This document shows positions 1 to 64,000 of a stretch of 64,000 nucleotides of DNA, piece by piece. The stretch covers positions 2,666,001 to 2,730,000 of the forward strand of contig NZ_CP025624.1 of the NCBI RefSeq assembly GCF_002874965.1, written 5' to 3'. Both the position numbers and the translations under genes were made by a program. The notes beneath the pieces are model-generated. The model ran no database searches and was not told the origin of the DNA. It was given only the letters and a program-made list of their open reading frames with translations. The stretch's first letter is position 1. Every line of letters starts with the position of its first letter. Origin of the DNA: Pseudomonas sp. NC02. Lineage in GTDB: Bacteria > Pseudomonadota > Gammaproteobacteria > Pseudomonadales > Pseudomonadaceae.

Positions 1-2
1 CC

Positions 3-368
3 CAAGCCACTCAAGAACCGCTGCGCGTCGTCTTCTGCATCGGCATCACCCAGAACTTTTTCGACCTGCCTACCGGCGAAGGCCTGAGCGTGTGGAAAGG
101 CTTCAGCCAGATGATGGGCGACCTCGGCGCCATGCCGGGCATCAACGTGCTGGGGGCGATGGATGACGACCGCTTGATGGTCGGCCCGTCGACCACCTCG
201 CCGTGGACCGTCTACATCATGGCCGACGTCGACTGCCACCAGTCGGTGATCGATGCCTGCAACCTGTTCCGTACCACGCCGGTGGGTGAATACAGCCTGT
301 GGCGCTACGCCAAGGTTGAAGCGCGGATCGGCCGCCCGCTGACCATTCCCGAAGCGGCCAGGGTGTGA
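3..368 (+). CDS. iacB: IacB-like protein of IAA catabolism (5' truncated)
   Basis: The reading frame is open from the left edge, so the start lies outside the window; about 121 residues are visible, which is near what I recall for IacB, so probably only a few N-terminal residues are missing. It is a small soluble protein with no signal peptide or membrane segment and no motif I can assign to a reaction. The call rests on context: iacI, iacH, iacC and iacD follow immediately on the same strand, with 3 bases to iacI. The role of IacB in indole-3-acetate degradation is poorly defined. Family membership is inferred from synteny and general resemblance. Confidence 0.6.
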   Translation, partial: QATQEPLRVVFCIGITQNFFDLPTGEGLSVWKGFSQMMGDLGAMPGINVLGAMDDDRLMVGPSTTSPWTVYIMADVDCHQSVIDACNLFRTTPVGEYSLWRYAKVEARIGRPLTIPEAARV

Positions 369-371
369 GCC

Positions 372-842
372 ATGGACCTGTTGCAGCGTGTTGAAACCCT
401 TGAAGGGGAGAGCCAGGTAAGGCGCTTGATGGCGCGCTACATGGACCTGTGCGACGTGCCCCGGGCGGCGACCAACGTTCGCGAGTTGGCCGAGCTGTTC
501 ACCGTGGATGCGGTGTGGGAAGGCATTGGCACAAGTACCGCGCAGACCTTCGGCCAGCATCGGGGGCGCGACGCGGTGGCGGCGTTTGTCGGCAGCTACC
601 TGCCACCGTCGGAACACTTTGCGCTGAACCTGCATTACCTCACCAGTGAGTCGATCCAGGTAGACGGCAGCGCGGCTGCAGGGCAGTGGATCATGCAACA
701 GATTTCCACCTACGCCGACCAGCGCAGCGAGTTGTTCGGCACGCGGCTGACCATCGATTTTCGCCGTGTCGACGGCACCTGGCTGATCGCGCATTTCCGT
801 ACGCAGCGCCTGTTCAATAGCATGTTGGGGGTGAACCCATGA
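372..842 (+). CDS. iacI: SnoaL/NTF2-like protein, IacI-like
   Basis: A 156-residue cytoplasmic protein with the composition and length of the SnoaL-like NTF2 fold: an N-terminal helical stretch (LMARYMDLCD near residue 20) and a C-terminal beta strand pattern ending in DGTWLIAHFRTQRL. In iac clusters this small protein accompanies the IAA-oxidising enzymes; its exact reaction is not well established. It starts 3 bases after iacB and its last codons overlap the amidase start by 4 bases, so it is translationally coupled. Ring-hydroxylating dioxygenase beta subunits share the fold, but a better beta subunit lies downstream as iacD. Confidence 0.7.
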   Translation: MDLLQRVETLEGESQVRRLMARYMDLCDVPRAATNVRELAELFTVDAVWEGIGTSTAQTFGQHRGRDAVAAFVGSYLPPSEHFALNLHYLTSESIQVDGSAAAGQWIMQQISTYADQRSELFGTRLTIDFRRVDGTWLIAHFRTQRLFNSMLGVNP

Positions 843-1966
843 GTACCTTCGTCAGCGAATTTTTACTCGGTGGCAGCGGCCGACGCGTGGCCATCAAGGA
901 TTCCATCGACATCGCCGGGTATCCGACCCGCTCGGGCAGTCGTGCCTTTGCCGATGCTCCGCCGGCGACGCGGCATGCGCACGTGGTGCAGGCGGTCCTG
1001 GATGCCGGCTGGCAGATCGTCGGCAAGACCAGCCTGCATGAACTGGCATTTGGCGTCACCGGCATCAACGACTGGAGCGGTACGCCCGTCAATCCCCAGG
1101 CGCCAGACCGCGTGCCGGGCGGCTCCTCCAGCGGTTCGGCCGCGGCGGTTGCGGCGGGCCTGGCGGATATCGCCATTGGTACCGACACCGGCGGCTCGGT
1201 GCGGGTGCCGGCGGCGTGCTGCGGGATTGCCGGGTTGAAACCGACCTATGGCCGAGTCAGCCGCATTGGCGCGCAACCGGCGGTATCCAGCCTCGATTGC
1301 GTCGGGCCGTTCGCCGCGAACATGCAGGACCTGATTGCCGCGATGCAGGTGATTTGCCCGGGTTTCCAGACACAGGCGGCGCCGTCCGGCAGCGTGCCTG
1401 TGGGCTTTCTGGATGTGGCCTGTGAGCCATGGCTGAAGGCGAGCCTGATGGCTGCCGTCGACGCGGCCGGCTGGCGTCAGCAGCGTCTGCATCTGGACGA
1501 CTTTGACACGGCGTTCGGCGCCGGCCTTACGGTGATTAACGTCGAAAACTGGGCAGCCTTCGGTCACCTCACCGGCAAGGGCCTGATCGGTGCGGATGTC
1601 GAACAACGCTTGTTGGCTGCCAGCCGCACCAGCGCTGCTGATTTGGCCGCAGCCGAAGTCGTGCGCACCCGCTTCAGTCATCAGGTGGACGCCGCGCTCG
1701 AAGAATTCTCCGTGTTGCTGCTGCCGACGATGCCGGACCTGCCGCCGACCCTGGCCGAAGCCCGCAACGGCAGCCAGGCCGTGGCCCGCATGACGCCATT
1801 GGTGCGGCCATTCAACCTCAGCGGCCACCCGGCGCTGACGGTGCCGGTGACCCTGGCCGACAGCGGGCTGAAGGTCGGGCTACAGATTGTCGGCCGCAAG
1901 GGCCAGGACGAATGGGTGTGTGCCCTCGGCGCACAACTGCAGCAGAGCATCACGGCTCGCCAATAA
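839..1966 (+). CDS. iacH: Amidase-signature hydrolase, IacH-like
   Basis: 375 residues with the amidase signature: Lys20 (VAIKDSID), the GGSSSGSAAA loop with the cis-serine near Ser96, and the nucleophile Ser120 in GTDTGGSVR, together the Ser-cisSer-Lys triad. Members hydrolyse amides; in iac loci the protein is thought to act on amide conjugates or intermediates of IAA breakdown, but I know of no proven substrate. It overlaps iacI by 4 bases and is followed by the Rieske oxygenase after 24 bases containing a GGAGG ribosome site. It is shorter than typical GatA-like amidases (about 450-490 residues), which fits the compact subgroup. Confidence 0.75.
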   Translation: MSTFVSEFLLGGSGRRVAIKDSIDIAGYPTRSGSRAFADAPPATRHAHVVQAVLDAGWQIVGKTSLHELAFGVTGINDWSGTPVNPQAPDRVPGGSSSGSAAAVAAGLADIAIGTDTGGSVRVPAACCGIAGLKPTYGRVSRIGAQPAVSSLDCVGPFAANMQDLIAAMQVICPGFQTQAAPSGSVPVGFLDVACEPWLKASLMAAVDAAGWRQQRLHLDDFDTAFGAGLTVINVENWAAFGHLTGKGLIGADVEQRLLAASRTSAADLAAAEVVRTRFSHQVDAALEEFSVLLLPTMPDLPPTLAEARNGSQAVARMTPLVRPFNLSGHPALTVPVTLADSGLKVGLQIVGRKGQDEWVCALGAQLQQSITARQ

Positions 1967-1990
1967 GAACAACGCCTTGAGGAGGGCTCC

Positions 1991-3274
1991 ATGAGTACCC
2001 ATGAATACCGGCTGATTGCCAAATCGAAAAGCCTCGACGAGTTGGTCAAGCACGATCGCGTCGACGTCTCGCTGTACAACGACCCGGCGCTGTTCGAGGC
2101 CGAACTGGAAAAGATCTTCTACCGCACCTGGGTCTGGGTCGCCCATGAAAGCGAAGTGCGCAACAGCGGCGACTTCAAGACCGCGACCATTGGCCGGCGC
2201 CCGGTGATTGTGGTGCGCGACAAGAAAGGCGCGATCAACGTGCTGGAAAACCGCTGCCGCCACCGTGGCGCCACGGTTTGCGAGAAGCACAAGGGCAACG
2301 CCACCGGCTTCACCTGCCCGTATCACAGCTGGTCCTATGGTTTGGACGGCAAGCTGCGGGCGCTGCCTTACCCGGACGGCTACGAAGGCATCCTGGAAAA
2401 GTCCGAGTTACCCCTGACCAGCCTGCGGGTGGACAGCTACGCCGGGATGGTATTCGCCAGCTATAACGACGATATCGAACCGTTGGCCGACTTCCTCGGC
2501 GGCGCCAAACACTGGATGGACCTGTTCATGAAGCAGGGCGCCGGCTACCCGATCAAGACCCAGGGCGAACACAAGTTCAGCTTCAAGGGCAACTGGAAGA
2601 TCCAGCTGGAAAACACCACCGACGGCTACCACTTCCCGATCGTGCACAAGTCGTTCATGTCGTCGGTGGACGCCGAGACCTCGGAAATGCTCTCGTTCAT
2701 GACCGACGAGCAGGCCGTCACCCATTCCCTGGGCAATGGCCACAGCGTGATGGTGATGGTGCCCGAGCATGTCGACCTGGACCACGACGACGGTACCGAG
2801 CAATTGCAGGAGCGTTTCGCCCACGTCACCGAAGAACTGTCGAAAACCATGGAGCCGGCCCAGGTGCGACGCATCGTGCGCTCGCTGCACGGCGCCGGGT
2901 TCAACCTCAACCTGTTTCCCAATGTCGCCATGTCGATGTCGTTCTTCCGGGTGCTGCGCCCGGTGTCGGTCACCGAGACCGAAATCCGCCACGTCGCCCT
3001 GGGCATGGAGGGCGGCCCACAGGTTGCCAACCGCGAGCGCCTGCGCATCCACGAACACTTCCAGGGCCCGTTCGGCTTTGGCAGCCCCGACGACGCCGAA
3101 GCCTGGGACCGGGTGCAACGCGGCTCGTATGCCGGCGTGGACGCACCGATCCTGGTCAACCGTGGCCTGAACCGCGAAGTGCTGGCCGACAACGGCGACA
3201 AGGTATCCCACGCCACTGATGAAGGCGGCATGCGCGGGGCCTATGACATGTGGAAAAGGATGATGAGCCAATGA
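1991..3274 (+). CDS. iacC: Rieske ring-hydroxylating dioxygenase alpha subunit, IacC-like
   Basis: 427 residues. The N-terminal Rieske domain has C89-x-H91 and C109-x2-H112 for the [2Fe-2S] cluster; the catalytic domain carries the mononuclear iron motif DGYHFPIVH (His214, His219), with an aspartate ligand expected further on. With IacD and the reductase IacF it forms the oxygenase that in characterised strains converts dioxindole-3-acetate, made by IacA/IacE, to catechol. A GGAGG site precedes ATG 1991. Its stop overlaps the iacD start (ATGA), as expected for an alpha/beta pair. The aromatic oxygenase class is certain; the IAA substrate is inferred from the cluster. Confidence 0.85.
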   Translation: MSTHEYRLIAKSKSLDELVKHDRVDVSLYNDPALFEAELEKIFYRTWVWVAHESEVRNSGDFKTATIGRRPVIVVRDKKGAINVLENRCRHRGATVCEKHKGNATGFTCPYHSWSYGLDGKLRALPYPDGYEGILEKSELPLTSLRVDSYAGMVFASYNDDIEPLADFLGGAKHWMDLFMKQGAGYPIKTQGEHKFSFKGNWKIQLENTTDGYHFPIVHKSFMSSVDAETSEMLSFMTDEQAVTHSLGNGHSVMVMVPEHVDLDHDDGTEQLQERFAHVTEELSKTMEPAQVRRIVRSLHGAGFNLNLFPNVAMSMSFFRVLRPVSVTETEIRHVALGMEGGPQVANRERLRIHEHFQGPFGFGSPDDAEAWDRVQRGSYAGVDAPILVNRGLNREVLADNGDKVSHATDEGGMRGAYDMWKRMMSQ

Positions 3275-3762
3275 ACACCCTGACTGGTTTTACCGCACCG
3301 CTGGCCCAGGCCATCGAATTCATCTGGCGTGAAGCCGAACTGCTGGACCACAAGGACTACGTGCAATGGGCCGCGTTGTGGAGCGAGAGCGGGCGCTACG
3401 TCGTGCCGATCGACCCGGACACCGAGGATTTTGAAGCCAACCTCAACTACGCCTATGACGATGCGCGCATGCGTGACCTGCGCATCGAACGGCTGACGGC
3501 GGGGTATTCACCGTCAGCGGTGGATGCGGCGAAAACCGTGCGCAGTGTCTCGCGATTCACCCTGGTGGAAGCGGCGGGCGAGGTGGTGGAGGTTAACTGT
3601 GCGCAGCTGCTCTATGCCTACAAGCGCGGGGTGCACACGCCGTTCGTGGCCGACCTGAATTACCGCATCCGGTTCAGCGCCGGGGTCGCGACCCTGGAGC
3701 GCAAGGTGGTGCGGCTGATCAATTCCACCGACAGCCTGAGTGCACTCGGCTTTCTGTTGTAA
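3271..3762 (+). CDS. iacD: Ring-hydroxylating dioxygenase beta subunit, IacD-like
   Basis: 163 residues from the ATG that overlaps the iacC stop. An earlier in-frame ATG at 3250 lies inside iacC and is less likely. The SnoaL-like beta-subunit fold is suggested by FIWREAELLDHKDYVQW near the start, RIERLTAGYS in the middle and the C-terminal strand LERKVVRLINS. Beta subunits give structural support to the alpha3beta3 oxygenase. A REPIN separates it from iacE, so coupling to the downstream half of the operon may be weaker than in the tightly overlapping upstream half. Confidence 0.82.
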   Translation: MNTLTGFTAPLAQAIEFIWREAELLDHKDYVQWAALWSESGRYVVPIDPDTEDFEANLNYAYDDARMRDLRIERLTAGYSPSAVDAAKTVRSVSRFTLVEAAGEVVEVNCAQLLYAYKRGVHTPFVADLNYRIRFSAGVATLERKVVRLINSTDSLSALGFLL

Positions 3763-3792
3763 GCACGATTCAAACAACGACACAAAACCAAT

Positions 3793-3880
3793 GTGGGAGC
3801 GGGCTTGCTCGCGAATGCGGTGGATCAGTCGCCACATGCATTGACTGACACACCGCATTCGCGAGCAAGCCCGCTCCCAC
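3793..3880. repeat. REPIN (paired inverted REPs), iacD-iacE gap
   Basis: Two inverted copies of a 23-base REP starting GTGGGAGCGGGCTTGCTCGC flank a variable centre, so the transcript could form one long hairpin. The same class recurs at about 8.3, 32.6, 37.4, 43.4 and 54.6 kb. Its position inside the iac operon could stabilise or attenuate the mRNA between iacD and iacE. Confidence 0.9.
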
Positions 3881-3901
3881 AGTTGAGATGAGGACATCCT
3901 G

Positions 3902-4642
3902 ATGAACCGAATCGCGCTTGTAACCGGCGCCTCCCGTGGCCTCGGCGAATGCATCGCCCGGCGCCTGCACGCCGCAGGCTACCGCGTGGGCCTGGCGGAT
4001 GTGCACCTGGACGGCGTGCAGCGCCTGGCCTCTGAACTCGACAACCGCGGCGAAACCGCCGTCGCCATCGAGCTGGATGTGCGCAACAAGGCCGATTTTA
4101 TTCGCGCCCGGGACTTGCTCAACGAGCGCTGGGGCGGCACCGATATCCTGGTGAACAACGCCGGGGTGTCGAAAGTTGCGGCGCTGATGGACATCACACC
4201 CGAGGAATTCGACGAATCGATGGCGATCAACCTGCGGGGCACGTTCGTGGCCTGCCAGGTGTTTGGTGCGCATTTCGCCGAACGAGGGTTCGGGCGCATC
4301 GTCAATATCGCCTCCCTCGCCGGGCAAAACGGCGGAACTGCCACTGGCGCGCATTACGCCGCGGCCAAGGGCGGCGTGGCTACGCTGACCAAGGTCTTCG
4401 CCCGTGAACTGGCGCCCCGGGGCGTGACGGTCAACAGCATTTCGCCAGGCCCGCTTGATTTGCCGGTGGTGCGCGAAACCGTGGCGCCGGAGCGCCTGGA
4501 GCAGATCCTCAAGATTATCCCGACGGGCACCCTCGGCGACCCGCACACCATCGCCGACACCGTGCTGCTGTTGATCGCCGACCACGCCGCCTCGATCACG
4601 GGCGCGTGCTGGGACATCAACGGCGGGCTGTTCATGCGCTAG
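3902..4642 (+). CDS. iacE: Short-chain dehydrogenase/reductase, IacE-like
   Basis: 246 residues with all classical SDR marks: the Rossmann glycine motif GASRGLG at residues 9-15, NNAG in the middle, the catalytic Tyr/Lys in YAAAK near residue 152, and NSISPGP after it. In characterised iac systems IacE works with the oxygenase IacA on hydroxylated intermediates leading to dioxindole-3-acetate. ATG 3902 is preceded by GAGATGAGGA. It lies between the iacCD oxygenase and the iacF reductase, with REP-type sequence in both flanking gaps. Confidence 0.78.
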   Translation: MNRIALVTGASRGLGECIARRLHAAGYRVGLADVHLDGVQRLASELDNRGETAVAIELDVRNKADFIRARDLLNERWGGTDILVNNAGVSKVAALMDITPEEFDESMAINLRGTFVACQVFGAHFAERGFGRIVNIASLAGQNGGTATGAHYAAAKGGVATLTKVFARELAPRGVTVNSISPGPLDLPVVRETVAPERLEQILKIIPTGTLGDPHTIADTVLLLIADHAASITGACWDINGGLFMR

Positions 4643-4742
4643 TCATCGCCGAAGAGAGTGGGCCTGCTGCGCAGTCCAGCGGGAGCAAGCTCCCTCGCCA
4701 CAGGTTAGCGTTCAACCGAAACAACAGGATTCAGGTGCTGCA

Positions 4743-5693
4743 ATGATGAAGGTGAAGATCGAACGCATCGTCGATGAAGCGCTGGATATCCGTTCCTTTC
4801 GCCTCGTGCGCAGTGACGGCCAGCCCCTCGACAGTTATGAGCCCGGGGCCCATGTGGACCTCACCGGGCCAACCGGCGTCACCCGCCAGTATTCGCTGTG
4901 CAGCCCGCCCCACGATGGCCGCGCGTACCTGGTGGCGGTGAAGAAAGAGGCGCAATCCCGTGGCGGCTCCCTGGCCCTGCATGAGCAGGTGCGGGAGGGC
5001 ATGGAACTGGAGATGGGCGCGCCGCGCAACCTGTTCCGCCTCGACCCGGAGGCGCCGGCCCATGCGCTGTTTGCCGCCGGTATCGGGGTGACGCCGCTGT
5101 TGAGCATGGCCTATCGACTGGCCGACAGCGGCCAGCCGTGGCGCCTGCACTATTTTGCACGTTCGGCGCAGTACGCGGCGTTTACCCAGCTGTTGGCCGA
5201 TACATTCGGCGAGCATGTGCAGTTTCACTATGGCGTCGAGCCGGGCGCGCTGGATGCGGCCTTGAGCGCCTGCCTGGACCAGGCGGGCGCGGTTGCCCAC
5301 GTCTACACCTGCGGCCCCGCACCGTTCATGCACAAGGTGGTGGAAGTGGCGGCCCGCAGCCGTCCCGAGGAGGCGATTCACCTGGAGCACTTCCAGGCCG
5401 ACCCGGCGGCGAACGCCGGGCCCAGCGGTGGTTTCGAGGTGGAGCTGGCCAGCTCCGGCGCGGTGCTGCAAGTACCGGCGAATACCAGCCTGGTGGACGT
5501 ATTGCAGGCCCACGGTTGCGACATCGACACCGAGTGCCGCGAAGGCCTCTGCGGCACCTGCATTGTCGAGGTGCTGGAAGGCGTGCCCGAGCACCGTGAC
5601 AATTGCCTGTCGACCAAGGAGAAGGCCGCCAACCGGCAGATTTGTGCGTGTGTTTCCCGGGCGGTTTCCGCTCGTCTGGTATTGGATATTTGA
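4743..5693 (+). CDS. iacF: FAD/ferredoxin-type oxygenase reductase, IacF-like
   Basis: 316 residues in the order of phthalate dioxygenase reductase/VanB: flavin-binding barrel with RQYSLCSPP, NAD-binding domain with AAGIGVTPLLSMA and TCGPAPFM, then a C-terminal plant-type [2Fe-2S] ferredoxin with CREGLCGTC plus a fourth Cys (residues about 264-304). It passes electrons from NAD(P)H to the IacCD Rieske oxygenase. ATG codons at 4743 and 4746 are adjacent and either may be used. The preceding 100-base gap holds a decayed half REP near 4680-4704. Confidence 0.82.
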   Translation: MMKVKIERIVDEALDIRSFRLVRSDGQPLDSYEPGAHVDLTGPTGVTRQYSLCSPPHDGRAYLVAVKKEAQSRGGSLALHEQVREGMELEMGAPRNLFRLDPEAPAHALFAAGIGVTPLLSMAYRLADSGQPWRLHYFARSAQYAAFTQLLADTFGEHVQFHYGVEPGALDAALSACLDQAGAVAHVYTCGPAPFMHKVVEVAARSRPEEAIHLEHFQADPAANAGPSGGFEVELASSGAVLQVPANTSLVDVLQAHGCDIDTECREGLCGTCIVEVLEGVPEHRDNCLSTKEKAANRQICACVSRAVSARLVLDI

Positions 5694-5753
5694 TCGGCGC
5701 TACCCGTAAGATTGCTGGGACCAAAAAAATAAAAAATGTGAGGCCTTGCGGTC

Positions 5754-6674
5754 ATGATGAGTTCAACGGTGCAACGTAACGAATCGTTCGAGCGTTGGTT
5801 ACAGCAGGTTAACCAGGCCTGTGGACGCTTCGATGCCAGGGCCCTGGGCGCGGGGTTTTATGGGGAGTTGAGCGAGTTTCGCAGCGGCGCGATCAAGCTC
5901 AGCGTGGTCGATATGGCCCAGGTGCATCTGTATCGCAGCAGCAAGGAAGTCAGTACGGGCAATGAAGGGCACTACTACGCGGTGTTCCAGTTGCAGGGCA
6001 GCGCACAGCTGGAACAGGGCGACAACCGTGCGCAACTGGGCTGCGGTGACATCGCCCTGATCGACGCCTGCCGCCCCAGTGACATGACCTACCACGACAA
6101 CTCCCGGCAATTGTCGCTGATCCTGCCGCGCCAGGTGGTGGAGCGCGGTTCGCACTTCACGACGGTCAACTGCGCGACGCGGATCTCGGCGCGCACGCCG
6201 TTGGCGCTGATGGCCAGCCAGATGGTGCTCGATACTCGCCAGCAAAACGACCTGGGCATGCAGGAAAGCGAAGCCGTGCTGGATGCATTGGTCAGCCTGC
6301 TGCTGCCGGGGATCAGCGCCCGGGACAACGGTGTGGACACCCAGGAACGGCAGTTTCGCAAGACCATCGCCTACATCGATGCGCACATCGGCGCCGAAGA
6401 ACTCTGCCCCGAGCTGATCGCCCGGGAAGTCGGAGTGTCGGTGCGCGGGCTGTACCGGATGTTTTCCAAGCGCGGGCTGGTGGTGGCGCAATACATCAAG
6501 CACCGACGCCTGGATTTCTGCGCCGAAACCCTGCGCCATTCGCCGGCGGAGCAGAAGCTGTCGGCACTCTGTTATGCCTGGGGCTTCTCCGACTCCAGCT
6601 ACTTCTCATCGGCGTTCAAGTCGCGCTTCGGCGTGTCACCGGGCGAGTACCGCAAGCGCTATAGCCATCATTGA
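5754..6674 (+). CDS. AraC-family transcriptional regulator
   Basis: 306 residues: an N-terminal sensing domain resembling the FeaR-type AraC-binding domain, and a C-terminal double helix-turn-helix from about residue 205 (LIAREVGVSVRGLYRMF and WGFSDSSYFSSAFKSRFGVSP). FeaR-type proteins activate phenylethylamine and phenylacetaldehyde oxidation genes, and a phenylacetaldehyde-type dehydrogenase lies 6 kb downstream, so this protein may control the iac and/or cytochrome-ALDH genes. It is 60 bases after iacF on the same strand. Characterised iac loci that I recall from Pseudomonas and Acinetobacter use a MarR-type IacR; none is visible here. The target is inferred. Confidence 0.8.
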   Translation: MMSSTVQRNESFERWLQQVNQACGRFDARALGAGFYGELSEFRSGAIKLSVVDMAQVHLYRSSKEVSTGNEGHYYAVFQLQGSAQLEQGDNRAQLGCGDIALIDACRPSDMTYHDNSRQLSLILPRQVVERGSHFTTVNCATRISARTPLALMASQMVLDTRQQNDLGMQESEAVLDALVSLLLPGISARDNGVDTQERQFRKTIAYIDAHIGAEELCPELIAREVGVSVRGLYRMFSKRGLVVAQYIKHRRLDFCAETLRHSPAEQKLSALCYAWGFSDSSYFSSAFKSRFGVSPGEYRKRYSHH

Positions 6675-6709
6675 TGCGTGCCGCTCCCGAACCTGGAATG
6701 CATTTTCCT

Positions 6710-6918
6710 GTGGGAGCCGGGCTTGCCCGCGATGCAGGCCACTCGGTCTGACAGGTACACCGCAGCGATCCCATCGCAGCCTCGCTGAAGCTCGACAGCT
6801 CCCACATTGGAATGAGGTCAACTGTGGGAGCTGGCTTGCCTGCGATGCAGGCCACTCGGTCTGACAGGTAAACCGCAGCGATCCCTTTGCAGCCTCGCCA
6901 AGGCTCGACAGCTCCCAC
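6710..6918. repeat. Tandem pair of hybrid REP palindromes
   Basis: Two units (6710-6805 and 6824-6918) sit 114 bases apart and are nearly identical across the centre (GATGCAGGCCACTCGGTCTG). Each begins with a GTGGGAG...GGCTTGCC REP and ends with an unlike one (CTCGACAGCTCCCAC), the arm type seen in the palindrome at 21998-22105. This is a local tandem duplication of a composite REPIN between convergent genes. Confidence 0.85.
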
Positions 6919-6934
6919 ATTCAATCATCGCGCC

Positions 6935-7540
6935 CTAGGGATACAACACCTCGCGGACCAGCATGGCGATGCTGGTCACGCCCATCTTTTCCTTGATCTT
7001 GGTGCGGTGCACGTCAACGGTCTTCACGCTGATGTTCAGCTCGCGGGCAATCACCTTGCTCGCCTTGCCGTCCACCACCAGCATCAACACTTCTCGCTCC
7101 CGGCTCGTCAGCAGCGCCAGCTTGCCTTGCAGGTGCTCGCGCTGTTCCTGGTCGGCCTGGGCCTGTACAGCGGTCTTCAGTGCGGCCTGGATGCGGTCGA
7201 TCATCTGTTGCGGGTTGTAGGGCTTCTCGACGAAATCCAGCGCGCCGTTTTTCATTGCGGTGACCGACATCGGTATGTCGCCGTGGGCCGACACGAAGAT
7301 GGTCGGCAAGGTACTGCCGCGCCGGTTGAGGATCTCCTGCAACTGGAAGCCGCTGGTCTGCGGCATGCGCACGTCCAGCACCAGGCAGGCGGGCTGGCGC
7401 GGGTCGTAGTGCGCAAGGAACTCTTCGGCCCCGGCGAAACATTGGGCCTTTATGCTGACCGACTCCAGCAGCCAGGCCAGCGAGGTACGCAGGTCTTTGT
7501 CGTCATCAACGATGTAAACAATCGGTGTGCGAATTTCCAT
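6935..7540 (-). CDS. FixJ/StyR-type LuxR-family response regulator
   Basis: 201 residues: a receiver domain with acidic pocket Asp12-Asp14, phospho-acceptor Asp56 (LVLDVRMP), Ser84 and Lys106 (EKPYN), then a LuxR-type helix-turn-helix (LTSREREVLMLVVDG ... ISVKTVDVHR). The length fits FixJ/StyR/NarL-type regulators. No histidine kinase lies within the window, so its partner is either left of the window or elsewhere. It points away from iacG and shares a 219-base divergent promoter region with it, which suggests control of iacG or of the whole iac island. Response regulators have been reported with iac genes in some Burkholderia relatives; the role here is inferred. Confidence 0.85.
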   Translation of the reverse strand: MEIRTPIVYIVDDDKDLRTSLAWLLESVSIKAQCFAGAEEFLAHYDPRQPACLVLDVRMPQTSGFQLQEILNRRGSTLPTIFVSAHGDIPMSVTAMKNGALDFVEKPYNPQQMIDRIQAALKTAVQAQADQEQREHLQGKLALLTSREREVLMLVVDGKASKVIARELNISVKTVDVHRTKIKEKMGVTSIAMLVREVLYP

Positions 7541-7759
7541 CAGGGACTGCCACGAGAATTTCTAATTGTTGTTTTCGCACGCGGGCACGCTGCGGCGGAC
7601 ATTGGCTCATCTGTGGAGCCTTGCCAGCAGAATACCCAGTGTGAACGGCCCTGACGATAAAGAAACCACCTAGTCGGCATGGGGATCGTCTGAATGGTCG
7701 CGCCGCACGGGGCGTCTTAGTCTTGTGGCATCACCCACGGACCGTAAAGGGGCACCGAC

Positions 7760-8272
7760 ATGGCCGACCTGAGCCAGCAGCAAATCGACTTTCGCAACGC
7801 CATGGCGCAACTGCCGGCCGCGGTGAACATCATCACCACCAACGGCCCGGGCGGGCGTTGCGGGATCACGGCGAGTGCGGTGTGCTCGGTGACGGATTCG
7901 CCCCCCACGGTGTTGGTGTGCGTGAACCGCGGGAGTGCGACCCATGATGTGTTCCGTACCAATGGGCAGCTGTGCGTGAACGTGCTGTGCGGGGAGCAGG
8001 AAGAGCTGGCGCGGCACTTTGCCGGGATGACCCAGGTGCCCATGGCGGAGCGGTTTGCCTGGGACCTGTGGGACGGAGGCGAGGCGGGGGTGCCGGTGCT
8101 GCGGGATGCGCTGGTGCAGCTGGAAGGGCGTATCAGTGAGTGCAAGGAGGTAGGGTCGCATTCGGTGATGTTCGTGGAATTGTCGCGGGTTGGGGTGCGG
8201 GGGCAGGGCGACAGCCTGGTGTACTTCAACCGGCTGTTTCACCGGATTGAGCATGCTGGCGCCCATTGCTGA
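7760..8272 (+). CDS. iacG: Flavin reductase, IacG-like
   Basis: 170 residues with the HpaC/DIM6-type flavin reductase pattern: FRNAMAQLPAAVNIIT at the start, GITASAVCSVTDSPPTVLVCVN, and a C-terminal SLVYFNRLFHRI. It supplies reduced flavin to a two-component monooxygenase; in IAA degradation the partner is IacA, which is not in the window and would be expected just left of iacB. ATG 7760 follows AAAGGGG. It is set apart from iacF by two regulator genes and has its own upstream region. Confidence 0.78.
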   Translation: MADLSQQQIDFRNAMAQLPAAVNIITTNGPGGRCGITASAVCSVTDSPPTVLVCVNRGSATHDVFRTNGQLCVNVLCGEQEELARHFAGMTQVPMAERFAWDLWDGGEAGVPVLRDALVQLEGRISECKEVGSHSVMFVELSRVGVRGQGDSLVYFNRLFHRIEHAGAHC

Positions 8273-8290
8273 AGATGCAGGGGATCAAAT

Positions 8291-8377
8291 GTGGGAGCGG
8301 GCTTGCTCGCGAAGGCGGTGTATCAGAAACCTATTCATTGGCTGACACTCTGTCTTCGCGAGCAAGCCCGCTCCCAC
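8291..8377. repeat. REPIN between iacG and the chemoreceptor gene
   Basis: Inverted GTGGGAGCGGGCTTGCTCGC arms around a variable centre, between the convergent iacG and chemoreceptor genes. It could act as a shared transcript-end hairpin. Confidence 0.9.
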
Positions 8378-8402
8378 ATGGGGCCTGCGGGGTAGTTGTT
8401 GG

Positions 8403-10544
8403 TCAGATGCGAAAGCTGCCCACCAGCTGATTCAAGCGTTCCGCTTCACGCTCAAGCTCGGTACAGGCCTGCAGCGTCGACTGCAGGTTTTCCACCCCGG
8501 CCTGGTTCAGCATATTGATCTCGGTAATGTCCACATTCAGCGCTTCCACCACCGACGTCTGTTCCTCGGTCGCCGCCGCCACCGACTGGTTGACGTTATC
8601 AATCTCGCCAATCCTCTGCGTCACACTGGCCAGCCGCGTACCCGCCAGGTTGGCGATGCTCACGCTTTCCTCGCTGTGCTGCTGGCTCTCGGTCATGGTG
8701 CTGACGGATTCCCGTGCGCCCACCTGCAACTCTTCGATCATCTGCTGAATCTCCAGCGCCGACTCCTGGGTGCGATAGGCCAGGCTGCGCACCTCATCGG
8801 CCACCACCGCAAACCCGCGCCCGGCCTCACCGGCCCGGGCCGCTTCAATGGCGGCGTTCAGTGCCAGCAGATTGGTCTGCTGGGAGATGCCCTTGATCAC
8901 CTCCAGGATTTGCCCGATGTTCACCGTCTTGTGATTCAGCGCATCGATGTGCACGCACGAGGCGCTGATCTTGCCCGACAGTTCATTCATCACGGCAATC
9001 GTGCGCTCCACCACCTGGCGCCCGTCCTCAGCCTGTTGCCGGGCGCCGGAGGCTTGCTGCGAAGCGTCGGAGGCATTACGGGCGATTTCCTGGGCGGCGG
9101 CGCCCAGTTCGTTGATCGCCGCCGCGACACTGTTGGTGCGGGTCGCCTGTTCATCGAAGTTGTTCAGCGAGGAATTCGAGGCCAGCAGCACCCGCTTGAC
9201 CACCTGGTTGACCCCGAGCCCCGCTGAAGACACTTCGCGAATTGACTGGTGGATACGTTCGACAAAACGGTTGAAGGCGCTGGCCAACTGGCCGATCTCG
9301 TCCCGGGATTGCACCTCCAGCCGCCGCGTCAGGTCGCCTTCGCCCCGGGAAATGTCCTCCATCACCCGGGTCAGGGTTTGCAGCGGCCGGGTGATGCGCA
9401 GCGCGGCGTACCAGATCAACAGCAGGCCGAGCAGGGCCGAGCCGCCACCCAGCAGCAGTTCCAGGGCGGTGCTTTTCACCCCTTGGGCATCGAGTTGCTG
9501 TTGCAGCGCAGTGACCGGCGCCAGCAGCACCGACTGCGGCACGCCCACCAGAACGCCCCACGGTGCGGCACCGGCAATCGGTGCCAGCGGTTCGAGTAGC
9601 TTGATTTGCTGTTGATCGACAAAGGTTTGCGGTTGCCCCTGGCGCAACGCGTCCAGTACCTGGGCGCCATCGTGCATGACTTCGCTGATCGGCTGCCCGA
9701 GGCGGCTGGCGTCCTCGCTATAGGCGGAAATCACGCCTTCGGGGCTGACGATGCTGACTTGCCCGTGGCCGTCGAACAGTTGCCCGGCGCTGGTATGGCT
9801 GGCCTGTTGCAAGGCCGCCAGGTTGATGTCCAGGCCAATCACCGCGATCACCTTGCCGTGCTCCATCAGCGGGAACGCAATGCTGGTCACCAGCTTGCGG
9901 CTGCCGGAAGCCTCGTCGAAATACGGCTCCAGCACACAGGCCCTGGCGGTGTCGCGGGCGCAGGTGTAGAAGGCGTTGTACGGCGCGCCGCTGGGGCCGG
10001 GCGAGGTATTGGCCAGCAGCGCTTCGTCGCCGACTACCGCTGTCAGTTCACCCGGGGTGGCCTGCACCCAGTATTGGGCGAAGCGCCCGGCCTCGTTGCT
10101 GCCGACGGCGGCCTGGTCGACGAAGTGGGCATCGTCACCGTCCAGGGCATTGGCTTCGAAAATGACGTAAATCCCGAGCAGGTCGGGCTTGTCGACCAGG
10201 GCCTGGCGCAGCTGGGTATTCAGCTCCTGGCGCAACTCTGGGCGGGTCAGTTTGCCCTGTTGTTGCAGTTGCCGCAGGTACAGCACATAACGCGACAAGC
10301 CCTGGCCGTATTCATGGGTTTGCATGAAGGTGCGTTGCACCTGCATGGCCTGAACTTGCCCCAGGGCCTGCATGTGTTCCTTGGCGGCGGCAGCGAGCAT
10401 GTCGCTGCTGGCCTGGGCCACGTGCTGGCTGCTCTGGTGGGTCTGGTACAGCGACAGGCTCATCAGCAGGCCGACCACCAATAACAGGCAGAGGCCGGCG
10501 AGCAGGGCGATCTTGCTCTGGATCGTGAGGAATTTCTTGTGCAT
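8403..10544 (-). CDS. Methyl-accepting chemotaxis protein with large periplasmic sensor domain
   Basis: 713 residues from MHKKFLT; an upstream in-frame start at 10583 would add 13 residues and places a charged stretch before the membrane segment, so it is less likely. Order: membrane helix near residues 13-33, about 330 periplasmic residues that look like a double Cache (dCache) sensor ([21 protein letters not shown]), second membrane helix, HAMP ([20 protein letters not shown]), then the cytoplasmic signalling hairpin with [18 protein letters not shown] and [12 protein letters not shown]. It lies 53 bases after the barrel gene on the same strand. Given its place in the iac island, IAA or another arylacetate is a plausible ligand, but no ligand motif can be read. 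Confidence 0.88.
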
Positions 10545-10597
10545 TGCGAAGGCCTTGGCCAGGCGGGGCGATGGCGGCGCCACCGCCCCGGCCGGGC

Positions 10598-11920
10598 TTA
10601 GAAGTTAGTGGCGAACACCACTTGGCTGTAGAGGTTTTTATCGTGGTTGCCCAGCTGCGTGCCCCCTTGCTCGGCGCTCTTGTCCGGCTGGTACAGGCCG
10701 ATCAGCGGCATCACCGTCAGGTGGTCGTTGACGTGCCATTCGGCGTACAGGTCCAGCTCGTGGCCGTCGTTGTTGCCGAGGTTGCGGTCGATGGTCTTGA
10801 AGTCGAACAACACCGCGCCGACGTTGAGGTTCTGCAGGGGCGAAACCTTGAACGTGACGTTCTGGATGCGTGAGTTGTTGTTGAACGGCCCGGCGTAGTT
10901 GCCCGCCACTTCACCCTGGAACCAGGTGCCGTAGCCACGGCTGAAACCGTAGAACAGCGGGTCGAAGCCTTCCGAGAAGCGGCTGTAGCGGTAGCTCACA
11001 TACGGCGTCCAGGTCACGTCGGAGAAGGTCCAGCCAGCTTCCAGGTACCAGGCGTCTTCGTTGCCGGTGTGGGGCTTGTCCTGCCAGGCGTATTCGCCGG
11101 ACAGGAACAGGTTGGTCACCCCGGCATTGCCCGTGGCCCGCAGGCTATAGGTCTTCATGCCATCGCGTTCCAGCTGCGTGGGGGAGGCGTACTGCTTGTC
11201 GACGTCGGTGGTGTCGATGTACGTCAGCCCCACGGTGCCTTCGGCGGCCACGTGTTCGAGGGTGGCGACGTACATCTCGGTCTTGGCCTGGGCACGGTTA
11301 TCGGACTTGAGCCACATCAGGTCGCTGCGCCAGCCGTCCTTGCCGCCCAGGCGCAACACGGCGGTTTCGTCGAAGGCCTTGCGGGCGGCGATGTAGTAGC
11401 CGCCGCCGCGATTGAGGTCGCCATCGGCCACGCCCTTGCCGAAGTTCAGCGCGTCGCCGTCAATCAGGAAACCGTCGCCGACCACGATGTTCTGGCGGCC
11501 GAAGGACAGGTCCACGCCATTCTCGCCCAGGGCCTCAAACAACTTGCCCGAGCGCCAGCCGAGGTAGGCGTCTTCGAATTTTGTGGTGCGCTCCGAACCG
11601 TCGCTGAAACCTGCGGCATCGCCGTCGCCCCAGGTGCCGGAACTCAGCAGGTTGGCCGCACCGTAGGTGGTGCCGGCGCCGCTGAAGCTTTTGTCGAAGC
11701 TCAGGCCGTACTTCACGTAGCCCTCGCGCCAGGACGAGGAGCCCTTGGCCAGGCGGCCGGATTGACTGTAGTTCTGCTGGCTGTGGAAGGCACCGAATAC
11801 CGCTTCCAGCGTGGCGTTCAGATGACTGCTGTCATCGGCGTACAGCTCATAAGCGCCGGCCGGGTTGGCGCCGATCATCAGCGCGAGGGTCGAGAGACGA
11901 AGCAAGGGGGACTTGAGCAT
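10598..11920 (-). CDS. Outer-membrane beta-barrel (porin-like) protein
   Basis: 440 residues from ATG 11920, chosen because it gives a normal signal peptide ([23 protein letters not shown]) before YELYADD. The mature part alternates aromatic and polar residues as in transmembrane beta strands and ends in phenylalanine (VVFATNF), the usual outer-membrane barrel signature. It probably serves uptake of an aromatic acid or related compound into the periplasm. It is divergent from the cytochrome c gene and upstream of the chemoreceptor in the same direction. I cannot place it firmly in OprD, AlgE-like or another barrel family. Confidence 0.7.
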
Positions 11921-12007
11921 GGTGTGGCATCCATTCTTGTTCATGACCACAGGGTTGGGGTCTGCCGCGATACTAATGCTGGCGAAGTGACGTGCCTTTT
12001 GTCTGGT

Positions 12008-12070
12008 TGCCAAAGACTTGACTGTGCTTGCCAGAATCCACGGTTTGGCAGCCCGGCCAATACGACTGGC
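12008..12070. promoter_or_regulatory. Candidate operator: four TGCCA/TGGCA half-sites in palindromic order
   Basis: TGCCA at 12008 and 12029 and TGGCA at 12046 and 12066 are symmetric about 12039 to within a base and spaced near two helical turns. The site is in the divergent region between the barrel gene and the cytochrome c gene. AraC-type regulators often bind repeated short half-sites, and an AraC gene lies in this island; the link is inference. Confidence 0.4.
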
Positions 12071-12146
12071 ACGCAGGGCAAAACCCGAGCGACCTTGAGC
12101 CCTGACAATCGTCGGCAACTTCGATGATTTCCAAGGTCGTTTTTCT

Positions 12147-12536
12147 ATGTTCACTGCACACAGATTTTCCCTGGCCGGCCTGCTGTCGCTGGTCCTGGCC
12201 CACAGCGCATTCGCCGCTGAATGCAGCCCTGACCAGAGCCGTGGCGCCCAGGTTTTCGCCAACGAATGCAGCGTGTGCCATGCGGTGGCGAAGGGCGGCG
12301 CGACAATGATGGGGCCAAACCTGGCAGGCGTTTACGGGCGTAAATCCGGCTCCCTGGCGGGCTTCAGCTACTCCCAGGCGATGCGTGACAAAAACGTCGA
12401 GTGGCAAGCCGAGACCATCGCGCAATTCATCACCCAACCCCAGGCGTTTGTGCCCGGCACCTACATGCCCTACATGGGCCTGGCTTCGGCCGACGATCGC
12501 CAAGCGGTCGCCTGCTTTCTCAAAGAACAACATTGA
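12147..12536 (+). CDS. Periplasmic class I c-type cytochrome
   Basis: 129 residues: signal peptide ending SAFAA, haem motif CSVCH near residue 45, and a methionine ligand expected in GTYMPYMGL. The single-haem, cytochrome c2-like layout suggests a periplasmic electron carrier. It stands 13 bases before the aldehyde dehydrogenase and starts after AAGGTCG. A periplasmic amine or alcohol oxidase making an arylacetaldehyde would need such an acceptor, but no such oxidase gene is in the window. Family certain; partner unknown. Confidence 0.82.
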   Translation: MFTAHRFSLAGLLSLVLAHSAFAAECSPDQSRGAQVFANECSVCHAVAKGGATMMGPNLAGVYGRKSGSLAGFSYSQAMRDKNVEWQAETIAQFITQPQAFVPGTYMPYMGLASADDRQAVACFLKEQH

Positions 12537-12549
12537 ATACAGGTGAATC

Positions 12550-14040
12550 ATGAGCAACGTTGAAATCCTGCCGCAGGTGGCTGCATTCCTGGACCGTCGT
12601 CATGGCTGCTTTATCGATGGCCAATGGGTATTTGCCGAGGGCGAACACATCAAGGTGATCAACCCGGCCACCGGGCAAACCCTTTGCGAAACCCTCGACG
12701 CGCCGCTGCACGTGGTGGAGCAGGCGGTGCAGTCGTCCCATGCGGCGTTCAAGTCCCGCGTGTGGTCGGGATTGCGCCCGGCCGACCGTGAGCGGATTTT
12801 GCTGAACTTCACCGCATTGGTTGAGGCCCATGCCGAGGAGCTGGCGCAGCTGGAAACCCTGAGCCAGGGCAAGTCGATCAACCTGGCGCGGGGGCTGGAT
12901 CTGAATGCCACGGTGGAGTTCATGCGCTACATGTCGGGTTGGGCGACCAAGATTGAAGGGCAGACCTTTGACGTGTCGATCCCTTTGCCGCCGGGGGCCA
13001 GGTTCACTGCGTTCACCAAGCGCGAGCCAGTGGGCGTGGTGGTGGGCATCGTGCCGTGGAATTTCCCGCTGCTGATTGCGGCCTGGAAATTGATGCCGGC
13101 GCTGGCGACCGGGTGCACGGTGATCATCAAGCCGGCGATGGAAACGCCGCTGACGGCGATGCGCCTGGCGGAGCTGGCGCTGGAGGCGGGGATTCCGGCG
13201 GGGGTGTTCAACGTGGTGACCGGCGGCGGTGCGTCGGTGGGGGGCGTTCTGACTGCTCATCCGTTGGTGAGCAAGGTGTCGTTTACCGGTTCGACTGCGG
13301 TGGGCAAGAGCGTGGGGGTGGCGTGCATGGAGAATATGACGCGGTTTGCCCTGGAGTTGGGGGGCAAGAATCCGATGATCGTGTTGGCGGATGCGGATAT
13401 TGATAAGGCGATCCAGGGGGCGATCCTGGGTGGGTTGCTGAACAACGGACAGGTGTGTGCGGCGGCTTCGCGCTTTTATGTGCATCGTTCGGTGTATGAC
13501 CGGTTTGTCGAGGGGTTGGCGGCGGCGGTGTCGGCGATGCCGTTGGGGGCGGGGATGGATGGTGAGGCGGCGATTAATCCGTTGGTGTCGCGCAAGCAGC
13601 AGCAAGGGGTACTGCGCCATATCGAGCAGGCCCGGGCTGAAGGGGCGCGGGTGGTGATCGGTGGGGATGAGGTTGCGGGTGAGGGGTTTTATGTGCGGCC
13701 GACGATTTTGGCGGATATCGATCATGGGATGGCGGTGGCCCGGGAGGAGGTGTTTGGGCCGGTGTTGGGGGTGATGGCGTTTGATGATGAGGATGCGGTG
13801 ATTGAGTTGGCCAATGACAATCGGTATGGGTTGGCGGCCAGTCTTTGGACCAATGATCTGGGTAAGGCGATGAACCTGGTGCCGCGGATCGAGGCGGGGA
13901 CGGTTTGGGTGAATGCGCATGTGTTGCTGGACCCGGCGATGCCGTTTGGCGGGGTGAAGCAATCGGGGATGGGGCGGGAGTTTGGGCGGGCGGTGATTGA
14001 GGCTTATACCGAGCTGAAGTCGGTGTGTATTGCGCATTGA
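12550..14040 (+). CDS. NAD-dependent aldehyde dehydrogenase, phenylacetaldehyde dehydrogenase-like
   Basis: 496 residues, the usual length. It shows PWNFPLL, the Rossmann motif FTGSTAVGKSVG, the general base Glu near 269 (LELGGKNP) and catalytic Cys near 303 (GQVCAAASR), then PFGGVKQSGMGRE. It oxidises an aldehyde to its acid; size and context suggest the FeaB/PadA group acting on phenylacetaldehyde or indole-3-acetaldehyde, which would yield phenylacetate or IAA for the neighbouring pathway. The last 800 bases are strikingly G/T-rich compared with the first half (gat, att, ttg, ggg codons), part of the strand-composition flip around the repeat that follows. Confidence 0.82.
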   Translation: MSNVEILPQVAAFLDRRHGCFIDGQWVFAEGEHIKVINPATGQTLCETLDAPLHVVEQAVQSSHAAFKSRVWSGLRPADRERILLNFTALVEAHAEELAQLETLSQGKSINLARGLDLNATVEFMRYMSGWATKIEGQTFDVSIPLPPGARFTAFTKREPVGVVVGIVPWNFPLLIAAWKLMPALATGCTVIIKPAMETPLTAMRLAELALEAGIPAGVFNVVTGGGASVGGVLTAHPLVSKVSFTGSTAVGKSVGVACMENMTRFALELGGKNPMIVLADADIDKAIQGAILGGLLNNGQVCAAASRFYVHRSVYDRFVEGLAAAVSAMPLGAGMDGEAAINPLVSRKQQQGVLRHIEQARAEGARVVIGGDEVAGEGFYVRPTILADIDHGMAVAREEVFGPVLGVMAFDDEDAVIELANDNRYGLAASLWTNDLGKAMNLVPRIEAGTVWVNAHVLLDPAMPFGGVKQSGMGREFGRAVIEAYTELKSVCIAH

Positions 14041-14047
14041 TTGGGGG

Positions 14048-14837
14048 CATATCCGTTATTTAGGTAACGGCCACCTATGGTTTCGCTCTTACAGCGAGTC
14101 ACTTTGCAAAAGCGGCAAAGTAACCAAAGCGCTCTGCCCCGCCTGTCGGCGCCTCGCCTAGGCTCGGCGTTCCCTCACTCCGGCAGCACGAAGCGGGCCG
14201 CCGCGACGGGCCATCCATGGCCCGGCGCGGCTAAACCGGCGTCCTGCCGGTTTACCCGCTGCGCAATACCTGCGTTCGGCCTCGGGCTTATTGGGGCAGT
14301 CAGATCAAGATCAAAAGCAAGAGCACAGCGGCCTGAAAGCCGACCTGAGTGTTAAAAGCCAGATCAAAAACCAGAGCGAAAGCAGAGCTGCTTTTCTGTA
14401 GGAGCTGGCTTGCCGGCGATGCAGACACCTCGGTGCATCAGGCACACCCAGTTGATGCCATCGCCGGCAAGCCAGCTCCTACATTTGAACCGTGCCCGCT
14501 TTAGCTTTTGATTTGGCTTTTAAACACTCAAGCCGGCCGGTAGGCCGCTGTGCTCTTGATCTGCTTTTGATCTTGATCTTGGGCGCCCCGTTAAACCACG
14601 CTGGCCGAACGCAGGCTTTGGAGCGTGGGTAACCCGGCAGGACGCCGGGTTAGCCGTCCTGGGCCAAGGATGGCCCATGACGGCGGCCCACGGTCCAAAG
14701 CCGGAGTGAGGGCACACCGAGCCTAAGCGAGGTGCCGAGTGGTGGGGCAAGAGCGTTTTGCTTACTTTTGCGCTTTTCAAAAGTGAGCCGCTGTAAGAGC
14801 GGAACCAATAGCAGCCGTGACCGCAGCAACGGATATG
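14048..14837. repeat. Long inverted-repeat element, copy A
   Basis: About 790 bases bounded by CATATCCGTT and its inverse GGATATG. The left arm (GGTTTCGCTCTTACAGCGAGTCAC ... in outline, through CGCCTCGCCTAGGCTCGG and CGGCGTCCTGCCGGTTTACCC) returns inverted in the right arm, each about 340 bases, with a REPIN in the middle. Near-copies lie at 51174-51968 and, shortened, at 43399-43716. The gap 14041-14968 holds no convincing gene; small open frames here are frames through the repeat. Confidence 0.85.
14398..14482. repeat. REPIN of the GTAGGAGCTGGCTTGCCGGC class at the centre of copy A
   Basis: Paired inverted REPs (GTAGGAGCTGGCTTGCCGGC and its inverse) around a short centre. It differs from the GTGGGAGCGGGCTTGC class elsewhere in the window, and is shared with copy C. 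Confidence 0.9.
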
Positions 14838-14899
14838 TACCCATAACCCCGCCATCCCCCCCGCTAGCCCCCGCATTGCACCCGCAGCCCAGAGCCGAT

Positions 14900-14918
14900 A
14901 GTCTTGCAAATCATTACC
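14900..14918. promoter_or_regulatory. Candidate Fur box upstream of the ECF sigma gene
   Basis: AGTCTTGCAAATCATTACC matches the 19-base Fur consensus at 12 positions by eye, with the right half (AATCATTA) intact. It lies about 50 bases before the sigma gene, where iron-starvation sigma genes commonly carry a Fur site. Confidence 0.45.
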
Positions 14919-14968
14919 AGCCCAATCGCCCCAGCACCCCCGGGCCCATTGGGTAAAAGGAGAGGTTT

Positions 14969-15478
14969 GTGAACATCGGACAGTTCGCCTTTCAACGCCA
15001 GGTTGAAAATCTATACGTCGACCACAACGCCTGGCTACGTACCCTGTTGCGGCGCAAGCTGGGCAACGCATTCGACGCCGCCGACCTGGCCCACGACGTC
15101 TACCTGCAACTCATGCGCAAGGGCCAACTCCCGCCCACCGCCGAATCCCGGCGACACCTGACCCAGATCGCCAACGGCCTGGTCATCGACCTCTACCGCC
15201 GCCGCCAGATCGAATCCGCCTACCTGCAAGCCCTGGCCCTGTTGCCCGAACCCTGCGCCCCCGATGAAGAAACCCGCGCCCTGGCCATCGAGGCCCTGAT
15301 CCAAATCGACGCCGCCCTGCACAGCCTGCCACCCAAGGCGCGCCAGGCCCTGTTGCTGTGCAAGCTCGATGGCCTGAGCTACCGCGAGATCGCCGCCGAG
15401 CTACAGGTCTCCGTCTCCTCGGTGGAAAAGTACATCGCCGCCGGCCTGCTGGCCTGCTACCAGACCCTGTACGGCTGA
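14969..15478 (+). CDS. FecI-like ECF RNA polymerase sigma factor
   Basis: 169 residues from a GTG start preceded by AAAGGAGAG. Region 2 (AADLAHDVYLQLMRKG ... LVIDLYRRRQIE) and region 4 (SLPPKARQALLLCKLDGLSYREIAAELQVSVSSVEKYI) are clear and match the iron-starvation FecI group. It should recruit RNA polymerase to a small regulon after release by the FecR protein encoded next. A candidate Fur box is upstream. The coding strand is strongly C-rich here, unlike the G-rich end of the gene left of repeat A. No TonB receptor gene is adjacent, which is unusual. Confidence 0.88.
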   Translation: MNIGQFAFQRQVENLYVDHNAWLRTLLRRKLGNAFDAADLAHDVYLQLMRKGQLPPTAESRRHLTQIANGLVIDLYRRRQIESAYLQALALLPEPCAPDEETRALAIEALIQIDAALHSLPPKARQALLLCKLDGLSYREIAAELQVSVSSVEKYIAAGLLACYQTLYG

Positions 15479-15486
15479 CCCTCGCA

Positions 15487-16446
15487 ATGTCGACCGAGCA
15501 GCCAATCTCCCCGGATATCATCGAGCGCGCCGCCGCCTGGATGGCCCGCCTGTGGGCCGATGACGCCAGCGCCGAAGACCACGCCAACTGCCTGCACTGG
15601 CGCGCCGAACACCCCCATCACGAACTGGCCTGGACGCGCCTGCTGGGCTTCGAACAAAAACTCCACAGCATCCCCGCGCCGGTGGCCAGGCACAGCCTGG
15701 CCGAACCCGACGCTCCCGACTCCCCCGACCGCCGGAGCACCCTGCGCCTGCTGGGCCTGTTGGTCGCAGCCGGTGGCCTCACCTACGGCGTGCGCCACAC
15801 CGACGCCTGGCAACTGGCGAGTGCCGGCCATAGCACCCGCACCGGCGAAGTTCGCGAAGTGGTATTGCCCGACGGTACCCGCCTGGTATTGGGCTCGGCT
15901 TCAGCAATTGACGTGCAGTTCGATGACGACCAGCGCCTGGTGCTGCTGCGGGCCGGCGAGGTCTTCATCACGACCGCGCCGTCACCCCGGCCGTTTCGGG
16001 TGCAGAGTCGCCAGGGCGTGTTTCATGCCCTGGGCACGCGCTTCAGCCTGCGCCAATGCGACGACGGCAACTGCCAGTTGGCCGTGCTTGAGGGCGCCGT
16101 GCAGGTACAGCCCGACCATGGCGCAGGTGCGCGGGTGGAGGCAGGTCAAGGCGCCACGGTTTCCAGGGACACCGTACAGCCGACTGCGGCGGTGACTGAC
16201 CGCAGCATCGCCTGGGTCAAGGGCCTGTTGGTGGCCGATGGCACCCGGCTGGACGAACTGATCGCCGAGCTGGGACGCTACCGCCGCGGTGTACTGCGCT
16301 GTGCGCCTGAGGTGGCGATGCTGCGGGTCAGCGGTGTATTGCACCTGGACAATACCGACCTGGCGCTGGACAACCTGGCCGCCGCGTTGCCGATCCAGGT
16401 GGTGCGGCGCACCCGCTATTGGGTGACGGTCCGCGCCCCTGCCTGA
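15487..16446 (+). CDS. FecR-like anti-sigma/sigma regulator
   Basis: 319 residues from ATG 15487, 8 bases after the sigma gene. The N-terminal cytoplasmic DUF4880-type part (AAAWMARLWADDASAEDHANCLHWRAE in outline) is followed by one membrane helix near 85-100 (LRLLGLLVAAGGLTYGV) and the periplasmic FecR domain (REVVLPDGTRLVLGSASAI ... GTRFSLR ... AVLEGAVQV). It should hold the sigma factor and pass on a periplasmic signal, normally from a TonB receptor's signalling domain; that receptor must be encoded elsewhere or be missing. Confidence 0.87.
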   Translation: MSTEQPISPDIIERAAAWMARLWADDASAEDHANCLHWRAEHPHHELAWTRLLGFEQKLHSIPAPVARHSLAEPDAPDSPDRRSTLRLLGLLVAAGGLTYGVRHTDAWQLASAGHSTRTGEVREVVLPDGTRLVLGSASAIDVQFDDDQRLVLLRAGEVFITTAPSPRPFRVQSRQGVFHALGTRFSLRQCDDGNCQLAVLEGAVQVQPDHGAGARVEAGQGATVSRDTVQPTAAVTDRSIAWVKGLLVADGTRLDELIAELGRYRRGVLRCAPEVAMLRVSGVLHLDNTDLALDNLAAALPIQVVRRTRYWVTVRAPA

Positions 16447-16537
16447 AAATTCCTTGAGGTTTCGATTGAGGGTTTTGGCCGCTCGTTCGGAAGATAAGGT
16501 AAGGGCGAGCAAAGGCTCATTCAGTCAGGGAGACTTC

Positions 16538-18331
16538 ATGAGTAACAAGGATGTGGCTGCGGCCAAACCCAGGGGGCGCGGCGCGGTCTCGCAAGTGTTG
16601 CGGCCGGTGCGCGGGCGACTGATCGCTGCGGCACTGCTGGCCGGTGTGGGCAGTATGCTGACGCTGGTGCCGCTGGGGGGCATTGTGCATATCGCCAGGG
16701 TCGCCCTCGGCGCGCCGTCGATGGCCCAGGCATCGGGCGAGGTCTGGTTGACCATCAGCCTCAGCCTGGCGAGCCTGTTCGCGGGCCTGCTGTTGATGAC
16801 AGTTGCGGAGACGGTCGCGCACCTGGCCGACAACCACATCACTCGCCACTTGCGCCTGGCCATCGCCCAGCGCCTGAGCCAGGTGCCGCTGGGCTGGTTC
16901 ACCGAGCGGGCGTCGGGCGAGGTCAAGCAGGCAATGCAGGACGATATCGGCACCCTGCATAGCCTGACTGCGCATTTCTACACCACCGTGGGCCGTTGTG
17001 CCGGGGCCGTGCTGCTGTCGGCGGCTTATCTGTTCATGGTGGACTGGCGCATGGCGCTGGTCTCGCTGTTGCCGTTTCCGGGGTTTTTGCTGTTTTTTAC
17101 CCGGGCGATGAAAGCCAGCGGCAGCCACATGCAGTCCTTTGTCGAGCGCATGACCCGGGTCAATAACGCGGTGGTCGAGTTCGTCAACGGCATTCCGGTG
17201 GTCAAGGCCTTCGGTGCCACCGGCAAGGCCCACGCCAGTTACCGCAAGGCGGTAGATGAGTTCAGCGAAGCCTTCGTTGAGTTCACCCGTCCACTGGTGG
17301 GGACGATGGCCAATGCCAACGCGATGATCGCCCCGGTGACGGTGCTCGCCATGGTGCTGACGTTTGGCCTGGTGTTTGTCAGCCTGGGCTGGATCAGCGC
17401 GGTGGAGGTGCTGCCGTTCGCCATTGTCGCACCGGGCATTTGCGCGCCACTGCTGCTGCTGAGTTACATCGTGCATGATCTGGACAACGCCACCGGCGCG
17501 GCCCAGCGCGTGCAGGCACTGCTGGCGACGCCGGTGCTGGCGCAGGTGGAGCCGGGGTGCGAACGCTTGCCCAAGGACGCCGAAGTACGCGTCGAAAACC
17601 TCGGGTACGCCTATGACCCGCAGCACCCGGTACTGTCGAACATCAGCTTTACCCTCAAGCCTGGCACCGTAACCGCCATCGTCGGGGCCTCGGGTTCGGG
17701 CAAGTCGACCCTGGCGCGCCTGCTGCTGCGGTTTTTTGACCCGACCGAGGGGCGTATCACCCTGGGCGGCGTCGACCTGCGGCAGATCGAGACCTCGCAG
17801 CTCTACAACCTGATCGGCTTTGTGCTGCAAGAGGTGCGCCTGGTCCACGCCAGCGTTGCCGAAAACATCGCCCTCGGCCGGCCCAGCGCCAGCCGCAAGG
17901 AAATCGAGGCGGCCGCACGGGCCGCGAATATTCATGAGTGCATCATCGGCTTGCCACGGGGCTATGCCTCGGTGATTGGCGAGGACGCGCAGTTGTCCGG
18001 TGGCGAGCAGCAGCGTATCAGCATCGCCCGCGCAGTATTGCTGGCGCCGCCGGTGCTGGTGCTGGATGAACCCACGGCCGCCGCCGATGCCGCAAACGAG
18101 GTGGCAATCCAGGAGGCGCTGTCGCGCTTTGCCCAAGGGCGCACGTTGTTGGTGATTGCCCATCGCCTCGATACCGTGATGCACGCCGACCACATCATCG
18201 TGCTGGAAAACGGCCGTATTGTTGAACAGGGCACCCATCCTCGACTGATCGCGCAAGAGGGCCGTTATGCGCGCCTGTGGGCGTCGGGCGGTTACAAACA
18301 GACCCGCGAACAGGCGCTGCCGACATGCTGA
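16538..18331 (+). CDS. ABC transporter, fused membrane/ATPase half (YbtP/PchH-like)
   Basis: 597 residues from ATG 16538 with CAGGGAG before it; an upstream in-frame start would add an unlikely polar tail. Six membrane helices in the first 330 residues, then an ATPase domain with Walker A GASGSGKST, signature LSGGEQQR and Walker B VLVLDEPTAAAD. It pairs with the next gene, overlapping by 7 bases, as a heterodimer. Paired half-transporters beside iron-type sigma systems usually move siderophores or metallophores (YbtPQ, PchHI type), some as importers despite exporter-like folds. Substrate is inferred from context only. Confidence 0.82.
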   Translation: MSNKDVAAAKPRGRGAVSQVLRPVRGRLIAAALLAGVGSMLTLVPLGGIVHIARVALGAPSMAQASGEVWLTISLSLASLFAGLLLMTVAETVAHLADNHITRHLRLAIAQRLSQVPLGWFTERASGEVKQAMQDDIGTLHSLTAHFYTTVGRCAGAVLLSAAYLFMVDWRMALVSLLPFPGFLLFFTRAMKASGSHMQSFVERMTRVNNAVVEFVNGIPVVKAFGATGKAHASYRKAVDEFSEAFVEFTRPLVGTMANANAMIAPVTVLAMVLTFGLVFVSLGWISAVEVLPFAIVAPGICAPLLLLSYIVHDLDNATGAAQRVQALLATPVLAQVEPGCERLPKDAEVRVENLGYAYDPQHPVLSNISFTLKPGTVTAIVGASGSGKSTLARLLLRFFDPTEGRITLGGVDLRQIETSQLYNLIGFVLQEVRLVHASVAENIALGRPSASRKEIEAAARAANIHECIIGLPRGYASVIGEDAQLSGGEQQRISIARAVLLAPPVLVLDEPTAAADAANEVAIQEALSRFAQGRTLLVIAHRLDTVMHADHIIVLENGRIVEQGTHPRLIAQEGRYARLWASGGYKQTREQALPTC

Positions 18332-20064
18332 AAACCTTTATCGAACTGTTGGGCGATGACGGGCCGGTCTTCCGTCGCTATGTCGGGAAAGTGATGTTCT
18401 ACGGTGCGCTGTGCGGGCTGACCCTCGCCGCCCTGGTGCCGGTACTCACCGACATGCTCAACGGTGATCTGGCCGAAGCGGCGTTGTGGCTGGTGGTGTT
18501 CCTGGCGGCGGTGGCGACGTGTTGGGCCACGCGACGCGAGGTTGAAAAGGCTGGCGTCGCGGTGGGTGTGGCGGTGCTGCAAGGCGGGCGCCAGCGCATC
18601 GGCGACCATGTGGCCGAACTGCCTGTCGGTTGGTTCACGCCTGATAACACGGCGCGGCTCAACCAGGTGGTGACCCAGGGCATGATGGCCGTGGCCCAGC
18701 TGCCGGCCCATGTATTTACTCCGGTGCTCAGCGGCGTGGTGACGCCATTGGTGCTGGTACTGGCGTTGTTTGTGCTGCACTGGAAAATGGGCCTGATCGC
18801 CTTGCTGGCGTTGCCGATTCTCGGCGGCGCGTTCTGGCTCAGCGCCCGCCTTGGGCGGCGCGCCGACCGGGCGTTCCAGCGCAGCTCGGCCGACACCAGC
18901 CAGCGCATGCTGGAGTTCGCCCAGTCGCAGTCGGTGTTGCGTGCCTTCAGTGGCGGCGGCAGCTCGGTGTTCCTGCAACGGGCGATCGAGCAGCAGCACG
19001 CGACCGGGGCGCGCCTGATCCTGCTGTCCGCCACCTCGATTCTGCTGAACATGTGGCTGGTGCAGGTGGTGTTCGCGGCCTTGTTGATCGCCGCCGCGCT
19101 CTGGCTTGACGCTTACCTGGGAAATGCCTTGCACGTGGGCTCGGTGATTGCGGTGATGGTGTCGCTGTTGCTGGTCAGCCGCTTCATTGACCCGTTGCTG
19201 GAGGTGGCCGGCTATGGCGAAACGTTGCGCGGCGCCGGGGTGCAGCTTGAGGCGGTGCGCGAGATATTGGCCGCGTCGCCCCTGAAGGCGCCGAGCGCGC
19301 CGCAATCTCCACGGGATGCCTCGGTGGAATTGTTCGATGTGAGCTTTCGCCACGCGGCCGGTTCGCGGGACGTGCTGCGCGGGGTGAGCCTGCGTATTGA
19401 GCCCGGCAGCATGACCGCGCTGGTGGGGGCTTCCGGTTCGGGCAAGACCACGCTGTTGCGGTTGGTCGCACGGTTTTTCGAGGTCAGCCAGGGCCAGGTG
19501 TGCATCGCAGGCGTGGACGTGCGACAGATGTCCGGTGAGCAGCTCAACGCGCAGATCAGCCAGATCTTCCAGGACACGTACCTGTTCCAGGGCAGCGTCG
19601 CCGACAACATTCGCCTCGGCAAACCCGACGCCAGCGACGCACAAGTACTGGAGGCCGCGCGGCAGGCTGGCGTGCAAGAGATTATCGAGCGCCTGCCGAT
19701 GGGCCTGTCGACCACGGTGGGTGAGGGCGGGGCACGCCTGTCCGGTGGCGAGCGTCAGCGTGTCGCGATCGCCCGTGCGTTGATCAAGGGCGCGCCGATC
19801 CTGCTGGTGGACGAAGCCACGGCAGCACTGGACGCCGAGAACCAGGCGGTCATCGCCGAAACCCTGGCACGCTTGCGCGGCACATGCACGCTGATCGTGA
19901 TCGCGCATCAGTTGTCGACGGTGGTGATGGCCGACCAGATCGTGGTGCTCGATGAAGGCCGGATCGTGGAGCAGGGCACGCCTGAGCAATTGACCGCAAG
20001 GCAAGGGCGCTATGCCCGGTTCCTCGCGCAGCGGCGAGCATCGAAAGGCTGGCGTATCGCTTAG
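18325..20064 (+). CDS. ABC transporter, fused membrane/ATPase half (YbtQ/PchI-like)
   Basis: 579 residues from ATG 18325, which overlaps the previous gene. Membrane part in the first 310 residues; ATPase with GASGSGKTT, LSGGERQR and Walker B ILLVDEATAALD, so both ATP sites of the heterodimer look intact. It is the last gene of the sigma-FecR-ABC-ABC run and is followed by a GC hairpin. There is no siderophore synthesis gene nearby, so the pair more likely handles an imported or recycled compound. Confidence 0.82.
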   Translation: MLKTFIELLGDDGPVFRRYVGKVMFYGALCGLTLAALVPVLTDMLNGDLAEAALWLVVFLAAVATCWATRREVEKAGVAVGVAVLQGGRQRIGDHVAELPVGWFTPDNTARLNQVVTQGMMAVAQLPAHVFTPVLSGVVTPLVLVLALFVLHWKMGLIALLALPILGGAFWLSARLGRRADRAFQRSSADTSQRMLEFAQSQSVLRAFSGGGSSVFLQRAIEQQHATGARLILLSATSILLNMWLVQVVFAALLIAAALWLDAYLGNALHVGSVIAVMVSLLLVSRFIDPLLEVAGYGETLRGAGVQLEAVREILAASPLKAPSAPQSPRDASVELFDVSFRHAAGSRDVLRGVSLRIEPGSMTALVGASGSGKTTLLRLVARFFEVSQGQVCIAGVDVRQMSGEQLNAQISQIFQDTYLFQGSVADNIRLGKPDASDAQVLEAARQAGVQEIIERLPMGLSTTVGEGGARLSGGERQRVAIARALIKGAPILLVDEATAALDAENQAVIAETLARLRGTCTLIVIAHQLSTVVMADQIVVLDEGRIVEQGTPEQLTARQGRYARFLAQRRASKGWRIA

Positions 20065-20065
20065 T

Positions 20066-20088
20066 GGACCCGCCAGGACGGCGGGTCC
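20066..20088. terminator. GC-rich hairpin between convergent genes
   Basis: A perfect 9-base stem (GGACCCGCC / GGCGGGTCC) with a 5-base loop stands between the ABC gene and the convergent peptidase gene. There is no clear T-run on either side, so it may be a weak bidirectional terminator or an mRNA-end hairpin. Confidence 0.5.
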
Positions 20089-20098
20089 GAAGGGCAGG

Positions 20099-21838
20099 TC
20101 AGAGCTTCGGCAGTTGCCCGATGCGGCCCATCATTTCGGTGACGATCTGCAGGTCCAGCAGGAACTGGTCGACGGTCTTGAACTCGTTGTCGGTATGGCC
20201 GGTGTACTTGACCTCCGGCCGCGCCAGGCCGAATTGCACGCCGTTGGGCAGCTCATGCACCGAGGTAGCGCCGGCAGACGTGCCGTACTTGTGCTCCATG
20301 CCCAGGTTCTCGCTGGCCACCGCCAACAGCGCCTTGACCCACTCGCCCTCAGGGTTGCGGTACATCGGCTCGGCGATCGAGTAATCGAAGGTCACAGCCA
20401 CGTGGTTTTTCTTGGTCCAGGCGCTGAGCTTGTCGGCGATTTCGGCCTTGAGCGCTTCCGGTGACTTGCCCTTTGGCACCCGCAGGTTGACCGCCAGCTT
20501 GAAGGTAGTTTCATCCTCGCCCACATAGGTCAGCGAGGTGGTCAGCGGGCCCATGAACGCATCGGAGAAGCCCACGCCCAGCTTGGCACCCAGGTAATCC
20601 AGGCCCCAGTTGTTGGCGGCGTAGTGCGCGGCGTCGGTGAACTGGTTGTGCTTGAGCGCGACCTTGCCGTCGAGGCTGTTGAGGAAGTCGAGGACCCTGG
20701 CTACCGGGTTCACCCCGGATTCCGGTTCGGAGGAGTGGGCGGACACGCCAGTGACGGTCAACTGAACGTCCTTGCCGACGACCTTGGCCGCCACTTCAAA
20801 GTCGCCGCCATTGCGCTTGGCGTACTCGCTGCCGGCCTTTTGCAGGCTGGCGGCCAGTTCGGCAGGCTTGTCGCTGAGCAATGTCACCACCGACGCCGAC
20901 GGAATCTGGTTGGTGGCCTTGCCGCCGGTCATCGAGATGATTTCTGCGCCTTTGCCTTCAGCCTTGCGCTTGGGGAACTTGGCCATGACCGTGCCGTAGC
21001 CTTTCTCGGCGATCACCACCGGGTAGCCGCCGTCCAGCGCCAGGTTGTAGTTGGGCGTTGGGTTGTGCTCGAAGTAGTACGGGATCGCGTCGCCGGAGGT
21101 TTCCTCGGTGGTGTCCACCAGCAGCTTGAAATTGCGCGCCAGCGGCAGCTTCTCTTCCTTGATCACCTTCATCGCGTACATCGCCACCACGATGCCGTTC
21201 TTGTCATCCTCGGTGCCGCGACCATACATCCGGTCGCCGATCAGCGTGACCTTGAATGGGTCGAGCTTGGTGCCGTCCTTGAGTACCCAGTTTTCCGGGG
21301 TTACCGGTACCACGTCCGCGTGAGCGTGGATGCCGACCACTTCATCGCCGCTGCCTTCCAGGGAAATCTCGTAGACGCGGTTGTCGATGTTGCGGAAGTT
21401 CAGGTTGAACGACTCGGCCAGGCTCTTGATCTTGGCGGCGATCTTGATGAACTCGGGATTGTCGTGCTGGGCCACGCCGGCGACCTGGAAGGTCGGGATC
21501 TCCACCAGTTCACGCAGGGTTTCAGTGGCGGCCGCACCGTACTTCACCCGCGCATACAGGCCCAGCAGGCGATGGATTTCATTCTGCTGGTCGGCGCTCA
21601 GGTCCTTGTTGTCGAGAAAGGCACTGATGGCCGGGCCGAGGTTGTCGCTCTTGGCCACGTCATTCTTGGCCAGGCTGGCGAGGAACTGCCGGAAATCCTT
21701 GACCGAGGCATCGCTGAAGGTCTTCAGGATGACGGCGTTCTGTTGTGGGGTGAGGTTGGCTTGAGCTTGGGTGGTGAACACCGAAAGGCTGGCGGCCATC
21801 AGGGTGGCTACGGCCAGTTGCTTGAGGGAAAAATCCAT
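20099..21838 (-). CDS. Secreted M20-family dipeptidase
   Basis: 579 residues from ATG 21838, which gives a signal peptide (LAVATLMAASLSVFTTQAQA). Zinc-peptidase M20 marks in order: HAHADVVP, GRGTEDDKNG (bridging Asp), the catalytic pair in DTTEETSGD, and SAGATSVHELPNG near the C terminus. It is longer than cytosolic PepV-type dipeptidases because of about 100 added N-terminal residues. Likely a periplasmic aminoacyl- or dipeptide hydrolase; substrate not readable. A composite REP palindrome lies upstream. Confidence 0.8.
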   Translation of the reverse strand: MDFSLKQLAVATLMAASLSVFTTQAQANLTPQQNAVILKTFSDASVKDFRQFLASLAKNDVAKSDNLGPAISAFLDNKDLSADQQNEIHRLLGLYARVKYGAAATETLRELVEIPTFQVAGVAQHDNPEFIKIAAKIKSLAESFNLNFRNIDNRVYEISLEGSGDEVVGIHAHADVVPVTPENWVLKDGTKLDPFKVTLIGDRMYGRGTEDDKNGIVVAMYAMKVIKEEKLPLARNFKLLVDTTEETSGDAIPYYFEHNPTPNYNLALDGGYPVVIAEKGYGTVMAKFPKRKAEGKGAEIISMTGGKATNQIPSASVVTLLSDKPAELAASLQKAGSEYAKRNGGDFEVAAKVVGKDVQLTVTGVSAHSSEPESGVNPVARVLDFLNSLDGKVALKHNQFTDAAHYAANNWGLDYLGAKLGVGFSDAFMGPLTTSLTYVGEDETTFKLAVNLRVPKGKSPEALKAEIADKLSAWTKKNHVAVTFDYSIAEPMYRNPEGEWVKALLAVASENLGMEHKYGTSAGATSVHELPNGVQFGLARPEVKYTGHTDNEFKTVDQFLLDLQIVTEMMGRIGQLPKL

Positions 21839-21997
21839 TGCTGGGGGCATTCCTTTGCAGGGAGTGAGTGAGAAATGTCTGATCGAAAGGTCAGAAACAA
21901 TTTCACACACTACCATCGGGAGGGCGTAGGAGGGGAGCCCCCGTTGTGGGATTTGTCCGGAGGAAATGCACAAGTGGCGCATAAACGAAAATCCAGT

Positions 21998-22105
21998 GTG
22001 GGAGCTGTCGAGCTTTAGCGAGGCTGCGATAGCGGTGGGTCAGGCAGCATCAATGTTTACACTGCTGCCGCCTTCGCAGCCTCGCTAAAGCTCGACAGCT
22101 CCCAC
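21998..22105. repeat. Long REP-like palindrome (GTGGGAGCTGTCGAGC class)
   Basis: Inverted arms of about 30 bases (GTGGGAGCTGTCGAGCTTTA and its inverse) around a 45-base centre, in the region between the divergent peptidase and peroxidase genes. The arm matches the right half of the tandem units at 6710-6918. Nothing else was recognised in the 21839-22167 gap. Confidence 0.88.
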
Positions 22106-22167
22106 AGGGTTAGGTGGTCTGCTAATCTGCGCTCGTTGAATCTCGACCGCCACCCGTGGACCTCTCA

Positions 22168-23124
22168 ATGACATCGCCATCCGATCAAAACCTTGAACCC
22201 CAATCCGTCTGCAGCCCGATCACCAGCAGCGCCATTTTCATGGTCGCGACCCTGGCGCCTGGCAGTGACTCGGCTGAGGCGGTGCGCAGCTGGTGCGCCG
22301 ATATCGCCGGCCTGGTGCGCTCGGTCGGCAAGCGTGTACCGGCGGGCAACCTGACGTGTGTCGCAGGGTTTGGCTCCAAGGCGTGGGACGCGCTGTTCGG
22401 AGGGCCGCGGCCAGCAGCGTTGCACCCGTTCAAGGAAGTGGGCGTGGCCGGGCGCCTGGCGCCGGCCACGCCGGGGGATATCCTGCTGCACATTCGTGCC
22501 GAGCAGATGGACCTGTGTTTCGAATTGGCCACCCAGTTGATGGCGGCGCTGGGGGATGCGGTGACGGTGGTGGACGAGGTCCAGGGTTTCCGCTATTTCG
22601 ACATGCGCAGCATCATCGGTTTTGTCGACGGCACCGAGAACCCGGTCGGGCGCAAGGCGGTGGGTTTCACCATCGTCGGTGATGAGGATCCGGCGTTCAG
22701 CGGCGGCAGCTATGTAATGGTGCAGAAGTACCTGCACAACATGCAGGCCTGGAATGAATTGTCGGTGGAGGCGCAGGAGCGGGTGATCGGGCGCACCAAG
22801 CTGTCGGACATCGAGCTCGACGATGCGACCAAGCCGAGCAATTCCCACAGTGCATTGACCACCATCACCAAGGACGGCGAGGAAGTGAAGATCCTGCGGG
22901 ACAACATGCCCTTTGGCCGGCCGGGCGCGGGGGAATTCGGGACGTACTTTATCGGCTACGCGCGCTCGCCAGAGCCTTTGGAGTTGATGCTGGAGAACAT
23001 GTTTGTCGGCCGACCGGTCGGCAACTATGACCGCCTGCTGGACTTCAGCACGGCGGTCACCGGGGGCCTGTTCTTCATACCGTCTGCGGATTTGCTCGAA
23101 GAACTGGCCGACCGCGCGCCTTAG
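22168..23124 (+). CDS. DyP-type haem peroxidase (YfeX-like)
   Basis: 318 residues from ATG 22168; a GTG at 22156 is an alternative. The diagnostic DyP motif G-x-x-D-G appears as GFVDGTENP, followed by SHSALTTI with the likely proximal His and EFGTYFIGYARS in the distal haem pocket. Length fits the bacterial class of about 300 residues. No signal peptide or Tat motif, so it is probably cytoplasmic or an encapsulin cargo; no encapsulin gene is adjacent. Its stop overlaps the convergent uppP stop by 4 bases. Confidence 0.85.
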   Translation: MTSPSDQNLEPQSVCSPITSSAIFMVATLAPGSDSAEAVRSWCADIAGLVRSVGKRVPAGNLTCVAGFGSKAWDALFGGPRPAALHPFKEVGVAGRLAPATPGDILLHIRAEQMDLCFELATQLMAALGDAVTVVDEVQGFRYFDMRSIIGFVDGTENPVGRKAVGFTIVGDEDPAFSGGSYVMVQKYLHNMQAWNELSVEAQERVIGRTKLSDIELDDATKPSNSHSALTTITKDGEEVKILRDNMPFGRPGAGEFGTYFIGYARSPEPLELMLENMFVGRPVGNYDRLLDFSTAVTGGLFFIPSADLLEELADRAP

Positions 23125-23993
23125 GCCAACAACCCGGTGCTCACCGCCACAATCAGGAATACCCCGAGCACCGCGCGGTAGATCACGAACGGCCAGGTGG
23201 AGAATCGCTCCAGGAACTTCATCAGGCCCCAGATCGCGAAGAACGCCGACACACTGGCGACCACCAGCCCGAAGATCAGGTGCGGCCAGGCGTGGGCGGG
23301 CAGGTCGGCGTGGAACAATACCCACAGCTCTTTCAGCCCCGCGAGGGCGATCGCCGGCAAGCCCAGCAGGAACGAAAACCGCGCCGCTTCTTCACGCTTG
23401 AAGTTGAGGAACAGTGCGGCGGTCAGGGTCGAACCCGAGCGGGAAACCCCTGGAATCAGCGCACCGATCTGCGCAATGCCGACAATCAGCGCATCCCGCA
23501 GGCGCATTTCGCCCACCGTGCGCTTATGCCTTGCGCTGAGTTCAGCCGCCGCCAGCAGCACCGCCATCACCAGGCAGGAAATCCCGATCACCATCAGCCC
23601 GCGCAGCGGCGAGTTGCAGGAGTTGAGGGTCGACGACAAGGCTATCCCGGCAATCCCGATCGGAATCGTCGCCAGCACAATGGCCACCGCCAGCTTGAAC
23701 CACTGGTTGTTGTAGTCACCCTGGCGCACCGCAGTGATGCTGCCGACCGTGACCTGGCGTACATCCTTCCAGAAGTAACTGACCACTGCTGCCAGGGCGG
23801 CCAACTGCATGGCTGCGGAAAACGCCGAGCCGGGATCCGGCCAGCCGAGCAGGGCGGGCACGATGCGCATGTGGGCGGTGGAAGACACGGGCAACAATTC
23901 GGTGATGCCCTGAATGATGCCCAGGATGCCTATTTGCAGGTAATCCAGGGACGCAAAGCCGACATCGAGGCCGCTGGTGCAGACGTTTGTCAA
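23121..23993 (-). CDS. uppP: Undecaprenyl-diphosphate phosphatase UppP (BacA)
   Basis: 290 residues with several membrane helices and the two BacA signatures, GIIQGITELLPVSSTAH near residue 30 and GVSRSGSTLTAALFL near 175. It recycles the lipid carrier C55-PP for cell-wall synthesis. The start appears to be TTG at 23993 with AGGAT upstream, since the first in-frame ATG lies inside the first signature. It ends inside the last codons of the convergent peroxidase gene. Confidence 0.85.
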   Translation of the reverse strand: MTNVCTSGLDVGFASLDYLQIGILGIIQGITELLPVSSTAHMRIVPALLGWPDPGSAFSAAMQLAALAAVVSYFWKDVRQVTVGSITAVRQGDYNNQWFKLAVAIVLATIPIGIAGIALSSTLNSCNSPLRGLMVIGISCLVMAVLLAAAELSARHKRTVGEMRLRDALIVGIAQIGALIPGVSRSGSTLTAALFLNFKREEAARFSFLLGLPAIALAGLKELWVLFHADLPAHAWPHLIFGLVVASVSAFFAIWGLMKFLERFSTWPFVIYRAVLGVFLIVAVSTGLLA

Positions 23994-24167
23994 AGTACTT
24001 ATCCTGAAAGCAAGGGGAGGGAAGTGACGCGGAGTTTAGTCTAACTTTGTAACGATTTTGTCGTTGACACGAGAAAAGCGCGATCGGTTCAGCAAGCAGA
24101 AAGCTTGGCCGGTGTATTGGCATTGCAGGTGGCTTTGTTGACAATGGCGGCCTGTTTTTTTGCCGAG

Positions 24168-24689
24168 ATGCCCATGCCTGCAATCCCCGATACCACCGTC
24201 GAACTGATCGAGACCGGCCCGGAACACGCCACGTTGATCGCCAACCTTTACCAGTTCTACGCCTACGAGTCCTCGGACTGGGAACAGGAAGATGTCGAGG
24301 TGGACGGTCGCTTCTACATCCATGAGGAGCACCTGGCCCGCTACTGGGAAGACCCGCAATGGAGCGCCAACCTGTTATTGGTCGATGGCTTTATCGCCGG
24401 TTTCCTGCTGATCGAAGGCAGCGAGTTGCCGGGGATCGATGCGCTGGAACTGGCGGACCTGTTCATTCTCAAACGCTACCGCCGCAAGGGCATTGGCCGC
24501 GCCATCGCCACTCAGGTGTTGAGCAGCGGCGAGGCGAACTGGCTGGTGCGTTTCTATGATCAGGATGAAGTGAGCCAGGCGTTCTGGCGCACGGTGTTGG
24601 ATAACCTGCCGCGTCCGGTGCAGGCCATCGAGCTGGACGATGAGCCGAACCTGCTGAGCTTCCTGGTGACGCGGGCGGCGCTGCACTGA
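24168..24689 (+). CDS. GNAT-family N-acetyltransferase
   Basis: 173 residues from ATG 24168; a TTG start at 24105 is possible but would add a hydrophobic leader not typical of the family. The acetyl-CoA loop is clear (LKRYRRKGIGRAIA), followed by the family pattern WLVRFYDQDEVSQAFWRTVLD. Substrate unknown. It converges on the GlxA-like gene with 4 bases between them. Confidence 0.75.
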   Translation: MPMPAIPDTTVELIETGPEHATLIANLYQFYAYESSDWEQEDVEVDGRFYIHEEHLARYWEDPQWSANLLLVDGFIAGFLLIEGSELPGIDALELADLFILKRYRRKGIGRAIATQVLSSGEANWLVRFYDQDEVSQAFWRTVLDNLPRPVQAIELDDEPNLLSFLVTRAALH

Positions 24690-24693
24690 GGCA

Positions 24694-25650
24694 TCAGCTA
24701 AACGCTGCGCCAGCCCCTGCACTGAACAATGCCGCCTGCATCGCCTGTGGCGGCTGGCCGAACTCCCGCAGGAACGCCTGGCGCATGCGCTCGCGATCAC
24801 CGAACCCGGTCTCGCGGGCGACCACTTCCACCGGATGCCGACTGGTTTCCATCATTGCCCGGGCGGCTTCCACCCGCAGGGATTCGATGGCCTTGGCCGG
24901 GGTTTGCCCGGTCTCCTCGCGAAACACCCGGCTGAACTGGCGTGGGCTGAGCCGCGCCACGGCCGCCAGGGCCTCGACCGAAAGGTCGTGGGTCAGGTTC
25001 TCCCGGGCGTAGGCCAGGGCCAGCTGCACACGGTCGGACTTGGGGTCGAGTTCCAGCAACGCCGATAGCTGCGACTGTTCGCTGCCACGGCGCTGGGCAA
25101 TCACCAGCTTGCGCGCGATGCGGCGGGCGAGGTCGCTGCCCAGGTCGTTCTCCACCATCGCCAGTGCCAGGTCCACCCCGGCGCTCATGCCGGCACCGGT
25201 CCAGATCTGGCCGTCGACCACGAACAGCTTGTCTTCCTCCAGGCGAATCTGCGGGTAGCGCTTGGCAAAGGCCGGTGCGTGCAGCCAGTGGGTGGTGGCG
25301 CGCTTGCCTTCAAGCAATCCGGCCTCGGCCAGCACGAAGATGCCCATGCACAACGAAGCAATCCGTCGCGACTGTTTGGACGCCGCCTGGACCAGCCTCG
25401 GCAGGCTGGCGTCAGGCAGTTGGAACTCCAGGTAACCGCTGACGATCAATGTGTCATAGCCCTCGGGCCGGATCGGCGTGCTGTTCACCGAGAAGCCCTG
25501 GGACGTCATGATCGGGCCGCCACTTTCCGACACCAGGTGAAATTCATACGCTTGCTCGCCACGCAGCAGATTCGCGCACTCGAACACCGAGCCCAGGCTG
25601 AGGCTCAAGGATTGAAAGTTCGGGTACACCATCAGCGCAATGCTGTGCAT
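24694..25650 (-). CDS. GlxA-type regulator: DJ-1/PfpI domain plus AraC helix-turn-helix
   Basis: 318 residues from ATG 25650. The first 180 residues form a DJ-1/PfpI-like domain (IASLCMGIFVLAEAGLL at the nucleophile-elbow position, then ATTHWLHAP), and the last 100 carry two AraC helix-turn-helix motifs (EALAAVARLSPRQFSRVFREETGQ; ETGFGDRERMRQAFLREFG). It is divergent from a DJ-1 family gene, the classical place for control of its neighbour. Such regulators respond to small nitrogenous or aldehyde compounds; the inducer is not readable. Confidence 0.82.
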   Translation of the reverse strand: MHSIALMVYPNFQSLSLSLGSVFECANLLRGEQAYEFHLVSESGGPIMTSQGFSVNSTPIRPEGYDTLIVSGYLEFQLPDASLPRLVQAASKQSRRIASLCMGIFVLAEAGLLEGKRATTHWLHAPAFAKRYPQIRLEEDKLFVVDGQIWTGAGMSAGVDLALAMVENDLGSDLARRIARKLVIAQRRGSEQSQLSALLELDPKSDRVQLALAYARENLTHDLSVEALAAVARLSPRQFSRVFREETGQTPAKAIESLRVEAARAMMETSRHPVEVVARETGFGDRERMRQAFLREFGQPPQAMQAALFSAGAGAAFS

Positions 25651-25817
25651 CTCATCTCTCCAGGGGGCGCGGAGCGGTGATTGTCGGCGTGTGCCAGGGA
25701 AACGGCAACCGCCTTGGCGCAATGTCCGGAATCCTTGCGGACATGACATTGTGCGGTTTTGGCCCGGCTCCTAAGCTTGATTCCATTCCAACCCACATCA
25801 CCCCGAGGCACTGGCAC

Positions 25818-26495
25818 ATGAAAGTATTGATGGTTTTGACTTCTCACGACCAGCTTGGCAACACCGGCCGCAAGACCGGGTTCTGGCTCGAAGAATTTGC
25901 TGCTCCCTACTACGCGTTCAAGGACGCCGGGGCCGACGTGACCCTGGCTTCGCCGGCCGGTGGGCAGCCGCCCCTGGACCCGGTCAGCGACCTGCCGGAT
26001 TCGCAAACCGACCAGACCCGCCGCTTCGCCAGCGACCCGGCGGCGCAACAGGCCCTGGCCACCACCGTGAAGCTGGAGTCGGTCAACGCCGGCGACTTCG
26101 ACACCGTGTTCTACCCAGGCGGCCACGGCCCGCTGTGGGACCTGGCAGAGTCGAAAACCTCCATCGCCCTGATCGAAGCCTTCGAGCGTGCGGGCAAGCC
26201 GATTGGCTTTGTGTGCCACGCCCCGGGCGCCTTGCGGCACGTCAAGGCAGTCAACGGCGAGCCGCTGGTCAAGGGCCGACGCGTCACCGGCTTCTCCAAC
26301 TCCGAAGAAGCGGCGGTTGGCCTGACCGACGTGGTGCCTTTCCTGATCGAGGATGATTTCAAGGCGCTGGGCGGCACGTATGAGAAGGGTGCCGATTGGC
26401 AGTCCTTTGTGATTGAAGATGGCCTGCTGGTCACCGGGCAGAATCCTGCCAGTTCCAGTGACGTTGCCAAAGCGCTGTTGAAGCTGACCGCGTAA
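25818..26495 (+). CDS. DJ-1/PfpI-family protein (type 1 glutamine amidotransferase-like)
   Basis: 225 residues from ATG 25818. The nucleophile elbow GFVCHAPGAL supplies Cys, with upstream FYPGGHGPLWDL and the acidic residue in FWLEEFAAPYY, as in Hsp31/YhbO-like glyoxalase-III or chaperone members. It probably detoxifies methylglyoxal or repairs glycated groups. It faces the GlxA-type regulator across 167 bases and is followed by a hairpin and an OYE reductase, suggesting an electrophile-stress group. Confidence 0.8.
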   Translation: MKVLMVLTSHDQLGNTGRKTGFWLEEFAAPYYAFKDAGADVTLASPAGGQPPLDPVSDLPDSQTDQTRRFASDPAAQQALATTVKLESVNAGDFDTVFYPGGHGPLWDLAESKTSIALIEAFERAGKPIGFVCHAPGALRHVKAVNGEPLVKGRRVTGFSNSEEAAVGLTDVVPFLIEDDFKALGGTYEKGADWQSFVIEDGLLVTGQNPASSSDVAKALLKLTA

Positions 26496-26528
26496 CCCGC
26501 TGAATCCCCCCCAAAAGTACGTTGTTGG

Positions 26529-26550
26529 CGGCTCCCCTGAGCGGGAGCCG
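26529..26550 (+). terminator. Hairpin after the DJ-1 gene
   Basis: A perfect 8-base stem CGGCTCCC / CGGGAGCCG-type pairing around CTGAGC follows the DJ-1 stop by 34 bases. No T-run follows, so it is a possible terminator or attenuator before the reductase gene. Confidence 0.45.
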
Positions 26551-26593
26551 GCAGCTTCTGCTTGTCTGAAATTTGAATCCGGAACTTTCCCCC

Positions 26594-27718
26594 ATGAGCA
26601 ACAGCGCTTTAGGTACCCCGATCACACTGGGGCACCACACCCTGAAAAACCGCATCGTCCTGCCGCCGCTTACCCGCCAGCGAAGTGCCCAGCCCGGTGA
26701 TATCGCCACGGACTTGATGGCGCTTTATTACCGCCAGCGCGCCACCGCCGGCTTCATGGTCAGCGAGGGCACGCAGATCGAGCCTCGCGGCCAGGGCTAT
26801 GCCTGGACCCCGGGCATCTACACACCGGAGCAGATTGACGGCTGGCGTACCGTGACCGATGCCGTGCATGCCGAAGGCGGCGTGATCTTCGCCCAGCTTT
26901 GGCATGTGGGTCGCGTGTCCCATCACGAACTGCAGCCCGACGGCGCAGCACCCGTCGCGCCGTCGGCGATCCAGCCGCAGCAAGCCAAGGCATTCGTTGC
27001 AACCGGGCCCGGCACCGGTAAGTTGGTGCAGCCACCCGAGCCGCGCGCCCTGGCTACCGCCGAGGTCAAGGAGTTGGTGGGGCTTTACGCCCAGGCTGCA
27101 AAAAATGCATTGGCCGCAGGCTTCGATGGCGTGGAAATTCATTCGGCCAACGGCTACCTGGTCAACCAGTTCATCTCGGCGCATTCCAACCAGCGCGACG
27201 ATGAATACGGTGGCTCACTGCACAATCGCCTGCGGTTCCTGCGGGAAATCGTCGAGGCGGTGGCCGAAGTAGTCGGCCCGCAGCGCCTGGGTGTGCGCTT
27301 TGCGCCGTTGTTCAGCGGCACTGACCAGGACCGGGTCTACATCGGCCTCGTCGAGGAAGACCCGCATCACACCTACATCGAGGCGATCAAGGTGCTTGAG
27401 GCGGCCGGCATCGCCTACGTGTCGATTGCCGAGGCCGACTGGGACAATGCCCCCGAGTTGCCCGAGTCGTTCCGCCAGGCGGTGCGTGACACCTTCAGCG
27501 GTCGGATCATCTACGCCGGCCGCTACACCGCAGAGCGCGGCGTGCGGCTGGTAGAGGCGGGGCTGGCAGACCTGATCGCGTTTGGCCGGCCGTACATTGC
27601 CAATCCCGACTTGCCCCAACGCCTGCTCAACGGTTGGCCGCTGAACCCGTTGAACGCGGACGGCCTGTATGGCGGCACCGAGGTGGGCTTCACCGATTAC
27701 CCGGTGTATGCCGGGTAG
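26594..27718 (+). CDS. Old yellow enzyme family alkene reductase
   Basis: 374 residues from ATG 26594; a TTG seven codons earlier is less likely. FMN-dependent OYE marks: LKNRIVLPPLTRQRS at the start, the substrate His/Asn pair in IHSANGYLVNQF near residue 187, and ADLIAFGRPYIANPDLPQRL at the phosphate-binding end. It resembles the NemA/XenB type that reduces activated alkenes, nitrate esters and N-ethylmaleimide with NADPH. The DJ-1 gene upstream supports a role against reactive electrophiles. Confidence 0.85.
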   Translation: MSNSALGTPITLGHHTLKNRIVLPPLTRQRSAQPGDIATDLMALYYRQRATAGFMVSEGTQIEPRGQGYAWTPGIYTPEQIDGWRTVTDAVHAEGGVIFAQLWHVGRVSHHELQPDGAAPVAPSAIQPQQAKAFVATGPGTGKLVQPPEPRALATAEVKELVGLYAQAAKNALAAGFDGVEIHSANGYLVNQFISAHSNQRDDEYGGSLHNRLRFLREIVEAVAEVVGPQRLGVRFAPLFSGTDQDRVYIGLVEEDPHHTYIEAIKVLEAAGIAYVSIAEADWDNAPELPESFRQAVRDTFSGRIIYAGRYTAERGVRLVEAGLADLIAFGRPYIANPDLPQRLLNGWPLNPLNADGLYGGTEVGFTDYPVYAG

Positions 27719-27725
27719 GCACGGG

Positions 27726-28331
27726 CTACTCGATCGGGTATTTGCCGAATGCCGGGTGCTGCTCGGCGAGGGCCGCGTGGCGTTGCAAGTGGGGAAACGC
27801 ATCGGCCTTCACGACGTCGGCTATCTTCAGCTGGGTGAAGGACCAGGCGACCGCCACCGTCAGGCTCACCTGGGTCAGCGGCAAGTCGCTGTCGCGCTCG
27901 GCCACCCGCGCCTCCAATAACGCATAGGCCGCCAGCAGTTGTCCGGTCACGCGGTCGATCCACGGCTGATGCAGTTTTTCGGCGGGCCGCAGGTGATGTT
28001 CGTAGACGATCTGCACGGTCTTTTCGCACGCTGCCAGCGCCAGGCCGATCACTTGCAGATCCCTGGCAAGCGCTGGGGCTGACGGGGGCAGCAATCGGCT
28101 GCCGGCCGGCGCCAGGGCTTCCAGGTACTCGAGGATCAAGCCGGAATCCATCAGGACCGTGCCGTCGTCGAGCACCAGCGTCGGTGCCTTGACTACCGGG
28201 TTGATCCCGGAAAACTCATCGAAGGTGCTGAACACCGACAGTGCCTGGTGTTCGAACGCGACGCCGTACAGTTCCAGGGAAATGGCCACGCGGCGCACGT
28301 AGGGCGAGTCCAGCATGCCGACCAGTTTCAT
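27726..28331 (-). CDS. Glutathione S-transferase family protein
   Basis: 201 residues from ATG 28331. Thioredoxin-fold N-terminal part with MLDSPYVRRVAISL (residue Ser9 in the catalytic position), the cis-proline region VVKAPTLVLDDG and LMDSGLILEYLE; an all-helical C-terminal domain follows. Likely conjugates or reduces a small electrophile with glutathione. It converges on the OYE reductase with 7 bases between stops and is 64 bases downstream of the quinone reductase gene. Confidence 0.82.
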   Translation of the reverse strand: MKLVGMLDSPYVRRVAISLELYGVAFEHQALSVFSTFDEFSGINPVVKAPTLVLDDGTVLMDSGLILEYLEALAPAGSRLLPPSAPALARDLQVIGLALAACEKTVQIVYEHHLRPAEKLHQPWIDRVTGQLLAAYALLEARVAERDSDLPLTQVSLTVAVAWSFTQLKIADVVKADAFPHLQRHAALAEQHPAFGKYPIE

Positions 28332-28395
28332 GAAGCCTCCATTAACCGCAGTGTTTTGTTCTGATGACGTTATAAACCGTTTTTCCGCATGTTTA

Positions 28396-29394
28396 TCAAT
28401 CCACCCGCAACACAATCTTGCCGATATGGTCGCCACCTTCCATGCGCGCATGGGCCTTCGCGGCGTCGGTATAGGCATACACCTCATCGATCATCGGCAG
28501 GCAACGCCCGGCCGACAGCACCGGCCACACGTGTTCGCGCAGTTGTGCGGCAATCGCGGCTTTTTCTTCCCGGGTGCGTGAGCGCAACAACGAGCCGGTA
28601 ACGATCGCGCGTTTGCCGAGGATCGCCAGCAGGTCGATGTCCTTGGCGCGTGCGCCGCCGAGGAAGCCCAGCATCACCAGGCGACCTTCCATGGCCAGGG
28701 CGCTGATGTTGTCGTTCAGGTAGGAGCCACCCATGATGTCGAGGACCACATTGACACCCTTGCCCGCGGTCTTGTCAGCGATGACCTCGGCGAAATTCTG
28801 TTCCCGGTAGTTGATCGGCTCGGCTCCCAGCTCGCGGATGGCGGCGCATTTTTCCACGCTGCCGGCGGTGGCGAACGCTTCGATACCGAACTCGCGGCAG
28901 AGCATCAGCGCGGTGGTGCCGATGCCGCTGGTGCCGCCATGGATCAACACGCGCTGGCCTTTATGCGCACCGCCGATGCCGAACAGGTTCGCCCATACGG
29001 TGAAGAAGGTTTCCGGGATCGCTGCCGCCTGAATCCAGTCCAGGCCATCGGGAACCAGCAAGGTCTGGCTGGCGGGCACTGCGCAGTACTGCGCATAACC
29101 GCCGCCATTGGTCAGGGCGCACACCTTGTCGCCCAGCGCGTACTCGCTGACGCCTTCGCCCAGCGCGACCACCACACCGGCCACTTCCAGCCCGGGAATC
29201 GGGCTCATGCCGGGTTTCATCGGATATGTGCCGGCGCGTTGCAGGGCGTCCGGGCGATTGACGCCGGCGGCGTGCACGCGGATCAGCACTTCGCCGGGGC
29301 CGGCGACAGGTACCGGCTCCTGGCGTGGCTGCAGGACTTCGGGGCCGCCGGGGCTGGTGATTTCGATCAGGGTCATTTCGTGGGGCAGATTCAT
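28396..29394 (-). CDS. Zinc-free NAD(P)H quinone oxidoreductase (PIG3-like MDR)
   Basis: 332 residues from ATG 29394; ATG 29376 is an alternative. The N-terminal GroES-like fold has NRPDALQRAGTYP, the PIG3/TED2 subgroup mark, and the Rossmann part has GGTSGIGTTALML. No zinc cysteines are seen. It would reduce quinones by NADPH. It is divergent from a LysR gene across 176 bases and likely under its control. Confidence 0.83.
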   Translation of the reverse strand: MNLPHEMTLIEITSPGGPEVLQPRQEPVPVAGPGEVLIRVHAAGVNRPDALQRAGTYPMKPGMSPIPGLEVAGVVVALGEGVSEYALGDKVCALTNGGGYAQYCAVPASQTLLVPDGLDWIQAAAIPETFFTVWANLFGIGGAHKGQRVLIHGGTSGIGTTALMLCREFGIEAFATAGSVEKCAAIRELGAEPINYREQNFAEVIADKTAGKGVNVVLDIMGGSYLNDNISALAMEGRLVMLGFLGGARAKDIDLLAILGKRAIVTGSLLRSRTREEKAAIAAQLREHVWPVLSAGRCLPMIDEVYAYTDAAKAHARMEGGDHIGKIVLRVD

Positions 29395-29570
29395 TTGAGC
29401 GCACCTGTAGCAATGAACGTGTGGGTTGGGACCGCGCCCGTCACCGAGCGGTTCAGCCTGCTGGCGATCCTGGGTATTTTCTCTGGTGCCCAGCATAGCC
29501 GTGATGAGTGATGCAATAATGCTGCGATTACACGTCACGCTGATGCAAAAACGCATTGAAGGGGAAAGCC

Positions 29571-30446
29571 ATGAATTGGGACGATGCGCGGGTGTTCCTC
29601 GCGGTGTGCCGCGAGTCCACACTACGCGGAGCCGCGCGGGTGCTGGGGGTGGATCAGGCCACCGTGGGGCGACGGGTCAATGCCCTGGAAAAGTCCTTGA
29701 ACGCAACGTTGTTCCTGCGCACCTCCGAGGGCTATGCGCTGACCGCCGTGGGTGAGGCCGCGTTGCAATCGGTGGAGAACATGGAGCGCTCGGCCCTTGA
29801 CCTGGAGCGTCAGGTCCTGGGCCTGGACGACCGCCTGACCGGCACCGTACGGGTGACCACCACCGATTCCCTGGCCATCGACTTCCTGATCCCGGCCATT
29901 GCCCGGCTGCACGATGCGCACCCTGACGTGCGCGTGCAGATGGACGCTTCGACCCAGTTGCTTAACCTGGCCAAACGCGAAGCCGATATCGCGGTGCGCA
30001 ATACCCGCCCGGACAACCCCGACCTGATCGCCCGGCGCATCGCCCGCTGGCCGGTGGGGCTGTTTGCCTCGCAGGCGTATATCGATCGGCACGGCGCACC
30101 CGAACCGGGCAGCCTGTTCGAAGGACACGACCTGGTGGTGTACCAGCCGCACCTGCAAAGCCAGAAGGACCTGACCCTGGTCAGCGAGCCGCTGGGACGC
30201 GGGCGTATTGTTGCGGCCTTGAGTTCAAGCCTGTTGGTTCGCCGCTCCATCGCCGCAGGGATCGGTATCGGTGAGGTTCCGATAGTTTCCGGCGAACGCG
30301 ACGGCCTGGTGCGGCTGTGGCCGGACCGTACGCGGCCGTTGCCCTACGATGTGTGGCTGGTGACCCATGCCGACCTGCGGCACACCGCCCGGGTGCGGGT
30401 GGTGATCGACGAGATCGTCGCGGGGTTTGCCGGCACCGGGGAATAG
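29571..30446 (+). CDS. LysR-family transcriptional regulator
   Basis: 291 residues from ATG 29571 with a strong AAGGGGAAAG site before it. The N-terminal winged helix-turn-helix reads WDDARVFLAVCRESTLRGAA and LGVDQATVGRRVNALE; the substrate domain contains TVRVTTTDSLAIDFL and FLIPAIARLHDAHPDVRVQ. It is divergent from the quinone reductase gene, its most likely target. Confidence 0.85.
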   Translation: MNWDDARVFLAVCRESTLRGAARVLGVDQATVGRRVNALEKSLNATLFLRTSEGYALTAVGEAALQSVENMERSALDLERQVLGLDDRLTGTVRVTTTDSLAIDFLIPAIARLHDAHPDVRVQMDASTQLLNLAKREADIAVRNTRPDNPDLIARRIARWPVGLFASQAYIDRHGAPEPGSLFEGHDLVVYQPHLQSQKDLTLVSEPLGRGRIVAALSSSLLVRRSIAAGIGIGEVPIVSGERDGLVRLWPDRTRPLPYDVWLVTHADLRHTARVRVVIDEIVAGFAGTGE

Positions 30447-30462
30447 TACGACTGCCTGAAAA

Positions 30463-30482
30463 GGCCGGGTGTCAGCCCGGCC
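30463..30482. terminator. Hairpin between convergent lysR and hydrolase genes
   Basis: GGCCGGG / CCCGGCC stem with a 6-base loop, flanked by GAAAA on the left and AGAAATAA on the right; the placement suits a bidirectional terminator. Confidence 0.55.
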
Positions 30483-30515
30483 AGAAATAAGCCGTCGCAG
30501 GAGAACGCAATCGGC

Positions 30516-31334
30516 TCAGCGTTGCAGGAAGGCCAGCAGATCTTCGTTCAAGGCTTGCTGGTGGGTCACCGCAAAACCATGGGGGGCATCCTTGTACACC
30601 TTCAACTGCGCGCCTTTGATCATCTGCGCGGCGACCTTGCCGGTAGTTTCGAACGGCACGATCTGGTCGCCATCACCGTGGATAACCAGGGTCGGCACGT
30701 CGATCCTGGCCATGTCCGGGCGGAAGTCGGTTTCCGAGAACGCGGTGACGCAATCCACCGTCGCCTTGAGCGAGGCGAGCAGGGCGATGTTCAGTGTTTG
30801 AGTCAATACACCGCTGGAGACCTGTTGGCCCTTGTTGATGCCATAGAACGGCGTATTGAAGTCTGCCAGGAACTGCGCGCGATCCTTCAGCAACGCGGCC
30901 TTGAACCCGTCAAACGCTGCCATCTCGACACCTTGCGGGTAATCCGGCTTTTGCCCGAACAGCGGCGTCACCGCCCCCAGCAACACCAGCCCGGCCACGC
31001 GCGCGCTGCCATGGCGGGCGATATAGCGGCTGACATCGCCGCCGCCCATGGAGAAGCCCACCAGGGTCACGTCCTGCAGATCCAGATGGTTGATCAACTG
31101 GGCGATATCGTCGGCAAAGGTGTCGTAGTCGTTACCGGTCCAGGGCTGGTCCGAGCGGCCAAAACCACGGCGGTCGAACGCGATGGTGCGGTAGCCGCGG
31201 CTGCTCAGGTACTCCATCTGGTATTCCCACATATCGGCATCCAGCGGCCAGCCGTGGCTGAACAGCACCGGTTTGCCGGTGCCCCAGTCCTTGTAGTAGA
31301 GCTCGGTACCGTCTTGTGTGCGTAGGGTGCTCAT
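30516..31334 (-). CDS. Alpha/beta hydrolase, non-haem chloroperoxidase/arylesterase type
   Basis: 272 residues, the normal length. Catalytic triad: Ser95 (GFSMGGGD), Asp223 (HGDGDQIVP) and His252 (PHGFAV); the oxyanion region is FSHGWPLDAD. Members are esterases that can also form peracids. Cytoplasmic, no signal peptide. It ends facing the LysR gene and is divergent from the alcohol dehydrogenase gene. Confidence 0.87.
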   Translation of the reverse strand: MSTLRTQDGTELYYKDWGTGKPVLFSHGWPLDADMWEYQMEYLSSRGYRTIAFDRRGFGRSDQPWTGNDYDTFADDIAQLINHLDLQDVTLVGFSMGGGDVSRYIARHGSARVAGLVLLGAVTPLFGQKPDYPQGVEMAAFDGFKAALLKDRAQFLADFNTPFYGINKGQQVSSGVLTQTLNIALLASLKATVDCVTAFSETDFRPDMARIDVPTLVIHGDGDQIVPFETTGKVAAQMIKGAQLKVYKDAPHGFAVTHQQALNEDLLAFLQR

Positions 31335-31476
31335 GGCAAAACTCCTTGGGTGAGAGGGCAGCCAATACTATAGGCGCAGAATCGGACGAGGGACTTGTAT
31401 GCCTGTGCTCGGTTGAACGGTTCAGCGTCTATGCTGGTCAACTGACTTCTACCGTCTGAACAAACAGGTGAACGAA

Positions 31477-32544
31477 ATGGCCAAGACTTACAGCTACGCC
31501 GCTCGTGACTCCAAGGATTCCCTCAAACCCTTCACGTTCGAACGTCGCGCCCCCGGGGCCGATGATGTGCAGATCGACATCCTCTATTGCGGCGTCTGCC
31601 ACTCGGACCTGCACACCGTACGCAACGAATGGAAAAACACCCTGTACCCGTCGGTACCGGGCCATGAAATCGTTGGCCGAGTGACCGCCGTGGGCGCCAA
31701 TGTCAGCAAGTTCAAGGTGGGCGATTTGGCCGGTGTCGGCTGCATGGTCGACAGCTGCCAGCACTGCGAATCCTGCGCCGAGGGCGAGGAGCAGTATTGC
31801 GAAAACGGCTTCACCGGCACCTACAACGGCCCGGCTTTTGGCGGCGAAAACACCTTCGGCGGCTACTCGGACAATATCGTGGTCAAGGAGAAGTTCGTCC
31901 TGCGGATCTCCCACGACGAGAGCAACCTGGCGGCGGTCGCGCCGCTGCTGTGTGCAGGCATCACCACCTACTCACCGCTGCACCACTGGAACGTCGGGCC
32001 GGGCAAGCGCGTCGGCGTTGTCGGCCTCGGTGGCCTGGGCCATATGGCGGTGAAAATCGCTCATGCCATGGGCGCCTACGTGGTGCTGTTCACCACCTCG
32101 CCGAACAAGCGCGAAGACGGCCTGCGCCTGGGGGCCGATGAAGTGGTGGTGTCGAAGAACGCGGACGAAATGGCCAAGGTTGCCAACTCCCTGGACTTCA
32201 TCCTCAACACCGTGGCCGCGTCCCACAATCTTGACGCCTTCCTCAACCTGCTCAAGCGCGACGGCACCATGACCCTGGTGGGCGCCCCGGATAGCCCGCA
32301 CCCGTCACCGACCGTGTTCAACCTGATCTTCAAGCGTCGCAGCCTGGCCGGGTCGTTGATCGGTGGCATCCAGGAAACCCAGGACATGCTGGATTTCTGC
32401 GCCAGGCACGGGATTGTCTCGGACATCGAGATGATCGACATCCAGGGCATCAATGACGCCTACGAGCGCATGCTCAAGGGCGATGTGAAGTATCGGTTCG
32501 TGATCGACATCGAGAGCCTGAAGAAAGAAAAACACGCGGCCTGA
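31477..32544 (+). CDS. Zinc-dependent alcohol dehydrogenase, YahK/cinnamyl-alcohol type
   Basis: 355 residues from ATG 31477 (a GTG 9 bases earlier is possible). Catalytic zinc ligands Cys in YCGVCHSDLH and GHEIVGRV; four structural cysteines in CQHCESCAEGEEQYC; Rossmann motif GLGGLGHMAVK. It reduces a broad range of aldehydes with NADPH. A double REPIN follows it. Confidence 0.85.
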   Translation: MAKTYSYAARDSKDSLKPFTFERRAPGADDVQIDILYCGVCHSDLHTVRNEWKNTLYPSVPGHEIVGRVTAVGANVSKFKVGDLAGVGCMVDSCQHCESCAEGEEQYCENGFTGTYNGPAFGGENTFGGYSDNIVVKEKFVLRISHDESNLAAVAPLLCAGITTYSPLHHWNVGPGKRVGVVGLGGLGHMAVKIAHAMGAYVVLFTTSPNKREDGLRLGADEVVVSKNADEMAKVANSLDFILNTVAASHNLDAFLNLLKRDGTMTLVGAPDSPHPSPTVFNLIFKRRSLAGSLIGGIQETQDMLDFCARHGIVSDIEMIDIQGINDAYERMLKGDVKYRFVIDIESLKKEKHAA

Positions 32545-32579
32545 TTGATCGCCGCCGATCCCTGTAGGAGCGGGCTCGT

Positions 32580-32683
32580 GTGGGAGCGGGCTTGCTCGCG
32601 AAGGCGGTGTGTCAGTCGCTCAATAGGCTGGCTGAACCACCGCTTTCGCGAGCAAGCCCGCTCCCACCCAAGCCCGCTCCCAC
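32580..32683. repeat. REPIN with duplicated arm ends
   Basis: A complete REPIN (32580-32667) is followed by a second partial right arm CCAAGCCCGCTCCCAC ending at 32683 and preceded by a partial left arm TGTAGGAGCGGGCTC at 32563, so both ends carry an extra truncated copy. Confidence 0.85.
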
Positions 32684-32703
32684 ATTTTGATCTTCGCCGG
32701 TTT

Positions 32704-33267
32704 CTAGGCCGACAGGTGCTCATACAAAATCGTCGCACCCACCAGCATCAACACCACGCCGCCAACCATCTCGGCGCGCTTGCCGACCACAGTCCCCAAC
32801 ACCCGGCCAAGCATCATGCCGATGGTTACCATGGTCATCGTCGCCAAGCCGATCGCCGCAGCGGCCACCAGGATATTCACGTCGACAAACGCCAGGCCTA
32901 CGCCCACCGCCAGGGCATCAATGCTGGTGGCAAACGCGGTCACGGCAAGAATCATGAACGAGTGCTGGCTCGGTTTCTCTTCCTCTGGATCATCGGCCTT
33001 CAAGCCGTTGTAGATCATGTGCAGGCCCAGGGCTACCAGCAGGGTAAAGGCGATCCAGTGGTCCCACTGTTCCACCCAGCGAGTGGCGGCCTGGCCGATG
33101 GCCCAGCCGATAATCGGCGTGATCGCTTCGATCACACCAAAGATCAGGCCGGCCCGCAGGGCTTCGGTCAGGCGTGGTTTGTGCAGGCTGGAACCTTTGC
33201 CAATGGCCGCCGCAAAGGCGTCCGTGGACATGGCAAGGGCGAGAAGAATCAGGGAAATGGGGTTCAC
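32704..33267 (-). CDS. mntP: Manganese efflux pump MntP
   Basis: 187 residues with six membrane helices and two repeated halves, each with an acidic helix: [17 protein letters not shown] near the start and [16 protein letters not shown] in the middle, both MntP signatures. It exports Mn2+ across the inner membrane. The start is GTG 33267 preceded by GGAAG. A yybP-ykoY Mn riboswitch lies directly upstream, which fully supports the call. Confidence 0.93.
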
Positions 33268-33279
33268 GGTAAGGCTTCC

Positions 33280-33432
33280 AGTCGGGCTGTATGAGTCAAC
33301 GACACAACCACACGCCCGACTTCAGGCATGGATGTGTCGCTGGTCTCACCAACCAAAATGGTGTTCGCACCACGGCATGTTGCCGAGAATGTTGATACGA
33401 ACGCTTCGAGAATCCGAAGCAGGCTACTCCCC
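33280..33432 (-). promoter_or_regulatory. yybP-ykoY manganese riboswitch with expression hairpin
   Basis: On the minus strand the leader has the conserved 5' GGGGAGTAGCC (33422-33432), the TCAACAT...CGGCAACATGCC core and the closing TTGGTGAGACCAGCG (about 33338-33352). A second hairpin AGTCGGGC / GCCCGACT (33280-33287 with 33314-33321) abuts the GGAAG ribosome site of mntP, so it may act as the expression platform. Known members bind Mn2+ and turn on mntP. Confidence 0.88.
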
Positions 33433-33485
33433 AACGAGGTGGCGGATCATAGCCGCGCAATCATGAAAATTTCGTTAAGGACGCC

Positions 33486-34436
33486 TCACGGATGTTCCAG
33501 GTGACACCGCACCTGCTGACTCATCCCACCCGTCAACCGCTGCGGCCGCTCACAGCCTTGTGTACGCCTCGGGCAGCGGTCGAGAAAGAAACACCCCCCC
33601 GGCAACACCCGGTTCCCCGGCAGCTCTGTCGGTGCACTGACATACGCGTCGTCCAGCGCCACCCCCAGCTTGGGCACCGCCTCCAGCAACAGCTGGGTGT
33701 ACGGATGCTTCGGCTGCTCCAGCACTTGCTCGGCACACCCCAGTTCCACGATCTGCCCCAGGTACATCACCGCCACCCGGTCGGCCATGTGCCGCACCAC
33801 CGAAACGTTGTGGGAGATCAGGATGTAGGTCAGCCCCAGCCGCCGTTGCAGCTCGGCCAGCAGGTTGAGGATTTGCGCCTGCACCGAGATATCCAGGGCC
33901 GAGGTCGGCTCGTCCAGCACCAGGATGCTCGGGTTGGACGCCAGCGCGCGGGCGATGGCGATCCGTTGGCGCTGGCCACCGGAAAACTGGTGAGGGTAAC
34001 GGTCCAGGTATTCGGCACGAATGCCTACCTGCGCGGCGACCTTGGCGGCGATGGTGCGCATTTCACTCTTGGGCGTGTCGCCAAGGGCGAACAGCGGCTC
34101 GGTAATGATTTTCCAGATGGGCAGGCGCGGGTCGAGGGACGATTGCGGGTCCTGGAATACGATCTGCACATGCCGGTGGCGTTCCCGGGCACTTTCGTAG
34201 ACCCAGTCCACTTCACCGTCACTGGGCTTGACCAGGCCCATCAGCAACTGGGCGAGGGTGCTTTTACCACAGCCGGACTCGCCGACAATCCCCAGGGTTT
34301 CCCCACGGCGCACCTGCAAGTCGATGCCGTTGAGGGCGTGGGCATAACCGCGCGGGCGGCCCAGCCAGTCGGTTTTTACCGGGAACTTGACCCGTACATC
34401 CCGCAAAGCCAGCAGTGAATCTTGAGACACGGTCAT
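33486..34436 (-). CDS. ddpF: Dipeptide ABC transporter ATPase, DdpF/DppF-like
   Basis: 316 residues from ATG 34436, overlapping the ddpD stop as ATGA. Walker A GESGCGKST, signature FSGGQRQRIAIARAL and Walker B ILVLDEPTSALD; the C-terminal oligopeptide-transporter extension with Cys-rich FFLDRCPRRTQGC is present. It drives import with DdpD. The last gene of the cluster. Confidence 0.87.
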   Translation of the reverse strand: MTVSQDSLLALRDVRVKFPVKTDWLGRPRGYAHALNGIDLQVRRGETLGIVGESGCGKSTLAQLLMGLVKPSDGEVDWVYESARERHRHVQIVFQDPQSSLDPRLPIWKIITEPLFALGDTPKSEMRTIAAKVAAQVGIRAEYLDRYPHQFSGGQRQRIAIARALASNPSILVLDEPTSALDISVQAQILNLLAELQRRLGLTYILISHNVSVVRHMADRVAVMYLGQIVELGCAEQVLEQPKHPYTQLLLEAVPKLGVALDDAYVSAPTELPGNRVLPGGCFFLDRCPRRTQGCERPQRLTGGMSQQVRCHLEHP

Positions 34437-35428
34437 TGCACCGACTCCCCGGCAGTCAGCCAGCACGCACTTTTGCGGGTGCCGGCAGGGTTGATCAGGT
34501 CCAGGCGCGGGCGCTCGATGCATTGGCTCATGGCCTGGGGGCAGCGTTCGCGAAAGGTGCAGCCTGAGGGCAGGGCGGCAAGGTTGGGCACCTGGCCGGG
34601 GATGGTCAGCAGGTCGTCGCCGGGTTTCACCTGTTCCGGCAAGCCGCTGAGTAACCCTTGGGTGTAGGGGTGGCGCGGGTCGCTCATCACCTGGGCGGTG
34701 GGGCCTTCTTCCACCACGGCGCCGGTGTACATCACATACACCCGGTCGCAGAACTGCGAGACCACAGCCATGTCGTGGGTGATCAGCAGGATCGCGGTGC
34801 CGCGTTCCCGGGCTTTTTCCCGCAGCAGCAACAGCACCTGGCGTTGCACGGTGACGTCGAGGGCAGTGGTGGGCTCGTCGGCGATCAGCAACTGAGGGTC
34901 GCAGGAAAATGCCAGGGCGATCATCACCCGCTGGCGCATGCCGCCGGAGAGTTCGAAGGGGTAGCTGTCGAGCACTTGCTCGGGGTCGGCGATGTGCATG
35001 TCCCGGAGCAGGGCGATGGCCTTGGCACGGGCGGCGGCCTTGCTCAGGCGCTGGTGGTGGATGATCACATCGAGCATCTGCCGGCCAATGCGCCGGGTCG
35101 GGTTCAGCGCGGTCATCGGCTCCTGGAAGATCATCGCCGCGTCACGCCCGCGAATCTGCAGCAGCTCCTTCTCGCTGGCACCGAGCATGTCGCGGCCGAG
35201 CATCTGCAAGCTGCCGGCGGTGATCCGGTAACTGCGTTCCGGCAGCAGGCGCAGGCTGAGCATCGCGGTCACGGACTTGCCGGAGCCGGATTCACCGACT
35301 ACGCCGACGACTTCGCCGGGGTTGACGTGCAACGACACGCCGTTGAGTGCCTGGACGTTGTTGCGGTAAGCCGGGAATTCCAGGCTCAGGTTGTCGATGG
35401 CAAGCACTGCCGGACTGGACATGGTCAT
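34433..35428 (-). CDS. ddpD: Dipeptide ABC transporter ATPase, DdpD/DppD-like
   Basis: 331 residues. Walker A GESGSGKSV, signature LSGGMRQRVMIALAF, Walker B LLIADEPTTALD and the C-terminal FRERCPQAMSQC extension typical of peptide transporters. Its ATG overlaps the ddpC stop and its own stop overlaps the ddpF start. The Walker A has Val in place of the usual second Thr/Ser, as in other DppD/OppD proteins. Confidence 0.87.
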   Translation of the reverse strand: MTMSSPAVLAIDNLSLEFPAYRNNVQALNGVSLHVNPGEVVGVVGESGSGKSVTAMLSLRLLPERSYRITAGSLQMLGRDMLGASEKELLQIRGRDAAMIFQEPMTALNPTRRIGRQMLDVIIHHQRLSKAAARAKAIALLRDMHIADPEQVLDSYPFELSGGMRQRVMIALAFSCDPQLLIADEPTTALDVTVQRQVLLLLREKARERGTAILLITHDMAVVSQFCDRVYVMYTGAVVEEGPTAQVMSDPRHPYTQGLLSGLPEQVKPGDDLLTIPGQVPNLAALPSGCTFRERCPQAMSQCIERPRLDLINPAGTRKSACWLTAGESVQ

Positions 35429-36324
35429 TTCCCCTGTTGCCGTGGGTCGAGCAGGTCACGAACACCGTCACCCAGCAGGTTGAAGCCGGTCGCGGTGACC
35501 AGGATCGCCAGCCCCGGAAAGGTCGAGTACCACCAGTTGTCGAGAATGAAATTGCGCCCGGTGGCAACCATCGCGCCCCATTCGGCGGTGGGCTGTTGTG
35601 CACCCAGGCCGATGAAACCCAGGGCCGAGGCCATCAGGATCGCGCTGCCGATGTCCAGGCTCAGTTGCACCAGCAACGGCGGCATCGCATTGCGGCCCAC
35701 GTGCCACGACACGATGTGCCAGCGCCCGGCGCCGAAGGTCTGGGATGCCTTGACGTAGCCCATCTGCCGAATGCTCAGGGCCTGGCCCCGGGCCAGGCGC
35801 ACGTAGAACGGGATGCGCACCACGGTGATTGCCAGCATCGCATTGAACAGGCTCGGGCCCAGTGCGGCGGCCAGGGCCATGATCAGCACCAGGGACGGCA
35901 CCGACAGCATGATGTCCATCAGGCGCATGATCAGGCTGTCGAAACGCCCGCCGATGATCCCCGACAGGCAGCCCAGCAGCCCGCCCACCAGGCAGGACGA
36001 AAACGCCACGAACAGGCCCACGCCCACCGACTGGCGGCTGCCGTACAGCACCCGGCTGAACAGGTCGCGGCCGACTTCATCGGTGCCGAACCAATGTTCG
36101 GCGGAGGGCTCGGCCAGGCGTTGCGCCAGGTTCAGGGCATTGGGGTCATGGCTCGCCAACCAGGGGGCGAAGGCCATGCAGATCAGCACGATCAAGGTGA
36201 TGGTCAGGCCGGCGATGGTCAGCGGGCTGCGGCGTATTTGATAGCCCAGGTACTCCATTCGCGCACGCCAGGTGGGGCGCTGTTCCAGGGGCACCGGTAC
36301 GGGCATGGTCAGGGGAGCGGTCAT
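35425..36324 (-). CDS. ddpC: Dipeptide ABC transporter permease, DdpC/DppC-like
   Basis: 299 residues: an N-terminal helix (LTIAGLTITLIVLICMAFAPW), the DppC-type LGTDEVGRDLFSRVLYGSR-like segment, and a BPD_transp_1 domain with the EAA-type loop VKASQTFGAGRWHIVSWH. Inner-membrane subunit paired with DdpB. One base separates it from ddpB. Confidence 0.87.
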   Translation of the reverse strand: MTAPLTMPVPVPLEQRPTWRARMEYLGYQIRRSPLTIAGLTITLIVLICMAFAPWLASHDPNALNLAQRLAEPSAEHWFGTDEVGRDLFSRVLYGSRQSVGVGLFVAFSSCLVGGLLGCLSGIIGGRFDSLIMRLMDIMLSVPSLVLIMALAAALGPSLFNAMLAITVVRIPFYVRLARGQALSIRQMGYVKASQTFGAGRWHIVSWHVGRNAMPPLLVQLSLDIGSAILMASALGFIGLGAQQPTAEWGAMVATGRNFILDNWWYSTFPGLAILVTATGFNLLGDGVRDLLDPRQQGK

Positions 36325-36325
36325 T

Positions 36326-37342
36326 TCAATTCACCTCGCCGATGCGCGGGTCGACCACCCGGTAGAGCAGGTCGATCAGCATGTTCAGCAGTACATAAAT
36401 AAACGACACCAGGATCGCGAAGCCCATCACCGCCGGGAAATCCAGGGACTGGATCGACTTCACCACATAGGCACCCATGCCCGGCCAGGCGAACACGGTT
36501 TCGGTCAGCACCGCGCCGTACAGCAGGTCGCCGAGGGTCAGGCCGAGCACGGTGATCGACGGGATCAGCGCGTTGGGCAAGGCGTGGCGCAGGATCACCG
36601 CCCAGCGCGACAGGCCGTAGGCGCGGGCGGTACGGATGTAGTCCTCGCCCAACTGGTCGAGCATCGCCGAACGAATCTGCCGGGCGACCACGCCGAGGTT
36701 GACGAAACCCAGGGTGACGGCGGGCAGGATCAGGTGTTCCAGGGCATTCAGGAACAGCGGGATATCGCCGGCCAGCAGCGAGTCGATCAGGTAGAACCCG
36801 GTGATGGTGCGCGGTGGTTCGAGGCCTTCATCCAGCCGCCCGCTGCCGGGCAGCCAGCCGAGCTGGCCGTAGAACAACACGATCAGGCCCAGGCCGAGCC
36901 AGAAGGCCGGCGTGGAAATGCCGGTAACCGCCAGCGTTCGGGCGATCTGGTCGATGGCGCGGTTGTGATACACCGCTGACAGCACCCCCAGCGGTACGCC
37001 CACCAGTACCGAGAGCAGCAGGGCGGCGACCGCCAGTTCGAGGGTCGCGGGGAAGAACGCTTTCAGGTCTTCCAGCACCGGGCGGCTGGTGCGGATCGAG
37101 GTGCCGAGGTCGCCGTGCAGCAGGTCGCTCATGTAGCGGCCGTATTGCTGGTACAGCGGCAGGTCGAGGCCCAGTTGATGGCGGATGTTCTCGACAATGG
37201 CGTCGCTGGCCCGGTCGCCGGCAATCAGGCGCGCCGGGTCTCCCGGGATCAGGTGGGAGATGCAAAAGGTAATCAGCGAAACGCCGACGACGACCAAAAT
37301 CAGGCCGAACAGGCGTTTGCGCAACATATTCAGGAAGGCCAT
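36326..37342 (-). CDS. ddpB: Dipeptide ABC transporter permease, DdpB/DppB-like
   Basis: 338 residues with the DppB start (LRKRLFGLILVVVGVSLITF), FCISHLIPGDPARL and the permease domain loop DYIRTARAYGLSRWAVILRHALPN in outline. A REPIN of 87 bases lies between ddpA and this gene, so the binding-protein mRNA may be more abundant than the rest, as is common in such operons. Confidence 0.87.
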   Translation of the reverse strand: MAFLNMLRKRLFGLILVVVGVSLITFCISHLIPGDPARLIAGDRASDAIVENIRHQLGLDLPLYQQYGRYMSDLLHGDLGTSIRTSRPVLEDLKAFFPATLELAVAALLLSVLVGVPLGVLSAVYHNRAIDQIARTLAVTGISTPAFWLGLGLIVLFYGQLGWLPGSGRLDEGLEPPRTITGFYLIDSLLAGDIPLFLNALEHLILPAVTLGFVNLGVVARQIRSAMLDQLGEDYIRTARAYGLSRWAVILRHALPNALIPSITVLGLTLGDLLYGAVLTETVFAWPGMGAYVVKSIQSLDFPAVMGFAILVSFIYVLLNMLIDLLYRVVDPRIGEVN

Positions 37343-37409
37343 GAGGGCTCCTCGGTAACGCGAGACATTTGGATCAGGAATACAGCCTGGAAAACACAGC
37401 AGGTCCAGT

Positions 37410-37496
37410 GTGGGAGCGGGCTTGCTCGCGAATACGGTGGGTCAGTCATACATCGGGTAACTGATACACCGCTTTCGCGAGCAAGCCCGCTCCCAC
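37410..37496. repeat. REPIN in the ddpA-ddpB gap
   Basis: Inverted GTGGGAGCGGGCTTGCTCGC arms directly after ddpA. A hairpin here can protect the upstream ddpA message from 3' decay. Confidence 0.9.
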
Positions 37497-37509
37497 ATTT
37501 GATCGCGTG

Positions 37510-39060
37510 TTACTTACTGATCTCAGCCACGTTGAACACCTGCTCCAGCATCGGATGGAACACATAACCCTTCACCGAATCACGCATCGGCAGGGTGTAG
37601 TTCTTCTGATAGAGGTAGGCGTACACGCTGTCCTTGAGCACGATCTTCTGGGCTTCCTGATAAAGCTCGGTGCGCTTGGCCGTGTCGTTGTTGGCCGCCG
37701 CATCACGAATCAGCTTGTCCACCACCGGGTTGCTGTAGAACGAACGGTTGCCCGGCAGGCCTTGCAGGGAGGAGTCGAACCAGAAGTTCATGTACATGTA
37801 GGGGTCGGAGAAGTCCGGTGCCCACGAGCCGATGGACACGTCGAAGTCACCCTTGCCCAGGCGCTCGCGCATGGTGGCGTTGGCCAGTTTTTCCATCTTC
37901 AGGTTGATCCCCAGCGGCGCCAGGCTGGCTTGCAGGGTCAGGCCGATGGATTCCCAGTCCGGGTCCTTGTCGGAGTACATGTAATTCAGGTTGGTGATTT
38001 TTTCCGGGAGTTTCTTCAGGTTCGCGCCCGCGCTGTCCAGGTCCTGTTTCATCAAGGGCAGGCTCGGGTCATTGGCCCACATGCCGGCAGGAATCGGCCC
38101 GTTCATCAACTTGGCCTGGCCCTTGAGGATGCCGTCGACAATGCCTTTGTAGTCCACCGCATCAACGATTGCCTGGCGCGCATTCTGGTTGTTCAGCGGG
38201 GCTTTCTGGTTGTTCAGGTACAGGTAGGTCACCCGCAGCGACGGGAACTCCTTGATCACCACGTCTTTCTTTTTGGCCAGGTTGGTGAGCTGGTCCTGGG
38301 GCATGTCTTCGGCGATGTCCAGGTCACCGCGTTCCAGTTGCAGGCGGCGTACCGAGGCTTCGCTGATGATCTTGATCACCACCTTGTTCAGCGCGGGCTT
38401 GGTGCCGGCGTAGTAGGTGTTGGGTTCCAGGGTCAGGCTCTGGCCTTTCTGCCAGTTGCTCAGGCGAAAGGCGCCGGAGCCGGCGGTGTGGGTGGAGAGG
38501 TAGGCGTTGACGTCGCCCTGTTTCACCACGTCCGGGTTGATGATGCCGGCGCCGTTGTGGGCGAGGGTGTAAAGGAAGGGCGCGTAGGGCTTGGCCAGGG
38601 TGAAGCGCACGGTGAGCGGGTCGACCACGGTGACTTTCATGTCATCCGGGAACGCGCCCGACGGGCCTTGCTTGAGCTGCATCACGCGGTCGAAGGAGAA
38701 CTTCACCGCATTGGCGTCGACCTCGGCGCCATCATCGAACTTGTTGCCGGGCTTGAGTTTGAAGTCCCACACCAGGCCGTCGGCCGAGGTGGTCCAGCTG
38801 TCGGCCAGGTCGCCCTTGACCTCGGTGCTGCCCTTGCCGTTTTCGACTTTGTAGGCCACCAGCTTCTGGTACGCCGGGTACGTCACCGCCCAATCATTGT
38901 TGTCGATGGTCACGGCCGGGTCGAGGGTTTGCGGGTCGGCGGCCTTGCCGATCATCAGGGTGTCTTTGGGGGCGGCGGCACTTGCCGATTGCCACGCGCC
39001 CAGGCTCAGGGCGGCGCACAGCAGGGAGAGTGCGAGGGTCTTGCGGTTGCTTGGGGTCAT
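37510..39060 (-). CDS. ddpA: Periplasmic dipeptide-binding protein, DdpA-like (SBP family 5)
   Basis: 516 residues with a signal peptide (LALSLLCAALSLGAWQSASA) and the family-5 pattern: AADPQTLDPAVTIDNN near residue 40, TVRFTLAKPYAPFLYTLA, and YNTNNQKAPLNN-like ridge YLYLNNQKAPLNNQNAR. It captures the peptide for DdpBCDF. A D-Ala-D-Ala dipeptidase gene directly upstream suggests D-Ala-D-Ala or murein-derived dipeptides as ligand. Confidence 0.85.
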   Translation of the reverse strand: MTPSNRKTLALSLLCAALSLGAWQSASAAAPKDTLMIGKAADPQTLDPAVTIDNNDWAVTYPAYQKLVAYKVENGKGSTEVKGDLADSWTTSADGLVWDFKLKPGNKFDDGAEVDANAVKFSFDRVMQLKQGPSGAFPDDMKVTVVDPLTVRFTLAKPYAPFLYTLAHNGAGIINPDVVKQGDVNAYLSTHTAGSGAFRLSNWQKGQSLTLEPNTYYAGTKPALNKVVIKIISEASVRRLQLERGDLDIAEDMPQDQLTNLAKKKDVVIKEFPSLRVTYLYLNNQKAPLNNQNARQAIVDAVDYKGIVDGILKGQAKLMNGPIPAGMWANDPSLPLMKQDLDSAGANLKKLPEKITNLNYMYSDKDPDWESIGLTLQASLAPLGINLKMEKLANATMRERLGKGDFDVSIGSWAPDFSDPYMYMNFWFDSSLQGLPGNRSFYSNPVVDKLIRDAAANNDTAKRTELYQEAQKIVLKDSVYAYLYQKNYTLPMRDSVKGYVFHPMLEQVFNVAEISK

Positions 39061-39178
39061 GCCGGTTTCCTTGATTATTTAGAGGAAAAAGCGGGTTGGT
39101 TTATTTTTATGAAATCTATAACCGGGCAGTTGGAGCTAAAGGGTGCTGCTAATTATTGTGATGGTACGGTCCTTGGGA

Positions 39179-39721
39179 TCAGTATGACTCCTCAATTAGT
39201 GGGAAAAGTTCGGCATCCGGCAATTCGTAATGCCACCACTCGGTGGCAATCGCCTTGAAGCCGGCGCCAAGCATGATGCCCAACAACAGCAGGCGGTTGC
39301 GCTGCACCTGCGGCGGCAGGTCGGGGTAGAACTGGTGGGACTTGGGCTCCATGGCATCAAACGCCGTGCCCATGTCCAGGGGGGTGCCGTGTTCATCAAT
39401 CAGTGTCAGGTCGACGGCCACACCGCGGGTGTGGTGCGAGCCCAGGCGTGGGTCGCGCACGTAGTCCGGGTTGGGCAGGGCCTGCCACAACAGTTGCTGG
39501 GCGTAGGCAGGGCGATAGGCGTCGTAGATCAGCAGGGTCATGCCGGCCTGGCGTGCCAACAGGCTCGCCTTGCGCAGGCAGGCCGCCGCTTCGGTGTGCA
39601 GCAGGCAGCGGGTGTTGCGGTAGATCACGGTGCCTGCGAGGTTGTCGGCACTGGCGTAGATCAGGTCGACCTGTACCGGGTATTCCGGTGGGGCGATTTC
39701 TACCAATGGGCTGGTTTTCAC
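39179..39721 (-). CDS. ddpX: D-alanyl-D-alanine dipeptidase (VanX/DdpX-like)
   Basis: 180 residues. The VanX zinc motif S-x-H-x2-G-x-A-x-D is Ser95-His97-Gly100-Ala102-Asp104, and the second motif ExxH is Glu161-His164 (TEWWHYEL); Arg70 (DAYRP) matches the transition-state arginine. No signal peptide, so cytoplasmic: it splits imported D-Ala-D-Ala to D-alanine. It lies between the RpiR regulator and the transporter, the same content as the E. coli ddpX-ddpABCDF operon. Confidence 0.88.
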   Translation of the reverse strand: MKTSPLVEIAPPEYPVQVDLIYASADNLAGTVIYRNTRCLLHTEAAACLRKASLLARQAGMTLLIYDAYRPAYAQQLLWQALPNPDYVRDPRLGSHHTRGVAVDLTLIDEHGTPLDMGTAFDAMEPKSHQFYPDLPPQVQRNRLLLLGIMLGAGFKAIATEWWHYELPDAELFPLIEESY

Positions 39722-39742
39722 TCAAAGATTTCCTTTCCAGGG

Positions 39743-40621
39743 TCAGGATTCGAACTGGCCGAAGGCCTGTTGCAGGGCGCGGTTTTTTGCCAGGCGTGTA
39801 TCCAGTCGCTCGCCGTAGCGGTCAGCGACGGCAGACACCATCAGGTTGAACAGGCACGTCAGGGGCGCCATGGAGTCCCAGAACTGGCCGACATCGGTTT
39901 TCAGTTGCAGCAGGTCCAGGTCGTAGTCCCGGGCCCAGGGGCATTGCAAGTCAGTGATCAGCGCCAAGGGTAGACCCTGGGCGTTCGCGGTCTCGCAGAA
40001 CGTGGGCGTGATGCTGGAATAGGCGCGGAAGTCCGCTGTGATGGCGTAGGGTTTTTCAAAGCCGGAGTTCAGGGTCTCGGCGTAGATCCCCGACAGGCCA
40101 TCGACGTAATAGACCTTGGGACGGATGTATTCCAGGTGGCTGTGGAACGCATTGAGGATGCCCCGGGTGGACTGGATGCCGAGGATGAACACGGCGTCGG
40201 CGTCCACGATGTGCTGCACGATATCGGCGAAACCCTGGCTGCGGGCCAGGCCGTATACATGCTGAATGGCTTCGATCTCGCGGTTGAGGGAACGGTCGAG
40301 GGCGTCTTCCTGATCGTTCTCCTGGCGAAACGCACCCAGGCGGTCGGTGATCAGCCAGGAGGCTTGCGGGTCGCCGCGCAGGCCTTGCTTGACGTCATCG
40401 AGGTTGCGATAACCCAGGGTTCGCAAGAAACGCCCCACTGAAATCCCGGTGGTGCCGGCTTGCTGGGCGATGCTGTCGGCGGTTTCGAACGGCAGCTGTT
40501 GCAGGTTGCCCAGCAGGTAGGTCGCGATGCGCTTGCCGGTGGGCGTCAGCGTCGGGAACTGCTGTTCCAGCGTGCGCTGGAAGCTGTTTTTATCCATGAC
40601 GTTTTCGCGCAGGCCGGTCAT
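39743..40621 (-). CDS. RpiR/MurR-family regulator with SIS domain
   Basis: 292 residues from ATG 40621; MDKNSF at 40597 is an equally possible start (284 residues). The N-terminal HTH_6 domain reads LTPTGKRIATYLL and SIAQQAGTTGISVGRFLRTLGY; the C-terminal SIS sugar-phosphate domain has DADAVFILGIQSTRGI. Family members sense sugar phosphates or amino-sugar derivatives such as MurNAc-6-P. First gene of the ddp cluster, 21 bases before ddpX, so likely its regulator. Confidence 0.82.
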   Translation of the reverse strand: MTGLRENVMDKNSFQRTLEQQFPTLTPTGKRIATYLLGNLQQLPFETADSIAQQAGTTGISVGRFLRTLGYRNLDDVKQGLRGDPQASWLITDRLGAFRQENDQEDALDRSLNREIEAIQHVYGLARSQGFADIVQHIVDADAVFILGIQSTRGILNAFHSHLEYIRPKVYYVDGLSGIYAETLNSGFEKPYAITADFRAYSSITPTFCETANAQGLPLALITDLQCPWARDYDLDLLQLKTDVGQFWDSMAPLTCLFNLMVSAVADRYGERLDTRLAKNRALQQAFGQFES

Positions 40622-40733
40622 TGATGTTACTCATGTTTCATGATTTTGATGTCTGTTAGAAACATAACATCGGCAATCGCGATAACACAATGGCTTTTTT
40701 TGCACTGGGCGGGCAGGGGGGGACAAGCGGCGA

Positions 40734-41045
40734 TCAAGGCCGCTGGGGTTTCACCGAAGTACCGAACGTATTGCCCATGCGCACACTGGTCGCTGCGGGC
40801 GTAGAGAGCCCGATCTGGTTCGGCTTGCGTTTGTCGATGGGCACCTGTTGCGCTTGCTGGTTCTTTTGCGTGGCCTTGGCGGCGTCCGGGTGGTTGCCCA
40901 TCTGCTGGCTCAGGCAGCCATAGTCCGGCGCCTTGTACCCATCCACGTTGACCTCGATGCAGCCATTCGGCGTTCCTTCGGCGTGGGCCATCAGCGGCAG
41001 GGCAGCACACAGCAACAGGCTGGCGAGGGACGGGAACAGGTTCAT
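40734..41045 (-). CDS. Small secreted protein of unknown function
   Basis: 103 residues with a clear signal peptide (LASLLLCAALPLMAHA) and a short mature part with two cysteines (NGCIEV and DYGCLSQ) that could form a disulfide, followed by a lysine/glutamine-rich tail. GGAGG precedes ATG 41045. I do not recognise a named family. It faces away from the vreA-like gene, sharing its upstream region. Confidence 0.65.
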   Translation of the reverse strand: MNLFPSLASLLLCAALPLMAHAEGTPNGCIEVNVDGYKAPDYGCLSQQMGNHPDAAKATQKNQQAQQVPIDKRKPNQIGLSTPAATSVRMGNTFGTSVKPQRP

Positions 41046-41140
41046 CGGTGCCTCCTGGCGAGCCCTGGGAAATGGGCCGGTATGGCTCGAAAGTGTAGTG
41101 CAGCGGGCTGCCCGTCACCGTGATGTTTTTTTTGCTGGCA

Positions 41141-41158
41141 CCGTAACATCAGGTTCAT
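41141..41158 (+). promoter_or_regulatory. Candidate PHO box upstream of vreA
   Basis: CCGTAACATCAGGTTCAT fits the 7-4-7 layout of CTGTCAT repeats loosely (about 4 of 7 in each half). It lies 50 bases before the vreA start. Support comes mainly from the known phosphate control of the P. aeruginosa counterpart. Confidence 0.3.
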
Positions 41159-41207
41159 AAACTGGCCTCAGGATGACGGTTTTGTAGGCTATGTCGGACG
41201 TGTTGCG

Positions 41208-41882
41208 ATGCTGAGCAGGGGGGCTTGGAGGCGCGCGGGCTGCTGCCTGGCTCTGCTGTTGGGGCTGGCGCAGACCGTGCGCGCCGAAGTGACCCTGGAC
41301 CTGCCCGCGCAGAACCTGGATAGCGCCCTGCAGGCGTTCAGCCATGCCACCGGCATGGCGGTGCTGGTGGACCGCGAGTTGACCCGGGGCCGGCGCTCCA
41401 TCGGCGTGCATGGCCGCTACAGTGCGCAGCAAGCCCTGGGCCTGCTGCTGACAGGGAGTGGCCTGATGGCGCGTTATGCCCGCAGCGATGCGTTCACCCT
41501 GCAAGTCCCCGAGGTCAGCCAGCCGGCCACGACGCGGGGGCTGAAGGCAGGGCATGCAGCACGGATCAACAACAGCTATGCCGCGGCCTTGCAGCAGGCG
41601 ATCGAACGCAGTTTGTGCCGTTCGCCGCTGACCCGCCCCGGCAGTTTCCGGGCGCTGGTGCAGGTGTGGGTCAACGGTGACGGGGTGATCGAACACAGCC
41701 GCCTGGTCAGCTCCACCGGTGACCTGCAGCGTGACGAAGCGCTGGTACGCGGCCTGGGCGCTACCCGGGTCGAACGTCCGGCGCCCAGTTCGCTGCGCTT
41801 GCCGGTGACCTTACTTTTGATGCCCGATTCAACAGGAACACGCATGGAATGCACAGCAGGGGAAGGAGTTTCCGGGGCATGA
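41208..41882 (+). CDS. vreA: VreA-like signalling protein (STN domain plus TonB-like C terminus, no barrel)
   Basis: 224 residues: signal peptide ending TVRA, a secretin/TonB short N-terminal (STN) domain (LDSALQAFSHATGMAVLVD ... QQALGLLLTGSGL), and a C-terminal part resembling the TonB C-terminal fold (FRALVQVWVNGDGVIEHSRLVSSTGD). It has the signalling domain of a TonB receptor but no beta-barrel, which is what defines VreA of the P. aeruginosa PUMA3 system. It should signal to VreR in the periplasm. Its stop overlaps the sigma gene start as ATGA. Confidence 0.82.
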   Translation: MLSRGAWRRAGCCLALLLGLAQTVRAEVTLDLPAQNLDSALQAFSHATGMAVLVDRELTRGRRSIGVHGRYSAQQALGLLLTGSGLMARYARSDAFTLQVPEVSQPATTRGLKAGHAARINNSYAAALQQAIERSLCRSPLTRPGSFRALVQVWVNGDGVIEHSRLVSSTGDLQRDEALVRGLGATRVERPAPSSLRLPVTLLLMPDSTGTRMECTAGEGVSGA

Positions 41883-42424
41883 AAGATACCGGCCACAGCA
41901 TGATGGTCAGCCTGTTCCTGGCGTCCTACGAGGACTTCAAGGTACGCCTGCGCAAGCGCCTCGGGTCCGAGGACCTGGCCAACGACGTGCTGCACGAGAC
42001 CTACCTGCGGGTCGACCGCATGGACATGCCGCCGAACTTGGCGCAACCCAATGCCTACCTGTATCGAATGGCGCTGAACATCGCCGCTGACCGACGCCAG
42101 GCGGATGCGCGACTGTTGACCGGCAGCGAAGTCGAAGAGCTGCTGCAGACCGTCGATGAAGCCCAGGACCCGTCGCGGGTGGTGGGTGGCCAGCGGGAAA
42201 TCCAGTCTTTGCTCAAGGCCCTCTACGAACTGCCGGCGCGGCGGCGCCAGATCCTTATCGCTGCACGTCTGGAAGAGGCGCCACACCTGGAAATCTCCAG
42301 GCGTTTCGGGATTTCCACGCGCATGGTCGAAAAGGAAATCAAGGCGGGGCTGGGCCACTGTGCGCAGCGCCTTGAAAGAAAAGTGATCCAGCGGTTCGGT
42401 CCCGGGGCCGGAAAACCGTCTTAG
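41879..42424 (+). CDS. vreI: ECF sigma factor VreI
   Basis: 181 residues from ATG 41879 with GGAAGGAG upstream. Region 2 (GSEDLANDVLHETYLRVDRM, LYRMALNIAADRR) and region 4 (LPARRRQILIAARLEEAPHLEISRRFGISTRMVEKEI in outline) are clear. In P. aeruginosa VreI turns on the neighbouring hxc and pdtA genes together with PhoB under phosphate limitation; the same neighbours are present here. Confidence 0.85.
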   Translation: MKDTGHSMMVSLFLASYEDFKVRLRKRLGSEDLANDVLHETYLRVDRMDMPPNLAQPNAYLYRMALNIAADRRQADARLLTGSEVEELLQTVDEAQDPSRVVGGQREIQSLLKALYELPARRRQILIAARLEEAPHLEISRRFGISTRMVEKEIKAGLGHCAQRLERKVIQRFGPGAGKPS

Positions 42425-42462
42425 TGATTGAGTCCCTGATAATCCGTTGAGTACCTGCGCGC

Positions 42463-43389
42463 TTGAACATTTTTAACCTCTCCGCTGCCCGTGCTGCGCC
42501 CGACAGCCCCCTGCACGATGAAGCGCGTGACTGGCTGGTGCTGCTGACGTCGGGCCGGGCCACCGTTGCTGATGCCAAGGCGTTGCGCCAGTGGTGCGCC
42601 CAGAGCCCGGAGCATGCCCGGGCGTTCGAGCAGGCCAAGGTGTTGTGGCAGCAATTGGCTCCCGCCGCCGAGCAGTTTTCCCGGCCGCGGCATTTTGGGC
42701 GGCGGGCGTTTTTGGGCGGGGCGATTGCGGCGTCGGCGGCGGTGTTGATGGTGCGGGTGACGGTGCCGGGTGGGTTTGCCGGGTTGACGGCGGATTACCG
42801 CACCGAGGTCGGGGAGCAGCGGCGGGTGGAGTTGGGTGATGGGGTTCGGCTGGAGCTCAATACGCAGACGCGGATCAGCCGGCGTGAGGGTGGGATTGAG
42901 TTGTTGGAGGGGGAGGTCGAGGTGCTGGCCGATGCTGCGATGCCGCTTCAGGTTCAGGCGGGTGGAGGGTGGTTGAGTGCGGCTCGGGCGCGGTTCAATG
43001 TGCGCAATACGGATCACAGTGTGTGTGTGACGTGTATTGATGGGGCGCTGTTGGTGGGTGTTGGGGGGCGTACGGTTCGGCTTGAGGGTGGGCGGCAGCT
43101 GACTTATGACGCCAGCGGTGTGGGTGAGCCGGTGGCGGTGGACGTGCAGGCTGTGGTGGCTTGGCGGGAGCAGGTGCTGGTGTTTGATAATGCGACGCTG
43201 GCGACGGTGGTGGATGAGATCAATCGCTATCGGCCGGGGATGTTGCTGCTGATGAATGCGCAGTTGGGCAAGCGGCGGGTGCAGGCGCGGTTTAGTCTGC
43301 ATCAGTTGGCGGGGGTGGCGCTTTTGATTCGCGATGCGTATGGGGCCAAGTGTACGGAGTTGCCTGGCGGTGTTGTTTTGTTGAGTTAG
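42463..43389 (+). CDS. vreR: FecR-family anti-sigma regulator VreR
   Basis: 308 residues from a TTG at 42463; an in-frame stop lies just upstream and no ATG is near, so a weak start is likely. DUF4880-type N-terminal part (DEARDWLVLLTSGRATVADAKALRQW in outline), one membrane helix near 85 (FLGGAIAASAAVLMV), FecR domain (EVGEQRRVELGDGVRLELNTQTRI). It restrains VreI. The 3' two thirds are very G/T-rich (ggg, gtg, ttg codons), a shift tied to the repeat element that follows. Confidence 0.84.
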   Translation: MNIFNLSAARAAPDSPLHDEARDWLVLLTSGRATVADAKALRQWCAQSPEHARAFEQAKVLWQQLAPAAEQFSRPRHFGRRAFLGGAIAASAAVLMVRVTVPGGFAGLTADYRTEVGEQRRVELGDGVRLELNTQTRISRREGGIELLEGEVEVLADAAMPLQVQAGGGWLSAARARFNVRNTDHSVCVTCIDGALLVGVGGRTVRLEGGRQLTYDASGVGEPVAVDVQAVVAWREQVLVFDNATLATVVDEINRYRPGMLLLMNAQLGKRRVQARFSLHQLAGVALLIRDAYGAKCTELPGGVVLLS

Positions 43390-43398
43390 ATCGGTGTG

Positions 43399-43716
43399 CA
43401 TATCCGTTATTGGGGTAACGACCAGAGCGAAAACAGATCTGCTTTTCTGTGGGAGCGGGCTTGCTCGCGAAAAACCTGAGAGCGCCGCGTTCATCCAGAA
43501 TGCCCGCGTCATCGTTAACGACCTTCGCGAGCAAGCCCGCTCCCACATTTGGACCGTGCCCGCTTTAGCTTTTGATTTTGCTCTTCAACACTCAAGCCTA
43601 AGCGAGGAGCCGAGTGGTGGGGCAAGAGCGTTTTGCTTACTTTTGGCTGGGCCGGCATTCCGGCTTTTCGAAAGTGAGCGGAACCCATATCAGCCATAAC
43701 AAAAATAACGGATATG
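43399..43716. repeat. Long inverted-repeat element, copy B (internally deleted)
   Basis: 318 bases with the same ends as copies A and C (CATATCCGTTATT at left, AATAACGGATATG at right) and the same REPIN-flanking sequence (CCAGAGCGAAAACAG; CCGTGCCCGCTTTAGC), but most of each arm is lost. The right arm keeps CCTAAGCGAGGAGCCGAG. Its central REPIN is of a different class from that in A and C. No gene is seen in 43390-43735. Confidence 0.82.
43449..43546. repeat. REPIN (GTGGGAGCGGGCTTGCTCGC class) at the centre of copy B
   Basis: Inverted REP arms with a longer, unrelated centre; occupies the same site that in copies A and C carries the GTAGGAGCTGGCTTGCC class. Confidence 0.88.
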
Positions 43717-43735
43717 TACACCACCCCAAAAAGCC

Positions 43736-44332
43736 CTACCGCAAGGGCCCCAAAACCTGCCGATACCGCTCCACCCCCTGGCCCGTCTCCCGCACCAGAA
43801 CCACCTCGATCCCCAGCGGTTCCTCCTGCCGATTCCCACTCAACTGCCGCCACCCCTTGTCCCAAACCCGCACCTGCAAATCCCTGACCTGCCCAAGCAC
43901 CGCCACCGCATCCCTGGGCGCCGGCAGCGGATACCGATCCCGCGCCGGTGCAGCTGCCCGGTACAGCGTGTCGCCCTTGAGCCACCACCGCACCCGCTGC
44001 AACCCATCCCCAGGAACCGGCGCACTCCGGATCACCTCCAGCCGAAACCCCTTGCTGTCCGAACTCCTCACCGACACCGCCGCCAACCCGCCAGGCTTCG
44101 GCGCGTCTTCGCCAATCGGCGGCCCCAACTCAACCCCCGCGCGCAAGCTCACATCCAGCTGCATCTGGTTCAGCGCCCGCAACAACACCTCAGTCTGCTC
44201 ACTGCTGGCCTGCAAATGCTGATCAGCCCGGGTCACGCTGTCCAACCCGCGCCAGGCAATCACACTGACCACCGCCATCAACATGATCGCCACCATCACC
44301 TCGATCAGCGTAAAACCCTTCTGGTCACTCAT
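43736..44332 (-). CDS. hxcW: Type II secretion minor pseudopilin J (HxcW)
   Basis: 198 residues. Class III prepilin leader with cleavage after Gly6 and Glu at mature position 5 (GFTLIEVMVAIMLMAVVS), then the GspJ-type body (WRGLDSVTRADQHL, LLRALNQMQLDVSL). It caps the pseudopilus with H, I and K. Last gene of the leftward V-U-W group; it overlaps hxcU by 8 bases. Its template-side composition makes the plus strand C-rich, matching the right side of repeat B. Confidence 0.85.
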   Translation of the reverse strand: MSDQKGFTLIEVMVAIMLMAVVSVIAWRGLDSVTRADQHLQASSEQTEVLLRALNQMQLDVSLRAGVELGPPIGEDAPKPGGLAAVSVRSSDSKGFRLEVIRSAPVPGDGLQRVRWWLKGDTLYRAAAPARDRYPLPAPRDAVAVLGQVRDLQVRVWDKGWRQLSGNRQEEPLGIEVVLVRETGQGVERYRQVLGPLR

Positions 44333-44777
44333 GACTCACCACCCGCAACAACCCCGCCGCATCCCGTTGCAGGCTCAGGCTGTATTGCCCATCCGACAGC
44401 ACCACCCGCATGGGCGGGTTCACCCATTCAGCATCCAGCACCAATGTTTTCCCAGGCTCGATGCGCACCTGCATCGACGCACTGTCCCAGGCCCGCGGAC
44501 GCAGTTGCTGATCGCCGCTGAAGTTCTCCACTCCCAGCCCATCATCGGTCACGCGGCTGAAGCGAAATCCCTTGGCATCGGCTTTCCAGGTAATCGCCCG
44601 GCCATCGGCACGCGCCTCGGCCTGGGCCACCTGCAGCAACTGGCTCAAGCGTTCCGCGTCCTTGCGCAGCAGGTGCAGCGGATCAGGCTTGATGCTCAGG
44701 CTGATGGCCGCACTGGCGATGCCGATGATCACCAGCACCACCATCAACTCGATCAACGTGAAGCCCTGCTGTTTCAT
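44325..44777 (-). CDS. hxcU: Type II secretion minor pseudopilin H (HxcU)
   Basis: 150 residues from ATG 44777, chosen because it yields a short prepilin leader MKQQ-G with GFTLIELMVVLVIIG. The body fits GspH (LLRKDAERLSQLLQVAQAEARADGRAITW in outline). A far longer upstream open frame is not used. It is separated from hxcV by hxcP on the other strand. Confidence 0.84.
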   Translation of the reverse strand: MKQQGFTLIELMVVLVIIGIASAAISLSIKPDPLHLLRKDAERLSQLLQVAQAEARADGRAITWKADAKGFRFSRVTDDGLGVENFSGDQQLRPRAWDSASMQVRIEPGKTLVLDAEWVNPPMRVVLSDGQYSLSLQRDAAGLLRVVSHE

Positions 44778-44862
44778 TTTTTGCTCCCTGATCAATCGCT
44801 GAAATAAAAAGGTGTGAATTGCCCTGTAGCCTGAGGCGACGGACAAACAGGAGGTCCCGCCC

Positions 44863-45294
44863 ATGGCATTCATCCATCGTTTTTCACCCGCCCATGGCGT
44901 CCAGGCCTTGGCGTTGCTGGCGGCGCTGGCAGGGGTTGCGACCTGGACGCCGCCGTTGCTCACGTCGGCCGAGTCCCACACCCCGCAGGCCGCGCCCCAG
45001 GCGTTGGCGGCTCGCAGTGACAACCCCGCCGTGCAATGGTTTTCCAATACCCCGGCGGTGATGCAGATCAGGGTCTCCGGGGTGCTTGCCGGGGCGCGTG
45101 GGGCGGTGGCGATCCTCAGTCTCAACGACGGCCCGCCCCGCAGCTTTTTGTTGGGTGAACGCCTGAGCCCCGGCGTGCGGCTGACGGCCATTGAAGGCGA
45201 TAGCGTGGAGATCGAGCGCGGCGCGGAAAAAATTCGCGTGCCCCTCGACAAGTTGCCCGACGGGCCGGCGTTGCCAAGCCTCATTCGGCAGTAA
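44863..45294 (+). CDS. hxcP: Type II secretion inner-membrane protein C (HxcP)
   Basis: 143 residues: a membrane helix near residues 14-30 (ALALLAALAGVATW) and a periplasmic homology-region domain (VSGVLAGARGAVAILSLNDGPPRSFLLGERL in outline, VRLTAIEGDSVEIERG), the GspC pattern without a PDZ domain. It links the inner-membrane platform to the secretin HxcQ. It is encoded on the strand opposite its neighbours, between hxcU and hxcV, and its end overlaps the end of hxcV by 14 bases; the P. aeruginosa locus has hxcP in the same slot. Confidence 0.82.
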   Translation: MAFIHRFSPAHGVQALALLAALAGVATWTPPLLTSAESHTPQAAPQALAARSDNPAVQWFSNTPAVMQIRVSGVLAGARGAVAILSLNDGPPRSFLLGERLSPGVRLTAIEGDSVEIERGAEKIRVPLDKLPDGPALPSLIRQ

Positions 45295-45679
45295 CCGGGC
45301 GCTTCACCGGCGGGCGCCCCAGCAGTGTCTCCAGGCGTGCCAGGGGGGGCGCTTCACGGGTGGCGTCCAGCACCTGCACGCTGACCTGGAACAGGCGCCC
45401 ATCCGGCCCGTTGCTGATGGTCTGTTCGCAACGCAGTTTCAGCCGGCCCTGGTCGCAGTCGAACGTCTTGCGCCCGGTGCTCACCCGACCTTCCAGGCGC
45501 AGTTCCGCCATCCGCCCCTGGGCTGCCAGCAGCGCCATCGACTTGTCCCGCAGCAGGCCGTTGCTGGTGGTCATCAGCCCGGCCACGCGTACCGCCGCCG
45601 CCATGGCCACGGCGATGATCGCCAGTGCCACCAACACTTCAATCAGGGTGAAACCTTGCTCGTTGCGGGGCCCGCCCAT
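45281..45679 (-). CDS. hxcV: Type II secretion minor pseudopilin I (HxcV)
   Basis: 132 residues with prepilin leader ending EQ-G and GFTLIEVLVALAIIAVAM, then the GspI-type SMALLAAQGRMAELRLEG. First gene of the leftward group, divergent from the major pseudopilin hxcT across 148 bases. Confidence 0.85.
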   Translation of the reverse strand: MGGPRNEQGFTLIEVLVALAIIAVAMAAAVRVAGLMTTSNGLLRDKSMALLAAQGRMAELRLEGRVSTGRKTFDCDQGRLKLRCEQTISNGPDGRLFQVSVQVLDATREAPPLARLETLLGRPPVKRPVTAE

Positions 45680-45827
45680 GGCGTACTCAAAACCGGGAAA
45701 CAGGCCCGCAGACTAGCCCCGGGAGTTGACCGATTGGCGACCAAAGCTCCCGAGGATTTTCAACATGACTGACATGTGTTCTTGCAACACTGCGCCACGA
45801 AATGCACTCAAGCCAAGGAATGTCGAC

Positions 45828-46265
45828 ATGGATATCGCACACTTCACGTCAGCGCGCAGGCAGCGCGGTTTCACCCTGATCGAGATCATGGTGGTCGTGG
45901 TGATCCTGGGGATTCTGGCGGCGCTGGTGGTGCCCAAGGTGCTCGACCGCCCCGACCAGGCGCGGGCCACAGCGGCCCGGCAGGACATTGGTGGGCTGAT
46001 GCAGGCCCTGAAACTCTACCGCCTCGACCACGGCTCGTATCCCAGCATGAACCAGGGCTTGAAGGTGCTGGTGGAACGCCCGGCCGATGCGAAAAACAGC
46101 AACTGGCGCGCCTACCTCGAACGCTTGCCCAACGACCCGTGGGGCAACCCGTATCACTACCTCAACCCAGGGGCCAACGGCGAAGTGGATGTGTTCTCCC
46201 TCGGCGCCGACGGGAAACCTGATGGTGACGGCGTGAACGCCGATATCGGCTCCTGGCAGTTGTAA
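45828..46265 (+). CDS. hxcT: Type II secretion major pseudopilin G (HxcT)
   Basis: 145 residues from ATG 45828 with AAGGAA upstream. Prepilin site QR-GFTLIEIMVVVVILGILAALVVP in outline and the GspG hallmark sequence QDIGGLMQALKLYRLDHGSYP, NDPWGNPYHYLNPG and a C-terminal calcium-site region DGKPDGDGVNADIGSW. It builds the pseudopilus shaft. Confidence 0.93.
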   Translation: MDIAHFTSARRQRGFTLIEIMVVVVILGILAALVVPKVLDRPDQARATAARQDIGGLMQALKLYRLDHGSYPSMNQGLKVLVERPADAKNSNWRAYLERLPNDPWGNPYHYLNPGANGEVDVFSLGADGKPDGDGVNADIGSWQL

Positions 46266-46273
46266 GGCCGGCG

Positions 46274-47221
46274 ATGAACAGCCATTCGCCTACAGCGGCG
46301 AAGCAGCGCGGCATGGCGATTATCAGCGCCTTGCTGATCGCGGCCGTGGTCGCGGTGATTGCCGGCGCCATGCTCACCCGGCAAACCGTGTTCACCCGAA
46401 GCCTGGAAGCTGAACAACTGCGTATCCAGGGCCAATGGTTGTTGAATGGCGGTCTGGAAACCAGTCGCCAGCTCCTGTGGGACGCGCGCCGCCAGGACGT
46501 GTTGACCCGGCTCGATCAACCGTGGGCACGGCCCCTCGGCGGTGCTTTCGAGGGGCGGATTGAGGATGAGCAGGGCAAGTTCAACCTGCGCAATCTGGTG
46601 ACCCAACAACACCCGGACGCCGGGCAATTGCAGAGCTTCGAACGCCTGTGCCAGTTGATCGGCATCGAGCCGGCCGTGAGTCGCCGCATCAGCCGGCGAG
46701 TGATCGACTCATACGACCAGCGCGAGCTCGGCGCCTCACTTACCGGCGGCTTCAACAGCAGCCGGGATACCTCGCCCGGTGCCGCTGCGCCATTGATCCC
46801 GGCCAAGTACCCGATGTTGCGCAGCCTCACCGACCTCAGCGGTATCGAAGGCCTCGACCCGCGCCAACTGCGGCGCATGGCGAGCTATGTCAGCGTGCTG
46901 CCCGGCAATACCTGGGTCAACGGCAATACCGCCAGCGCCGAGGTACTCAGCAGCGTGGTGCCGGGGCTCAGCCTGTCCCAGGCCCAGGCACTGGTGGCCG
47001 AGCGCGACGGCGGGCGCTGGTTTGTCAATCGCGGGGATTTCGTCAACCGGTTGCGCATGCCACAAGTCGCGGTGGACACGGTGCAGGTGGGGATCACCAG
47101 CGAGTGGTTTCGCGTGCACGGCCAGGCGCGCCGCGAGCAGCGTCGGGTCACGCTGGAGGCGTTGCTGTATCGCCCCGAAGACCGTCAGCCCCAGGTGATC
47201 TGGTCGCGGGTGGGCGTATGA
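46274..47221 (+). CDS. hxcX: Type II secretion minor pseudopilin K (HxcX)
   Basis: 315 residues. The prepilin-like start R-GMAIISALLIAAVVAV lacks Glu at mature position 5, as is normal for GspK, which sits at the tip. The body contains the GspK segments EDEQGKFNLRNL and LVAERDGGRWFVNRGDF. It overlaps hxcY by 4 bases. Confidence 0.87.
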   Translation: MNSHSPTAAKQRGMAIISALLIAAVVAVIAGAMLTRQTVFTRSLEAEQLRIQGQWLLNGGLETSRQLLWDARRQDVLTRLDQPWARPLGGAFEGRIEDEQGKFNLRNLVTQQHPDAGQLQSFERLCQLIGIEPAVSRRISRRVIDSYDQRELGASLTGGFNSSRDTSPGAAAPLIPAKYPMLRSLTDLSGIEGLDPRQLRRMASYVSVLPGNTWVNGNTASAEVLSSVVPGLSLSQAQALVAERDGGRWFVNRGDFVNRLRMPQVAVDTVQVGITSEWFRVHGQARREQRRVTLEALLYRPEDRQPQVIWSRVGV

Positions 47222-48330
47222 AGCGTTTGCGCATCGGCTTGCCGCCGCTGGATGAACTCACCACCGAGAGCCAGGTGCAGTTCGCCTGGCTGGACCGCGC
47301 CGGGCAGGTCAGCCAGCAGGGCGAGGGCCGCATGGCGCAATGGGCGAATACCCAGGCGGAGTGTTTTCTGCATCCACGGGACAGCTTGCTGACCAGCCTG
47401 GAGCTGCCGCAATTGCCCTCCGCCAAGGTCGACGATGCAGTGACCTGTGCGGCCCAGGCATTGATCCTCGGCCCGCTGGAGTTGATGCATGTGGCCCACG
47501 GTCCACGTGACAGCAGCGGCCTGGTGCAGGTCGGCTGGTTGCCCAAAAGCAGCCTTGAGCACCTGGGCCGGATAACGACCCAGCTGAAAATCAAAGTGCG
47601 TGGCCTGTACCCGGCGCCCTACGCGTTGCCGGTCAGCGGGCCAGCGAGCGCGACCTTCTGCGACGGGCATTTGCTACTGCGCCATAGCCTGCAGCAGGGC
47701 GCGGTACACCCTCTGGGGCAGCAGGCGCTGGATGATCTGCTCGCCACTGGTGTCGATGTGCTCCATGTGGCCGACGATGCCCGTTGGAGCGGTACCGCGC
47801 CGGGCTGGGGTTTGCACGGTCGGCTCCAGCAGGCGGCAACCGGTGGCTGGGGCAGGGCGGCGGCCTGCACGGCGCTGGCGGTCGCCATCTGGGCCCTGGG
47901 CCTGAACCTCTACGCCGCCCGCCAGGTCGACGAAGGCCAACGCCTCAAGGCGCAGATGAGCCAGCAAGTACGTCAGGCCTTCCCCGAACTGCCGGTGATT
48001 CTCAACCCGCTGCAACAAGCCCGTCAGCAACTGGCCGCACGCCAGAGCGGCGCGGCGGCCGAACCTGGGCAGCGCTTTACCGGCTTGCTGGCGCTGGCGG
48101 GCAGCAGCCTGCCGTCCATGGCGGGCAGCGTCGAGAGCTTGAGCTACGAGCAAGGCCGCCTGCAGCTGAGCCTGCTGCCGGACGCCCGGACCCCGGCGCT
48201 GGCCGCTGACGCGCAGGCGCTGCTGGCCCAGGCCGGGTTCAGCGCCAGTCGCGACGACCAGGGCTGGACAGTCGGCCCGCTTACCGAGCGCGTTGAAGCC
48301 GATGCAGACGATGAGGCCGAAGATGAATAA
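47218..48330 (+). CDS. hxcY: Type II secretion protein L (HxcY)
   Basis: 370 residues from ATG 47218. A cytoplasmic actin-like half (PRDSLLTSLELPQLPSAKVDDAV in outline), one membrane helix near 220-240 (AAACTALAVAIWALGLNLYAA), and a periplasmic ferredoxin-like half. It connects the ATPase HxcR to the inner-membrane platform. Overlaps hxcZ by 8 bases. Confidence 0.84.
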   Translation: MKRLRIGLPPLDELTTESQVQFAWLDRAGQVSQQGEGRMAQWANTQAECFLHPRDSLLTSLELPQLPSAKVDDAVTCAAQALILGPLELMHVAHGPRDSSGLVQVGWLPKSSLEHLGRITTQLKIKVRGLYPAPYALPVSGPASATFCDGHLLLRHSLQQGAVHPLGQQALDDLLATGVDVLHVADDARWSGTAPGWGLHGRLQQAATGGWGRAAACTALAVAIWALGLNLYAARQVDEGQRLKAQMSQQVRQAFPELPVILNPLQQARQQLAARQSGAAAEPGQRFTGLLALAGSSLPSMAGSVESLSYEQGRLQLSLLPDARTPALAADAQALLAQAGFSASRDDQGWTVGPLTERVEADADDEAEDE

Positions 48331-48847
48331 GCGTTGGCAGCTTCTGCGCAGCCAGGCCCAGGTGTTCTGGAACGGCCTGGCCATGCGTGAAAAACGTCTG
48401 TTGGTGGGTGCCGGCCTGGTGCTGGCGGGCCTGCTGACCTGGTTGCTGTTGATCCAGCCACCGCTGAAGAAAATCGACTACTGGCAAGCCGAAACCCCGA
48501 AACTGCGCAGCCAGGCCGAGGCCTTGCAGGTGCTGCTGCAAGGCGTCGCCCCAGCCCCGCGCAGCAGTGACCTGGAAACCGCCTTGCACCAGTCCCTCGA
48601 CAACGCCGGGCTGCAGGGCCGCTATCAATTGCAGCCGCAGGACACCGGCAGCTGGCGCCTGACCTTCGACGACGCCCCGGCGGACGCGGTGATCGACTGG
48701 CTGCTGGCCAACCCCCGGCCGTTCTCCCTGGAAGTCTCTGCGGCCCGCCTGCAACGCGCAGGCGAGGCCACCCCTTCAAACTCGGCCGGCACTTTGTCCG
48801 GGACCGTTCGCATGGATCAGGCGCCTGGCGCTAAGGAAGCTTCATGA
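48323..48847 (+). CDS. hxcZ: Type II secretion protein M (HxcZ)
   Basis: 174 residues: a short cytoplasmic start, one membrane helix near 28-46 (LLVGAGLVLAGLLTWLLLI) and a periplasmic domain with coiled-coil stretch and a ferredoxin-like end (SWRLTFDDAPADAVIDWL). Works with HxcY. Stop overlaps hxcQ start as ATGA. Confidence 0.83.
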   Translation: MNKRWQLLRSQAQVFWNGLAMREKRLLVGAGLVLAGLLTWLLLIQPPLKKIDYWQAETPKLRSQAEALQVLLQGVAPAPRSSDLETALHQSLDNAGLQGRYQLQPQDTGSWRLTFDDAPADAVIDWLLANPRPFSLEVSAARLQRAGEATPSNSAGTLSGTVRMDQAPGAKEAS

Positions 48848-51153
48848 AGTGGTCATTACCCAACGCTGCGCCTTATCGCAAGGTCGCCCCTTTGCTCTTG
48901 TTGGCGCTGGGAGCGTGCAGCAACCCCCAATCCTCCGCGCCGTTGCTGGTGGACAGCGAGCTTGGCCAACCCCTGGCCGACACCCGGCGCAGCGGCGACA
49001 CACCACTGGACCGCCAGCGCGAAACCGTGCCGCCACCCCGGGTGCAACACCCGGTGACCAACAGCGCCCGCAGCCATGGCGCCGCACCGGCCAGGGCGCG
49101 CAACCCGCTGGGTGATCAACCGGTACAACTGAACTTCGTCGACGCCGATATCCAGGCGGTGGTGCGCGCCTTGTCTCGCGCCACCGGCCAGCAATTCCTG
49201 GTGGACCCGCGTGTCAAAGGCAACCTCACGTTGGTCAGCGAAGGCCAGGTACCGGCGCACCAGGCCTACGACATGCTGCTGGCGGCGCTGCGTATGCAGG
49301 GCTTCAGCGTGGTCGACGTAGGCGGCGTGGCCCAGGTGGTGCCGGAGGCGGACGCCAAGCTGCTGGGCGGGCCGATCTACAGCGGCGCCAACCCGGGCGG
49401 GCAGGGCATGCAGACCCGCACCTTCCGCCTGCAATACGAAAACGCGGTGAACCTGATCCCGGTACTGCGCCCCATCGTGTCGCCGAACAACCCGATCAAC
49501 GCCTACCCCGGCAACAACAGTATCGTGATCACCGACTACGCGGAAAACCTGGCGCGGGTGGCACAGATCATCGACGGCATCGACACCCCGAGCGCCATCG
49601 ACACCGACGTGGTGAAGGTGCAGAACGGCATCGCCGTGGACATCGCCGCCATGGTCTCGGAACTCCTCGAAACCCAGGGCGCCGACCAGACCCAGAAGAT
49701 CAACGTGATCGGCGACCCGCGCTCCAACTCCATCATCATCCGCGCCGGCAGCCCGGAGCGCACGGAACTGGCGCGCAACCTGATCTACAAGCTCGACAAC
49801 GCCCAGAGCAACCCGAGCAATATGCACGTGGTGTACCTGCGCAACGCCCAGGCCGGCAAGTTGGCGCAGTCGCTGCGGGGCTTGCTGACCGGCGAGAGCG
49901 ACACCGGTTCCAGTGACAATGCCCGCGGCAAGTTGAGCAGCATGGGCGGCAACACCCAGGGTGGCCAGGGCAGTACCCAGAACAGCAGCGGCACTCCCAC
50001 CGGCAGCGGCACTGTCCAGCCCAGTGGTTACGGGCAGGACACCAGCAGCACCGGAGCCTCTTCCCCTACCGACCAGAACACCGCGTTCAGCGCCGGTGGC
50101 GTGACGATCCAGGCGGACGCCACCACCAACACCTTGCTGATCTCGGCGCCGGACCCGCTGTATCGCAACCTGCGGGAGGTGATCGACATGCTTGACCAGC
50201 GTCGCGCCCAGGTGGTGATCGAGAGTTTGATCGTCGAAGTGGGCGAGGACGATGCCAGCGAGTTCGGGGTGCAGTGGCAGGCGGGCAACCTGGGCGGGAA
50301 GGGTGGCTTTGGTGGGGTGAACCTGGGGGGCAGCGGCTTGAATGGAACCCCCACCAGCAAGACCAGCATTGATGTGTTGCCCAAGGGTTTGAACATCGGG
50401 CTGGTGAATGGCTCGGTGGACATTCCGGGGATTGGCAAGGTGCTGGACCTCAAGGTGCTGGCCCGGGCATTGAAGAGCAAGGGCGGGACCAATGTGTTGT
50501 CGACGCCGAACCTGCTGACCCTGGATAACGAGGCGGCGAGTATTTTTGTGGGGCAGACGATTCCGTTTGTCACCGGCAGTTATGTGACGGGCGGCGGCGG
50601 CACGAGCAATAACCCGTTCCAGACGGTGCAGCGCGAGGAAGTGGGGCTGAAGCTGAACGTGCGGCCGCAGATTTCCGAGGGGGGGACGGTGAAGCTGGAT
50701 ATTTATCAGGAGGTCAGCAGCGTCGACACGCGGGCTTCGGTGGATGCCGGGACGGTGACGAACAAGCGGGCGATTGATACGAGTATTTTGCTGGATGACG
50801 GGCAGATCATGGTACTTGGCGGGCTGTTGCAGGATGGGTATAGCCAGAGCAATGACGCGGTGCCCTGGTTGTCGGATATTCCGGGGTTGGGGGCGCTGTT
50901 CAGGAATGAAAAGCGCAGTGTGACGAAGACTAATTTGATGGTGTTTTTGCGGCCCTACATTATTCGTGACGGTGGGGCGGGGCGCAGTATTACGCTGAAT
51001 CGCTATGAGTTTATGCGCAGGGCCCAGGGTGGGTTGCAGCCGGAGCATAGTTGGGCGATGCCGGATGTGCAGGCGCCGCAGTTGCCTTCGGTGGATAAGG
51101 CGATTCCCGGGGGGCAGGGGGTTAGGGCGGTGATTCGGGCGGTGCCGCGGTGA
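48844..51153 (+). CDS. hxcQ: Type II secretion lipoprotein secretin D (HxcQ)
   Basis: 769 residues. The N-terminus ends in a lipobox LGAC with Cys25 and Ser at +2, so it is a lipoprotein that sorts itself to the outer membrane, as described for P. aeruginosa HxcQ. N-domains follow (NFVDADIQAVVRALSRATGQ; ENAVNLIPVLRPIVSPNNP; AQAGKLAQSLRGLLTG), a Ser/Gly/Thr-rich loop at 345-415, then the secretin barrel with IPFVTGSYVTGG and the VPWLSDIPGLGALFR signature. Codons shift from C-ending to G/T-ending in the last 900 bases before repeat C. Confidence 0.92.
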   Translation: MKWSLPNAAPYRKVAPLLLLALGACSNPQSSAPLLVDSELGQPLADTRRSGDTPLDRQRETVPPPRVQHPVTNSARSHGAAPARARNPLGDQPVQLNFVDADIQAVVRALSRATGQQFLVDPRVKGNLTLVSEGQVPAHQAYDMLLAALRMQGFSVVDVGGVAQVVPEADAKLLGGPIYSGANPGGQGMQTRTFRLQYENAVNLIPVLRPIVSPNNPINAYPGNNSIVITDYAENLARVAQIIDGIDTPSAIDTDVVKVQNGIAVDIAAMVSELLETQGADQTQKINVIGDPRSNSIIIRAGSPERTELARNLIYKLDNAQSNPSNMHVVYLRNAQAGKLAQSLRGLLTGESDTGSSDNARGKLSSMGGNTQGGQGSTQNSSGTPTGSGTVQPSGYGQDTSSTGASSPTDQNTAFSAGGVTIQADATTNTLLISAPDPLYRNLREVIDMLDQRRAQVVIESLIVEVGEDDASEFGVQWQAGNLGGKGGFGGVNLGGSGLNGTPTSKTSIDVLPKGLNIGLVNGSVDIPGIGKVLDLKVLARALKSKGGTNVLSTPNLLTLDNEAASIFVGQTIPFVTGSYVTGGGGTSNNPFQTVQREEVGLKLNVRPQISEGGTVKLDIYQEVSSVDTRASVDAGTVTNKRAIDTSILLDDGQIMVLGGLLQDGYSQSNDAVPWLSDIPGLGALFRNEKRSVTKTNLMVFLRPYIIRDGGAGRSITLNRYEFMRRAQGGLQPEHSWAMPDVQAPQLPSVDKAIPGGQGVRAVIRAVPR

Positions 51154-51173
51154 TTTGGGGTTTGGATGGGGGG

Positions 51174-51968
51174 CATATCCGTTGCTGCGGTAACGGCCAC
51201 CTATGGTTCCGCTCTTACAGCGGGTCACTTTTGGCAAACGCCCCAAAAGTAACCAAAAGGTCTTTGCCCCACCACTCGGTGCCTCGCCTAGGCTCGGCAT
51301 GCCCGCACTCCGGCCCGGTTCCGCGGGCCGCCGCGACGGGCCATCCATGGCCCGGCGCGGCTAAACCGGCATCCTTGCCGGTTTACCCGCTCCACCGTGC
51401 CTGCTTGCGGCCATCGTGGTTGACGGGGCCTGCAGATCAAAATCAAAAGCAAGAGCACGGCGGCCTGAAAGCCGACCTGAGTGTTAAAAGCCAAATCAAA
51501 AACCAGAGGGAAAGCAGAGCTGCTTTTTTGTAGGAGCTGGCTTGCCGGCGATGCAGACACCTCGGTGCATCAGGTACACCCAGTTGATGCCATCGCCGGC
51601 AAGCCAGCTCCTACAGTGGACCGTGCCCGCTTTAGCTTTTGATTTTGCTTTTAACACTCAAGCCGGCCGGTAGGCCGCTGTGCTCTTGCTTTTGATCTTG
51701 ATTTTGATCTTGGGCGCCCCGTTAAACCACGCTGGCCGAACGCAGGCTTTGGAGCGTGGGTAACCCGGCAGGACGCCGGGTTAGCCGTCCTGGGCCAAGG
51801 ATGGCCCATGACGGCGGCCCACGGTCCAAAGCCGGAGTGAGGGCACTCCGAGCCTAAGCGAGGCACCGAGTGGTGGGGCAAGAGCGTTTTGCTTACTTTT
51901 GCGCTGTTCAAAAGTGAGCCGCTGTAAGAGCGGAACCAATACAAGCCGTAACCGAAGGAATGGATATG
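51174..51968. repeat. Long inverted-repeat element, copy C, inside the hxc operon
   Basis: 795 bases, closely similar to copy A along its whole length, including the central GTAGGAGCTGGCTTGCC REPIN; arms of about 340 bases are inverted relative to each other. It separates hxcQ from hxcR by 841 bases, although all other rightward hxc genes overlap or nearly touch. The gap has no convincing gene. Confidence 0.86.
51530..51614. repeat. REPIN at the centre of copy C
   Basis: Same class and nearly the same centre (GATGCAGACACCTCGGTGCA) as the REPIN in copy A. Confidence 0.9.
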
Positions 51969-51994
51969 TACTCAACCAAACGAAGCCCAAAAGC

Positions 51995-53413
51995 ATGAGC
52001 CTCCTGCCTTACGCCTGGGCCAAATCCCAACGTATCCTCCTTCACCCGGGAACCCAGGGCCCGACGCTGACCATCTGCCCCTCGACCCCCGGCTGGTCCA
52101 TCAGCGAGGTCTACCGCCAGTTCGGCCAAACCCACCTGATCCAGGTGCGCGACGACGAACTCGACGGCCTCCTGGCCACTGCCTACGCCGACACCGGCAG
52201 CGCCGCCGCCGTCGTGGGCGCCGCCGAAAACGAAGTCGACCTCGACCGCCTCATGCAAGACATCCCCGAAATCACCGACCTGCTCGACACCCAGGACGGC
52301 GCCCCGGTGATCCGCATGATCAACGCCTTGCTCACCCAGGCCGCCCGCGACGAAGCCAGCGACATCCACATCGAACCCTACGAAACCCACTCCGTGGTGC
52401 GCTACCGCGTCGACGGCACGCTGCGTGACGTGGTGTCCCCGCGCAAGGCCCTGCACGGCGCCTTGGTCTCACGCATCAAGATCATGGCCCAACTCGATAT
52501 CGCCGAAAAACGCCTGCCCCAGGACGGCCGCATTGCCCTGCGCGTGGCCGGTCGCCCCATTGATATCCGCGTCTCCACCGTGCCCACCGGCCATGGCGAG
52601 CGCGTAGTGATGCGCCTGCTGGACAAACAAGCCGGCCGCCTGCAGCTGGAAACCCTCGGCATGGACCCCGCCGTCCTGGCCAAACTCGACACCCTGATCC
52701 GCCAACCCCACGGCATCGTGCTGGTCACCGGTCCCACCGGCAGCGGCAAGACCACCAGCCTCTACGCCGCCCTGGCCCGGCTGGATGCGAGCACCAGCAA
52801 TATCCTGACCGTCGAAGACCCGGTGGAATACGACCTGCCGGGCATCAGCCAGATCCAGGTCAACGCCAAGATCGACATGACCTTCGCCCTGGCCCTGCGG
52901 GCAATCCTGCGCCAGGATCCGGACATCATCATGATCGGCGAAATCCGCGACCTGGAGACCGCACAAATTGCCGTCCAGGCCTCGCTCACGGGCCACTTGG
53001 TGCTCGCCACCCTGCACACCAACGACGCCGTCTCGGCGGTCAACCGCTTGATCGACATGGGCGTCGAACCGTTCCTGCTGGCCTCGTCACTGCTCGGCGT
53101 ATTGGCCCAGCGCCTGGTGCGTCGGCTGTGCCCGCACTGCAAGCAGGAAGACCCGGCCGCGCCCGGCACCTGGCGGCCTGTCGGGTGCGCGCAGTGCAAC
53201 CAGATCGGTTACAGCGGGCGTACCGGTATCCATGAATTGTTCTGCATCGACGACGAGCTGCGCGGGCTGATCCACCAGGGCGCCGGCGAGCAGGCCTTGA
53301 AAGCCGCCGCACGCCGGGCCGGCATGTTCAGCATGCGTGAAGATGGCGAACGCTGGGTACGCAGCGGCGCCACCGCCCCCGAAGAAATCCTGCGCGTAAC
53401 ACGGGACGCCTGA
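51995..53413 (+). CDS. hxcR: Type II secretion ATPase E (HxcR)
   Basis: 472 residues from ATG 51995; no strong ribosome site is seen and the start lies just past repeat C. GspE parts in order: N-terminal domain, [10 protein letters not shown], Walker [10 protein letters not shown] near 245, Asp box and Walker [17 protein letters not shown], His box LATLHTND, and a four-cysteine zinc motif (CPHC near 380 and CAQC). It powers pseudopilus assembly. The first kilobase is strongly C-rich on the coding strand. Confidence 0.92.
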
Positions 53414-54624
53414 TGAACCGATACCGCTACGAAGCCGCCGACGCCAGCGGCAAGCTGGAGTCCGGGCACCTTGAGGCAGACAGCCAGAGCGGCGCGTTTG
53501 CCCACCTGCGCAGCCGTGGCCTGACGGCCTTGCGGGTGCAGGTCGAGAACAACAACGAGCGTGCCGGCGGTGGCGGCCGGTTCAGCGCCAAACTCTCGGA
53601 CAATGACCTGGCCTGGGCCACGCGCCAGCTGGCGAGCCTGCTCGGTGCGAGCCTGCCACTGGAGGCCGCGTTGAGCGCCACGGTGGAGCAAGCCGAGAAA
53701 AAACACATTGCCCAGACCTTGAGCGCGGTGCGCGCCGATGTGCGCAGCGGCATGCGCCTGGCCGATGCGTTGGCCGCGCGGCCCCGGGACTTTCCGTCGA
53801 TCTATCGGGCGCTGATCGCGGCGGGGGAGGAGTCCGGCGACCTGGCCCAGGTCATGGAGCGCCTCGCCGACTACATCGAGGAGCGCAATAACCTGCGGGG
53901 CAAGATCCTCACGGCGTTTATCTACCCGGGCGTGGTGGGGCTGGTGTCCATCGGCATTGTGATTTTCCTGCTCAGCTACGTGGTGCCGCAGGTGGTCAGT
54001 GCGTTTTCCCAGGCTCGCCAGGACCTGCCGGGGCTGACGTTGGCGATGCTCAATGCGAGTGACTTTATCCGCGCCTGGGGCTGGCTGTGTTTTGCCGGGA
54101 TCGTGGGTGGTTTCTGGAGCTGGCGCCTGTACCTGCGCAACCCCGTGGCACGGTTGAGCTGGCACAGCCGGGTGTTGCGCCTGCCGTTGATCGGGCGTTT
54201 TGTACTGGGCCTCAACACCGCGCGGTTTGCCTCGACCCTGGCGATTCTCGGCGGGGCGGGCGTGCCGTTGTTGCGCGCCCTGGAAGCGGCGCGCCAGACC
54301 TTGTCCAACGACCGCCTGAGCCAGTGTGTCAGCGACGCGACGGCCAAGGTGCGCGAGGGCGTCAACCTGGCTCCTGCGCTGGCGGTGGAAAAGGTCTTTC
54401 CGCCCGTGCTGATCCACCTGATCGCCAGCGGCGAAAAAACCGGCTCGCTGCCGCCGATGCTCGAACGCGCGGCGCAAACCCTGTCGCGGGATATCGAGCG
54501 TCGGGCGATGGGCATGACGGCGTTGCTTGAGCCACTGATGATCGTGGTGATGGGCGCCGTGGTGTTGGTCATCGTCATGGCCGTGCTGCTGCCGATCATC
54601 GAAATCAACCAACTGGTGACCTGA
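53413..54624 (+). CDS. hxcS: Type II secretion inner-membrane platform protein F (HxcS)
   Basis: 403 residues, start overlapping the hxcR stop (TGATG). Two T2SSF domains, each with the family pattern (RQLASLLGASLPLEAAL ... ALIAAGEESGDLAQVMERLADY; FASTLAILGGAGVPLLRALEAA ... LIASGEKTGSLPPMLERAA in outline), and three membrane helices. Last gene of the hxc system; a REPIN split by an insertion sequence follows. Confidence 0.92.
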   Translation: MNRYRYEAADASGKLESGHLEADSQSGAFAHLRSRGLTALRVQVENNNERAGGGGRFSAKLSDNDLAWATRQLASLLGASLPLEAALSATVEQAEKKHIAQTLSAVRADVRSGMRLADALAARPRDFPSIYRALIAAGEESGDLAQVMERLADYIEERNNLRGKILTAFIYPGVVGLVSIGIVIFLLSYVVPQVVSAFSQARQDLPGLTLAMLNASDFIRAWGWLCFAGIVGGFWSWRLYLRNPVARLSWHSRVLRLPLIGRFVLGLNTARFASTLAILGGAGVPLLRALEAARQTLSNDRLSQCVSDATAKVREGVNLAPALAVEKVFPPVLIHLIASGEKTGSLPPMLERAAQTLSRDIERRAMGMTALLEPLMIVVMGAVVLVIVMAVLLPIIEINQLVT

Positions 54625-54649
54625 CTGCTGACGAAACACGATCAAAAAT

Positions 54650-54732
54650 GTGGGAGCGGGCTTGCTCGCGAAAGCGGTGTGTCAGTCAACACATGTCGCG
54701 CCTGATCCACCGCTTTCGCGAGTAAGCCCGCT
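54650..54732. repeat. REPIN interrupted by the IS110 element (left part)
   Basis: The left arm and most of the right arm of a GTGGGAGCGGGCTTGCTCGC-class REPIN run to CCCGCT at 54732; the missing CCCAC of the right arm reappears at 55910-55914 after the insertion. Removing 1177 bases restores an ordinary REPIN end. Confidence 0.92.
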
Positions 54733-54734
54733 TG

Positions 54735-54740
54735 TATGCT
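54735..54740 (+). promoter_or_regulatory. -10 half of a junction promoter formed on circularisation
   Basis: TATGCT at the extreme left end has no good -35 before it in the REPIN. When the ends are joined in the circular form, TTGCCC at 55888-55893 comes to lie 18 bases upstream, making a complete sigma-70-like promoter that would start transcription near 54747, at the first bridge-RNA stem. Confidence 0.6.
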
Positions 54741-54746
54741 AGGACT

Positions 54747-54900
54747 TGAAGGGAGGAGGAGGGACAAAGCCCGATTCTGACTGTTGGCGCAGTACAGACC
54801 GTGGGAGATTTCGCCCCTCCTCCTTTCACCCAAGCGCCGATAAAGAATGCATCTGGCTATGACCGACGATAGGAACAAGCCTGCGCCTCTGGGTGAGCCC
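54747..54900 (+). ncRNA. IS110 bridge RNA with target- and donor-binding loops
   Basis: Stem A: GGGAGGAGGAGGG (54751-54763) pairs with CCCCTCCTCCTTTC (54814-54827). Its loop holds AAGCCCG (54767-54773), identical to the REP just left of the core, and GTGGGAG (54801-54807), the complement of core plus right REP flank. Stem B: TCACCC and GCGC (54826-54837) pair with GCGC and GGGTGA (54883-54896). Its loop holds AGAAT (54844-54848), identical to the element's right end before the core, and ACAAG (54875-54879), complementary to core plus left end. This is the two-loop design established for the IS621 bridge RNA. Confidence 0.82.
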
Positions 54901-54936
54901 TTCAAGTGCTCAAAACCATAGCCCGGAGGAAGTCCC

Positions 54937-55884
54937 ATGGCAATGCCAGTTCCTGTCTCAAAGCCGATCGTTGGCGTCGATGTTGCTAAAAATGAGCTGG
55001 TGATTTACCACGCCGAACTCGATCTGCTGGAAGTAATCCCGAACAACAAAACCGCCATTAAAAAATGGCTGAAGGCCCTACCGGGCACCGTGGCAGTTGC
55101 GATTGAAGCTACCAACATCTATCACTTGGAGTTCGCTGATCTCGCCTATGAAGCTGGCTGCGTGATCTACATGGTGGGTGGATATGAGCTCAGCCATTAT
55201 CGTAAAGGTGTGAATATCCGGGCTAAAACCGACGCCCAGGATGCCAAATTGCTCGCTCGCTATTTAAAAAACGAAGCCGATGAACTTCGTCCCTGGACGC
55301 CGCCATCTCCTCTGTATCGCCAGCTTTTGAGTCTTTTCCGCCGCCGGGCGGCGCTGGTCCAGGCACGCGTCAGCCTGACTCAAAGCTGGGCGAATGAGCC
55401 GTTACTGAAGGCCTCTTTTACCGAGCAGGTGAAGTCGATGCAAAAGCTAGAAGGCCTGATTGAAAAGATGATCGGTGATCGCCTGAAAGAAGCTGGACTG
55501 TCGGATCAGCTAAAGCGTTGCTTGAAAGTTGAAGGTATCGGTTTTTTGACTGGAGCCCGCTTGGTTACTAGCTTTCAACGAGGTGATTTTAGAAACGCAG
55601 ACGCTTTCATCGCCTTCTTGGGCATGGATTTACGCGTTTCTAAGTCAGGACAGAAAGATAATCGTCGTAGCTTGAGCAAACGTGGCGACTCAGAAGCTCG
55701 GCGTCTTTTGCACAACGCAGCGATGGCAGCTAGCCGAACGGCTGCATGGAAGGAGTTTTATCAAGCGCAACGGGCGCGGGGTTACAGCACCACTCAGGTG
55801 CTGGTAATGCTGGCCCGCAAGCTTGCTCGAGTGGTATTTGCCTTGCTAAAAGGACAAAGCGAATACCAACCAAAGGTTGGTTGA
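54937..55884 (+). CDS. IS110-family transposase (RNA-guided serine/DEDD recombinase)
   Basis: 315 residues from ATG 54937 with GGAGG upstream. The N-terminal RuvC-like domain carries the DEDD set Asp15 (VDVAKN), Glu57 (IEATN), Asp99 and Asp102 (KTDAQDAK); a coiled-coil middle follows; the C-terminal Tnp domain has KVEGIGFLTGARLV and the catalytic Ser237 (VSKSGQKD), then LSKRGDSEARRLLHNAAM. Spacing of all five residues matches IS621 closely, so the enzyme looks active. Base composition is clearly lower in GC than its neighbours, in keeping with a mobile gene. A hairpin GGTTGAGGG / CCCTCAACC at 55879-55900 spans its stop. Confidence 0.92.
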   Translation: MAMPVPVSKPIVGVDVAKNELVIYHAELDLLEVIPNNKTAIKKWLKALPGTVAVAIEATNIYHLEFADLAYEAGCVIYMVGGYELSHYRKGVNIRAKTDAQDAKLLARYLKNEADELRPWTPPSPLYRQLLSLFRRRAALVQARVSLTQSWANEPLLKASFTEQVKSMQKLEGLIEKMIGDRLKEAGLSDQLKRCLKVEGIGFLTGARLVTSFQRGDFRNADAFIAFLGMDLRVSKSGQKDNRRSLSKRGDSEARRLLHNAAMAASRTAAWKEFYQAQRARGYSTTQVLVMLARKLARVVFALLKGQSEYQPKVG

Positions 55885-55974
55885 GGGTTGCCCCTCAACC
55901 ATAGAATCTCCCACATTTTAACTGCGTTTCTTCAAGACTATTTTCGCGCGCCCGACACGCGGGTCCCAACCTCG

Positions 55975-56163
55975 GGTTCCTCATTCTGTCATCTGCCCAA
56001 CCCCACCACATGGCCCGTAACGCCTCCAGCCCGGTCCTCGAAGTCCGCGCTGAAACCTCGCTGTCACCTCACCCCCAAATCGCTCAAAAGTGTGACCAAA
56101 ACACCCGAGAATCTTTTTAAAAATCAAGCCGTTCCTCCCGAGGTTTTTTCCTTTAGCTGTCAT
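55975..56163 (+). promoter_or_regulatory. Cluster of candidate PHO boxes upstream of the DING gene
   Basis: Three CTGTCAT/C heptamers occur at 55986, 56061 and 56157. Two have a degenerate partner at the correct 11-base spacing: CTGAAACctcgCTGTCAC (56050-56067) and TTTTCCTttagCTGTCAT (56146-56163). PhoB binds such 7-4-7 repeats. No gene is supported in 55910-56284; an open frame through it has no family likeness. Confidence 0.5.
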
Positions 56164-56284
56164 CGGATGCTGCGAAATTTCATACCCATGGCCTCACCCC
56201 TGGGTACCCCCCGGAACACAGCCCGGGACCGAAGCCATAGCGTCATCTACCCCAACGTACAAACACGACGAAAGGAGCTTCTTC

Positions 56285-57448
56285 ATGTTTAAGCGCAACG
56301 TTCTCGCGGTATCCATGACCCTCGCTGCACTGTGCTCGGCCCAGGCTGCCATGGCAGACATCAACGGCGGCGGCGCCACCCTGCCACAACCGCTGTACCA
56401 GACCTCCGGCGTATTGACCGCCGGTTTCGCCCCGTACATCGGCGTGGGCAGCGGCAAGGGCAAACTGGCGTTCCTGAACAACGACTACAGCCAGTTCGGC
56501 ACCGGCACCAAGAACGTTCACTGGGCGGGCAGCGACTCGAAGCTGACCTCGACTGAACTGTCCACCTACGCCTCCACCAAACAAGCGACCTGGGGCAAGC
56601 TGATTCAAGTGCCTTCGGTCGCCACTTCGGTTGCCATTCCATTCAACAAGGCCGGTACCAACGCAGTTGACCTGAGCGTTGATCAACTGTGCGGCGTGTT
56701 CTCGGGCCGCATCACCACCTGGAACCAACTCCCGGCTACCGGTCGCACCGGTAACATCGTGGTGGTTTACCGTAACGAAGCCAGTGGCACCACCGAGCTG
56801 TTCACCCGTTTCCTGGCGGCCAAGTGCGTCAATGAGTCCAAGAAATTTGTGGTCACCACCAACTTCGCGGACAGCTTCGGCGTGCCTCCAGGCGCCGTGC
56901 CTGCCGTGACCAGCCAAGGCGTGATGACCGCACTGAACGCCGGTGATGGTCGCATCACCTACATGAGCCCGGACTATGCCGCGCCTACCTTGGCTGGCCT
57001 GGATGACGCCACCAAAGTGGCCAAGGTCGCCGGTGTTTCTCCAGCCCCTGATAACGTTTCCGCCGCCATCGCCGCTGTGCCCGTACCGGCTGCTGCCAAC
57101 GTCGCCAACCAGAACGCCTGGGTACCGGTGTTTGCTGCCGCCGCCGATGCCAACGATCCAAGCGTCGTGCCTTACCCAAGCAGCGGTTATCCGATCCTGG
57201 GCTTCACCAACCTGATCTTCAGCCAGTGCTACGCCGACGCCACCCAGACCTCGCAAGTGCGTGCGTTCTTCACCCGTCACTTCGGTGCCAGCGCCTTGAA
57301 CAGCAACGACAACGCGATCAAGGCCAACCGCTTCGTGCCACTGCCAGCTGCCTGGAAAGCCGCGATCACCAGCAACTTCGTTACCGCAACCAGCGCGCTG
57401 AGCATCGGCAAGTCTGATGTCTGCAACGCCATCGGTCGTCCGCTGTAA
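56285..57448 (+). CDS. DING-family phosphate-binding protein
   Basis: 387 residues with GAAAGGAG before ATG 56285. Signal peptide ends AAMA, so the mature protein starts DINGGGATLPQPLYQ, the defining DING N-terminus. The rest follows the PstS-like two-lobe fold: phosphate-loop residues in TGTKNVHWAGSDS, GRITTWNQLP, and RNEASGTTELFTRFL. DING proteins bind phosphate tightly and are made under phosphate starvation; in Pseudomonas some are exported through Hxc. The adjacent Hxc system suggests this one may be a substrate. A strong terminator follows. Confidence 0.92.
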   Translation: MFKRNVLAVSMTLAALCSAQAAMADINGGGATLPQPLYQTSGVLTAGFAPYIGVGSGKGKLAFLNNDYSQFGTGTKNVHWAGSDSKLTSTELSTYASTKQATWGKLIQVPSVATSVAIPFNKAGTNAVDLSVDQLCGVFSGRITTWNQLPATGRTGNIVVVYRNEASGTTELFTRFLAAKCVNESKKFVVTTNFADSFGVPPGAVPAVTSQGVMTALNAGDGRITYMSPDYAAPTLAGLDDATKVAKVAGVSPAPDNVSAAIAAVPVPAAANVANQNAWVPVFAAAADANDPSVVPYPSSGYPILGFTNLIFSQCYADATQTSQVRAFFTRHFGASALNSNDNAIKANRFVPLPAAWKAAITSNFVTATSALSIGKSDVCNAIGRPL

Positions 57449-57477
57449 CCCACGCTTTTACCGACCGGCAACACCCG

Positions 57478-57509
57478 ATCAGCAACGGCCTGTGCCGTTG
57501 CTGATTTTT
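57478..57509 (+). terminator. Rho-independent terminator after the DING gene
   Basis: A perfect 12-base stem ATCAGCAACGGC / GCCGTTGCTGAT with loop CTGT is followed by a T-run; it stands 29 bases after the stop. Confidence 0.9.
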
Positions 57510-57537
57510 GCGTTTGCGGCTCGGCTATCAGCCTTAC

Positions 57538-57555
57538 ATGAACTTTCCATGACAG
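57538..57555 (-). promoter_or_regulatory. Candidate PHO box upstream of tpsA
   Basis: On the minus strand CTGTCATGGAAAGTTCAT: a perfect first heptamer and TCAT conserved in the second, with 4-base spacing. It lies 95 bases before the tpsA start. Confidence 0.45.
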
Positions 57556-57649
57556 AAGTTCAGTCCCGCCCCTCGCCAACCGCCTAACTCCCATACGTGA
57601 CGCACGTCGCCAGTTCCCCATGGGCAATAACAAAGAAGGAAGCTTCCTG

Positions 57650-60600
57650 ATGGTCCGCTGCAAACCACCGGTCAACCTGAATGCCCAAGGCCCTGGCGGC
57701 CAGACGATCCTGCGCCTCAAACCCCTGGCCCAGGCGATTGCCTTGTTCATGGTGGCAGGCAGCGCCCACGCGGCGACAGCGTTCAGCTCCGGCTGGTTTG
57801 CCGACAAGGGTGCCTCCCAGGCGGCGACAGCGGCCCGCCTCAACGGGGCGCAGGTGCCGGGGATTCCGTCGTTGAATCAGCAGGCGCGGGCGAACCAGCA
57901 GTTGTCACGTTCCATCAGCACGCTCAACAACAGTGTCGCGGCGATTGCGGCCCAGCAGGCCGCCCAGGCCGCTGGCCGGCAAGCGGCGCTCGGCCAGGTC
58001 TCGACGATTCCCGACGGCCTCGGCAAGGGCGGCTTGCAGGTGGACAACAGCCTGACCCAGGGCTGGACCAACGCCAAGGGCCCGACCCAGAGCCAGTCCG
58101 GTGGCAAGACCACGGTGACCATCGAGCAGACCGCCGACAAGGCGATCCTCAACTGGGAAACCTTCAACGTCGGACGCAACACCACGGTCGATTTCCAGCA
58201 GCAATCGAATTGGGCCGTGCTCAACCGTGTCAACGACCCCAACGCGCGCCCCAGCGAAATCCAGGGCCAGATCAACGCCCCTGGCACAGTGATGATCATG
58301 AACCGCAACGGGGTGATCTTCAGCGGCAGCAGCCAGGTCAATGTGCGCAACCTGGTGGCGGCCGCCGCCACCATCACCGATGACCAATTCACCCAACGCG
58401 GGATCTATGTGGATGCCAACGGCACCCAGCCGACTTTCACCGACGCGGCGGGCAAGGTCGAGGTGCAGCGCGGCGCGTTGATCCAGACTCACAACCCGGC
58501 CACCTCTACCGACGCCGGTGGCTACGCCCTGCTGCTCGGCTCGGAGGTCGAGAACGCCGGCAGCATCATCACCGCCAGGGGCCAGGCCACCCTGGCCGCC
58601 GGCGACAGTTTTTATATCCGCAAGGGCGTCGGCACCACCGGCAACGACCGCTCCACCACCCGTGGCAATGAAGTGGCCACCAGCCTCAAGGCCGGCAGCA
58701 CGTCGGGCAAGGTCAGCAACAGCGGCCTGATCATGGCGTCGACCGGCGACATCACCCTCACCGGGCACCAGGTGCAGCAGAACGGCGTGGCCCTGGCCAG
58801 CACCTCGGTGGATACCCGCGGCACGATTCACTTGCTCAACGCCGCCAGCGACACCAGCGCCAGCGTGACCCTGGGCGAGGGCAGCACCACGGCGATCCTG
58901 CTGGACGCCAGCGGCAGCACCGCCCTCAACAGCCAGAAGGACAACGGCCTGATCAAGCTCGACGGCTTGCCTGCCAACCTGATCACCGGCCAGTTCAACA
59001 ACCTCAGCGCGGTGGCCGACCGCACTGACCAGTCGCGGATCGAGATCGTCAGCGGCGGCACTGTGGATTTGCGCAAAGGCTCGATCACCCTGGCCACCGG
59101 CGGCCAGGTGGCGGTCAGTGCCGGCCAGCGCAGCCTGGTGCGTGACGGCGCGATGATCGACGTGTCCGGCGCGATTGGCGTCAAGGTGGCGATGGAAGCC
59201 AACAACATCAAGATCAACGTGCAAGGCAACGAACAGCGCGACGCGCCCGCCAACCGTGACGGCGGGCAATTGATCAACAATGACGTGTGGGTCGACCTGC
59301 GGGACCTGGTGTTCGTCCCGGCCGGCACCAACGGCTATGCGACGGACCGCTGGTACACCGCCGGCGGGCTGCTGGAAGTCGGCGGTTACCTGGGCACCCA
59401 GGGCCACTCGGTCGGCGAGTGGATGGCCCAGGGCGGCACTGTGACGTTCACCGGCAAGGACGTGGTGACCCAGCAGGGGGCCCAGGTCAATCTGTCGGGC
59501 GGCACCGTCGATGTGCAGGCCGGCTACATCCGCCAGACCTGGCTCAAGGGGCCTGACGGCCAGCTCTATGAGCTGTCGAAAGCCCCCGGGGACATTCTCT
59601 ACGCGGGGATCTACAAGGGCTTTGAAGACACCAGCGTCCGCTGGGGCCGCAGCGATTTCTACTACAACCCGCTGGTGGCCCAGCAAAGCCGCTACGAGGC
59701 GGGCTACACCGTGGGCCGCGACGCCGGCAAGCTGGTGGTGGGCACCACCAACGCGGTGCTGGAAGGCCAGTTGATCAGCGATGTATTCCAGGGCGATCGC
59801 CAGACCCAGGCACCGAATATCAACCTTGATGGTTATCAGCAGTCACAGCAGGCCATGGCCCAGCGGGCGCAGTTGATCATTGGCCAGTACACGCCGGTGT
59901 ACAACAAGGCCACCGGCACCTTGCGCTACGCCTTGACCCCGACCATCGACCAGGTGCTGATCGAGGGCAGCACGCAAAAAATCGCCGACGGCCTGGACCT
60001 GGCCACTGCGCTGCCGACCGAACGCCAGGGCAAACTGGTGCTCGACAGTGACCAGCTCAATGGCTACCGATTGGGCGCGATCAAGGTCGGCGCAAAGCAG
60101 CAGATTGACGTCAATGGCGCACTCAAGGTGGCTGACGGCGGCGACATCACCCTGTTCGGCCCCGTGGTTTCAGTCAATGCCAACCTCACGGCCCACGGCG
60201 GCAGCATCAACGCGGGCAACCTGCTGAATCAGGTCGACCTCAATCGCTCCAATGTCGTTGGCGATGTGATTCTGCCGGGCATCGGCCGGCTCGATGTGGC
60301 CGCCGGAGTCAAGCTGGACAGTTCCGGGCGCTGGAATAATCTGGCGCTGGACCCTTCGGCCACTGACGGGGTGGCGTATATCAACGGTGGCAAGGTGTCG
60401 TTGCGCAGCTCCGGCGACGTGAACCTCGCGGCGGGCAGCCTGGTGGAAACGTCCTCCGGGGCGACCATCGGCCTGGATGGCAAAGTCCGGGGCGGCAAGG
60501 GCGGCGACGTGACCGTGGGCGCACTGGGGGCTTTGGACCTGGGCGCCGAGATTCGCGGCTATGGCGTCAGCGCAGGCGGCACCCTGACCTTGCAGGCCAA

Positions 60601-63600
60601 CAAGGTGCAGATCGGCCAGAGCCCGCAGGCGCCGGATGCCAAGACCTTGCAGTTGGCCGGGGATTTTTTCAACAAGGGTTTTTCGGCCTATGACATTACC
60701 GGCAACGAAGGATTGCTGGTCGCCGATGGTACTCAGGTGGATGTGAACGTGCCGGCCTACCGGCTCTCGGAGCAGGCCGCCACGACGCCGGGCGGCGGCG
60801 CTGCGGCCAGCGTGATGGAGCGCTGGACCCCGCCGCTTTACCAGGAAGACGCGAGCAAGGGCGTACTCGGCCAACGCCGTGGCGCCAGCCTGACCCTTTC
60901 CGCCGGCCACCTGGAGTCGCCTGCCGAGCAACTGCCGACAACCGCGCTGGTGGTCGGCAAGGGCGCGGTGATCAGCGTCGACCCGGGCCAGTCGATCAAC
61001 CTGCGCAGCATCGGCCAACTGACGGTCGACGGCACGCTCAATGCCTGGGGTGGCAGCGTCAACCTGAACGGCCTGACCACGCGCGCGTTCGAGCCGGCCA
61101 ACGCGGTTGGCCACGGCCGCTCCATCTGGCTGGGTGAAAACGCACTGATCGATGTCGCCGCCCGGGCCGCGACCGCCGTGGACAATCGCGGGAGCCAATA
61201 CGGGTTGGTCCGTGACGGCGGCAAGATCAGCATCGGTGGCGAGATCAACCTGAGCACCGGCACGGTCACTGCCAGCGACCTGTTTGTGGTGGTACGCGAG
61301 GGCGCCCGGCTGGACGCGTCGGGCACGCAAGCGGTATTGGATGTGCCGGGACAGGGCGCAACCCGGGTGGCCAGCAATGGCGGCAGCATCAGCCTGGCGT
61401 CCAACAATGGCTTGTACCTGGACGGCAGTCTGGTAGCCCGGGCCGGCGGTGCCGGCGCAGCGGGCGGCAGCCTGAACGTAGCGCTGGACAGCCCGTATTA
61501 CACCAAGAGCAGTGTCACGGATCGCGTGCTGAAGGTGCGTGAATTGGTGCTCGGCCAGACCCATCAGGCCCACACGCTCGCCGGCACCGCCGCCGACGCG
61601 GCCGACAGCCTGGAATACGGCCACGCTCGCCTGGGCGTCGACCAGGTCAGTGCGGGCGGCTTCGACAACCTGGCATTGATGAGCAACGGCCTGTTGAGTT
61701 TCGACGGCGATGTGTCCTTGAACATGGGCCAGAGCCTGCGCCTGTACAGCGGTGCCTTCAACCTCAGTGAGGGCGCGGCAGCCAATGCCCGGGTGAATCT
61801 GTCGGCACCGTCTCTGCTGCTGTCCGGCATGGATTCGCCCGCCCGGGAGTTCTACGTGAACCCGGTGTCGGTGTTGCCGTTACCCTCGCTGCGCGCCACC
61901 GAGGCGCAGTTCAATGCCAGCGGCAGCTTGATCGATGTGCGCGGCAGCGTGTTGTTTGGCAGCAAGGGCAAACTGCGCCAGGCCGACGACAGCCTGGTCG
62001 GCCTTGAGCGTCGCGGCTTTGATCAGGTCAACCTGACCAGCCAGGGCGATCTGCGCTTCCTGGCGGGTGCGAACCCGGACGGCGTGGCCTTGAGGGTCAG
62101 CACCCAGTTATTGACCCAGGGCGACATGACCTTGCGGGCGGCGCAGTTGTATCCGGCCACGGAGGTCGGTGCGCGGGTCATTGCCGGCTACCTGAGCGAA
62201 TTCAACAGCCTCAACATCACGTTCGACCCGCTGCGCACCCTGACCATTGGCCGTACCGGCAACACGGATGCCGCGGTGCCTTACTCGGCATTCGGGCGCC
62301 TGCAACTGGGCGCCGCGACGGTGCGGCAGGGCGGTGTGGTGCTGGCGCCCCTGGGGTTGATCGATATCGGCAGCATGGGCAGCAGCCAGGTGCAATTGCT
62401 GCCGGGCAGCGTGACCTCGGTGAGCGGCAGGGGCCTGGTGCTGCCGTATGGCGGCACCCTGGACGGGCAGGTCTATAAGTACAACGGCAAGACCGTGACG
62501 TTTGTCGGCCAGGGCGGGCTGGTCAACCAGGACGCGGAACTCAGCGTCGGGGTGATTCTCGGCGGCCAGTCGGTGCAGGTGCAGCCTGAGGCTACCCTGG
62601 ATCTGTCGGGCGGCGGCGAATTGCTGGGGGCCGGTTTCGTTTCCGGGCGCGGAGGCTCTACGGATGCGCGCTACAGCCCACTGGTGCAGTTTGGTGCCAA
62701 TGGCGGTTTTGTGTTGCCGGGCCTGGGCACCAACCCGATTTACGCCATCGTGCCCGGGGTGCAGCCTGGCTCGGCGCCGGTGGCACCGGAGAAAGGCGCA
62801 GTCGATCCGTTGGTGGGCCAGCAGGTCACCATCGGCGCCGGAGTGCCGGGGCTGCCGGCGGGTACTTATACCCTGATGCCGTCCACCTACGCCTTGATGC
62901 CCGGCGCTTTCCGCGTCGAGATCAACGGCCTGGCCGGGCTCGGCAGTGATGCCGCCACCCAGCGCATGCGCAATGGCTCCTGGTCCACCGCCGGGCGCTT
63001 GTCCATCGCCAACACCGGGATCGGCAGCAGCGTTGCCAGCCAGTTGATTCTGACCTCGGCCGATACCTTGCGTCGCTATTCCCAATACAACGAAACCAGC
63101 TACGCCCAGTTCGCCATGGCCGACGCCGCGAAACAGGGTGTGCCACGCCCGATGCTCGCCGTCGACGCCAAGACCCTGAAACTGGCCTTGCGGCCAGGGG
63201 GCGGCGCTGATGCGTTTTCGTTCCAGGGCATAGGCCGTTTTGAGGCCGCGGCGGGTGGCTATGGCGGCGCGGTGGCGGTGATTGATCCAGGCAAGCTTGG
63301 TATTGAAGTCGTCGCGGCGGGCAGTTCCGCAACCAGCGGTTTTTCCGGCATTACCTTCAACGATGAGAGCCTCAACGCCTTGGGAGCCTCGCGTTTGATG
63401 GTGGGGGGGATGACGGCAGTTACGTATGGCCAGTCCGGGAATTACATCGTCCTGGCTGGCGGTACGAGTCGGGCCAACAGCACCGTCACGCTTCGGGAAG
63501 GTGTGACGCTCGCAGCGCCGGAAGTCTTTTTGTTGAGTGACACCAACGCGATCGTCCTGGAGCAGGGCGCATCCATCAACACCATCGGCCGTGGCAAAGC

Positions 63601-64000
63601 CAGCTACGACGCTCGTGACGGTTTTATCTACAAAGTCACCAATATGCTGGCGGCGTCCAACGGCTTGCTCAATGTCATTGCATTCAATACGACGGTGCCC
63701 AGCGGCGGGATCAGCATCGGTGTGTGTGACACGGGCCTGTGCAGCGGGCAAACCGGGCTGTACTCCGAAGGCAGCATCGTGGCGTTGACCAACAATACCT
63801 TCCAGTTGGGCGACCAGGTGCGCTACGGCACCCGTCACCTCAACCTGGGGGTCAACACCATTAACCTCGGCAGCGCCCAAGCCCTGGCCGCTGCCGCTGT
63901 GGCCAATCAGTTGCCGGCCGGCCTGACACTCACCCAGGCGCTTCTTGATCGCCTGCTCAAAGGTGATTCACAGTTCGGTGCGCCGGCCCTGGAAACCCTG
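57650..64000 (+). CDS. pdtA: Large TpsA/PdtA-like exoprotein with haemagglutinin-type TPS domain (3' truncated)
   Basis: From ATG 57650 (AAGGAAG upstream) the frame stays open for 2117 codons to the right edge, so the protein exceeds 230 kDa. A long signal peptide (about 41 residues, ending GSAHA) leads to a spacer and then the TPS secretion domain (ILNWETFNVGRNTTVDFQQ; GTVMIMNRNGVIFSGSSQVN), the hallmark of two-partner-secreted adhesins. The remainder is a glycine/asparagine-rich beta-helix with repeated strands such as LVAAGGTLTLQA-like units. It would need a TpsB transporter, expected to the right. Position after the Hxc block matches PdtA of P. aeruginosa; the name is by synteny. Confidence 0.85.
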   Translation, partial: MVRCKPPVNLNAQGPGGQTILRLKPLAQAIALFMVAGSAHAATAFSSGWFADKGASQAATAARLNGAQVPGIPSLNQQARANQQLSRSISTLNNSVAAIAAQQAAQAAGRQAALGQVSTIPDGLGKGGLQVDNSLTQGWTNAKGPTQSQSGGKTTVTIEQTADKAILNWETFNVGRNTTVDFQQQSNWAVLNRVNDPNARPSEIQGQINAPGTVMIMNRNGVIFSGSSQVNVRNLVAAAATITDDQFTQRGIYVDANGTQPTFTDAAGKVEVQRGALIQTHNPATSTDAGGYALLLGSEVENAGSIITARGQATLAAGDSFYIRKGVGTTGNDRSTTRGNEVATSLKAGSTSGKVSNSGLIMASTGDITLTGHQVQQNGVALASTSVDTRGTIHLLNAASDTSASVTLGEGSTTAILLDASGSTALNSQKDNGLIKLDGLPANLITGQFNNLSAVADRTDQSRIEIVSGGTVDLRKGSITLATGGQVAVSAGQRSLVRDGAMIDVSGAIGVKVAMEANNIKINVQGNEQRDAPANRDGGQLINNDVWVDLRDLVFVPAGTNGYATDRWYTAGGLLEVGGYLGTQGHSVGEWMAQGGTVTFTGKDVVTQQGAQVNLSGGTVDVQAGYIRQTWLKGPDGQLYELSKAPGDILYAGIYKGFEDTSVRWGRSDFYYNPLVAQQSRYEAGYTVGRDAGKLVVGTTNAVLEGQLISDVFQGDRQTQAPNINLDGYQQSQQAMAQRAQLIIGQYTPVYNKATGTLRYALTPTIDQVLIEGSTQKIADGLDLATALPTERQGKLVLDSDQLNGYRLGAIKVGAKQQIDVNGALKVADGGDITLFGPVVSVNANLTAHGGSINAGNLLNQVDLNRSNVVGDVILPGIGRLDVAAGVKLDSSGRWNNLALDPSATDGVAYINGGKVSLRSSGDVNLAAGSLVETSSGATIGLDGKVRGGKGGDVTVGALGALDLGAEIRGYGVSAGGTLTLQANKVQIGQSPQAPDAKTLQLAGDFFNKGFSAYDITGNEGLLVADGTQVDVNVPAYRLSEQAATTPGGGAAASVMERWTPPLYQEDASKGVLGQRRGASLTLSAGHLESPAEQLPTTALVVGKGAVISVDPGQSINLRSIGQLTVDGTLNAWGGSVNLNGLTTRAFEPANAVGHGRSIWLGENALIDVAARAATAVDNRGSQYGLVRDGGKISIGGEINLSTGTVTASDLFVVVREGARLDASGTQAVLDVPGQGATRVASNGGSISLASNNGLYLDGSLVARAGGAGAAGGSLNVALDSPYYTKSSVTDRVLKVRELVLGQTHQAHTLAGTAADAADSLEYGHARLGVDQVSAGGFDNLALMSNGLLSFDGDVSLNMGQSLRLYSGAFNLSEGAAANARVNLSAPSLLLSGMDSPAREFYVNPVSVLPLPSLRATEAQFNASGSLIDVRGSVLFGSKGKLRQADDSLVGLERRGFDQVNLTSQGDLRFLAGANPDGVALRVSTQLLTQGDMTLRAAQLYPATEVGARVIAGYLSEFNSLNITFDPLRTLTIGRTGNTDAAVPYSAFGRLQLGAATVRQGGVVLAPLGLIDIGSMGSSQVQLLPGSVTSVSGRGLVLPYGGTLDGQVYKYNGKTVTFVGQGGLVNQDAELSVGVILGGQSVQVQPEATLDLSGGGELLGAGFVSGRGGSTDARYSPLVQFGANGGFVLPGLGTNPIYAIVPGVQPGSAPVAPEKGAVDPLVGQQVTIGAGVPGLPAGTYTLMPSTYALMPGAFRVEINGLAGLGSDAATQRMRNGSWSTAGRLSIANTGIGSSVASQLILTSADTLRRYSQYNETSYAQFAMADAAKQGVPRPMLAVDAKTLKLALRPGGGADAFSFQGIGRFEAAAGGYGGAVAVIDPGKLGIEVVAAGSSATSGFSGITFNDESLNALGASRLMVGGMTAVTYGQSGNYIVLAGGTSRANSTVTLREGVTLAAPEVFLLSDTNAIVLEQGASINTIGRGKASYDARDGFIYKVTNMLAASNGLLNVIAFNTTVPSGGISIGVCDTGLCSGQTGLYSEGSIVALTNNTFQLGDQVRYGTRHLNLGVNTINLGSAQALAAAAVANQLPAGLTLTQALLDRLLKGDSQFGAPALETL

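Follow-up and report, generated by a model that had tools for sequence, protein, structure and literature searches.

IS110-family recombinases of the IS621 type use a bispecific bridge RNA (PMC11208160, PMC11208158), and the principle that guides and targets covary was shown in 2024 (PMC11208160). In Pseudomonas, insertion of IS110-family elements into REPs has been known since 2006, with 7 of 7 ISPpu9 copies, 7 of 7 ISPpu10 copies and 6 of 6 ISPa11 copies found at such sites (PMC1525189), and ISPpu10 and ISPa11 are among the six elements whose predicted guides are shown in Extended Data Fig. 10c of PMC11208160.

Here we describe an element of this kind from Pseudomonas sp. NC02, lying in a stretch of 64,000 nucleotides analysed as a whole (the window), and follow its guides through relatives in the genus. 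Very probably, the element is an IS110-group insertion sequence that targets REPs, with a bridge RNA encoded in its left end. On this model, loop 1 would pair with both REP strands around the CT core, loop 2 would pair with the right and left ends once these are joined after excision, and the recombinase would then exchange strands at CT; the RNA would be made and bound by the recombinase, and the element would pass through a circle with the same strand chemistry, as in IS621. What we observed is an intact gene, a left end that folds into two loops and carries matches for all four guides, a CT at each junction, further copies in REPs, an empty site, and guides and sites that change together.

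An IS110-group element in a split REP

The genome that holds the window comprises 6.89 Mb in a single contig. Between two open reading frames (53413–54624 and 56285–57448) lies a REPIN, a pair of inverted REPs, and the second of these REPs is split by the element at AAGCCCG/CT (Table 1). The same genome contains five copies with identical left end and protein and five different flanks, all of them in REPs at AAGCCCG/CT/CCCACA; the REP 14-mer AAGCCCGCTCCCAC occurs 843 times there, and its backward control 0 times. The best 80 named relatives, of 153 found, were all labelled Pseudomonas. At the orthologous place, one of the four relatives compared, L152, aligns across the joint and has there a REPIN built from a different REP variant, unbroken and with only one copy of CT; in the other three, no REPIN aligned at this place. 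Searches of plasmid and phage collections gave no match to the element.

Table 1. Coordinates, in window numbering, of the element, its insertion site and the parts of its left end
Feature	Position	Strand	Basis or remark
Intact partner REP of the REPIN (TGTGGGAGCGGGCTTGCTCGCG)	54649–54670	−	read from sequence
Interrupted REP, left half, ending in left target AAGCCCG (54724–54730) and core CT (54731–54732)	54717–54732	+	
IS110-group insertion sequence (1177 bp, with one copy of the CT core counted in)	54733–55909	+	ends from comparison of five copies in different flanks
CT core copies	54731–54732 and 55908–55909		
Loop 1 (target loop) stem-loop	54748–54827	+	closing arms 54748–54763/54814–54827, apical hairpin ~54777–54797
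Left target guide AAGCCCG	54767–54773	+	same as 54724–54730; varies with site across genomes
Right target guide GTGGGAG	54801–54807	+	reverse complement of CTCCCAC (55908–55914); changes with site in G094
Putative target-loop handshake guide position (AT)	54808–54809	+	role by analogy with IS621 (PMC11208158)
Loop 2 (donor loop) stem-loop	54827–54895	+	
Left donor guide AGAAT	54844–54848	+	equals the element's right end 55903–55907
Right donor guide ACAAG	54875–54879	+	reverse complement of CTTGT (54731–54735), left end with core
Donor-loop handshake guide position (C)	54880	+	
IS110 recombinase, 315 aa	54937–55884	+	PF01548, PF02371, NF033542, PDB matches IS621/ISCro4, catalytic residues
Perfect inverted repeat GGTTGAGGG/CCCTCAACC near right end	55879–55900	+	sequence
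Interrupted REP, right side: core CT and right target CCCACA	55908–55915	+	

The recombinase matched both PF01548 and PF02371 above cut-off (the DEDD RuvC-like N-terminal domain and the Transposase_20 C-terminal domain with the catalytic serine), which places it in the IS110 family, and scored 170.2 bits against NF033542 "IS110 family RNA-guided transposase", for which the cut-off is 140. Its two PDB matches are IS621 and ISCro4. The DEDD residues D15, E57, D99 and D102 and the serine S237 are present and do not vary across an alignment of 12 sequences that contains the window recombinase; their catalytic roles are taken from the IS621 work (PMC11208158), and the positions of E57 and S237 align with IS621 in the PDB match, D15 lying outside that alignment. 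Non-coding DNA amounts to 204 nt upstream of the recombinase gene and 25 nt downstream, the arrangement of the IS110 rather than the IS1111 group. The element's ends read ATAGAAT and TGTATG; the one short repeat noted is ATA/TAT, and long subterminal inverted repeats are absent. A crude promoter score across the circle junction reached at best 7–9 of 12, at differing positions. The inverted repeat near the right end could act as a terminator or end signal; a hairpin is kept at this position in some relatives with other letters (e.g. TTTTGGGG/CCCCAAAA in G295). Judged from its sequence, the element is a complete and intact IS110-group insertion sequence, and probably an active one.

Two loops and four guides

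Left guides have the letters of the top strand and right guides are complementary to it, so that the layout and strands of the guides are those described for IS621 (PMC11208160, PMC11208158). The guides of loop 2 match the element's own joined ends, and these donor ends hardly vary among copies. The core is included in the pairings of the right target guide (GAG) and right donor guide (AAG), though not in every guide pairing: positions 8–9 of the left target guide read AT, and the left donor guide is followed by GC. AT at this place is found in the element and many relatives, CT only in some (e.g. G094, G384, G300), and we regard this as a lesser feature that weakens the exact likeness to IS621 and leaves the IS110 membership untouched. 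At the target-loop handshake position, the first base, opposite donor T7, is A in all 146 copies with a right end.

Short guides invite the objection that a GC-rich left end would yield such matches by chance, and words of 5–7 nt are indeed easily met: when the 204-nt left end was shuffled 20,000 times with its dinucleotides preserved, AAGCCCG appeared in 650 shuffles and GTGGGAG in 462, so a single 7-mer turns up in 2–3% of shuffles. Both words occurred together in 14 shuffles and all four guide words in only 1 of the 20,000, and the guide-swap, abundance and held-out comparisons across genomes given below also speak against chance, which we consider practically negligible as an explanation.

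The fold of 54747–54913 has an energy of −65.7 kcal/mol, compared with −51.8 ± 4.3 for 200 shuffled sequences, none of which was as low (z = −3.26). A search of Rfam at E ≤ 1 returned 4 matches, all to unrelated families and far under their gathering scores. The preliminary description had named two stem-loops in the left end and the four guides with their matches, and had read the element as a complete IS110 insertion sequence encoding a bispecific RNA of the IS621 type, its guides suited to the REP around it. Every guide letter and match proved exact, the folding energies bear out the stem-loops, and the family models, catalytic residues and guide matches agree with the identification of the element.

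Guides and sites across the genus

A survey of 398 genomes of the genus gave matches at E ≤ 0.001 in 179, among them many weak ones to other IS110 elements. Among the matches listed, 147 copies from 46 genomes were read (at most five per genome), with recombinase identities from 100 down to ~50%; before this set was fixed, L006 was dropped as occupying the same place as L001, and L114, which was cut, was replaced by L146. L055 has no right end, and L147 (G355), which has no apical anchor, was kept outside the guide-swap, abundance and independent-pair tests. The left core is CT in 113 of 114 rows, the exception (L030) being mis-anchored and reading CT on re-reading, and the right core is CT in all 110 rows that have a right end.

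Both loops are conserved among these relatives, as the bridge RNA reading in the preliminary description had supposed. Folded alone, 47 of 48 distinct left ends form the target-loop stem and 48 of 48 the donor-loop stem; 2 of the 50 distinct left ends were left out, L030 with no donor loop and L147 with no search anchors. Covariance folding had been proposed as a check. RNAalifold on the whole MAFFT alignment found both-sided change in only 3 of 30 pairs (covariation term −1.16). It helped little, since clades differ in the register of the target-loop stem, and sequences were therefore folded singly, with both loops kept. The nearest set of elements has target-stem arms unlike those of two more distant sets, and arms pair better within these sets than across them (means of −25.9 within the nearest set and −17.1 to −18.2 between sets); the two distant sets are interchangeable. 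In the L030 copy (G091), the target loop is kept and the donor loop lost, and this copy is predicted to be unable to move by itself.

Comparison of guide loops with insertion sites in related genomes, also suggested beforehand, showed that the two change together. The left guide AAGCCCG is found at AAGCCCG sites for the window element (5 of 5), G233 (2/2), G252 (5/5), G052 (3/3) and G183 (4/5). Copies with the guide AGGCTCG sit at AGGCTCG in G348 (5/5), G273 (4/5), G062 (2/2) and G111 (4/5), and at AAGCTCG instead in G205, G266 and G289, whereas the guide AAGCTCG is at AAGCTCG in G039 (4/4), G160 (3/3) and G340 (5/5). The guide AAGCCAG is at AAGCCAG in G295 (4/5), G366 (3/5) and the held-out genomes DTU12.3 (3/4) and HMWF021 (1/1), AAGCCGG is at AAGCCGG in G070 (1/1) and at AAGCCAG in G333 (1/1), and AGCCGCC is at AGCCGCC in G080 (5/5). 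In G094 both halves have moved, with guides TAGTTCG and CGTAGGAG at the site AAGTTCG/CT/CCTAC in 5 of 5 copies.

Three further groups of copies have features of their own. The single copy in G355 (L147, ~51% identical and uncounted) has a quite different target with matching guides, its loop reading ATACGCGGCT and TGTAGGAG at the site GTCGCGG/CT/CCTACA; the usual apical stem letters are absent. In G066 and G213 (L027, L028 and L081–L083), the guide CAGTTCG occurs at AAGCTCG, AAGCCCG and AGGCTCG (five sites), and could be a broad REP guide if its T bases read C by wobble. The G080 copies (L107, L108, L139–L141) are ~200 bp longer (1371 bp) owing to extra DNA between the gene and the right end, which holds a REP-like AAGCCGGCCTCCCAC motif in the two copies inspected.

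For the guide-swap test we used 146 sites from 45 genomes, with no site removed as a duplicate. Own guides matched their sites at a mean of 5.89 of 7 letters, compared with 4.87 (sd 0.12) for guides swapped among genomes, and none of 10,000 swaps was as good. A held-out collection of 19 element sets from 18 named genomes (49 sites) gave means of 5.98 and 5.22, the former reached in 4 of 10,000 swaps. Records judged to repeat genomes already used had been removed from it by eye; L176, L182, L219 and L234, which have no left end, fall outside the 49 sites, and L184, with a wrong left end at a contig edge, was kept. The strict register penalises G128, G382 and P. laurylsulfativorans, in which the guide lies one base further from the apical stem, and all were counted.

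Agreement of this sort could in principle be merely inherited, from old insertions and from REP families that related genomes have in common; element clades and REP families do partly follow host relatedness, and the mean for swapped guides is slightly higher when swapping is confined to clades (4.97 against 4.87). Even so, 0 of 10,000 swaps within clades was as good as the own guides, copies inside one genome have different flanks, and the abundance of REP variants within genomes does not explain site choice. On a quick recombinase tree of 58 rows, which requires at least 24 guide changes, the 7 independent pairs for guide position 5 also ran in the same direction (mean 6.5 same, 0 opposite, median p 0.016). 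The letter C at position 6 gave 6 pairs with 4.9 same and 0 opposite (median p 0.06), position 2 was not significant (3.8 same, 1.0 opposite), and the letters A and G at position 6 had 3 pairs each, with which 0.05 is unreachable. With these results, we hold pure inheritance to be highly improbable.

In 40 genomes we counted each REP variant by its exact 14-mer, and the abundance test covered the 102 of 146 sites that lie in five counted variants with a CCCAC tail. At 75 of these 102, the element sits in the variant that best matches its guide by Watson-Crick letters, compared with 56.5 expected by abundance; none of 20,000 draws reached 75. G039, for example, offers 628 AAGCCCG, 333 AAGCTCG and 290 AGGCTCG sites, and all 4 of its copies, with guide AAGCTCG, are in AAGCTCG. 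The guide AAGCCAG, in G295 and G366 combined, is at AAGCCAG in 7 of its 10 sites, where 2.3 were predicted by abundance (P = 0.0001); two of the seven have the ending CCTAC, which the pool count did not include. These counts support the view that sites follow the guide beyond REP abundance.

The series also indicates which mismatches are tolerated. Copies with the guide AGGCTCG were at 18 AGGCTCG and 7 AAGCTCG sites, with 5.65 AAGCTCG expected by abundance, and this guide is therefore without preference between them. The guide AAGCTCG was at 15 AAGCTCG and 0 AGGCTCG sites against 4.35 expected (P = 0.005), with one AGGCTCG exception among 3 sites in G125, a genome for which there are no abundance counts; it was at AAGCCCG in 3 of 18 cases, compared with 7.26 expected (P = 0.004). 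The converse, the guide AAGCCCG at AAGCTCG, was seen in 1 of 20 sites (2.4 expected) and was not significant. A guide G thus reads A or G without preference, A rarely reads G, and T prefers T over C; a tolerated rG:dT pair has been published for IS621 (PMC11208160). In 132 of 142 copies, the base after ACAAG (or GCAAG), at a place like the IS621 handshake, is C, and site base 7 is then always G. It is G in the 5 G080 copies, where site base 7 is C; T, in 5 copies (site base 7 C in 4 and G in 1), fits poorly. The remaining 5 of the 147 copies did not match the search pattern. For IS621, covariation at the donor-loop handshake position has already been reported (PMC11208158).

Fit is far from perfect. 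All 7 letters of the left guide are matched at 69 of 146 sites, and at 84 when G:T-type wobble is allowed; 62 sites therefore have at least one non-wobble mismatch. In G004 and G139, 4 of 5 sites are AAGCCCC under the guide AAGCCCG; fits are also poor in G363, G245 and G300 (imperfect) and in G214 (4 different sites), and the guide register of G128 and G382 is shifted by one base.

That 140 of 147 sites are REP-like in their left body by a loose pattern would also be expected if the recombinase itself recognised the REP palindrome. The left-end fold would then be a 5′ untranslated structure or the partner of a regulatory antisense RNA, as proposed for ISPpu9, whose 5′-UTR folds and is met by the antisense RNA Asr9 (PMC8450116). 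Such recognition would not account for sites that follow the guide variant beyond REP abundance, nor for closely related recombinases with different guides lying in different REP variants. Moreover, the usual REP body is missing on the left at 7 sites: at five of these, 6 or 7 of the 7 guide letters agree with the site, L134 fits only in a shifted register, and L007 does not fit. We consider recognition by the recombinase quite improbable, and favour a bridge RNA that directs the recombinase to its REPs.

The preliminary description had regarded copies at non-REP sites with unchanged loops as evidence against guidance, and L007 (G186) is in part such a copy, with a 97% identical protein and the same guide; of the other 6 sites, 5 match the guide as above. 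The left half-site of L007, TTGGTAG, is non-REP because of an 18-bp direct duplication, CTCCCACATTTGGTAGCT, that flanks the element; its right half, CTCCCACA, is intact, and the copy may have arisen by recombination between two insertions. The sites that lack the usual REP body on the left would be consistent with a tolerant guide or with rearrangement after insertion.

On the reading favoured here, loop 1 evolves quickly, so that the elements of most lineages are aimed at a REP variant of their host. Taken over the genus, we are modestly inclined to the further view that the bridge RNA of a single IS110 lineage has been retargeted again and again as Pseudomonas REP families turn over, mostly through the left target guide and rarely through both halves, with a guide G serving as a degenerate A/G reader and the donor-loop handshake base adjusted when the core-adjacent base changes. 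If this is true, the series is a natural record of RNA-guided recombinases shifting target without loss of function.

Comparison with described elements

IS621 of E. coli resembles the window element in its DEDD/serine recombinase, its left-end RNA of two loops with left and right target and donor guides in the same layout, its CT core and its REP target, as well as in rG:dT tolerance and handshake-guide positions as described in PMC11208160 and PMC11208158. It differs in the REP family and guide letters, its recombinase is only weakly similar (74 bits over residues 41–306), and its core takes part in every guide pairing as described, whereas AT at positions 8–9 of the window element's left target guide pairs only partly with the core.

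Among Pseudomonas elements, ISPpu10 of P. putida KT2440 is likewise an IS110 element with 7 of 7 copies in REPs and a 2-bp direct repeat (PMC1525189), and its predicted bridge RNA with all four guides has been published (PMC11208160); the comparison with the window element is by this published description. Its kin may include the elements of ~57–64% identity found in P. putida-type genomes. ISPpu9, from the same strain, shares the IS110 family, the REP target and a folded left end, and differs in its AG direct repeat and in having been studied, in the account consulted, as a case of regulation by two sRNAs, Asr9 and Ssr9 (PMC8450116). ISPa11 of P. aeruginosa also targets REPs, and its sequenced seekRNA matches both target strands; unlike the window element, it belongs to the IS1111 group, with the non-coding region downstream of tnp and subterminal inverted repeats (PMC11187229). 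The claim in the preliminary description of a natural second example of guides tuned to a Pseudomonas REPIN is not supported, given the published predicted bridge RNA of ISPpu10 (PMC11208160) and sequenced seekRNA of ISPa11 (PMC11187229).

We found no report of guides following REP variants between Pseudomonas species in the literature searched, outside which lay preprints and most subscription papers. The added value here is a dense natural series, within one genus, of guides retargeted along REP variants. Because the sites of this high-copy repeat were counted, the choice of target can be set against what each genome offers; the series also gives natural guide mismatch rules, and supplies closely related recombinases with different guides for retargeting tests at the bench. 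Natural joint reprogramming of guide and target has been described for ISEc11 and ISXne4 of the IS1111 group (PMC11187229), one pair of elements, non-REP-directed as described there, whereas the series here spans many genomes and one target class. The kind of element found in the window is already known, and the comparative series is more informative than the single element.
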